From IMG/VR virus record IMGVR_UViG_3300017783_000144, positions 1 through 28,995 of that record: 28,995 nt of DNA; one strand, 5' to 3'. This DNA is from a virus. Of the stretch, positions 1-28,995 are shown in pieces; the stretch's first letter is position 1; every line of letters starts with the position of its first letter. A model generated the notes under the pieces. The model was not told the origin of the DNA and made no database searches. It saw nothing but the letters and a program-made list of their open reading frames with translations. The position numbers were made by a program, and so were the translations under genes.

Positions 1-20
1 ACCAACTGAGCTATAGAGGA
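1..20 (-). tRNA. tRNA, 5' end only (cut by window edge)
   Basis: On the minus strand, positions 20 to 1 read TCCTCTATAGCTCAGTTGGT. This is a 7-nt acceptor strand, the T/A linker and the start of a canonical D-arm. The anticodon lies outside the window, so the isotype cannot be read. The 5' end resembles tRNA-Asn, but that is a guess. It lies 5 bases from the next tRNA, so the two were probably co-transcribed. Confidence 0.75.
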
Positions 21-25
21 TTGAG

Positions 26-97
26 AGCCTCTGACAAGATTTGAACTTGCGACCTGAGCTTTACAAAAGCCCTGCTCTACCACTGAGCTACGGAGGC
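26..97 (-). tRNA. tRNA-Thr (anticodon TGT)
   Basis: The minus strand folds as a cloverleaf. The acceptor GCCTCCG (97-91) pairs with CAGAGGC (33-27) with one C-A mismatch. The D-arm GCTC...GAGC is intact. The anticodon stem GGGCT/AGCTC encloses the loop TTTGTAA, giving anticodon TGT, which reads ACA. The T-arm GCAAG/CTTGT encloses TTCAAAT. No CCA is encoded. Phage tRNAs of this kind supplement hosts whose codon use differs from that of the AT-rich phage. Confidence 0.9.
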
Positions 98-104
98 GTT
101 GATT

Positions 105-145
105 GGGGGCGCTGCTTCTACATTGCAGATCTTTTGTACTCCCCC
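105..145 (-). other. Two-tier hairpin between oxygenase gene and tRNA-Thr
   Basis: An outer GGGGG/CCCCC stem (105-109 with 141-145) encloses an inner CTGC/GCAG stem (112-115 with 125-128), with an unpaired asymmetric bulge. It lies 10 bases past the stop of the oxygenase gene (minus strand) and before tRNA-Thr. It could be a terminator or a processing structure for the tRNA transcript. No U-tract follows in either direction, so a simple rho-independent terminator is not supported. Confidence 0.3.
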
Positions 146-155
146 ATTGATATTA

Positions 156-719
156 CTATACCACATCTATTGCTAAATTGCAAGCAAATGTTTTTCTTAC
201 GACATCACTTTCGTGTGATGTAACATGATGAAGTTGATGACCAGGAAAGAATATAATGTCTCCAGCAGCATAATCAACATTCAAAACGTTTTTATATCCA
301 ATCAACTGTTTGATAGGTGTATTCAGTGTTACATTATATCTATCACTGAAAATAAATCTAGAAAATCCTTCTCCCGAGTTGGCAAAAAATACACATGCTA
401 AATCTTGCATCATATGATCATGCATTTCTTGATAATGTCCTCGTTTGTAATAACTTATCCAAGGATCATACATTATGAATTTGAAACTTTTGCCAATATC
501 TTTACTAAGATACTCTAAATTAGGAGACATGAGTTGCATCCAGTCTTCCCATTTTAAGGGAATTCTATCAATAACACAGTCTGAACCCCATTTAAATGTT
601 GTATTATCAATTTCATTTTCGCTGCATTTATTTACTGCCGAAATAAATTCTTTTGCATTCACTGCTGGAAACTTCCAGAACATGTGAGTTGGGAAAAAAT
701 TAAACTGAGTTTGTGTCAT
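156..719 (-). CDS. 2OG-Fe(II) oxygenase family protein
   Basis: This 187-residue protein looks like the small phage and bacterial 2-oxoglutarate/Fe(II) oxygenases (double-stranded beta-helix fold). A proximal metal motif MHDH lies near residues 99-102. A GDIIFFPGHQLHHV segment at about 153-166 supplies the distal His, and Arg175 sits where the 2-oxoglutarate carboxylate is bound in this family. The family hydroxylates proteins, nucleic acids or small molecules; the substrate here cannot be read. The start lies 3 bases from the 3' end of tRNA-Leu, so the gene is probably transcribed with the tRNA. A second gene of the same broad family is at 4006-4590, with low sequence resemblance outside the motifs. 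Confidence 0.7.
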   Translation of the reverse strand: MTQTQFNFFPTHMFWKFPAVNAKEFISAVNKCSENEIDNTTFKWGSDCVIDRIPLKWEDWMQLMSPNLEYLSKDIGKSFKFIMYDPWISYYKRGHYQEMHDHMMQDLACVFFANSGEGFSRFIFSDRYNVTLNTPIKQLIGYKNVLNVDYAAGDIIFFPGHQLHHVTSHESDVVRKTFACNLAIDVV

Positions 720-721
720 AA

Positions 722-806
722 TGGGAGAAGGGGGACTTGAACCCCCACGAGATTAATTCTCAACAGATTTTAAGTCTGGTGCGTCTACCGATTCCGCCAC
801 ACTCCC
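722..806 (-). tRNA. tRNA-Leu (anticodon TAA), class II
   Basis: The minus strand gives an 85-nt class II tRNA. Acceptor GGGAGTG is paired imperfectly with TTCTCCC (one T-T mismatch, one G-T). The Leu-type D-region GCGGAATCGGTAGACGC is present. The anticodon stem CAGA/TCTG encloses CTTAAAA, so the anticodon is TAA and reads UUA. A long variable arm follows, then the T-arm GGGGG/CCCCC around TTCAAGT and an A discriminator. The upstream coding sequence overlaps most of the tRNA on the same strand. Confidence 0.9.
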
Positions 807-992
807 ATCAATATAGAGTAATCCAATTTGTTTGGTGCTACCAATTTCCCAGGTAGGAGGATGAAAAGCACAATACTCATTAAAGGTGATTTTCATCTCC
901 TTATCTGTTAGATTACAGTTTCTTGCTGCCTTTGGTAAGTTCCATTTTGCTGACCAAAGGTTTTCCATTGATTCACGAGTTTCAGGTCTCAT
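753..992 (-). CDS. Small conserved-type phage protein overlapping tRNA-Leu
   Basis: Not recognised. The 79-residue product begins MRPETRES, has a basic, Trp-containing N-terminal half and a central segment around residue 45 (FNEYCAFHPPTWEIG). The last 17 residues are encoded inside tRNA-Leu and read like the familiar readthrough peptide of bacterial tRNA-Leu (VAESVDAPDLKS), so they are unlikely to be functionally selected. I chose the ATG at 992 because GGAA lies 4 bases upstream and the overlap with the preceding gene is only 11 bases. An ATG at 1022 would give 89 residues but a 41-base overlap. It is the third gene of the small operon driven from the promoter near 1414-1442. Confidence 0.55.
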   Translation of the reverse strand: MRPETRESMENLWSAKWNLPKAARNCNLTDKEMKITFNEYCAFHPPTWEIGSTKQIGLLYIDGSVAESVDAPDLKSVEN

Positions 993-1200
993 TAGTTTCC
1001 ATAAATTGCTTTTGAAATTCATCTACCTGAGTTTGAATCTCATCGGGAATAGGAGAGACTTCATTTACAGGAACCATCATTACAGACTTTCCATCAGGAC
1101 GAGTAATCTTCCAACAAACACGTTGATTATCAGTGAGATCTAAAAGAAACTCAAAGTGATCTTCTGCTTGTTGTAGTGTAACTCCAATAGGTCCAATCAT
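982..1200 (-). CDS. Hypothetical protein, 72 aa
   Basis: No family recognised. The start at 1200 overlaps the upstream stop as ATGA, the commonest coupling in this genome, so it is preferred to an ATG at 1215. The product has a compact alpha/beta-looking N-terminal part (FEFLLDLTDNQRVCWKI), a VxxVNEVSPIPDEI turn, and an amphipathic C-terminal helix with Gln and Phe spacing. No signal peptide, membrane segment or metal motif is visible. It is co-transcribed with its two small neighbours. Confidence 0.6.
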   Translation of the reverse strand: MIGPIGVTLQQAEDHFEFLLDLTDNQRVCWKITRPDGKSVMMVPVNEVSPIPDEIQTQVDEFQKQFMETNET

Positions 1201-1391
1201 TCTGCAGCAAAACAATAAGTGATCATGTCAGGATCCAAAATTTCTTGAATTTGACTCACAGTCTCAGAAAAACCTTCAGAACCTATAGAGTTGAAGTTCC
1301 ATCGAACGTCTTTTTCGTAACCCTCTTCATCAAGAAGAGTAATTTTTCGTTTTGAAAAATTTACGAAGACGTGTGAGAGAGTGTCGGACAT
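1197..1391 (-). CDS. Hypothetical protein, 64 aa; first gene of an early operon
   Basis: No family recognised. This short protein begins MSDTLSHVFVNFSKRKITLL and reads as beta-strands followed by a helix and an acidic C-terminus. The start is well supported: AGAGG lies 5 bases upstream of the ATG, and a near-consensus sigma70 promoter ends 22 bases upstream. The stop overlaps the next start (ATGA). Position and promoter suggest expression soon after infection. Confidence 0.65.
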   Translation of the reverse strand: MSDTLSHVFVNFSKRKITLLDEEGYEKDVRWNFNSIGSEGFSETVSQIQEILDPDMITYCFAAE

Positions 1392-1413
1392 TCTGCCTCT
1401 TGACTACCTATGT

Positions 1414-1442
1414 AGTATAGCAGAGGTGAGGTGTCCTGTCAA
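1414..1442 (-). promoter_or_regulatory. Early promoter, sigma70-like (TTGACA-N17-TATACT)
   Basis: On the minus strand, TTGACA (1442-1437) is followed after exactly 17 bases by TATACT (1419-1414). That is 6/6 and 5/6 to consensus with ideal spacing. The -35 box abuts the gp5 stop codon. It should drive the small genes at 1391-753 and tRNA-Leu using host RNA polymerase. Confidence 0.8.
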
Positions 1443-1443
1443 G

Positions 1444-3987
1444 TCAGTTCAGGAAAATTGATTTACCTGTAATGATGACGACACCACCCGCAGAAAGAAC
1501 CATGCCCAGACCTGCCTTCAAGGTAACTGCAAGACTAGCATCCATAAAGATAAATCCTGCTGCCACATTTACATTGAATGCACCAGTAAGAACATTGCAG
1601 TTGTATCCTGTGGCACCAAACGTTCCAGAGTAAGGACCAAGTGGGTTGGCAATAGTATATCTGGGAATAGCATCAGCAGATAGACCTGGTGTCATTACAG
1701 TTTCAACAGAACCACCAACAAATCTACGAATACCTGTAAGTGCCTTAGGAATTACTGAAGGGGGAGTATTAATCATCTCCACCAAGTGTGGTGTAACAAG
1801 TTCAATTGAGTTGTCACCACTAATGATTGTCTCTCCTGCAGAGATTGATGCTTGACCACCACTAGACTCAAAGATGCTGCTACTAAATTTAGTGGAAATA
1901 GATCCTACATTAAACTCAGCACCTTGTAATTCAAATTTAGCACCAACAGTTGAGACATCAACATCAGAACCAAATCTAAGTGTATGTTTCTGAACTTTAG
2001 TATTTTTACTCTCTCCTTTAGAATCAACAACTTTAGGAGCACCTTCAGCACCAAAGAAGAAACCTCCACCAACTTCAACATGACAATCACCAGTAACTTT
2101 GAGGAAATAATCACCCTCAATATTAACTACGTGATCACCATCAATTGCTTTACAGTCATCACCATGAACTTCTTGAGTATAGTTGCCAGCATAAGAACTA
2201 TGATCGGCAACTAAAGATCCATCATCTTCCTTACCATTGTTTTGTGTCTTTTTATACTCTTGTACTTTCTTTTCTTGTTCTTCTTCTGTTGCAGTTGGAT
2301 ATTGTTCTCTAATCCTCTTTCTTGCAACATATTCAGAATAGGTACTCTGATTCCTATTGATTGATGTGTGTGTTGTTCCACTAGAATTTTTCTTGATGCT
2401 AGCGGTACTACCAGGAGTACCAACAAACATTTCATAAGAACCATCAATAAATGTTTTTGCAGCAGTCAAATAAGGATCTGCTTCACTAAAGATAGAGTCT
2501 AAAAGACCTCCTGCTCTACTATCACCACCACAATCACCTCTACTTTTACCCCTGATCCTATTAATTGTTTCTAATTCTTCTGGAGTACAGTGAGTTACAC
2601 CGAATAGTGGATACCAACCAACAGTATCTTTACCGCCATCTGCTGCACGACCACAATCACTAGCAGCAAACTTAATAAAGAGTGCAATCAATCCAGTAAT
2701 ACTGGTAATACCTTTCTGAATAAGGTCAGTTCCTGCTTCAAAGATTTCGCTGCCTGCTTGCCATGCATCAATAATTTCTTTTGCTTTACCAACACCATCA
2801 ACAATAGTCTTTACAGTATCAACAATCTGAAGAACCTGATCAAGAAGTTTCTGAACCTGACAAATAACGCTGTCAATTGCTTGCTGAACACCTTGAAGAA
2901 CAAATGTTGCTTTGTCGATCAAACCATCTAGAAGATCCTCTAGAAAACCTGTAAGCGTACCAATGGGATCTTGAATGAAGTTAATGATCTGTGCATCAAT
3001 ACTACACAGTGATTTTAGAATCGTAGTAACTGCTGCTTGAATAGCAGTAAAGACTACAAATGGAGCACCAGTTGCACCACCAAGAAGATTAACAAGTTCT
3101 AACTGTTCTGCAAGATTAGCAAGAGCTTGTCTCATAGCAGAAACGACCTGTGTAAATACAGAACTCAAAAAGTTTTGTATTTTTGCAGTCAATGCTTTTG
3201 CAGATACCAACTTACCAGTTACAATATCTAAGAAATCTCCATCTTCTGCTTTTATCAAACTGCCAGCATGGTCAGCAAGATCTTCTACAAGATATCCTAG
3301 TTTATATTCTAGTGTCTTCCAAGGACCAGCAACACCATTAGCAGCAGGAATAGGTTTTTCAGGTTGTCTTGGTTTGTTGGGATTGCCAGAACTACCATTA
3401 AGTTGATTGCCTACATTAGCAGGTGATCCTCTGCCTGCTGCAGATGCAGTTGCTTTTTTTGTACCTGGAACAACAACAGTATTATCCTCTTTAACCCTAT
3501 TATATCCCTCTTCCTTAGTACCTGCCATCACTGAATTGGGATTCATTGGATGCATTGTTGCTGGATTGGGAGCAATCCCAGGTTCCATCTTCTCACCAGT
3601 GAAGGCAAACTGCTTTTCAGTTTGTGTCTCAGCAGACTTCTTCACTCTCATAACACCAATTACGATTGGCATTTGTGCCTGATCACCGTCCATGAAGAAT
3701 CCCATGACAATAGCACCAGGTTGCAATTGTCCAGAACTTTCACCCTGTCCATCATTACCTGGTTGGCAAGTGTGTTGTAGCACTGTTGCCCATGGAAGAT
3801 AATCTTTAGGAAGATCTGATGTTGTGCCGCCACGAACATTAGTATAATATCCAAGCACACGAACTTTAACTCGTCCGAGTTCCATTGGATCTTCATTATC
3901 TTCGACTTCACCTACCCACCAAAAAAATCCATCTTTACCGACAAAATTTACAGTAGGTTCATTAATAATACCGTCAATGGTGTTCAT
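1444..3987 (-). CDS. 5: Baseplate hub/spike protein, gp5-like, no visible lysozyme domain
   Basis: The 847-residue protein carries the gp5 signature. An N-terminal OB-fold region (about residues 15-115) includes FFWWVGEVEDNEDP, LGRVKVRVLGYYT, DYLPWATVL and GAIVMGFFMDGD. Near the C-terminus, at about 602-650, short VxGD-type repeats (EVHGDDCKAIDGD, VVNIEGDYFLKVTGDC) resemble the T4 gp5 triple-stranded beta-helix spike. T4 gp5 is 575 residues with a lysozyme between these parts. Here the middle (about 220-460) is instead long amphipathic helices rich in Leu, Ile and Gln, with no recognisable glycosidase motif. The extreme C-terminus is hydrophobic and Gly-rich. The protein forms the membrane-puncturing centre of the baseplate with the gp27-like hub. 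A GATAAATA late box lies about 20 bases upstream of the ATG. Confidence 0.85.
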   Translation of the reverse strand: MNTIDGIINEPTVNFVGKDGFFWWVGEVEDNEDPMELGRVKVRVLGYYTNVRGGTTSDLPKDYLPWATVLQHTCQPGNDGQGESSGQLQPGAIVMGFFMDGDQAQMPIVIGVMRVKKSAETQTEKQFAFTGEKMEPGIAPNPATMHPMNPNSVMAGTKEEGYNRVKEDNTVVVPGTKKATASAAGRGSPANVGNQLNGSSGNPNKPRQPEKPIPAANGVAGPWKTLEYKLGYLVEDLADHAGSLIKAEDGDFLDIVTGKLVSAKALTAKIQNFLSSVFTQVVSAMRQALANLAEQLELVNLLGGATGAPFVVFTAIQAAVTTILKSLCSIDAQIINFIQDPIGTLTGFLEDLLDGLIDKATFVLQGVQQAIDSVICQVQKLLDQVLQIVDTVKTIVDGVGKAKEIIDAWQAGSEIFEAGTDLIQKGITSITGLIALFIKFAASDCGRAADGGKDTVGWYPLFGVTHCTPEELETINRIRGKSRGDCGGDSRAGGLLDSIFSEADPYLTAAKTFIDGSYEMFVGTPGSTASIKKNSSGTTHTSINRNQSTYSEYVARKRIREQYPTATEEEQEKKVQEYKKTQNNGKEDDGSLVADHSSYAGNYTQEVHGDDCKAIDGDHVVNIEGDYFLKVTGDCHVEVGGGFFFGAEGAPKVVDSKGESKNTKVQKHTLRFGSDVDVSTVGAKFELQGAEFNVGSISTKFSSSIFESSGGQASISAGETIISGDNSIELVTPHLVEMINTPPSVIPKALTGIRRFVGGSVETVMTPGLSADAIPRYTIANPLGPYSGTFGATGYNCNVLTGAFNVNVAAGFIFMDASLAVTLKAGLGMVLSAGGVVIITGKSIFLN

Positions 3988-4005
3988 GAATTTCTGAATT
4001 TTTAA

Positions 4006-4590
4006 TTATTTATCAAAGTCTTTGCGGGTCAGTGGTGAAGCATTAAGACCACTGGTATATGCTTTTGCACAATCATCACCCATAATATTGAAGGAAACGA
4101 TCAAACGTGATTTACTAGAACTTAAATTTGCAGGTGCCTCATGCAAAATCATCGATGGAAATATAATAAGATCCCCCTCATGTATATTGGGTTTGAATTT
4201 CATACTGTCTCCAGTTGCTGGTTCCTGAAATGGAGAATAAAATATAGTTGATTCATGTTCTGCCATATCAAAATCAACATACAAAATTGCAGAGTATCCT
4301 GTAGATCCATGATTATGAGGTTTGTGTCCATCACCTTTTTGTGAGTTTGCATACCACATCGATGTTATCATTACTGGACATGGATAAGTATCAGCAAAAT
4401 CTTGCATAGACTCACTAATAGCATCAGACACTACAGGCAAATAACTAGGCATCTTATAAAGATTATCATAAAAATCTGTATATTGATCTAGGGGCAATGC
4501 CTCTACTATTTTCTTTTTATGCTCAGACCAATTAGATATACTGTACTGTTTGAATGGAATCTGAAACAGATAATCTCTTGCGTTACTCAT
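4006..4590 (-). CDS. 2OG-Fe(II) oxygenase family protein
   Basis: This 194-residue protein has the clear small-phage oxygenase layout. A proximal PHNHGSTGYSAILYVDF segment places His92 and His94. The distal part GDLIIFPSMILHEAP gives His150, and SRLIVSFNIMGD gives Arg162 as the likely 2-oxoglutarate anchor. The reaction would couple 2-oxoglutarate decarboxylation to hydroxylation of an unknown substrate. The start overlaps the stop of the cupin gene by one base (TAATG), so the two are translated together, which suggests related roles. The final codons GAT AAA TAA form the late box that serves gp5. Confidence 0.8.
   Translation of the reverse strand: MSNARDYLFQIPFKQYSISNWSEHKKKIVEALPLDQYTDFYDNLYKMPSYLPVVSDAISESMQDFADTYPCPVMITSMWYANSQKGDGHKPHNHGSTGYSAILYVDFDMAEHESTIFYSPFQEPATGDSMKFKPNIHEGDLIIFPSMILHEAPANLSSSKSRLIVSFNIMGDDCAKAYTSGLNASPLTRKDFDK
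4007..4014 (-). promoter_or_regulatory. T4-type late promoter box GATAAATA for gp5
   Basis: The minus strand reads GATAAATA, 20 bases upstream of the gp5 ATG at 3987. It matches the T4 and cyanophage late -10 element TATAAATA at 7 of 8 positions and is built from the last codons and stop of the upstream oxygenase. T4 late promoters need gp55 and gp33 and lack a -35 box; none is seen here. Confidence 0.6.
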
Positions 4591-5048
4591 TATACTTGAA
4601 ATGTTGGTGATTGTGGTGTAGAAATACTCAGTGTTGCTCTAGCAGAATGAACTACTGGATCGTGATATTCTCCTGCTGAAATGTATAAAGTATCACCAGG
4701 TTCTACAAAATATTCAGATCCATCATCAAATTTATAAGAGACTTTTCCAATAGCACCAACGATCAAAACATTTACGTTATCATTATGTCTTCCAAAAGTA
4801 TTGGCAGATTTAGCAAATGAAGTATATACATGACAACTACTTGTCACCCAATCCTTTTCAATCTCTTTTACTGCATTAAAAATACTTATTGGTAGATTCC
4901 CATTATGTAAGATAATTGTTGGTGCGTTTGTAGAATTAAACTGGGATGTACAAGTTTCAAGTTCAAACTCATTTTCCATCTTTTTGATGACATCATCCCA
5001 TGTTATCTGTTTTGCTAATTGATATTTATTTTTACTGAATATAACCAT
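4590..5048 (-). CDS. Cupin-superfamily (JmjC-like) protein
   Basis: This 152-residue product has a single-domain cupin pattern. FGRHNDNVNVLIVG at about residues 85-98 supplies an HxD pair (His88, Asp90), FVEPGDTLYISAGEYH at about 114-129 supplies the distal His129, and His134 follows. This is the metal-binding order of JmjC-type hydroxylases and other cupins. The substrate is unknown. I start at the ATG at 5048, a 17-base overlap with the upstream protease-like gene; an upstream ATG at 5129 would lie deep inside that gene. It is followed at once by a 2OG oxygenase. Fe(II)-dependent hydroxylation is plausible but not shown. Confidence 0.6.
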   Translation of the reverse strand: MVIFSKNKYQLAKQITWDDVIKKMENEFELETCTSQFNSTNAPTIILHNGNLPISIFNAVKEIEKDWVTSSCHVYTSFAKSANTFGRHNDNVNVLIVGAIGKVSYKFDDGSEYFVEPGDTLYISAGEYHDPVVHSARATLSISTPQSPTFQV

Positions 5049-5709
5049 GATCTTCAAGATACTTACGAGTAAGTGGTGTTGGGTCATAAACTTCCCACAT
5101 ATTACCACCAGCACATGCCGCAAGAGCATTCATAGTCATGTTCTCTGTTCTACCTGCCCACTGTGCTTCTGCTTCCCAGGGAACAGCAGACTCAGGATAT
5201 GTACGCTCTACTAATACACGCCAAATCATAGGAACTTCATCCTCTGGTTTGATGATGGCAATCAGACTGTTGTCAATCGTACCTGCCATACAATCTTGTG
5301 CAGCGTGCCATCCTTCGTGACGCATCACCATCATTAGGACTGCAGGATCACCCATAAAGTCCTTGTTCAAAAAGAAGTTGTTACTTACAGTATGATATAC
5401 ACCACGGTGCATACTTGGGAAATACTTTGAATCAGCAAGGAATACATTGACTCCAATTTGATTCAGTGAGTGTAGAATGTTATGGAACTCACCAGTCACA
5501 CTAGTAAAGTCTTCCATATCATTATAATTGGATGAGATGTCAAGCATAGAATTTACCTTGACTACATCATCAGTGCATTCTCCAAGTAACATACACCCCA
5601 TAGCATGTGGTGTATTGTATTCACTATCTTTGAGGGGATCTGCCAATACAGGAGAAGATACTCCCAAGAGACTGATAGTCAGAAGCGCATTAATAAATTT
5701 GTTGTTCAT
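5032..5709 (-). CDS. Exported HEXXH metallopeptidase-like protein
   Basis: The 225-residue protein begins with a Sec signal (MNNKFINALLTISLLGVSSP, likely cleaved after VLA). A HEGWH motif lies at residues 131-135 inside the helix-like segment VLMMVMRHEGWHAAQ, and WEAEAQW follows at 178-184. That is the HEXXH plus downstream Glu arrangement of gluzincin-type zinc peptidases. Several Cys residues fit an oxidising periplasm. The family is not identified further. The start at 5709 was chosen because the frame upstream lies inside tRNA-Val and the signal peptide begins here. No good ribosome-binding site is visible. It could act in the host periplasm on envelope proteins. Confidence 0.6.
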   Translation of the reverse strand: MNNKFINALLTISLLGVSSPVLADPLKDSEYNTPHAMGCMLLGECTDDVVKVNSMLDISSNYNDMEDFTSVTGEFHNILHSLNQIGVNVFLADSKYFPSMHRGVYHTVSNNFFLNKDFMGDPAVLMMVMRHEGWHAAQDCMAGTIDNSLIAIIKPEDEVPMIWRVLVERTYPESAVPWEAEAQWAGRTENMTMNALAACAGGNMWEVYDPTPLTRKYLEDHGYIQ

Positions 5710-5725
5710 AATAATAAATTGAACA

Positions 5726-5797
5726 TGGGCGAAGAGGGGATCGAACCCCCGACAATCTCCGTGTAAAGGAGGCACTCTACCGCTGAGTTATTCGCCC
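5726..5797 (-). tRNA. tRNA-Val (anticodon TAC)
   Basis: The minus strand folds well. Acceptor GGGCGAA (5797-5791) pairs fully with TTCGCCC (5733-5727), with an A discriminator. The D-arm is ACTC...GAGT. The anticodon stem CTCC/GGAG encloses TTTACAC, so the anticodon is TAC. The T-arm GGGGG/CCCTC encloses TTCGATC. The first base is also the last base of the CpeT stop codon (TAG). Confidence 0.92.
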
Positions 5798-6243
5798 TAG
5801 ATACGAGTAAATTTGTAGAGCAATTCACTACCCCACATCATTTCTCCTCCAGCATTGTATCCCTGATCCATACTATGGAGTTTATCTCCATACAAATGAA
5901 TTTCAGAAACAACTCGGTATCCTCGAACACCAGTGCATTTGTCACCGATTAATTGTCCATGCCATGCATTGCCATCGAATACAAATATCATATCACAATT
6001 TTCGGATTTTGTCCAGTCTAGATCATAATTTTCAAATTGAACTTTAGTTTCAGATTTTACTACAAGTTTATGATAACGTTCTCGATATGGTTTATTAGGA
6101 CCATCTTCTCGATAATAGTTTTTAGAGTGATATCCACCTTCTATTTTTTTCCACTCAATTTCTACTGTAGAATATTGATGGGGACATGATTGTGCTTGAA
6201 ATTTATTTGACCAATGTCCTAATAGATAATCATCAATCTTCAT
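5797..6243 (-). CDS. cpeT: CpeT/CpcT-family phycobiliprotein lyase
   Basis: This 148-residue protein shows the order of conserved segments of the CpeT/CpcT family: GHWSNKFQAQ near residues 9-18, a Tyr-rich strand SKNYYRED, PYRERYHKLVV at about 52-62, a C-containing strand around CDMIF, VVSEIHLYGDKLHSMDQGY, and a terminal MMWGSELLYKFTRI. In cyanobacteria these beta-barrel lyases attach bilins to phycobiliproteins; cyanophage homologues are known auxiliary genes. It overlaps the CP12 gene by 11 bases and runs directly into tRNA-Val, so all are co-transcribed. The product would act in the cytoplasm on host antenna proteins. At 148 residues it is somewhat shorter than cyanobacterial CpeT, so bilin specificity is uncertain. 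Confidence 0.8.
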   Translation of the reverse strand: MKIDDYLLGHWSNKFQAQSCPHQYSTVEIEWKKIEGGYHSKNYYREDGPNKPYRERYHKLVVKSETKVQFENYDLDWTKSENCDMIFVFDGNAWHGQLIGDKCTGVRGYRVVSEIHLYGDKLHSMDQGYNAGGEMMWGSELLYKFTRI

Positions 6244-6469
6244 ATACTAAACATTCTGGTTCCGAAGGGTTTGCATCACAGAATAGTTCTAGGTAGGTCG
6301 GATCATGATGATCGCCTGCTTCAATCTCTTTCTTGTGATGTTCTGCATACTCTTCCAATTCATGCAACTCACCTTCAATGTGGCGACGTTGATTAGGAGA
6401 GGTCATAGGATTATCGAGAATTTCTTTATCCTTCTCGATATGCTTTTCGATACTGTCCATTTGTAACAT
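6233..6469 (-). CDS. cp12: CP12-like Calvin-cycle regulator
   Basis: The 78-residue product ends with the CP12 C-terminal signature. FCDANPSEPECLVYED places Cys64 and Cys73 eight residues apart, the pair that forms the GAPDH-binding disulfide hairpin. The N-terminal two-thirds is a charged helix (HIEKDKEILDN, ELHELEEYAEHHKKE). CP12 bridges GAPDH and phosphoribulokinase and shuts the Calvin cycle down; cyanophage copies are known auxiliary genes. There is no N-terminal Cys pair, and the AWD-x-VEEL core of plant and cyanobacterial CP12 is not visible. The start may be the ATG at 6460 (MDSIEKHIEKD), since no strong ribosome-binding site decides. It is the first gene of a unit with cpeT, with an early and a late promoter candidate upstream. 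Confidence 0.85.
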   Translation of the reverse strand: MLQMDSIEKHIEKDKEILDNPMTSPNQRRHIEGELHELEEYAEHHKKEIEAGDHHDPTYLELFCDANPSEPECLVYED

Positions 6470-6485
6470 AAGTGCTTTATAATTT

Positions 6486-6493
6486 TATTTATG
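6486..6493 (-). promoter_or_regulatory. T4-type late promoter box CATAAATA upstream of cp12
   Basis: The minus strand reads CATAAATA, 17 bases before the cp12 ATG at 6469, and matches the late box in 7 of 8 positions. A near-canonical early promoter lies 40 bases further upstream, so the operon may be read both early and late. Confidence 0.5.
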
Positions 6494-6532
6494 AAAGAGC
6501 TCTAAAACTTATCTTTGAACCCTTACAGTGTT

Positions 6533-6560
6533 ATTATAGCACAGAATCTTTAACTAGCAA
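6533..6560 (-). promoter_or_regulatory. Early promoter, sigma70-like (TTGCTA-N16-TATAAT)
   Basis: On the minus strand, TTGCTA (6560-6555) lies 16 bases before a perfect TATAAT (6538-6533). It sits in the last codons of the gp27-like gene and points at cp12 and cpeT. The resulting leader would be about 55 bases and contains an AGAGCTCT palindrome. Confidence 0.6.
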
Positions 6561-7901
6561 CAAATCAGTTGTGATTTTAGTATCTAAAATTTTATGGGTT
6601 AGTCCTGCGATTACATAACGACCACTATATTTCTTATCAACTTGAGTTCTATCTTGATTCCTAAAGTTACCAGGAAGAACTACATTTATTCCATATCCAG
6701 CATACAAATCAAGATTACCAGGGATGCTAATCGTCAATTTAATATTCTTAAAAGACTCAATACGAAGATACTGATATGCTTGAAGTTCTGTAATTTCTTC
6801 ATAATTTTTTTGAGGATTGTCTTGATACTTAGGATCAAAATTTTGGTTTGGAAGCATCGAATATCGAACTCTTTTGGGGCGATCTATAAGAGCTTGAATA
6901 CCACTATCCATTTGCTTAATAGGACTAGTAGTCTTATTTTTGTTGAGGTGAGACATCTTTCCCCACATTTCTGAAATACTATAACGATATGCATCTACTG
7001 ACATATCAGCACTCAAACCCACCTTAGATTCTGTTATAGTAACAGGATCAAATCCTATACTATATCCAGACCAAGTTCCATGCCTTAATCCACTCAAGAA
7101 ATTTCTTTCATCTGGAAATGTAACAGCATTAATTTTGAAAGTATCTGCTGCACCATCATCTACAGAAGATGGGGAATAAGAATATGTGTATAATTTTGCT
7201 GTTCCCCTGCTTGGATTAGTTTCTTTCAGATCTTGAGAATTTACAGAATCAATGATATTATCAAGGGATTTGAAATGATATCCGAGAGAATTTTCCCAGA
7301 ATACAAATCCATTCTGAAGACCTCCTCCTCCTTTTGCTTGCCTAACAGATCTCTGACATAACCAATAAATCACATCAAATGGTCTCCAATTTGGAGATAT
7401 GAACTGATGTTTGTTGATTGACTGCTCTACAAATAATTTTTTAGGTGTGTCTATAAACCTTTTATCTGATAACAGTTGTTTAATAATTTCGCTAGATTCT
7501 GTCTTACCTTGAAAGATAACTTCACTGTGACCGAAAATATTTACAATCTCATTCTTAATGAATTCATCCGATGCACAATTGAGGATAAAAGTATCAACCC
7601 CCTGATATCTAGAACGAGATTCAATTTCATACGCTCTAAAGAAATAAACTTTATCTACAATAGTACCCTTAATCTGAATCCTAAACAGTTCAGATCCTGT
7701 CATTGCTCCCAGAAATCCAGAGGAATCTTGAACAATCAATCTTGCTTCTAAGGTCGCAGAATTAAGAGATTCAAAAATTTCAATACCAGGAATAAATTCT
7801 TTGACGTTAGAATATCCTTCCTTATTCTTCAGTTCTTTTCCATCTCTATATACGGTAACTTTATATTCAACGTCACCTACATTTTCTCTTGGTAATGTCA
7901 T
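6534..7901 (-). CDS. Baseplate central hub protein, gp27-like
   Basis: This 455-residue protein has beta-rich segments expected of a tail hub ring. An N-terminal strand VEYKVTVYRDGKEL is followed by IEIFESLNSATLEARLIVQD. A middle segment reads ISPNWRPFDVIYWLCQRS, then GFVFWENSLGYHFKSLD. A late PGNLDLYAGYGINVVLPG and YVIAGLTHKI close the protein. The WRPFDxIxWL...GFxFWExxxGYxFxS order is shared by gp27-type hub proteins of contractile-tailed phages, which form the ring under the tail tube that holds the gp5 spike (T4 gp27 is 391 residues). It overlaps the upstream hydrolase gene by 4 bases (ATGA), which keeps it in the hub and tape-measure cluster. It lies about 2.5 kb from gp5, separated by auxiliary genes. 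Confidence 0.65.
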   Translation of the reverse strand: MTLPRENVGDVEYKVTVYRDGKELKNKEGYSNVKEFIPGIEIFESLNSATLEARLIVQDSSGFLGAMTGSELFRIQIKGTIVDKVYFFRAYEIESRSRYQGVDTFILNCASDEFIKNEIVNIFGHSEVIFQGKTESSEIIKQLLSDKRFIDTPKKLFVEQSINKHQFISPNWRPFDVIYWLCQRSVRQAKGGGGLQNGFVFWENSLGYHFKSLDNIIDSVNSQDLKETNPSRGTAKLYTYSYSPSSVDDGAADTFKINAVTFPDERNFLSGLRHGTWSGYSIGFDPVTITESKVGLSADMSVDAYRYSISEMWGKMSHLNKNKTTSPIKQMDSGIQALIDRPKRVRYSMLPNQNFDPKYQDNPQKNYEEITELQAYQYLRIESFKNIKLTISIPGNLDLYAGYGINVVLPGNFRNQDRTQVDKKYSGRYVIAGLTHKILDTKITTDLLLVKDSVL

Positions 7902-10675
7902 TTGAACGCACCTCTAAGGGGGTTATTGAAAGAATTTAGTAATGATGCAGTACTACCATCATCAGATTTACTACTACCAGTTGTTACTGGAGTTGGTGTG
8001 CTTGATCCAGCGGAACTCATTATTTCTTGAATCATTTTATTTGCCTTCTGGATTGCTACATTATTAGATTGATTAGATCCAGCAACTTGTGTCAATACTG
8101 CAGAAATTAAATCTTTCTGCATTTGAGTGGTTTGCTGACGAGCAGTAGTTACTTCTTGTGTATGTCTTTGTAACTTAAACTGATCTTTTCCAGAGGTTAT
8201 GTTACTACCTACACCAGGTTGGAAGTTGCTTTTAGGAGAAGGAACACCCAACCTAGTAGTCATACTATCTGCAGAGGATGGCGTAAATACTGCTCCATTT
8301 GTTCCGATATCATAATTATATCCACCAGATTCGGGCGTGCTTTCAAGAGGAGAACTACTATGACCTCCACCAGTTCCACCATGACCAGTAATTTCACTTA
8401 CAGGAGTGAGGATATTTGGATTACTTGCAGTATTGAATGTATGATTCCCAAACTTAACCTCATTGACCTGTTGAGATGGATCTGTGAAAGCAGCATCATA
8501 ATTTCTAAATCCAGTAGAACCCATAAGATAATTAATTTGCTCTGCTGGAACATTTTTAGATTCAAGATATCCTCTAAGACCTGTCGGATTCCTAGCAGTT
8601 TCAATTGCTTTCTGTGCTCTCAACATATCAGCATCACTTCTATTTTTGAATAGAGATCCGCCTGGTTTTGCTGGAGTGTATTGTCCGCCATTGTCTGCCA
8701 TGATAATATCTTTAACACTTCCACTTTCTGCCATGAAGATCCCAGGTCCTACAATGCCTTTTTGGACTAATCCTGCTCTGTTCAAAACAGATCGTGCAAC
8801 TAATGCCATTCCTAAATGACCTTCTCCTCCAGCTTCAGCAAGAACAAGTTTTTGGAGTAATGCATAATCACCACTAGCAATCTTGGCACTGCCACCAGTT
8901 GTCGCTGGACCGTGATCGCCTGGTTTTAATCCAGCAGTAGGAACTATTGTGTCCTCCCCACCCATATATTTTCTAATTTTTGCACGAAGTTTATCACCAC
9001 CTGTGCCATCCTTATCACTTTTCTTCAACTTATGTAAGTCGGATCTTTCACCCGTACCATTCCACCAAGTAGGACCATAGTTAGGAGTTGGACTCTTACC
9101 ATCTTTGTTTGACGCTGCTTCAGCGTGATTCATCACTCTCTTGATATTAATATCACTAGGTTTCCATCCCCATTTTTTAGCAACATTTGCTGCTTCCTTT
9201 GACATATTTTCAATCTGGATGGGTTTTGGACCATAGGAATCCCAGTTATAAGCTGACATTGCTGCCATGCTAATTCCTACACCCTTGCTATTACGTCTCC
9301 AGGTATGCTCCCCTCCAACCTGGTCAGAAGGTCTATCATTATATACTTTTCCATCACCTTGAATTACTGCATTATAAGGTCCTTTTTTATAATTATAATC
9401 AGTAGCAGTCCAATGCAAATAGATTTGCTTGTCTAAGTTACCACCTCTTGAAAATTCTGGTAGTTCTGGTAATTTTATACTAGGAGCACCAGATCTTGCA
9501 GTATTACCACCGCTAGAAAATCCAGGAAGACTAAATCCTTGACTTTTTGCCTCACCCATCCTCCTAGAGGTTAGATTTGGTTGTGTTTTTGTTGCAGGAG
9601 TATTAAAAGGAACGACGAAAGCTCCCCCATTAGACTTTCTAGCAACATATTCGGATCCGTGTCCGATAAACGAGGTTGATCTCCCTCCATCCAATGATAC
9701 GGGATATCCTGATTGTGGTCCATTAATCCATCCTCCTGATGCTGCTTGTGGTAATATTCCACCTTGTGCTTTTTCGGGTGGTTTGTATTGTCCTTTAGTT
9801 GTTTTGTCAAATCCTGGATCTTCTGGCAATCTCCCCTGTGCATCTTTTTGGGCATCCAGAGTGCCATCTGCAGCAGGACGGGTTGCTAAACCCTCAGAAA
9901 GTAACCAGAGAGCAGTAGCAGGAAGGACAACCTTGCCTATCATAGGAAGAACTCCTCTCCCCCCAAATCTCGCAAGACCCTTACGAGCCATGAGTGATCT
10001 TCTAGTCTTATTTAAACTATTAAAAAATAATTTTAGGACACTTCCAAAATCTGAAATGATTTTTAGAGGATTAGTTAGCCAACGTATCCCAAGTAATAAT
10101 GAACCTATTCCTACAGTTGCGCGAATAAATCCACCAAACTTTTCACCAAAAGTAGATTCGTCTGATAATAATGTGTATAATCCTTCTATAGTATTGGTGA
10201 CACCAAATACTGCCCAATCTTTAACAAATTTTAGTACATTACTTATTACTTCTAGTACTTTCTTTACCTTTTTTTGATTTTCTTTTTTACTAATCCACTC
10301 AAGAGCAGGTCCAACAACAAATAATTTAAATAAATTTCCTAGCAATCCCAACATTGCTTCAAAGAAGTTAGGAATTTTACCTATCTTAAGTTTCGATAAA
10401 AATGATGTAAAGGTTTTCTTTTCTTTTTTTGTATATTTTGGTTCAAATTTAGTATTATTTTTCTTTTCTGCTTCTAATATTTTTAGTTGTGATTTTTTTA
10501 AATCAATTATACTAGAAGAAATGGAATTTACAGTACTCCCTAGGTTATTCAGGGCAAGTGTTGTTTTATTAATAGATTCTACAACATCTCTGTCAGGAGA
10601 GTCTGTAGAAACAGTCCCAACACCAACAAATTTGTAAAAATTTATTTTTGCCCCTTTTTGTACTGTAGTTGCCAT
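7898..10675 (-). CDS. Tape-measure-like protein with amidase and SleB-type hydrolase domains
   Basis: The 925-residue protein has at least three parts. Residues 1-240 resemble the start of the next gene's product: NNLGSTVNSISSSI, a hydrophobic segment, EWISKKENQKKVKKVL, then SFGEKF-like and NPLKIISDF. Residues about 415-550 look like an N-acetylmuramoyl-L-alanine amidase of the Amidase_2 type (IYLHWTATDYNY with His421, VMNHAEAA with His516, and possibly Asp546). Residues about 604-745 look like a SleB/CwlJ cell-wall hydrolase (LLQKLVLAEAGGEGHLGMAL with Glu614, then VARSVLNRA). A Gly-rich linker and a Gln-rich coiled tail (about 840-890) finish it. The product is probably packed in the tail or hub and opens host peptidoglycan during injection. 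AGGATGAAG precedes the ATG. The upstream gene ends 4 bases before it. Confidence 0.75.
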   Translation of the reverse strand: MATTVQKGAKINFYKFVGVGTVSTDSPDRDVVESINKTTLALNNLGSTVNSISSSIIDLKKSQLKILEAEKKNNTKFEPKYTKKEKKTFTSFLSKLKIGKIPNFFEAMLGLLGNLFKLFVVGPALEWISKKENQKKVKKVLEVISNVLKFVKDWAVFGVTNTIEGLYTLLSDESTFGEKFGGFIRATVGIGSLLLGIRWLTNPLKIISDFGSVLKLFFNSLNKTRRSLMARKGLARFGGRGVLPMIGKVVLPATALWLLSEGLATRPAADGTLDAQKDAQGRLPEDPGFDKTTKGQYKPPEKAQGGILPQAASGGWINGPQSGYPVSLDGGRSTSFIGHGSEYVARKSNGGAFVVPFNTPATKTQPNLTSRRMGEAKSQGFSLPGFSSGGNTARSGAPSIKLPELPEFSRGGNLDKQIYLHWTATDYNYKKGPYNAVIQGDGKVYNDRPSDQVGGEHTWRRNSKGVGISMAAMSAYNWDSYGPKPIQIENMSKEAANVAKKWGWKPSDINIKRVMNHAEAASNKDGKSPTPNYGPTWWNGTGERSDLHKLKKSDKDGTGGDKLRAKIRKYMGGEDTIVPTAGLKPGDHGPATTGGSAKIASGDYALLQKLVLAEAGGEGHLGMALVARSVLNRAGLVQKGIVGPGIFMAESGSVKDIIMADNGGQYTPAKPGGSLFKNRSDADMLRAQKAIETARNPTGLRGYLESKNVPAEQINYLMGSTGFRNYDAAFTDPSQQVNEVKFGNHTFNTASNPNILTPVSEITGHGGTGGGHSSSPLESTPESGGYNYDIGTNGAVFTPSSADSMTTRLGVPSPKSNFQPGVGSNITSGKDQFKLQRHTQEVTTARQQTTQMQKDLISAVLTQVAGSNQSNNVAIQKANKMIQEIMSSAGSSTPTPVTTGSSKSDDGSTASLLNSFNNPLRGAFK

Positions 10676-10679
10676 TTAA

Positions 10680-13265
10680 TTACTTCATCCTTTGAGAAAG
10701 GCTACTTTGTGTAATTTGCACTGTTTCCTTACCAGTATTTATAGGTACTGCTTGAGGGATGGGTACAACTCTCTCAATGACAATTGGAATAGGAATAAAT
10801 TCAGCACCTTGATCCATGGCATATTGTGCAGAAAATCCATCTGTTGCAGATAGCATATTTCTACTAGAATTTACAGGACTAACCATTTTGGGTGGAGTCG
10901 CACGATTATTTTTAGTAGTCCTAAAAGTATTATTGACATTAGTCACGTTACTGATAGGATTGACAGTTATAACATTCCGAACACTCTTAACAATAGTTTC
11001 ATTTAGATTGGGACTTACATTCATAAATTTGAATGATATATCACCAGTATCTGCTCCGATGGAAGGAGACTCAGGTTGTACGAAACTTTGCCCAATGTCA
11101 TTAACAACACCACCACTTGCTAACTGTTGAATGGGACCACCACTTGCTAACTGTTGAATGGGACCACCAAACGCAAAGTTCAGAACTGGACCACCACGCA
11201 TATGCGCCATTCCCTTCTGAGTTTCCTCAGCCTTTTTAATTTCTGTTGGTGAGGTTTTCTTTGGATCGTACTTACCAGTATTAAATGTATCCTGGAATGT
11301 TCCAGGTTTCATCATGAAATCCCATAACTTATCTCTGTTATTCCAAAGATCACCTAGTTTGCTAAAGAATGGTTCGACCCCATGCTTCCAAATGAATCCA
11401 ATGGGACCAGGCATAATGAAGAATTCACCAAAATCCTTTGCAAAGGATAACAGCATTCCTGGAACTTTTCGTAACTCTAAAATTCTTAGAGGATTCATTA
11501 AAATGCTGAAGACATCATATAATGTCCCCGCCATTTTACCCATTTTTTTCCACAAAGTATCAAAAAATGAAGGAATATTTAAGAACTCTGCCATTCCAGA
11601 TAACATGTTCCATAGTTTTCCTGCGGCAGCAACAATATTAGACCATACGCCAGCAATACCAGTACCAATCTTATCCCAAAACTCTTTTGTTAATAACTGC
11701 TTTAACCCTTCTGCAATAGTACTACCCACGGCACCCATACCGCCGCTACCACCACCCTCTCCTGTGATAGTCTTAAATAACCATCCACCGAGTGCTTCAC
11801 CTGCAATACCACCAAGCATTGCACCAATAAATCCACCTATCGGAACAGCAACTGGCGCTAAGAGACCGCCAGAGAACCCAGAGAGGGCAAGACCAGCAGC
11901 ACCACCTAACCATCCACCTAACAACTCTCCAAGACCTGCACCGACTGCCATAGCAGCAGAAGCAGCAATAGACTCTCCTGATGCCCAGTTCAGTGCAAAT
12001 GTGATTAGAGGACCAACAATAGGAATTCTATTCAGAATCTTCTTGAGTGCCTTGACACCACCCATCCCAATAATTTTAAGTAGAAAACGTTGAGTTGCTT
12101 TATCAACTCCCTTCTTGAAAATCTTAGAGGTTCCTAATTTTGCTGCATCGTCACTAGTAGCACCAAGTATTGTTGCTGTCATTCTATTAGAACGAGCAGA
12201 AAGATTCCCTAGTGCAGGTCTAGATGTGATTTGTTTCTTGTCTATTCTTTTAAGAACATCTGCATTTGCACGTCTTGTTGCCTGAGCAGGACTTGACCCA
12301 CTACTAATTAGATCATTATATCTTTGATCGAAAGCACTTCTAGCACCTGCTCCATGCTTTTTAGAAATTTTATCTGCTAAACGTCTTTGGGGAGATCTTA
12401 AATCTGTATCTTCAATACCAGTAAATTTAGTCTGAGGTTTTACAGGTGTTGAAGAAGCACTAGGTCTTGATATGTTCCTAGCACGTTCGGGATCAGTTCC
12501 ACTCTTTGGTTTAGTTTTATTATCAGGTTTATTCTTACTCTTACTCTTATCTGCGTTTGGATCAGGATTAGGATTACGACCGCCACCATCTCCAGTGAAT
12601 AGATCAAGCAATCCCAATATGTCGGTCATCAATCCAAATGGATTCATGACACCTTTTAAGGCTATAATACCAAGAAGTATAGTTCCTAGTGCTTTTAACC
12701 TGTCACCAAACGAAGAGTCACTACCAAATAATGTCTTAAATGTATTAAAGGTAGCATCTCCAACTGCTTTGAAAAATCCAAATAACTTGTCAAAAACAAA
12801 TTGAGTCTTTCTTAGAAACTCCTTAACCTTATCGAAGTTTTCTTTATCCGATACCCAGTCTAGAAGAGTATTTACCGCAACCAGACCACCAATAGATAAT
12901 AAAAATTGTCCTATTGGATTTAAAAATTTTGAAATAAAACCTAGACTACCACCTGCTGCCTTTTTCTGCTTAGTATTGGGTTTTATTTTTGACTTACCCT
13001 TTTCTAATTTAGTAAGTTCTTGTGCTTCTTCTGCAGATTCATCACGTTCCCTCTGCTTTCTTCTTCTTTCTAATAATTCTTGTTTCTTATCATTCTTAAT
13101 TGATGCAATATTGATTTTTTCAATATCAGATATAACTGATCCTAAAGAAGAAACAGTAGATCCTAGTCGATTAATTCCTAGTACATTTTTATTTACAGCA
13201 AGACTTACTGGTGATCTTGTTGTACCACCAGGATTAACAAATTTATATGCTTGTAGTTTAGCCAC
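10680..13265 (-). CDS. Tape-measure-like tail protein
   Basis: The 861-residue protein starts with GTG at 13265, overlapping the -1 frame extension of gp26 by 8 bases. Residues 1-220 match the start of the downstream hydrolase in pattern (INRLGSTVSSLGSVISDI, DWVSDKENFDKVKEFL, SSFGDRL, MNPFGLMTDI). Residues about 60-100 are charged coiled coil, 230-300 are a low-complexity Pro, Asp and Lys linker, and 415-500 form a long Gly and Ala-rich hydrophobic stretch (GAGLGELLGGWLGGAAGLAL). Such glycine zippers are typical of tape-measure proteins that insert in the host membrane. Its place directly after the gp26 chaperone pair is where tape measures sit in tailed phages. The T4 equivalent would be gp29 (590 residues), but I see no direct sequence proof. 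Confidence 0.65.
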   Translation of the reverse strand: MAKLQAYKFVNPGGTTRSPVSLAVNKNVLGINRLGSTVSSLGSVISDIEKINIASIKNDKKQELLERRRKQRERDESAEEAQELTKLEKGKSKIKPNTKQKKAAGGSLGFISKFLNPIGQFLLSIGGLVAVNTLLDWVSDKENFDKVKEFLRKTQFVFDKLFGFFKAVGDATFNTFKTLFGSDSSFGDRLKALGTILLGIIALKGVMNPFGLMTDILGLLDLFTGDGGGRNPNPDPNADKSKSKNKPDNKTKPKSGTDPERARNISRPSASSTPVKPQTKFTGIEDTDLRSPQRRLADKISKKHGAGARSAFDQRYNDLISSGSSPAQATRRANADVLKRIDKKQITSRPALGNLSARSNRMTATILGATSDDAAKLGTSKIFKKGVDKATQRFLLKIIGMGGVKALKKILNRIPIVGPLITFALNWASGESIAASAAMAVGAGLGELLGGWLGGAAGLALSGFSGGLLAPVAVPIGGFIGAMLGGIAGEALGGWLFKTITGEGGGSGGMGAVGSTIAEGLKQLLTKEFWDKIGTGIAGVWSNIVAAAGKLWNMLSGMAEFLNIPSFFDTLWKKMGKMAGTLYDVFSILMNPLRILELRKVPGMLLSFAKDFGEFFIMPGPIGFIWKHGVEPFFSKLGDLWNNRDKLWDFMMKPGTFQDTFNTGKYDPKKTSPTEIKKAEETQKGMAHMRGGPVLNFAFGGPIQQLASGGPIQQLASGGVVNDIGQSFVQPESPSIGADTGDISFKFMNVSPNLNETIVKSVRNVITVNPISNVTNVNNTFRTTKNNRATPPKMVSPVNSSRNMLSATDGFSAQYAMDQGAEFIPIPIVIERVVPIPQAVPINTGKETVQITQSSLSQRMK
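11110..11163 (-). repeat. Two exact 27-bp tandem copies inside the tape-measure-like gene
   Basis: Copies at 11110-11136 and 11137-11163 are identical; a third begins at 11164 but diverges after about 6 bases. The coded unit is GGPIQQLAS, repeated twice at about residues 700-718, in a Gly-rich segment. The repeat keeps the reading frame, so copy-number changes would lengthen or shorten the protein. Confidence 0.9.
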
Positions 13266-13452
13266 CTGCTGCTTGCTTCTCCTTCATGCGACGTTCTTCT
13301 TCTTTTAGGAATGTTATTAATAGATTGACGTAAATCTCTTTTTCCCAAGGCATCAGATTATCGATATGCTCGATATTCCATTTATGGTGATGCATTAGGG
13401 CAAAGTTACCTTCATAGTAAGAACGAAGATTGTTGTGAAGGAGTGCTACGCG
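13258..13452 (-). CDS. -1 frame extension of gp26 (tail-chaperone T-like segment)
   Basis: This reading frame codes 64 residues: it begins RVALLHNNLRSYYEGN, continues through MPWEKEIYVNLLITFL and ends with a charged EEERRMKEKQ tail. It has no ATG, GTG or TTG between the preceding in-frame TGA (13473-13471) and the slip site. Its first ATG is at 13395, 19 codons in. It begins exactly where a -1 slip on TTTTTTC in gp26 would enter it. The fused product would be 298 residues (234 + 64). The helical, charged character and the place just upstream of the tape measure match the T part of lambda gpG-T; in T4, gene 51 occupies this slot. An independent short protein from ATG 13395 is the alternative. 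Confidence 0.65.
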   Translation of the reverse strand, partial: RVALLHNNLRSYYEGNFALMHHHKWNIEHIDNLMPWEKEIYVNLLITFLKEEERRMKEKQAAGG

Positions 13453-13458
13453 AAAAAA
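13409..13458 (-). promoter_or_regulatory. Programmed -1 frameshift site: T TTT TTC plus downstream stem
   Basis: On the minus strand the last gp26 codons are AGT TTT TTC GCG TAG. The heptamer T TTT TTC (13458-13452) is in the zero-frame phase required of an X XXY YYZ slippery site. Ten bases later, CCTTCA (13441-13436) can pair perfectly with TGAAGG (13414-13409) around a 21-base loop, a possible stimulator. The zero-frame stop is two codons after the slip codons. Confidence 0.7.
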
Positions 13459-14153
13459 CTCGCCAATCCCTCAAGTACAACTTCAGATTCAACCCCAGTA
13501 TTAGGATTAGTAACAGAGGCAGTATATTTCAGTTTGGGCATAGTCTCAAAGAAACTTTGAACCAGTTGAAACTGTTTAGAACTTAACTGATCTAAAAATT
13601 CCAACATTTCTTCTTTGGTGCTATCCGCACAATCATAAACTTGTTGAGTATCAGCAATAGTTGAAGCACAATCTGCTGCCATCTCAAACACTTGATCAAC
13701 ACCCATACCATCGCCAAAATTTGATTTGACAAACGTATCAAGACGAGGATATCTCATGGTAAGAACAATTTCATCAGACAGTTTAATTTCTGTCTTATGA
13801 CCTCTTGTCTTTTCGACCTTAATTTCATCAAGTGGAATTGATAATTTCACTTCAGTTTCCCCATCATCTGGACAAATGACCAGAGTATCTACAGATTCAC
13901 CTACAGACTTTGTGCGAATCTGCAAAAACAAATATTCAATATCAAATGTTGCTAGGGATTCTACATTTTGAAGATCAGTACAGTCTTTAATGATTGTTTT
14001 GATTGCTTCTATAACATCAGTTTGCTCACCCGTTTCTGTAGCAAGTAGAAGTAGTTTTTCTTCTTTTACAAGAAATGGTCTGTAATTGACGGTTTTACCA
14101 TCAGAAGGCAATTTCAATTTGTACCTAGGTACATTTAATTTAGGTAATGCCAT
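13446..14153 (-). CDS. 26: Baseplate hub assembly protein gp26 (T4_baseplate family)
   Basis: The 235-residue product begins MALPKLNVPRYKLKLPSDGK and continues with YRPFLVKEEKLLLLA, DVIEAIKTIIKDC, FDIEYLFLQIRTKSVGE and a C-terminal helical domain ending LEGLASFFA. This order is that of the T4 gp26 hub family (T4 gp26 is 208 residues). In T4, gp26 is needed for hub assembly but is not found in the finished hub, which fits a chaperone. The last codons carry a -1 slippery sequence, so a minor extended form is expected. A late box lies 22 bases upstream of the ATG. It stands upstream of the tape-measure-like gene, as lambda G does upstream of H. Confidence 0.85.
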   Translation of the reverse strand: MALPKLNVPRYKLKLPSDGKTVNYRPFLVKEEKLLLLATETGEQTDVIEAIKTIIKDCTDLQNVESLATFDIEYLFLQIRTKSVGESVDTLVICPDDGETEVKLSIPLDEIKVEKTRGHKTEIKLSDEIVLTMRYPRLDTFVKSNFGDGMGVDQVFEMAADCASTIADTQQVYDCADSTKEEMLEFLDQLSSKQFQLVQSFFETMPKLKYTASVTNPNTGVESEVVLEGLASFFA

Positions 14154-14174
14154 AGTATTTCAATTCAGTAATTT

Positions 14175-14182
14175 TATTTATG
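14175..14182 (-). promoter_or_regulatory. T4-type late promoter box CATAAATA for gp26
   Basis: The minus strand reads CATAAATA three bases after the stop of the gp54-like gene and 22 bases before the gp26 ATG at 14153. This spacing equals that of the box upstream of gp5. Confidence 0.6.
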
Positions 14183-14184
14183 AG

Positions 14185-14958
14185 TTATCTGATAGAATCA
14201 GTTTCCCCAGCAATGTATGCATTATCAACTGCAATAGATGTTGATCTTGCACGATTAGTCAGATTCAGATCAAATTTATTTCTAGGATAGAATCTATATC
14301 TTTCATAATAAAACCCTACAGTCATTGTTAATGTCTTTGCTGTGGAGTTATCAAGACGAACCGACCCAATATTATATGGGAATACATTAACCATTCTGTA
14401 ACATGCAGTCAATTCATATTTCCTTGCCAATAAGAAGTCATTTCCAGCTTCTCTCAAAGCACGAATCATTTTTGGATCGGTATATACATAATCTCCGCCA
14501 CCTCTTTCCCACTTGTATATCAATAATTCGGGACAACAATATTCATTATAAAATCTAGTGTATTGATCAGAATCACTAGCCATCAACTGGGTCCATCTTT
14601 CAAATAAATTTCTAGACTGTTGAGATCTAGGAAGTCTGAATACAATCTGCATCTGACTGTATGCTGTGTTCGTGGCATACTTATAACTAGATCCAACATT
14701 ACCAACTTGCCCTGTAGTTATTTGCTTACTAGGAAGTTGAACAGAATCTGCATAATAATCTAACAGTAAAGCAAGATCATCCTTAATTTCTAAGTTCCCA
14801 TTATCAACTGTTCCAGCACCTCTCCTTAATATGGCAGGAGTTGCCATAGAAACAGAGAATAGATTACTAAAAGAAGGACTATTATCCTTGTCTTTAGCAA
14901 ATGATAAAAACTCTTGAAAAGAATTATATCTTGCATATTCTGGACGAAATATTGCCAT
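14185..14958 (-). CDS. 54: Baseplate-tail tube initiator, gp54-like
   Basis: The 257-residue protein belongs to the tail-tube fold group shared by T4 gp19, gp48 and gp54. Visible segments are LLLDYYADSVQLPSKQITTG (the usual SvxlPs strand near residue 70), YSQMQIVFRLPRSQQSRNLF, and a late strand set VNVFPYNIGSVRL plus LTMTVGFYYERYRFYP. The segment order is typical of cyanophage gp54-like proteins, which start the tube on the hub; T4 gp54 is 320 residues. A tail-tube (gp19-like) role cannot be excluded. AAGG lies 6 bases upstream of the ATG, two bases past the gp4 stop. Confidence 0.65.
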   Translation of the reverse strand: MAIFRPEYARYNSFQEFLSFAKDKDNSPSFSNLFSVSMATPAILRRGAGTVDNGNLEIKDDLALLLDYYADSVQLPSKQITTGQVGNVGSSYKYATNTAYSQMQIVFRLPRSQQSRNLFERWTQLMASDSDQYTRFYNEYCCPELLIYKWERGGGDYVYTDPKMIRALREAGNDFLLARKYELTACYRMVNVFPYNIGSVRLDNSTAKTLTMTVGFYYERYRFYPRNKFDLNLTNRARSTSIAVDNAYIAGETDSIR

Positions 14959-14960
14959 TG

Positions 14961-15380
14961 TTAGACCTTAAGTTCTTTTTCGGTGATTAGCATAAATTCC
15001 CAACGATTATCTTTACAAAATTCAGTTGCTGCTTTCCACTTTGCTTGATTGACACTCCAAGTAACGACTTCATTAATATATCGTTTTGTCATTCTTTTTT
15101 GAGTCTTAGGTTCTTTAGTTTGTTTGAACGGTTTGACTTCCACTAGATACTTCTTATTCTGAATTTTAACGTAAAAATCAGGAAAATATCTATGCCTTTT
15201 TCCATCAACAGGTGAAATATACGGAATGATAATCTCTTCACTACCCCACTCTTGAACAGTCGGAGTAATATCACACCACTTCATAAATTTATATTCCCAA
15301 GAGGATCTATAAATAACATTACTTGAGTCGCCCTTGTATTTCTGGGGAAATGATGGACGATACTTGCCTTGATATCTCAT
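14961..15380 (-). CDS. 4: Head completion protein gp4
   Basis: The 139-residue protein is a clear gp4 (50/65) head-completion homologue. It begins MRYQGKYRPSFPQKYKGD, followed by YRSSWEYKFMKWCD, VQEWGSEEIIIPYISPVDGK, RYFPDFYVK and YLVEVKPFKQT. The E...D...ExK set has the look of a TnsA/restriction-endonuclease fold. In T4 (gp4, 150 residues) it acts on filled heads before tails join, perhaps trimming DNA. The start codon is part of the plus-strand late box, so translation start and the divergent promoter share bases. A minus-strand CCTAAATA box lies 22 bases upstream. Confidence 0.88.
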   Translation of the reverse strand: MRYQGKYRPSFPQKYKGDSSNVIYRSSWEYKFMKWCDITPTVQEWGSEEIIIPYISPVDGKRHRYFPDFYVKIQNKKYLVEVKPFKQTKEPKTQKRMTKRYINEVVTWSVNQAKWKAATEFCKDNRWEFMLITEKELKV

Positions 15381-15385
15381 AAATA
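15378..15385 (+). promoter_or_regulatory. T4-type late promoter box CATAAATA for gp48-gp53
   Basis: The plus strand reads CATAAATA 32 bases before the gp48 start. Its first three bases are the complement of the gp4 start codon. It is the only promoter candidate seen for the plus-strand tail genes 15417-17452. Confidence 0.6.
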
Positions 15386-15401
15386 TATAAAGACCACGTA
15401 G

Positions 15402-15409
15402 TATTTAGG
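15402..15409 (-). promoter_or_regulatory. Late-type box CCTAAATA for gp4
   Basis: The minus strand reads TTAACACCTAAATA (15415-15402), 22 bases before the gp4 ATG. The same 14 bases occur again at 24621-24608, which supports a functional element. It points toward the plus-strand box at 15378-15385, so the two transcripts would overlap. Confidence 0.5.
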
Positions 15410-15416
15410 TGTTAAA

Positions 15417-16355
15417 TTGGCCAATTTTAGATACCCACTCCAACCACCAGTAGTATCAGATAGTTTGGCCGATGGTGGTACTGATCTTACTGACTATGTA
15501 GTATTCCAAAGAAAGAGAATTTTATACGAAGATAACTCTAAAGGTTATTATGGATTAAATCTACCAGGCAATAAAGTATCTACTAAAAAAGATCCGAATA
15601 GAGTTTATCTGGCAATGCCACCGCAGTTACAAACTGCATATCAACCTGGATATAGAAATGTTGATTTGGGAGTTGCAGGTATGGCGTTGTCGAATCTTGG
15701 AATGGATGTCTTAAAAAAAGGTTACGACCTTGATCAACTTACTACGCTTGTTCAAGAAACTGCAGGTGCTATTGCTCCCGAATTTACTGCAGGAGCATTA
15801 GCAGGTCTTGCCAATAGTGCAAGTCAAGCATTAGGTTTGGCGGGAAATATTGATTCTAATGCACTTGCTCAATTATCAGGAGGGAAGGTATTCAATCCAT
15901 ATACAGAGCAATTGTTCAGTAATATGGCATTTAGAACACATTCTTTCAATTTTAAGATGTTTTCTAGAAGTCCTGCCGAGGCACGAGAAGTCAATCGTAT
16001 TATCAGATACTTTAAAGAAGGTGCTACACCAATTATTGGTGGTGATGATGCTCTGAGTGCTAGATTTATGGAAGTTCCTGATAAATTTGATATTAAGTTT
16101 ATCAGATTAGATCCATCTTCAGGATCATTTACAGAAAGTGCAGATCTACACTTCAAAATCTTCTTATCAGTATGCAAGGGTGTTACTGTTAATTATGCTC
16201 CAGATGGACAATACAATGCATTTAGAAGTCCTGATTTAGGAGTAGATTCTTCAGATGGACCTGTTCCTGGTGTTCAGGTGCCAGCAGTTACTTTACAACT
16301 GTCATTTGCAGAAACCAGATTCGTATCCCAAGCAGATATCTCTAAAGGTTATTAA
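15417..16355 (+). CDS. 48: Tail tube cap/baseplate protein gp48
   Basis: The 312-residue protein starts with TTG at 15417 (AGGTG lies 5 bases upstream; no ATG fits the frame). It opens MANFRYPLQPPVVSD, then TDYVVFQRKRILYED. The gp48 hallmark NPYTEQLFSNMAFRTHSFNF plus FKMFSRSPAEAREVNRIIRYF is at about residues 160-205. The C-terminal strand set includes PAVTLQLSFAETRFVSQADI. T4 gp48 (364 residues) sits on the hub as the platform for tail-tube polymerisation and interacts with gp54. It is the first plus-strand gene after a long minus-strand block and is followed one base later by gp53. Confidence 0.85.
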   Translation: MANFRYPLQPPVVSDSLADGGTDLTDYVVFQRKRILYEDNSKGYYGLNLPGNKVSTKKDPNRVYLAMPPQLQTAYQPGYRNVDLGVAGMALSNLGMDVLKKGYDLDQLTTLVQETAGAIAPEFTAGALAGLANSASQALGLAGNIDSNALAQLSGGKVFNPYTEQLFSNMAFRTHSFNFKMFSRSPAEAREVNRIIRYFKEGATPIIGGDDALSARFMEVPDKFDIKFIRLDPSSGSFTESADLHFKIFLSVCKGVTVNYAPDGQYNAFRSPDLGVDSSDGPVPGVQVPAVTLQLSFAETRFVSQADISKGY

Positions 16356-16356
16356 T

Positions 16357-17274
16357 ATGTCTTATTTTTCATATTTCCCAAACGTTTATATTGGCGAAGG
16401 CATTACTGATAATGAGACCTTCAAATATCGTCTGACTAAAAATATTTTTAGAAAAGTAAAAGCACGAGACGATCTTAATCAATATGTAACTCTGTTTGAA
16501 GCATATAGCATCAAACCAGATGAAACCCCATCTTCATTAGCACAAACATTCTTTCAAGATCCTCATTTAGATTGGATCATACTATTAGTCAATGAAATTA
16601 TCGATTTGTATGATCAGTGGCCTAAAAATCAACAAGATTTGATAGACTATGTTAATGAAAAGTATCAAAATCCTGATACGATACATCATTACGAAACTAA
16701 TGAGATTTTAAGTAATGGTGATGTATTTGTTAAATCAGGAATTCAAGTAACTGAAGACTATTCTATTGAACTTCCAGATGGAAGTTTGGTCGCTGGTGAT
16801 AATGCACGATATCCACTTACAAATTATGAATATGAATATCAACAAAATGAATTGAAAAGGCAAATTGTAATTCCACAATCTTCATTGTTAGATCTCTTTA
16901 TAGAAGACTTTGAGGACCTTGTAGGATATGAACCTCATTCAGAACTTGACGAATTTAACAATAAAAAAACTCCTCTTAATATAGCATCACGCTTCTTGAA
17001 TAATACTGGTAGTGCAAGTTATCAGAATCAAGGTGTAACTACTCCACAGAATGGTGGTGGCGGTGCTGTAACTTTTGACAACGGTGTTTCTGTTTCCAAT
17101 TCTAGTCCTGCAGTCGGTGTTTCGATTGATGTTTCCAATTCAGGATCCGTTTCTGCAGTCGTACAAACCGCTGGTACTGTATCGACCAGTCCATCACCTT
17201 CACCGTCACCTTCACCATCTCCTTCTCCAAGTCCATCACCAAGTCCATCACCAGGTTACGGCGGTGGATACTAA
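16357..17274 (+). CDS. 53: Baseplate wedge protein gp53 with (Ser-Pro)11 tail
   Basis: The 305-residue protein begins MSYFSYFPNVYIGEG and has the gp53 pattern NIFRKVKARDDLNQYVTLFEAYSIKPD..., then SLAQTFFQDPHLDWIILLVN and YDQWPKNQQDLIDYV. The ATG at 16357 is preceded by AAAGG 9 bases upstream and lies one base after the gp48 stop. T4 gp53 is 196 residues and joins six wedges around the hub. The extra C-terminal 100 residues here are Gly, Ser and Val-rich and end in eleven Ser-Pro pairs plus GYGGGY. That looks like a flexible linker or exposed tail; its function is unknown. Confidence 0.85.
   Translation: MSYFSYFPNVYIGEGITDNETFKYRLTKNIFRKVKARDDLNQYVTLFEAYSIKPDETPSSLAQTFFQDPHLDWIILLVNEIIDLYDQWPKNQQDLIDYVNEKYQNPDTIHHYETNEILSNGDVFVKSGIQVTEDYSIELPDGSLVAGDNARYPLTNYEYEYQQNELKRQIVIPQSSLLDLFIEDFEDLVGYEPHSELDEFNNKKTPLNIASRFLNNTGSASYQNQGVTTPQNGGGGAVTFDNGVSVSNSSPAVGVSIDVSNSGSVSAVVQTAGTVSTSPSPSPSPSPSPSPSPSPSPSPGYGGGY
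17188..17253 (+). repeat. (Ser-Pro)11 low-complexity repeat in gp53
   Basis: Twenty-two codons alternate Ser and Pro, using TCA/AGT/TCT and CCA/CCT/CCG. Synonymous variation shows that the protein repeat, rather than a DNA slippage tract alone, is kept. The last part contains a near-exact 12-base duplication (AGTCCATCACCA, twice). Confidence 0.9.
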
Positions 17275-17299
17275 CTCGGAAGATTATATAAACATAGAC

Positions 17300-17452
17300 A
17301 TGTCAAAAGACGGACTCGTACTGATGTACAAATCCGTCTGTTTTTATTTGGATAAATGGCCTGGTGGTGATTCTTACGAACAACAAGCATTAATGTTACT
17401 AAAAGAGAGTCTGCTTAGGATTCTCTTAGAGCAACAGTTCAGAAAACCCTAG
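17300..17452 (+). CDS. Small hypothetical protein, 50 aa
   Basis: Not recognised. The product begins MSKDGLVLMYKSVCFYLDKW, has the turn PGGDSYEQQA and ends in a helix LMLLKESLLRILLEQQF. The composition is protein-like, with amphipathic helices, and it fits between gp53 and the convergent terminator. The ribosome-binding site is poor (GGAAGA, about 19 bases upstream). It could be a chance ORF, but the length and regular helix argue for a real small gene. Confidence 0.5.
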   Translation: MSKDGLVLMYKSVCFYLDKWPGGDSYEQQALMLLKESLLRILLEQQFRKP

Positions 17453-17458
17453 AGACCC

Positions 17459-17484
17459 AAAAATTGGCGGGGATTTTTTCCGCC
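17459..17484 (-). terminator. Rho-independent-type terminator between convergent genes
   Basis: On the minus strand, GGCGG (17484-17480) pairs with CCGCC (17470-17466) around a 9-base loop and is followed by AATTTTT. It ends the gp32 unit (minus strand) just past its last gene. In the plus direction the same stem is followed only by GTTT, so it may weakly stop the gp48-gp53 transcript as well. Confidence 0.65.
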
Positions 17485-17514
17485 GTTTCAGGGAATCAAA
17501 AGTCGAATTTCGTT

Positions 17515-17934
17515 TTAACCTCCATCAACCTGGCATCCTACCAGTGCTCCACCGACAATGCCAAGAGGGATCGCCCAGAGGCGTCCTTCTTTACGAGACA
17601 ATGCTGCAGCACCACCTCCACCTGCGATAGCACCTAAGACTCCTCCTTCAATACAAGAATTGTCATCTGTATTGTGTTTCCTAGGAGCATCATCACGACG
17701 ATAGACTTCACGATTACAAGGAACTTCTACTCGCTCTTTATATGATGAGACATATCCAGGAGACTTAGATGTGCCAGGAATATACTCTTCGCGGTATTCA
17801 TTACGATAGCATCTGTTCTCTGAAGCATATCCTCTTTGAGAATTATATGCTTGACGGTTACTTCGGTCACCAATACTCTCTGCGCTAACAGGCAGAGCAG
17901 AGAGCAGCATCATTGTAGCGAGTACAAGTTTCAT
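17515..17934 (-). CDS. Exported glycine-zipper protein
   Basis: The 139-residue product has a Sec signal (MKLVLATMMLLSALPVSA, cleaved before ES). A charged, Arg and Tyr-rich middle with two Cys (NRCYRNEYREEYIPG, RVEVPCNREVYRR) follows. A C-terminal glycine-zipper pair (GGVLGAIAGGGGAAALS and WAIPLGIVGGALVGC) at about residues 97-135 resembles the 2TM glycine-zipper segment of 17-kDa-type surface antigens. No lipobox is seen, so it is probably periplasmic or membrane-inserted. Its ATG shares one base with the gp32 stop (TGATG). A role in host envelope change is inferred only. Confidence 0.65.
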   Translation of the reverse strand: MKLVLATMMLLSALPVSAESIGDRSNRQAYNSQRGYASENRCYRNEYREEYIPGTSKSPGYVSSYKERVEVPCNREVYRRDDAPRKHNTDDNSCIEGGVLGAIAGGGGAAALSRKEGRLWAIPLGIVGGALVGCQVDGG

Positions 17935-18860
17935 CAGTCTTCCTCAGCAAGTTTAGCAAAGTAAGACAGTGTGTCTTCGGGATCTTCTACAGGAGCAGAA
18001 GCGATTGCACTCTCACGAAGACCTGCGATGTCTGCATCATTGAAACCACCAACAGGAGCAGCAAAGACTTCCTCTTCATCCTCACGAATAGCAGGAGCAG
18101 ATGCAGTCGATGACTTACCAAGCACCAGATTCATACGTGCTGTAAGTTGCTCATAGGATTTGAAGTTCTTAGGATCTTCAAACTCTGCAAGAGAGTATCC
18201 TTCATTCCAGATACTTTCCAGTTTGTCATCATCAAAGTTACCAAGAGTGCTAGGTGCAGCAAACTCAGACTTGTCATAGTTCCAGTAACCTTCAACCTTA
18301 CGAATCTTCAGTTTGAAGTCAGCACCTTTCCAGAAGTTGAAAGGATCGATAGGTGATTCATCAGCAAATGCAGGTTGCATTGCTTCAGTCAGTTTGTCAA
18401 AGATCTTCTTACCAAATTTGTAGAGGAAGACACGACCTTCGTTCTCGGGGTGAGCAGGATCGCTGACCACGTAGATGTTGCTGTAGTAAGAGAGTTTGCG
18501 CTTCTGAGCACGAGCGATCTCTTTATCGCTATCACGACCACTGTTCCAGAGTTCGCGATTCATTTCACCGATAGGATCATCCTTACCAAGAGTGGTGAGT
18601 GAGTTCTCGATGTACCATTGGCCACCAGGACCTTTGAATGCATGACTCCAGACCTTTGCCCATGGCATCTCTTCGCCATCGGGTGCAGGAAGGAATCGGA
18701 TTACTGCAAAACCATTACCAGACTTATCCATTTCTGGTTTCCAGAATCGTTCGTCTGCAGATGAACCAGCAGCAGGCTGATTCAGTTTGTCAATCTCTCG
18801 TGTCAGTTTAGCAAAGGTGTCACCCTTGCTTGACGCTTTCTTGAGACTTGCAAAAGACAT
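17934..18860 (-). CDS. 32: Single-stranded DNA-binding protein gp32
   Basis: The 308-residue protein is a gp32 homologue: MSFASLKKASSKGDTFAKL, then RFWKPEMDKSGNGFAVIRFL, the core KVWSHAFKGPGGQWYIEN at about residues 69-86, KRKLSYYSNIYVV and FNFWKGADFKLKIRKVEG. The C-terminal 60 residues are acidic (REDEEEVFAAP, ending AKLAEED), as in the T4 tail that recruits replication partners. T4 gp32 has a zinc site from one His and three Cys; this protein contains no Cys at all, so that site is absent. GGAG lies 8 bases upstream of the ATG and an early promoter ends 50 bases upstream. Confidence 0.92.
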   Translation of the reverse strand: MSFASLKKASSKGDTFAKLTREIDKLNQPAAGSSADERFWKPEMDKSGNGFAVIRFLPAPDGEEMPWAKVWSHAFKGPGGQWYIENSLTTLGKDDPIGEMNRELWNSGRDSDKEIARAQKRKLSYYSNIYVVSDPAHPENEGRVFLYKFGKKIFDKLTEAMQPAFADESPIDPFNFWKGADFKLKIRKVEGYWNYDKSEFAAPSTLGNFDDDKLESIWNEGYSLAEFEDPKNFKSYEQLTARMNLVLGKSSTASAPAIREDEEEVFAAPVGGFNDADIAGLRESAIASAPVEDPEDTLSYFAKLAEED

Positions 18861-18910
18861 TTGTATTCTCCGTATTGAATGTGTGTAGTTGTATTGTTTG
18901 CTACTGGGTT

Positions 18911-18939
18911 ATCGTAGCATACTATTTAGTGCTTGTCAA
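18911..18939 (-). promoter_or_regulatory. Early promoter for gp32 (TTGACA-N17-TACGAT) with internal CTAAATA
   Basis: On the minus strand, TTGACA (18939-18934) is followed after 17 bases by TACGAT (18916-18911, 4/6 to TATAAT). The late-type CTAAATA lies inside the spacer (18929-18923). The -35 box falls in the final codons of the DUF1825-like gene. The double signal would allow gp32 to be made both early and late. Confidence 0.65.
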
Positions 18940-19258
18940 TCTCGCTCTGTGCCGCTTTCTCAAGTGTCTCTAGCATGGCATCCATGCATTCCCCAAGGTC
19001 ACGATACCCAAACGCTTGAGATAGTGCATTAATCCTGGTCTTCATGTCTGATGCTTCCTCATCAGTAGTAGATGCAAGACTCAATCTAAAATAAAATGTT
19101 CGTTGCTTATCAATTAAATTTTTACATTCATCGATATGCTCTAATTTTTCATCCAGATTCATTGTAGGAAGTCTAGAAGTTACTGATGCAATTTCCTGAT
19201 ATGTTCTAAAAATATCTTGAAGATTTTCTTGTACTTGTTCTGATTGAAAAAAAGTCAT
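18926..19258 (-). CDS. DUF1825-like small protein
   Basis: The 110-residue protein begins MTFFQSEQVQENLQDIFRTY and continues with LPTMNLDEKLEHIDEC and LIDKQRTFYFRLSLAS. The FFxSExVQ opening followed by a helical Kx3Rx(S/L) pattern resembles the cyanobacterial DUF1825 group. It is all-helical with no membrane or signal segments. It overlaps gp59 by 4 bases, between the helicase loader and gp32. That position suggests a link to replication, but the function is unknown. Confidence 0.6.
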   Translation of the reverse strand: MTFFQSEQVQENLQDIFRTYQEIASVTSRLPTMNLDEKLEHIDECKNLIDKQRTFYFRLSLASTTDEEASDMKTRINALSQAFGYRDLGECMDAMLETLEKAAQSEIDKH

Positions 19259-19854
19259 AACTTTGTCCTAATTACTGTTAATATTTCACTCTTGTATTTT
19301 TCACAATCGACTAATAAAAATGGTTTATATTTTATAACTCTTCTACGAATCTCTTTCCAGATAGGATCTTTTAAATTTTTATCGAATGCTTTGACATATC
19401 CTAGGCAAGTTTCAAATACAACAAGTGTTTCTAATTTTATATCTCCTGAAAGATAAGACTTAATAAGGATTGGATGCTGACCTTCTTCTATTGTAAAAAT
19501 CTTATCGAATTTATCTTGGTATGGAGATTGAAAGTTTGATAGTAGATTATCTACATCCTGTCTAAATTTATAAGAAAACGATTCCTTATTTACTTTCCAC
19601 CTTTCGTAAGTATTAATATTAAATGATTGTATGTACCCTTTAGGTTCATCCATAAAATTAGCGACAAAGTAATCTTGGATAATGTGATCCTCATACTTCG
19701 CCGCTAGTTTTTTAAAGAAATATCGGTCGCGACGTTCTTCAAATGATTTTTCAGAGGCAGAAACTTTGCCCCTGTATTTTACATAATCATAAGAGTCTTT
19801 AGTGAAGTGCATCTTTAATGCAAGATACATTTTATACACTTCAAGTCCCGTCAC
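19255..19854 (-). CDS. 59: Replicative helicase loader gp59
   Basis: The 199-residue protein begins MTGLEVYKMYLALKMHFTKD and shows YDYVKYRGKVSASEKSFEER, RYFFKKLAAKYED, IIQDYFVANFM and VFETCLGYVKAFDK. This is the gp59 family order (T4 gp59 is 217 residues). gp59 loads the gp41 helicase on gp32-coated forked DNA. The ATG overlaps the gp33 stop as ATGA, and the stop overlaps the DUF1825-like start, so this is one operon with gp32 downstream. Confidence 0.9.
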   Translation of the reverse strand: MTGLEVYKMYLALKMHFTKDSYDYVKYRGKVSASEKSFEERRDRYFFKKLAAKYEDHIIQDYFVANFMDEPKGYIQSFNINTYERWKVNKESFSYKFRQDVDNLLSNFQSPYQDKFDKIFTIEEGQHPILIKSYLSGDIKLETLVVFETCLGYVKAFDKNLKDPIWKEIRRRVIKYKPFLLVDCEKYKSEILTVIRTKL

Positions 19855-20102
19855 AGTGGCAATACTCCTTTTGATGATTGTTTCATATAATTTAAACGCT
19901 GTGCTTCATGTCGCAAGCGTTCTTTTAATGGTTTAGAAATCAGTTTAGAAACTGTTTCTACCTCAATATCATTCTCTTGACAGTAAGTTACTACTGCTTC
20001 GATGTATGTAATGAGTCCATTACTTTTTTTAACTAGTCTCTCAATCTCCTGAGAGAACTTGGTAGGTGTTAAAAAGTTGTCCTCAAGTTTTTCTTTAGGC
20101 AT
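19851..20102 (-). CDS. 33: Late promoter transcription co-activator gp33
   Basis: The 83-residue product begins MPKEKLEDNFLTPTKFSQEI, then VKKSNGLITYIEAVVTYCQE and LKERLRHEAQRLNY. This order is that of cyanophage gp33, which bridges the RNA polymerase beta-flap and the sliding clamp at late promoters (T4 gp33 is 112 residues). I start at ATG 20102 because AGGGGAAA lies directly upstream; an ATG at 20216 would lie deep within the nuclease gene. The nuclease overlap is 8 bases. Its presence agrees with the late boxes across the window. Confidence 0.8.
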   Translation of the reverse strand: MPKEKLEDNFLTPTKFSQEIERLVKKSNGLITYIEAVVTYCQENDIEVETVSKLISKPLKERLRHEAQRLNYMKQSSKGVLPL

Positions 20103-20775
20103 GTTTTCCCCTAACAAATTCTTCAATGTAGGATTTGAGTAATTGTAAATAGTCATCAAGATTGTACTTCTCAAATACTTGAATAGATCCCTCTTCGGTG
20201 GCGATAAGTGTGACAATTTTCTTTACCTCAATACCAGTTCTTTCAAGGAACATCGCTGCATATGCAGTCTCTTGAACAAAATAGTTCTCGATGTATGATT
20301 CCTTTTTTTCTTTAGTTGAAGTTTTAAAATCGATTACTGCCAACTCACCATCGAACTCAGCAATACAATCCACCCGACCCGCTAAACCTAAGTAATGGGA
20401 GTAAAGAAACTCCTCTAGACAATAGATGTTGTCTATACGATTCAACGTGGATTTTGCTGACTGAAACATTCTAACAGATAATGGATTATTTTCCAAGTAC
20501 TTGTCGATGTTTAGTTCTCCTTTGAAATAATCTTCGGTAAGTGCATGAAATGCAGTACCTCTTTGTGTTGCTCTAGCAGTAATGCGATTAGCCTCATTTT
20601 CACCAATTTTTGCTCTCCATTTTTTGAAGAACTGAGCGTTCTTAAACGATGTGACTGAGGTAACACTCGGATAATATTTATCAGCACCAGGAATGGGATA
20701 GAATCTGGTGCCGTCTCGATTCACAGGTTCGACATCAATTTGTTGTATGTTTGTGTCGATAAAATTAAATAACAT
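20095..20775 (-). CDS. RecB-like PD-(D/E)XK exonuclease
   Basis: The 226-residue protein has the RecB/Cas4/MGME1-type nuclease order: RGTAFHALTEDYF at about residues 72-84 (His77), GLAGRVDCIAEFDG (Asp136), LAVIDFKTSTKEKK (Asp149, Lys151) and YFVQETAYAAMF (Gln168, Tyr172). The D...DxK...QxxxY set is complete, so it should be active with Mg2+. Its place between PhoH and gp33 is common in cyanophages. It may take part in recombination or host DNA breakdown. The start shares one base with the PhoH stop (TAATG). Confidence 0.82.
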   Translation of the reverse strand: MLFNFIDTNIQQIDVEPVNRDGTRFYPIPGADKYYPSVTSVTSFKNAQFFKKWRAKIGENEANRITARATQRGTAFHALTEDYFKGELNIDKYLENNPLSVRMFQSAKSTLNRIDNIYCLEEFLYSHYLGLAGRVDCIAEFDGELAVIDFKTSTKEKKESYIENYFVQETAYAAMFLERTGIEVKKIVTLIATEEGSIQVFEKYNLDDYLQLLKSYIEEFVRGKHA

Positions 20776-21536
20776 TAAAATCCAAGATTGTATTTGGTGA
20801 TAAGATAAGATTTGACTAATCCAGAACGAACAATATCATCAATTCCATATTCAATACAAGAGAATTCACTCATGTCTTGAAGGATGCGAATAAAATCTGC
20901 AACTCCTGTTCTTTCATTTTCTTTCACCAGATCTGACTGAGTGATGTCTCCACAGAACATGATCTTAGAGTCCTCACCAATGCGAGTGACCATAGAGTCA
21001 AGTTCGTGGAAGTTTAAGTTAGAGAATTCATCGACAATAACAATAGCATTATCAAGAGTAACTCCACGAATAAAAGAAGTAGACCAAAAAGAAATAGTTT
21101 CTTGGGCTCGTAAGTTGTCATAAAGCATTTCAAACGAATTATCGTCAGGCATACTGAACATGTATCTTACCATGTTCTTGTATGGAATCTGATAAAGTGC
21201 TGATTTATCTTCATGATCGCCAGGAAGGAAACCAATCTCTCTGGTAGGAACCAAAGACCTTACAATGTATATCTTATCATAAGGTGTAGTTTCGTCAAGT
21301 ACCTCTTGCAATGCAAGATACAATGTGATAAATGTTTTACCAGTACCTGCTGCACCATGAAGTAAAAGGTTTTTACCTAGATTGTATTGCTCAAATGCAG
21401 TCTCTTGATTTGGAGTCAATGGATTGATAGGCACCATGTAGGACTTATCAATAGGTTTCTTCCTTCTGATGTGCTTCGCACTCATGTTGGAGGGAACAGG
21501 ATTGCTGGTAGTGTTTCGCTTTCTGGCTCTTGGCAT
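20775..21536 (-). CDS. phoH: PhoH-like ATPase
   Basis: The 253-residue protein carries the PhoH P-loop HGAAGTGKT (Walker A about residues 61-68), the characteristic IVRSLVPTREIGFLPG at about 98-113, the DEF Walker B in NAIVIVDEFSNLNFHELDSM, and MFCGDITQSDLV. PhoH is nearly universal in marine myoviruses. Its biochemical role is not settled; in some bacteria the gene belongs to the phosphate-starvation regulon. The Arg and Lys-rich N-terminus (MPRARKRNTT) may be an RNA-binding tail. It starts one base after the small gene at 21538. Confidence 0.93.
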   Translation of the reverse strand: MPRARKRNTTSNPVPSNMSAKHIRRKKPIDKSYMVPINPLTPNQETAFEQYNLGKNLLLHGAAGTGKTFITLYLALQEVLDETTPYDKIYIVRSLVPTREIGFLPGDHEDKSALYQIPYKNMVRYMFSMPDDNSFEMLYDNLRAQETISFWSTSFIRGVTLDNAIVIVDEFSNLNFHELDSMVTRIGEDSKIMFCGDITQSDLVKENERTGVADFIRILQDMSEFSCIEYGIDDIVRSGLVKSYLITKYNLGF

Positions 21537-21537
21537 A

Positions 21538-21768
21538 TCAAGTGAATCGACTAAGGTTTGCTCGGGGATGTGCTTTCTGGACCTTGGACATTACTTCCTT
21601 GAATCCATCAGACTGTTTAGGATTGCCGTAGGTAGTACCTGCGACACCAGCGTGCCAATCTTTATCCCAATCAGGATTGTCAGTTTTCCATTGCTCGTAT
21701 TCGGCAACGGTCTTGCGAAACTCTTGTTTTTCGCCAGTGACCTTATTTAGTACGTTGTATAGTGGCAT
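21538..21768 (-). CDS. Conserved-type small phage protein
   Basis: The 76-residue product begins MPLYNVLNKVTGEKQEFRKT and has a Trp-rich turn DNPDWDKDWHAG followed by a C-terminal helix SDGFKEVMSKVQKAHP. The N-terminal MPLYNV plus T/V-G-E spacing loosely recalls FmdB zinc ribbons, but there are no Cys residues, so no metal site. I start at 21768 because it forms a TAATG overlap with ThyX; a longer frame from 21825 would lie inside ThyX. Function unknown; the neighbourhood is nucleotide and replication metabolism. Confidence 0.6.
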   Translation of the reverse strand: MPLYNVLNKVTGEKQEFRKTVAEYEQWKTDNPDWDKDWHAGVAGTTYGNPKQSDGFKEVMSKVQKAHPRANLSRFT

Positions 21769-22478
21769 TAGTCTATCCTCAAAGAAGGTTGAATACAGTT
21801 GCACTCGTCCAATTGATCTGGACAATTACAATCACCCTCAGAGCACCACTCAAGCGCCTCAGAGATGACTGGGAACTGACAGATGAAATGTTGCTTGGCA
21901 AGGTTTGCAATGTCCATGTGCTCCTTCTGGGTGCCATTGGAGGAACGCAGTTGGATATAATGGATCCAATTGCGAAGATTGCCCGTCATGTACATTTTTG
22001 TGCCTACACATAATGGTAGCACATTTCTTGCACATTCCTTTGCAATACCCTCATCAAGCATTCTCTGATAGAGATCCATTCCTTGTGCAAAATGTTGTTG
22101 CATTAGCATTTCAAACTTCTGCCGCCGAAACGGGTCAATATCATCAATAGAATTCTGACGATTCTTGGTGTCTTGTCTGCGTAGTTCAGGTAGAGGGATC
22201 GTCTCCGCGAGTAGGGAAGAATCAGCATAGCGTTGTGAAAATTCCTGGAATGTAAATGACCTGTGACGCAACACCTGAGCTGCGATTGCTCTAGTGGTGT
22301 GAATCTCTAGAGTCATTGTTGCTTGCTCAAACACAGACCAATGTCCATGCTTGATACAATACTTTAACAGTCCAGAAATTTTAGGATTCTCCTGATTGGC
22401 AGGATTACTCACACGAGCAATGTATCCAATTGTTTTCTCTGCCTCAGGAGTAACAGAGATCAAACATACTTTAGTCAT
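21768..22478 (-). CDS. thyX: Flavin-dependent thymidylate synthase ThyX
   Basis: The 236-residue protein has the ThyX signature RHRSFTFQEFSQR at residues 71-83 (RHR-x7-S-x-R), which binds dUMP and flavin. It also shows an early HWSVFEQATMTLEI, ECARNVLPLCVGTKMY and LRNWIHYIQLRSSNGTQKE, all in family order. It makes dTMP from dUMP with CH2-H4folate and NADPH, supplying an AT-rich phage genome. The ATG at 22478 is preferred to a TTG three codons upstream. The C-terminal tail EGDCNCPDQLDECNC has four Cys in 12 residues, which is unusual and could bind metal. Confidence 0.94.
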   Translation of the reverse strand: MTKVCLISVTPEAEKTIGYIARVSNPANQENPKISGLLKYCIKHGHWSVFEQATMTLEIHTTRAIAAQVLRHRSFTFQEFSQRYADSSLLAETIPLPELRRQDTKNRQNSIDDIDPFRRQKFEMLMQQHFAQGMDLYQRMLDEGIAKECARNVLPLCVGTKMYMTGNLRNWIHYIQLRSSNGTQKEHMDIANLAKQHFICQFPVISEALEWCSEGDCNCPDQLDECNCIQPSLRID

Positions 22479-22725
22479 TCTTATCAATAATAATACGGGC
22501 GATCAAGTACAAACCAAATGACTTTAGATAACCAATAGTGGCAAGTCCAAAGATACCTGGCATCAACCAGTTCCATAATAGCATAAGAACCAGAGGTTTG
22601 GTAAAGAAAAGAAATGTCGCGACAACAGCTGCTGCTCCCTCCTCTCTTTTCCTTAGGATCTCTTGTTCTTCTTCATCTTCTTTCTCCTTCTCTGCGAAGG
22701 CACGTTTATCAAAATAAACGGTCAT
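22471..22725 (-). CDS. Small inner-membrane protein
   Basis: The 84-residue product begins MTVYFDKRAFAEKEKEDEEE, a charged helix, followed by two hydrophobic segments (AAVVATFLFFTKPLVLMLLW and ATIGYLKSFGLYLIARIIII-like) with LMPG between. The start at 22725 forms an ATGA overlap with the upstream stop; an ATG at 22767 would add 14 basic residues. No family recognised. It probably sits in the host membrane with the charged N-terminus in the cytoplasm. Confidence 0.55.
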   Translation of the reverse strand: MTVYFDKRAFAEKEKEDEEEQEILRKREEGAAAVVATFLFFTKPLVLMLLWNWLMPGIFGLATIGYLKSFGLYLIARIIIDKND

Positions 22726-22982
22726 TTGTCTTTGCTTTTCTTCTTTTGTTCTGTTGAACTTTGCCATAATCTGGGATTGATTCTGCCTTCAGTTTGTGTC
22801 ATATTAACGAAATCTTTTTTATAAAGATCCCAATAATAATCAAAGATTTCTACTTGCTTACCAGAAGCAACGATGTCGAACTTAGTAATACCATCTTGCA
22901 AGTATTCAATAAGGTATGCGGTATAAGGAAGCGATCGATCTTTTGATAAGGATGGATCACATTCCTTAGAGATAACTCTCAA
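22722..22982 (-). CDS. Hypothetical protein, 86 aa, TTG start
   Basis: No family recognised. The start TTG at 22982 is decided by a strong GGGGAGG 6 bases upstream and by a TTGA overlap with the upstream stop; a GTG at 22997 lies within the upstream gene. The product begins (M)RVISKECDPSLSKDR and has a YTAYLIEYLQDGITKFDIV middle and a Lys-rich C-terminus. The small beta-rich fold is consistent with a regulatory or binding role that cannot be named. Confidence 0.6.
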   Translation of the reverse strand: MRVISKECDPSLSKDRSLPYTAYLIEYLQDGITKFDIVASGKQVEIFDYYWDLYKKDFVNMTQTEGRINPRLWQSSTEQKKKSKDK

Positions 22983-23443
22983 GAACGACCTCCCCACTCA
23001 ATACTGGGGAATGCTTCAGATACAACTGCTTTAGTGATTCTCTTGTAAGAATCATTCATACGACCATCTTTACATAGTACAAGAAGTTCTGCTTCTTCAG
23101 CAGATAGTCCTTCTAAAAGTTGAACAAACATAGACTCACGTTTCAATGCAGGAAGTTTAGAACCACCTTTAAAGAAACGATATAGACCACGATACTCTGA
23201 CTCAAGGCGAGAGTGATCGGTGCCTACAGGTGCATCATTGGGAGTGTAAGGTACATCTCCCTCAGGAAGTAATGAGATGATGCTCTCATCAAAGTTGATA
23301 ATCATTAACTGCCTCAAGGCAATACTATTATGCCTTCGTAGTAAATCAACTTTTTCTTTTTTGGTTTTTGCGTTAGAGACCTTTCTTAAGATCTCACTGA
23401 TAAGCAACCTAGTGTTGCTATTATCGATAGATTTTGCTGGCAT
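22979..23443 (-). CDS. Conserved-type phage protein, 154 aa
   Basis: The helical protein begins MPAKSIDNSNTRLLISEILR, continues KTKKEKVDLLRRHNSIALRQ and has an acidic loop LLPEGDVPYTPNDAP, then YRGLYRFFKGG and LLEGLSAEEAELLVLCKDG. It resembles a group of conserved proteins in marine T4-like phages (possibly DUF6433), but I cannot confirm the family. AGGAG lies 7 bases upstream of the ATG. It heads a run of overlapping genes that leads to ThyX. Confidence 0.6.
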   Translation of the reverse strand: MPAKSIDNSNTRLLISEILRKVSNAKTKKEKVDLLRRHNSIALRQLMIINFDESIISLLPEGDVPYTPNDAPVGTDHSRLESEYRGLYRFFKGGSKLPALKRESMFVQLLEGLSAEEAELLVLCKDGRMNDSYKRITKAVVSEAFPSIEWGGRS

Positions 23444-23460
23444 AATAAACTCCTAATAAT

Positions 23461-23694
23461 TTAATCATCTTCATCATCGGGAAGGTCGTCCCAATACTGA
23501 ATGTCTGGTCTGATGTAAATCAATTCATCACGTATCATGTTACCCTCTTCATCAAACATTTCTGGATGAGTGACTGATTTAGAGTAGGCAGCATTTTCAA
23601 TGTAATCTTCTACATATCCTTTTGCCAACCATGAAACAACGATTCCTAAAATAAATGCACCGACTGTAACTAAAACTGCTAATGCGATTAACAT
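23461..23694 (-). CDS. Small single-pass membrane protein with acidic tail
   Basis: The 77-residue product begins with a transmembrane segment (MLIALAVLVTVGAFILGIVV), followed by SWLAKGYVEDYIENAAYSK and an acidic C-terminus (YWDDLPDDEDD). No lipobox or clear cleavage site is visible, so it is probably an anchored protein with the acidic tail in the cytoplasm. AGAGAGGAAACCA precedes the ATG. Function unknown. Confidence 0.6.
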   Translation of the reverse strand: MLIALAVLVTVGAFILGIVVSWLAKGYVEDYIENAAYSKSVTHPEMFDEEGNMIRDELIYIRPDIQYWDDLPDDEDD

Positions 23695-23757
23695 TGGTTT
23701 CCTCTCTTAGAACGTTGGAATAATATGGAAACCGACCTCCTCTGTGCTAACTACGAT

Positions 23758-23764
23758 TATTTAG
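23758..23764 (-). promoter_or_regulatory. Late-type box CTAAATA at the glutaredoxin stop
   Basis: The minus strand reads CTAAATA, built from the last codon and TAA of glutaredoxin. The next ATG is 64 bases downstream (23694). The motif recurs at several gene ends here. Distance and the lack of other elements make this weaker than the boxes at 4007 and 14175. Confidence 0.35.
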
Positions 23765-23997
23765 ATTAGATTTTGCTCTCTTAGATATTTGACTGCCTCA
23801 GTACATCCTCCAATCTTCTTAGAGTCTAACAGTACTTGAGGGAAAGTGCTACCCTGACCAAACTCTTTATAAAAATCTTCTCTTTTAAAATGAACATCTA
23901 ATTGATATTCAGTATAAGAATGATTTTTAGCAGAAAGAACTTGCTTAATTTTAGTGCAGTAAGGACAACCAGTTCTGGTATAAATTGCAAAATTCAT
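23761..23997 (-). CDS. grx: Glutaredoxin
   Basis: The 78-residue protein is a complete small glutaredoxin: NFAIYTRTGCPYCTKIKQVL with a CPYC dithiol active site (Cys11, Cys14), STFPQVLLDSKKIGG with the cis-Pro loop, and a GG-C-TEA segment for glutathione binding. It is likely to reduce protein or ribonucleotide reductase disulfides. The start at 23997 has GGAGAAAATT upstream; a longer frame from 24081 runs through the terminator at 24011 and is rejected. It lies just after that terminator, so its own promoter or readthrough is needed. Confidence 0.92.
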   Translation of the reverse strand: MNFAIYTRTGCPYCTKIKQVLSAKNHSYTEYQLDVHFKREDFYKEFGQGSTFPQVLLDSKKIGGCTEAVKYLREQNLI

Positions 23998-24010
23998 AAT
24001 TTTCTCCGAA

Positions 24011-24034
24011 TAAAAAAGGACCTCACTGAGGTCC
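24011..24034 (-). terminator. Rho-independent terminator after the beta-barrel gene
   Basis: On the minus strand, GGACCTC (24034-24028) pairs with GAGGTCC (24024-24018) around a 3-base loop, followed at once by TTTTTTA. This 7-bp GC-rich stem plus U-tract is the most canonical terminator in the window. It closes the unit with the gene at 24093-24464. A second hairpin (GAGACC/GGTCTC, 24057-24076) lies between them, without a U-tract. Confidence 0.88.
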
Positions 24035-24092
24035 CATGGGTGTTCCGACTTTTGTAGAGACCGCACGAAAGGTCTCCACATTATTTAGTGAA

Positions 24093-24464
24093 TCAGAAGG
24101 AATACTTCAGACCCAATTTTGTTCCATAACCGCGATCGATGTCGCTGTCGCCACTGCCCACGAAGGAGACTTCACCATAAGCACCGAGAGCATCGGTCAA
24201 ACCGATACCAACGCCTGCCTTACCAGAAGGAACGGTGTCGCTCTCGCCACCATCGGGGGAGACTACGGTAGCACCTCCCTGGACGTAGTACGAGGCAGAC
24301 TCACCAAGAGCGCCTTCGTAACCTACGTGAAGATCTGTAGCGGTTCCATTGTAGCTGGATCCCGTGAAACCTGAGTTGGCTTCCACATTAACGTAGGGAC
24401 CAGCGAATGCAGCGCCAGCAGATGCGAACAGAGCAGCAGTTGCTGCGAATACAGTTTTGATCAT
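24093..24464 (-). CDS. Exported outer-membrane beta-barrel-like protein
   Basis: The 123-residue product has a Sec signal (MIKTVFAATAALFASAGAAF, cleaved near AFA/GPY). About 100 residues of alternating polar and hydrophobic strands follow (YVNVEANSGF, DLHVGYEGAL, ASYYVQGGATVV, AGVGIGLTDALGAYGEVSFVG, GTKLGLKYSF). The last strand ends in Tyr-Ser-Phe; a C-terminal aromatic Phe is the signal for outer-membrane barrel assembly. Gly and Ala content and GC are visibly higher than in neighbouring genes. No specific family recognised; small OmpA/OprF-like or opacity-type barrels are alternatives. The gene has its own promoter and terminator. AAAGG lies 13 bases upstream of the ATG. Confidence 0.65.
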   Translation of the reverse strand: MIKTVFAATAALFASAGAAFAGPYVNVEANSGFTGSSYNGTATDLHVGYEGALGESASYYVQGGATVVSPDGGESDTVPSGKAGVGIGLTDALGAYGEVSFVGSGDSDIDRGYGTKLGLKYSF

Positions 24465-24490
24465 TTGAAATTTTACCTTTAAGTATGACT

Positions 24491-24534
24491 CGTGGAGTTG
24501 AACCCACGGATGAAAGAGAGATCGACGTTCTCTC
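24491..24534 (-). other. tRNA-like leader (relic anticodon and T arms)
   Basis: Between the promoter and the beta-barrel ATG, the minus strand shows GAGAGA/TCTCTC around the 7-base loop ACGTCGA (24534-24516), then CGTGG/CCACG around a loop with GTTCAAC (24508-24491). That order and spacing imitate an anticodon arm and T-arm. No D-arm or acceptor stem can be built, and the T-stem appears one base short. It is a decayed tRNA or a folded mRNA leader. Confidence 0.45.
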
Positions 24535-24543
24535 GTTGGATTA

Positions 24544-24572
24544 AGTATAACACATTCTGCCGTCTTTGGCAA
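24544..24572 (-). promoter_or_regulatory. Early promoter, sigma70-like (TTGCCA-N17-TATACT)
   Basis: On the minus strand, TTGCCA (24572-24567) is followed after 17 bases by TATACT (24549-24544). That is 5/6 and 5/6 to consensus with ideal spacing. The predicted leader to the ATG at 24464 is about 73 bases and contains the two hairpins. Confidence 0.75.
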
Positions 24573-24607
24573 GTGTTTCAGTTTGTAACACTAATGCGTC
24601 ACGGATT

Positions 24608-24615
24608 TATTTAGG
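24608..24615 (-). promoter_or_regulatory. Late-type box CCTAAATA upstream of the beta-barrel unit
   Basis: The minus strand reads TTAACACCTAAATA (24621-24608), the same 14 bases as upstream of gp4. It lies 36 bases before the sigma70 -35 box, giving the unit a second, late-type signal. Confidence 0.45.
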
Positions 24616-24626
24616 TGTTAAGAAAT

Positions 24627-24782
24627 TTAACTTTTTTCAGAGTGCTTTTTTTCCAGAGCAATCTTTGCTTGTCTCTTTATCAATTTGACATAATCTAATT
24701 CTTCCTGTGTATAGTGCTCAGGATGTTTCTTCGCTCTCTTTATTATCTGTTTTGCTCCCTTTATGGTGTCTTTGAATCTCAT
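24627..24782 (-). CDS. Small basic hypothetical protein, 51 aa
   Basis: The frame begins MRFKDTIKGAKQIIKRAKKH, then PEHYTQEELDYVKLIKRQ, and ends KKHSEKS. It overlaps the gene upstream by 65 bases in another frame, more than usual here. The HPEHYTQEELDYVKL turn-helix looks like a real small phage protein rather than noise. Lys content is high, and a nucleic-acid or membrane-surface role is possible. The ribosome-binding site is weak (AAGAA). The rest of 24573-24626 holds only the late box and the -35 element. Confidence 0.5.
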   Translation of the reverse strand: MRFKDTIKGAKQIIKRAKKHPEHYTQEELDYVKLIKRQAKIALEKKHSEKS

Positions 24783-24996
24783 GGCGTTCTTTTCTTTGAT
24801 ATTCTTCTAGTTTTTTCCTAGATTCTACTAGCATTGTTGCCACTTTATGCCTACCCTCATAGTAAGAATCTAGATCTAATGAAACATCAATAACATCCAT
24901 AGGATCAACTATGGATTCAAACTCAGCATCAGCATCTCCAAGAATTTCTTTCAACTCTTTGGGAAGCATATCATTTTTAATTTTAGGTAGTTCCAT
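24718..24996 (-). CDS. Hypothetical protein, 92 aa
   Basis: The product begins MELPKIKNDMLPKELKEILG and carries an acidic segment DADAEFESIVDPMDVIDVSL, a helix with YYEGRHKVATMLVESRKKLE and a charged, low-complexity tail ending ESEETS. No family recognised. The ATG lies one base after the stop of the large structural gene, so expression is probably coupled. The last 65 bases overlap the 51-residue ORF. Confidence 0.6.
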   Translation of the reverse strand: MELPKIKNDMLPKELKEILGDADAEFESIVDPMDVIDVSLDLDSYYEGRHKVATMLVESRKKLEEYQRKERHEIQRHHKGSKTDNKESEETS

Positions 24997-24997
24997 G

Positions 24998-27154
24998 TTA
25001 GGTTTCTTTAATAATGTACTTGTATCCTGATGCCAATCTGGTATGCCAGATTAAATTGCCATCATTGGGTGTGCTTAGGTCTAAGGAGGTTGCTATGATT
25101 GATTCTGTCAGTTGAGTAATGTTATCAATCCGAACTTCGGCATTACAATCACTACCATCACCATCTTTAAAACATATTTTAGTGTCATTATCTTGTATGG
25201 TAAGTCCTCCAGCACCTCCATATCGATTCATAAAATAAGTTCTATTAGCGGATAGTGTAGCAGATCCACTCTGATTACCACTCTCTCCTTTTTGATAAAA
25301 TTCAAGATTGGTATCTGACCAATCAACTGATGACAATGCTACACCAGCAGTGTTTGGATTGTCATCCCATTCAAAATCAAAATCAACTCTCGCTGATCCT
25401 GTTCCCGTTGTCACTATGTTACCAGAACTGTCAAATTCAACTGACACATTACTAGTAAGAGTATCAGACTTCAATGTCCATGCTACACCAGCTGGATTAT
25501 TAGACCAATTATCTACAGCGTTAGCAGTATTAGTAACAATTGCACCTAACGTATGTGGTCCTTTGCTAACATTATTTATTGTGTAGGTAGTGCTAGACGT
25601 GAAAGAGGTGACTGTACCTAGACTAGAACCATCCCAACTAATTGCTGCTGAGTTATCTCCCTGCACTTCTAATACCAAATTTCCTGACTGAGGAACGTTT
25701 ACATTCCAAGTTGCTGATTGGGGTATGCCTGAAAGTGTCTCTTTATTTGTAGAAAATACTGCATAAGTATTCATAAAATCAGACCAATTTGGATGTGGTG
25801 ATGACCTAACCCAAGGAATACTAGTACCACTAATACAATTACCACCCTGGCATATTTTAATATACCATCCACCAGGATTTCTATCCCAGCTAAATGCCTC
25901 TCCTACTGCGTCACCATTAGCATCTACAAATCCAGCAGCAGAGTTAGTACAATTAACGACAAGGGTAAGAATACCAGCATTCAAAGTTGTTGTGGTAGTG
26001 TGTGGAGTGGAATTGGGACCGCTAAAAAATATCCCTCCCACTACATCAAATAATGGAACAGGATTGGAGTCAAGGAACATTTCAGCACTATCATCACAAC
26101 CAAATTCAAATCCATATGTCCCAGTAGATGGAATAGGAACTTGATATGTGACAGTCTGAGTCTGAAAAGGTAATGTACAGACTTCAGCGTTCGTCCAAAC
26201 AGCATACTTATTTCCTGTATCCGACCAATATCCAGGAAGATTTGTAACAGTCTCTAAAGGAGAAGTACCTGTTATTTGAAAACTAGCATTTGTATCATCG
26301 CTATCGCCATCTAATAATCTCAAACTTGTGGGGGATGCTTGATCGATAGGATTATTTGCTGAATTTAATCCACTGTAATTGATAGTATAACTGGTCCCTG
26401 CAGTTACTTGAACCGAGCTTGTATCATCACCTTCTTCACCACGCTGTCTCCAAGTCGCTGTTCTATTGTCTCCAGTAATGCTTATAGTATCAACTGCAGT
26501 TCCAGCATCGTTTGGATTGTCATCCCAACTTAATCTCAACTTAACAATACCAGTTCCCGTTCCTGAAACAACAAGGGCAGAACTATCACTATTAAATGCT
26601 GCACTAATTGTAGATTGATTTACGATGGTTTCGCCACCTGATGTCACATTAAAAGTAGGAGGACTGGATCGTTCTACCTGAATCTTAGTAACAAAAGATC
26701 CATCATCAGCAAAAATTCTGATTGGAATACTATTAATATCTGCATCAAATGGAGAACAACTTTCTGGAGTTATGTCGGGTTCTTGAAAATTATCATCCAA
26801 TCCCCATGGAGATTGAGATGCACTTCTCCAAGGGTACTCAATCAATGGGTATTGAGGAAACTTAGATCTTATCTTATCATCTGCAAGATCATCAAGTTGA
26901 TCTAAAAACTCATCCTTACAATCATAATATTCTATTTCTCCATTAGGAAGTTCTCTTACCTTACATTTGCGAGTAACAATTGCAGGGGGAATGTATCCCA
27001 AGACAGGTTCTATTGTACTCCAATCGATTGGTCCATAGGTAACAACTCTACCATCACCCCGATCTGGGACAAACGTTGCTTTCCTAACATCAGGAAGAAT
27101 TACATCACATACAGGTCCTAACGGTCCCTCTGGATAATAATAAGCGGCAGCCAT
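24998..27154 (-). CDS. Modular virion structural or adhesin-like protein
   Basis: The 718-residue protein begins MAAAYYYPEGPLGPVCDVIL, followed by a roughly 150-residue unique head (IEYPWRSASQSPWGLDDNFQ). Two domain types then appear in the order A-B-B-A. A has RLSWDDNPNDAGTAVDTISI plus TWRQRGEEGDDTSSVQVTAG early, and DFEWDDNPNTAGVALSSVDW plus FYQKGESGNQSGSATLSA late. The two central B units have a sugar-binding or PA14-like look: KYAVWTNAEV...TYGFEFGCDDSAEMFLD and TYAVFSTNKE...LVLEVQGDNSAAISWDG. All are beta-rich with Asn, Ser and Thr, typical of adhesion or decoration domains. A role on the capsid, tail fibre or neck cannot be chosen from sequence. A late box AATAAATA lies about 26 bases upstream. 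Confidence 0.6.
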   Translation of the reverse strand: MAAAYYYPEGPLGPVCDVILPDVRKATFVPDRGDGRVVTYGPIDWSTIEPVLGYIPPAIVTRKCKVRELPNGEIEYYDCKDEFLDQLDDLADDKIRSKFPQYPLIEYPWRSASQSPWGLDDNFQEPDITPESCSPFDADINSIPIRIFADDGSFVTKIQVERSSPPTFNVTSGGETIVNQSTISAAFNSDSSALVVSGTGTGIVKLRLSWDDNPNDAGTAVDTISITGDNRTATWRQRGEEGDDTSSVQVTAGTSYTINYSGLNSANNPIDQASPTSLRLLDGDSDDTNASFQITGTSPLETVTNLPGYWSDTGNKYAVWTNAEVCTLPFQTQTVTYQVPIPSTGTYGFEFGCDDSAEMFLDSNPVPLFDVVGGIFFSGPNSTPHTTTTTLNAGILTLVVNCTNSAAGFVDANGDAVGEAFSWDRNPGGWYIKICQGGNCISGTSIPWVRSSPHPNWSDFMNTYAVFSTNKETLSGIPQSATWNVNVPQSGNLVLEVQGDNSAAISWDGSSLGTVTSFTSSTTYTINNVSKGPHTLGAIVTNTANAVDNWSNNPAGVAWTLKSDTLTSNVSVEFDSSGNIVTTGTGSARVDFDFEWDDNPNTAGVALSSVDWSDTNLEFYQKGESGNQSGSATLSANRTYFMNRYGGAGGLTIQDNDTKICFKDGDGSDCNAEVRIDNITQLTESIIATSLDLSTPNDGNLIWHTRLASGYKYIIKET

Positions 27155-27179
27155 AAAAGTAGAGGAGTCTTATCCCTTA

Positions 27180-27187
27180 TATTTATT
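27180..27187 (-). promoter_or_regulatory. T4-type late promoter box AATAAATA after purM
   Basis: The minus strand reads AATAAATA, formed partly from the purM stop codon and 26 bases before the ATG at 27154. It matches the late box at 7 of 8 positions and would switch on the structural gene separately from purM. Confidence 0.5.
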
Positions 27188-28112
27188 TTACTTCTCCAAT
27201 GATCCAGGATCTCATACCAAATGGCGTGTCTGCAATCATCTCCACAGTTATACTTGCTACCTCTGGTGGCACCACTAGGCAGAATCCAATACCAAGATTG
27301 AATACATTCCTCATCTCATTCTCGGTAATGTCTCCTGCCTGTTGGATCTTAGTGAAGAGTTCTGGTCTCTCCCAAGCAGAGTAATCAACATCAACAGTCA
27401 GACCCTTTGGAAGGCATCGTGGGAGGTTCTCAGGCAGTCCTCCGCCAGTGATGTGTGCCATGCCTAGGATAGGAACTTCGTCCAACAGGTGCTGGACTAG
27501 AGGGGAATAGATGGTGGTTGGCACCAACAGTTCTGGCATCTCCTTATAGAAAATATAATTCCTCCAGAGCATATCATTGATCAGTGTGTATCCATTACTG
27601 TGAATACCACTACTCTCAATACCAATGACTACATCACCTTCTCTGATATTCTGACCATCAATAATTTCATTCTTCTCTACAACACCAGTACAGAAACCAG
27701 CAAGGTCATAGTCATGTGCCCTGAAATGCTCTGCTGTTTCTCCTCCTAGGAGTTCCATACCAGCAATCTCACATCCTTCAACAATACCCACCATAATCTC
27801 AGCAACATTAGCATCAATTGTTTTGGTAGAGATGTAGTCTAGAAAATATAATGGTTTAGCACCAGAACATATAACGTCATTGACGCACATAGCAACAAGA
27901 TCTTGACCAATAGTGGAGTAATCACCAGCAATCCTACAGATATTCATTTTAGTGCCGACACCATCAGCACCAGATACCAACATAGGGGTTTCATATCCTG
28001 ATGGCACTTCCATCATTCCATTGAACCCACCAATATTAGGTGCCATTAGTTTTAGGTGCTCTACAATCGCTCGACCTCTTTCAATATCTACACCAGAAGT
28101 TTTGTAATCCAT
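27183..28112 (-). CDS. purM: Phosphoribosylformylglycinamidine cyclo-ligase PurM
   Basis: The 309-residue protein is AIR synthetase: MDYKTSGVDIERGRAIVEHL, GADGVGTKMNICRIAG at about residues 48-63 (ATP/FGAM loop), DLVAMCVNDVICSGAKPL, the GMELLGGETAEH loop, and GIHSNGYTLIND. It converts FGAM and ATP to AIR in purine synthesis. It is shorter than the roughly 345-residue bacterial enzyme, with the reduction mainly at the N-terminus and C-terminal end; core motifs look intact. Its ATG shares one base with the upstream stop (TAATG). It forms a purine unit with purC, a known auxiliary set of cyanophages. Confidence 0.93.
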   Translation of the reverse strand: MDYKTSGVDIERGRAIVEHLKLMAPNIGGFNGMMEVPSGYETPMLVSGADGVGTKMNICRIAGDYSTIGQDLVAMCVNDVICSGAKPLYFLDYISTKTIDANVAEIMVGIVEGCEIAGMELLGGETAEHFRAHDYDLAGFCTGVVEKNEIIDGQNIREGDVVIGIESSGIHSNGYTLINDMLWRNYIFYKEMPELLVPTTIYSPLVQHLLDEVPILGMAHITGGGLPENLPRCLPKGLTVDVDYSAWERPELFTKIQQAGDITENEMRNVFNLGIGFCLVVPPEVASITVEMIADTPFGMRSWIIGEVK

Positions 28113-28285
28113 TAGTCAGTTTTTCCTAAGCGAATGTATAATGTAATGAGTGATTGTGATATTAAATCACAAGAATATGTGAATCCAATTTGTTCTTCCT
28201 TGTCCCAGTGGTCTCTTTGACTTCTAAGAAGTGCAGAAAATTCTTTAATCTTAGACCTCATCTCTTCTTTAGATAATTTATCCAA
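28112..28285 (-). CDS. Small hypothetical protein between purM and purC, 57 aa
   Basis: No family recognised. The start TTG at 28285 is chosen because AAAGGAG lies 6 bases upstream; an ATG at 28312 would lie within the upstream gene without a Shine-Dalgarno. The product begins (M)DKLSKEEMRSKIKEFSALLR and ends SLITLYIRLGKTD, a helical protein with one Cys. The stop overlaps the purM start. It is translated as part of the purine unit. Confidence 0.55.
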   Translation of the reverse strand: MDKLSKEEMRSKIKEFSALLRSQRDHWDKEEQIGFTYSCDLISQSLITLYIRLGKTD

Positions 28286-28550
28286 TGATTTCTCCTTTAA
28301 TAATACCGTCAAGACGTTTTAGTTTCCATACAATGTACTCCATGGTGGGCACACACTGAGGATTCCATCCAGCAAAAGTAGAGTGTTCTCCACTTGGAAT
28401 CTGCCAACAGGAAGCATCATCGTTGTCAAGGTCTAATGATTCTCTATAAGCATCATCACCAAGTAGAACACATGCTCTCTCTGCTTGATTCAAACTACCG
28501 AAGCAAGCAAATCCATTCTTCTTAATCTCCTCAGGGATTTCGTGTTTCAT
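28278..28550 (-). CDS. Hypothetical protein between purC and purM, 90 aa
   Basis: The product begins MKHEIPEEIKKNGFACFGSL, has NQAERACVLLGDDAYRESLD and a Trp and Pro-containing middle (SCWQIPSGEHSTFAGWNP), then VPTMEYIVWKLKRLDG. Four Cys are visible, not in a standard zinc spacing. The start overlaps the purC stop as ATGA. No family recognised; context suggests a nucleotide-metabolism helper, which is inference. Confidence 0.6.
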   Translation of the reverse strand: MKHEIPEEIKKNGFACFGSLNQAERACVLLGDDAYRESLDLDNDDASCWQIPSGEHSTFAGWNPQCVPTMEYIVWKLKRLDGIIKGEIIG

Positions 28551-28995
28551 TGAATAGCAAGTGGTTGTAGTCTATCTAGAATCTCACGATAGGCAGGTAC
28601 AATATCACCTTCATCGTTTCTGAATAGATCCTTATCAAATCTTTCGTTACTACCAATCTTCCACAGTCTCATGCTGTCAGGACTGATCTCATCGGCAAGA
28701 TACAAATCACCATGAGCATCATAACCATACTCAACTTTAAAATCTACAAGATCGATACCCATGATGTAGAACATCTGACGGAGATAATCATTAACTCGTA
28801 ATGTCATCTCAATAAAAGGGTCAGGGTTATATCCCATCAGACGCACACGGTCTGGTGTCAGGAGAGGGTCATGCTTAGTATCATCTTTCAGGAAGAACTC
28901 AACAATAGGTTGTGGAAGTGGAGCACCTTCTTGAAGAGTTGTCTCACGAACAATAGATCCAGCAGCACGGTTCCTACAAATAACTTCTAGTGGAA
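28547..28995 (-). CDS. purC: SAICAR synthetase PurC, C-terminal part (cut by window edge)
   Basis: The frame is open from the right edge to a TGA at 28549-28547, so only about 149 C-terminal residues are present. Visible motifs are PLEVICRNRAAGSIVRETTL at the edge, EFFLKDDTKHDPLLTPDRV, LVDFKVEYGYDAHGDLYLAD (substrate/Mg loop) and EISPDSMRLW. These are diagnostic of SAICAR synthetase, which joins CAIR and Asp in purine synthesis. The 5' part lies outside the window. The stop overlaps the next small gene (ATGA), and purM follows after two small genes. Confidence 0.93.
   Translation of the reverse strand, partial: PLEVICRNRAAGSIVRETTLQEGAPLPQPIVEFFLKDDTKHDPLLTPDRVRLMGYNPDPFIEMTLRVNDYLRQMFYIMGIDLVDFKVEYGYDAHGDLYLADEISPDSMRLWKIGSNERFDKDLFRNDEGDIVPAYREILDRLQPLAIQ

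Follow-up and report, generated by a model that had tools for sequence, protein, structure and literature searches.

Structured RNAs known in cyanophages include CFrI, PhotoRC-II, wcaG, manA and glnA/glutamine (PMC9602691, PMC10665884, PMC2864571), and PhotoRC-II, wcaG, manA and the glnA/glutamine riboswitches form structured 5′ leaders before accessory genes (PMC2864571, PMC9602691, PMC10665884), as does the RNA described here. Each of them is linked to genes other than the outer membrane protein (OMP) gene of cyanophages, and none matches the leader of that gene in Rfam scans. A second point of comparison is the phage moron, with which the OMP gene shares a self-contained make-up, mobility of position, a higher GC content and, going by published work, an apparent dispensability in a laboratory host (PMC6224464). 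Unlike morons, the OMP gene occurs in nearly all cyanomyoviruses examined rather than sporadically and has no host source that could be found, and its carriers are lytic phages whereas morons belong to prophages. The reading that we favour, and hold to be fairly probable, is that of an accessory cyanophage OMP gene that is exchanged between lineages and whose expression a new structured 5′ leader RNA controls in cis.

The window, by which we mean the whole stretch of DNA analysed, is a viral metagenome record of 28,995 bases, and its OMP region is 99–100% identical to Synechococcus phage ACG-2014a (Kyanoviridae, Acionnavirus). The genes are ordered PA14 protein, small ORFs, OMP gene, nrdC, small ORFs, thyX and phoH, an arrangement that recurs with variations in several genera. 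A preliminary description, made from the sequence alone, had proposed a moron-like, self-contained cassette at this place, and a promoter, a leader, a gene and a terminator of its own are indeed present at the sequence level (Table 1). The mechanically called ORF of the OMP gene starts at TTG 24572 and crosses the leader by chance; since the frame is closed immediately 5′ of the ATG in several relatives, the leader is noncoding. Elsewhere in the window, a homologue of baseplate wedge gp53 (E 4.7e-9) with a long Ser-Pro repeat tail lies at 16342–17274 (+), and two further proteins have signal-peptide-like starts (17515–17934 and 5032–5775 (-)), one with a weak glycine-zipper (Rick_17kDa_Anti) match just under the cut-off and one without a Pfam match.

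Table 1. Sequence features of the OMP locus, in window coordinates and in order of transcription
Feature	Position	Strand	Basis or remark
Degenerate late-promoter-like site CCTAAATA	24608..24615	-	6 of 8 match by reading; aligned with TATAAATA in relatives
-35 element TTGCCA	24567..24572	-	promoter pattern search
-10 element TATACT, extended (TG); predicted transcript start about 24537	24544..24549	-	spacing to leader recurs in relatives
Conserved structured leader RNA (model R1 match, 70.5 bits)	24479..24541	-	comparative model
Hairpin 1: GAGAGA - ACGUCGA - UCUCUC	24516..24534	-	stem covaries; loop GUCG near-constant
CAUC linker, near-invariant	24509..24512	-	AUC invariant, C 90% or more
Hairpin 2: CGUGGG - UUCAAC - UCCACG	24491..24508	-	99.8% of cells paired; U-A/C-G and G-C/A-U swaps
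Shine-Dalgarno-like AAAGG	24476..24480	-	sequence
Phage OMP gene, 123 aa, PF24653 / phrog_417 / T4-GC 241 / PhCOG173 ('DUF680')	24093..24464	-	ATG 24464, stop 24093; profile and homology searches
Signal peptide, residues 1–21 (AFA|GPYV)	24402..24464	-	sequence; A21 G22 P23 Y24 invariant in 76 relatives; low pLDDT 1–19
Intrinsic terminator GGGACCTCAGTGAGGTCC + TTTTTT	24017..24035	-	8 bp, 5 GC pairs, loop of 3, T run

The boundaries of this unit recur across the family. The terminator, earlier called the most canonical in the window, is the best in its entire length, and terminator-like sites were found 3′ of the OMP gene in 211 of 304 relatives, against 5 in shuffled sequences. The window promoter (TTGCCA-17-TATACT with TG) matches the consensus at 10 of 12 positions, while matches of the same class are no commoner in the window than in shuffles (47 vs 41.8). 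Among 236 distinct upstream regions of OMP relatives, selected by the presence of CATC[CT]G, early-type promoters were found in 78 (21.7 when shuffled), with a peak 29–34 nt 5′ of the leader CAUC, corresponding to a start a few bases ahead of hairpin 1; the window promoter thus has the backing of its relatives. The T4-type late promoter TATAAATA occurs within 230 nt upstream in 129 of the 236, compared with 3.1 when shuffled, and both types are present in 29. The near-consensus early promoter proposed for the cassette stands for the window, but relatives often have a late promoter or both, and the late type is the commoner one in the family; the RNA stays constant while the promoters change. 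A Pho box (CTTAN7CTTA) was found upstream of the OMP gene in 1 of the 236 regions, the same as in shuffles, so that the published Pho link was not seen with this pattern, and an NtcA-like pattern is mildly enriched (26 vs about 14). A further DNA element, AACTGNCACAAGG, occurs in 58 of the loci collected, never more than once in any of them and mostly 60–145 nt 5′ of CAUC (for example L002 2797–2809 and L004 2884–2896, outside the window), with 0–2 copies per whole phage genome; it is perhaps a candidate activator site. Next to the terminator, the nrdC gene (glutaredoxin/NrdC, 23761–24081 in the window) has a deposited start in ACG-2014a (locus L001 5399) that lies upstream of the terminator, while the conserved reading MNFAIYTRTGCPYC starts at about 23996, directly behind the terminator, and has a GGAG of its own; the annotated nrdC N-terminus in ACG-2014a is therefore probably wrong.

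Besides the greater frequency of late promoters in the family, what the preliminary description missed is that the leader is a conserved RNA. Upstream regions at unrelated loci have nothing recognisable in common apart from a block some 70 nt 5′ of the ATG, which in the consensus of 68 aligned leaders consists of hairpin 1, a near-invariant CAUC, hairpin 2 and then AG. The stem of hairpin 1 is usually 5–8 bp long and varies freely in sequence under a loop that usually contains GUCG, and hairpin 2 follows the consensus YGYRGG...YCYRCR with a near-invariant G-U pair, which among the 12 leader pairs points to RNA. Across the 68 leaders 97.0% of cells are paired (79.2% when shuffled, at most 58.6% when partners are slid), two-sided changes number 171 against 47.5 ± 11.5 in shuffles, and the covariation score is 0.529 against 0.229 ± 0.011 shuffled and a maximum of 0.207 slid. 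Of the 236 upstream regions, 228 contain hairpin 1 and 231 contain hairpin 2, and three leaders excluded from the model were still matched at 26–35 bits. Conservation also covers unpaired positions, namely CAUC, the GUCG of the hairpin 1 loop and the bases 3′ of hairpin 2; the hairpin 1 loop is not the same in every leader, so the alignment reveals no one invariant binding pocket. A kissing-loop dimer via UCGA in hairpin 1 was rejected, the loop being GUCGG in many leaders, and so was a tRNA origin suggested by the likeness of hairpin 2 to a T-arm, ARAGORN and Rfam both finding no tRNA there.

Single-sequence folding of the window leader is unremarkable compared with shuffles (z -0.9), and the folded leader of the preliminary description was therefore not defensible from the window sequence alone; it is the comparative pairing and covariation over the 68 leaders that bear it out. 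The same low z-score, together with the frequency at which promoter matches of such quality arise by chance, is what would be expected of an ordinary cyanophage hypothetical gene whose promoter, hairpin and terminator came together by chance and without special regulation. We give this reading almost no weight, as the covariation, the gene-specific co-occurrence described below and the family-wide terminators and promoters all speak against it, and unless the alignment is wrong the comparative data already refute it.

The leader is also specific. In 19 of 20 myovirus genomes the leader model gave exactly one match per genome, always directly 5′ of the OMP gene and none elsewhere, and it gave no match in ACG-2014f, whose OMP gene is present without the leader RNA, or in three podoviruses. 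In two further sets of loci, drawn by more distant proteins and with contigs that partly overlap the leader training set, it lies just upstream of the OMP gene in 71 of 75 and 70 of 76 cases, and it was found in none of 66 podovirus-type OMP loci. An IMG/VR scan with part of hairpin 2, run without reference to the OMP gene, returned 119 places, 115 of them with the OMP gene just downstream; the other four comprise two truncated OMP genes, one contig edge and one chance match in unrelated DNA. Rfam gave no meaningful match for the window leader at E up to 10 (only a snoRNA at 8.9) and none for the leaders at six other loci at E up to 1, and no report of this RNA was found in the open-access literature, to which the search extended. 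No Glutamine-II riboswitch (RF01704) scored above gathering in the window, or in the leader at E up to 10. Such riboswitches, with an architecture unlike that of the OMP leader, do occur near the OMP gene in podovirus relatives: just 5′ of it in some (L011 2812–2867, L012 2813–2869, L329, L353 and others), with a short peptide ORF in between at L011 and L012. As a general OMP regulator Glutamine-II was rejected, as in podoviruses it lies upstream at some loci and far downstream at others.

A compact, independently folding, single-copy RNA could also function chiefly as a small RNA, or serve as the site at which a phage or host RNA acts in trans, with the OMP gene as its neighbour or target. 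We consider this very improbable: the leader is always joined to the OMP gene with a short spacing to the ATG, it is absent where the gene is absent (S-PM2), and the leader type of the window has no terminator between leader and gene. By the usual criterion of covariation-supported pairing in a 5′ UTR, with the UTR position taken at the sequence level, the RNA qualifies as a structured cis-regulatory leader, and a new, previously uncatalogued, gene-specific cis-regulatory RNA is the best reading of it.

A second leader type was found in Prochlorococcus phages. In 47 leaders, including those of P-SSM7 and MED4-213-like phages, GGACUCGAAAGAUCGUAACCCUGCG is added in front, and its CCCUGCG can pair with the 5′ strand of hairpin 2 (CGCAGGG), which makes this alternative helix and hairpin 2 mutually exclusive. 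The alternative helix reaches at least 6 bp in 44 of the 47 leaders, with at least five U in the next 9 nt in 33; nascent folds of the RNA up to the U-run contain it in 46 of 47, and full-length folds are split 30 versus 17 between the two helices. In its predicted folding the Prochlorococcus-type leader resembles a terminator/antiterminator attenuator. The helix is 91% paired across the 47 leaders and shows no two-sided change, several of these leaders are without a U-run, and the Synechococcus leader type of the window does not show it; a corresponding P0 helix in Synechococcus-type leaders was rejected, at 137 of 189 against 99 shuffled being barely above background. The boldest extension of our reading would make the leader a new class of RNA switch that is confined to cyanophages, stands before a single membrane gene and reads the state of the infected cell, with Prochlorococcus phages choosing between premature termination and OMP synthesis and the host surface being remodelled only conditionally. 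On the sequence comparison available this is a tentative proposal, possible rather than likely.

Hairpins at the 5′ end of an mRNA may also act passively. The 5′ UTR of E. coli ompA is the comparison case, and here too the two hairpins might simply protect the OMP mRNA from RNase E and so make it long-lived and highly translated. Such a stabiliser would fit the predicted start a few bases before hairpin 1 and a stem whose sequence varies while its pairing is kept; the conserved unpaired CAUC, GUCG and bases after hairpin 2 exceed what it would need, the Prochlorococcus type adds a mutually exclusive helix, and the leader is confined to one gene per genome, and we judge it unlikely, if worth retaining. 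Because the alternative helix is without two-sided change, is followed by no U-run in several leaders and is absent from the window type, we rank cis-regulation first and the passive stabiliser second, and hold the new switch class only as the tentative proposal given above.

Under control in cis, the gene would be transcribed from an early and/or a late phage promoter, starting just before hairpin 1 (early) or further upstream (late). With a start at or upstream of hairpin 1, both hairpins and the CAUC between them would precede the ribosome site in the mRNA, and the leader would set OMP output in cis, most likely as a switch acted on by a host or phage factor, be it a protein, a metabolite or an RNA. 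On the one hand, Prochlorococcus-phage leaders may choose between the terminator-like helix with its U-run and hairpin 2. On the other hand, the shorter Synechococcus leader of the window would act through mRNA stability or translation.

The gene itself belongs to a well-delimited family. Its product is a full-length member of Pfam PF24653 (Phage_OMP; E 2.5e-50, 170.2 bits vs a cut-off of 27, residues 1–123 on profile positions 1–122), described as 'cyanophage outer membrane protein like beta barrel domain', and a Pfam scan placed all 76 aligned relatives in the same family. It also falls in PHROG 417, with the function given there as unknown, and bears the GenBank names DUF680, T4-GC 241 and gp222; the product name 'DUF680 domain-containing protein' lacks support, as Pfam scans with the protein and 75 relatives gave no DUF680 match. 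The family entry (PF24653 Phage_OMP, with PHROG 417, T4-GC 241 and PhCOG173), as seen here, makes no mention of a leader RNA. By tblastn the gene was found in 457 cyanophage records, T7-like podoviruses included, and no homologue was found on plasmids. Second, divergent copies (26–36% identity; L009 3550–3906, W08 1841–2188, W22 139189–139536 and L082 3410–3775) are at times in tandem with the first and are without leader RNA; they could form a hetero-oligomer with the first protein.

Both a signal peptide and a C-terminal aromatic beta-signal, the marks of an outer-membrane barrel, were found in the protein: AGPY around the cleavage site is invariant across the 76 diverse relatives, and the C-terminal LGLKYSF includes an invariant F123 and nearly invariant G118 and K120. 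The general OMP_b-brl model (PF13505) is matched weakly by half of the 76 in a Pfam scan. An AlphaFold2 model built on the 76-relative alignment (pLDDT about 71–91 in the mature part, pTM 0.69) has six antiparallel strands (22–34, 37–53, 57–70, 76–88, 93–102 and 112–121), and its nearest solved folds are OmpX (Z 8.9), OprF (Z 8.7), Ail (Z 8.6) and OmpA (Z 8.4), values of a middling size that is common in such fold searches. The best Foldseek E was 0.016, and a sequence search of solved structures returned nothing convincing. With OmpX, OmpA, the OprF N-domain and Ail, to which the structural match extends at Z 8 to 9 over 105–118 residues, the protein has in common a signal peptide, an antiparallel beta meander and a C-terminal Phe; it differs from them in having six predicted strands rather than eight, and sequence homology is limited to the weak PF13505 matches. 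The smallest known single-chain outer-membrane barrels have eight strands. Of the beta-barrel claimed earlier, the model supports an outer-membrane-type sheet with the appropriate signals, and a closed barrel is no more than a possibility with six strands. The protein would be exported and, by its BAM-type C-terminal signal, is expected to enter the host outer membrane during infection. It was detected by two peptides in purified S-SZBM1 particles in one proteomic study (PMC9146016), for which co-purified membrane is an alternative source.

The OMP gene sits in at least six different neighbourhoods across cyanophage genera, namely PA14/nrdC/thyX (ACG-2014a and others), baseplate lysozyme (ACG-2014e, h), hsp20/gp43 (ACG-2014d), tRNA-Gly/hli (Syn1, Sf-CH1a, S-CAM1, S-RIM32), gp24/gp3 (ACG-2014f) and psbA/capsid (podoviruses). 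All 26 near-identical records of ACG-2014a have it in the same place. In the S-PM2 genome neither the gene nor the leader was found, and an S-layer-like gene and T4-GC 355 occupy the tRNA-Gly/hli slot instead; S-PM2d169, phosphate-responsive in PMC10976474, is this T4-GC 355 and was rejected as an OMP gene. Over 18 phages compared with ACG-2014a as reference, identity in gp32 and in OMP is unrelated (Spearman 0.09, p 0.71): ACG-2014e, ACG-2014d, Syn1 and ACG-2014h share 60–63% in gp32 and 89–95% in OMP, P-SSM7 shares 87% and 47%, and S-TIM5, in which no gp32 homologue could be detected, nevertheless shares 80% in OMP. The differing loci, the divergence unrelated to gp32 and the absence from S-PM2 support, in these sequence comparisons, a moron-like unit that is exchanged between cyanophages independently of the backbone. 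The divergence of the leaders shows no relation to that of OMP (rho 0.11) and a weak one to that of gp32 (0.45, p 0.07). The leader and the coding region thus do not always move as one, and strict co-travelling was rejected. Enav et al. (2018) found 13 mutations in the S-TIM4 homologue, many of them disrupting and with a summed frequency near 100%, in every WH8102-evolved population, and no homologue in the bacterial strains of that study (PMC6224464). The presence/absence comparison proposed in the preliminary description thus came out in favour of a moron-like unit, with differing neighbourhoods, absence from S-PM2 and a gene lost or broken in WH8102-passaged S-TIM4 (PMC6224464).

Composition and origin were the other parts of the moron claim. 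The OMP gene does differ in GC content from its surroundings (53.8% vs 38.3% in the window, where the bin 24001–24500 is highest at 50.6%), but GC is above the flanks in 22 of 23 relatives and is a trait of the OMP family everywhere, not a peculiarity of this genome. A host-derived origin is not supported, since a scan of 84,980 species genomes, which reached close relatives and leaves distant host relatives possible, found no cyanobacterial homologue. Its only three OMP matches are metagenome-assembled contigs of non-cyanobacteria, two with the leader; filed as Rhodobacteraceae, Lewinella and Dehalococcoidia (L105, L106 and L107), they are probably stray cyanophage contigs in bins.

Few accessory genes of T4-like cyanophages are as common as the OMP gene; earlier publications connect it with nutrient limitation and show selection against it in one laboratory host. 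As the leader was found only before this gene in the virus genomes checked, it probably controls when the virus makes the OMP membrane protein. Such control would benefit a phage that spares receptors or porins until late, or one that alters uptake under nutrient stress, and the data favour neither use. They likewise speak neither for nor against the block to superinfection or the changed uptake that the preliminary description envisaged. A conserved, gene-specific RNA offers a direct handle on the question, because a factor acting on it would tell when the phage wants the protein. With the leader, the most abundant phages of the main photosynthetic organisms of the ocean gain an RNA family that Rfam lacks.
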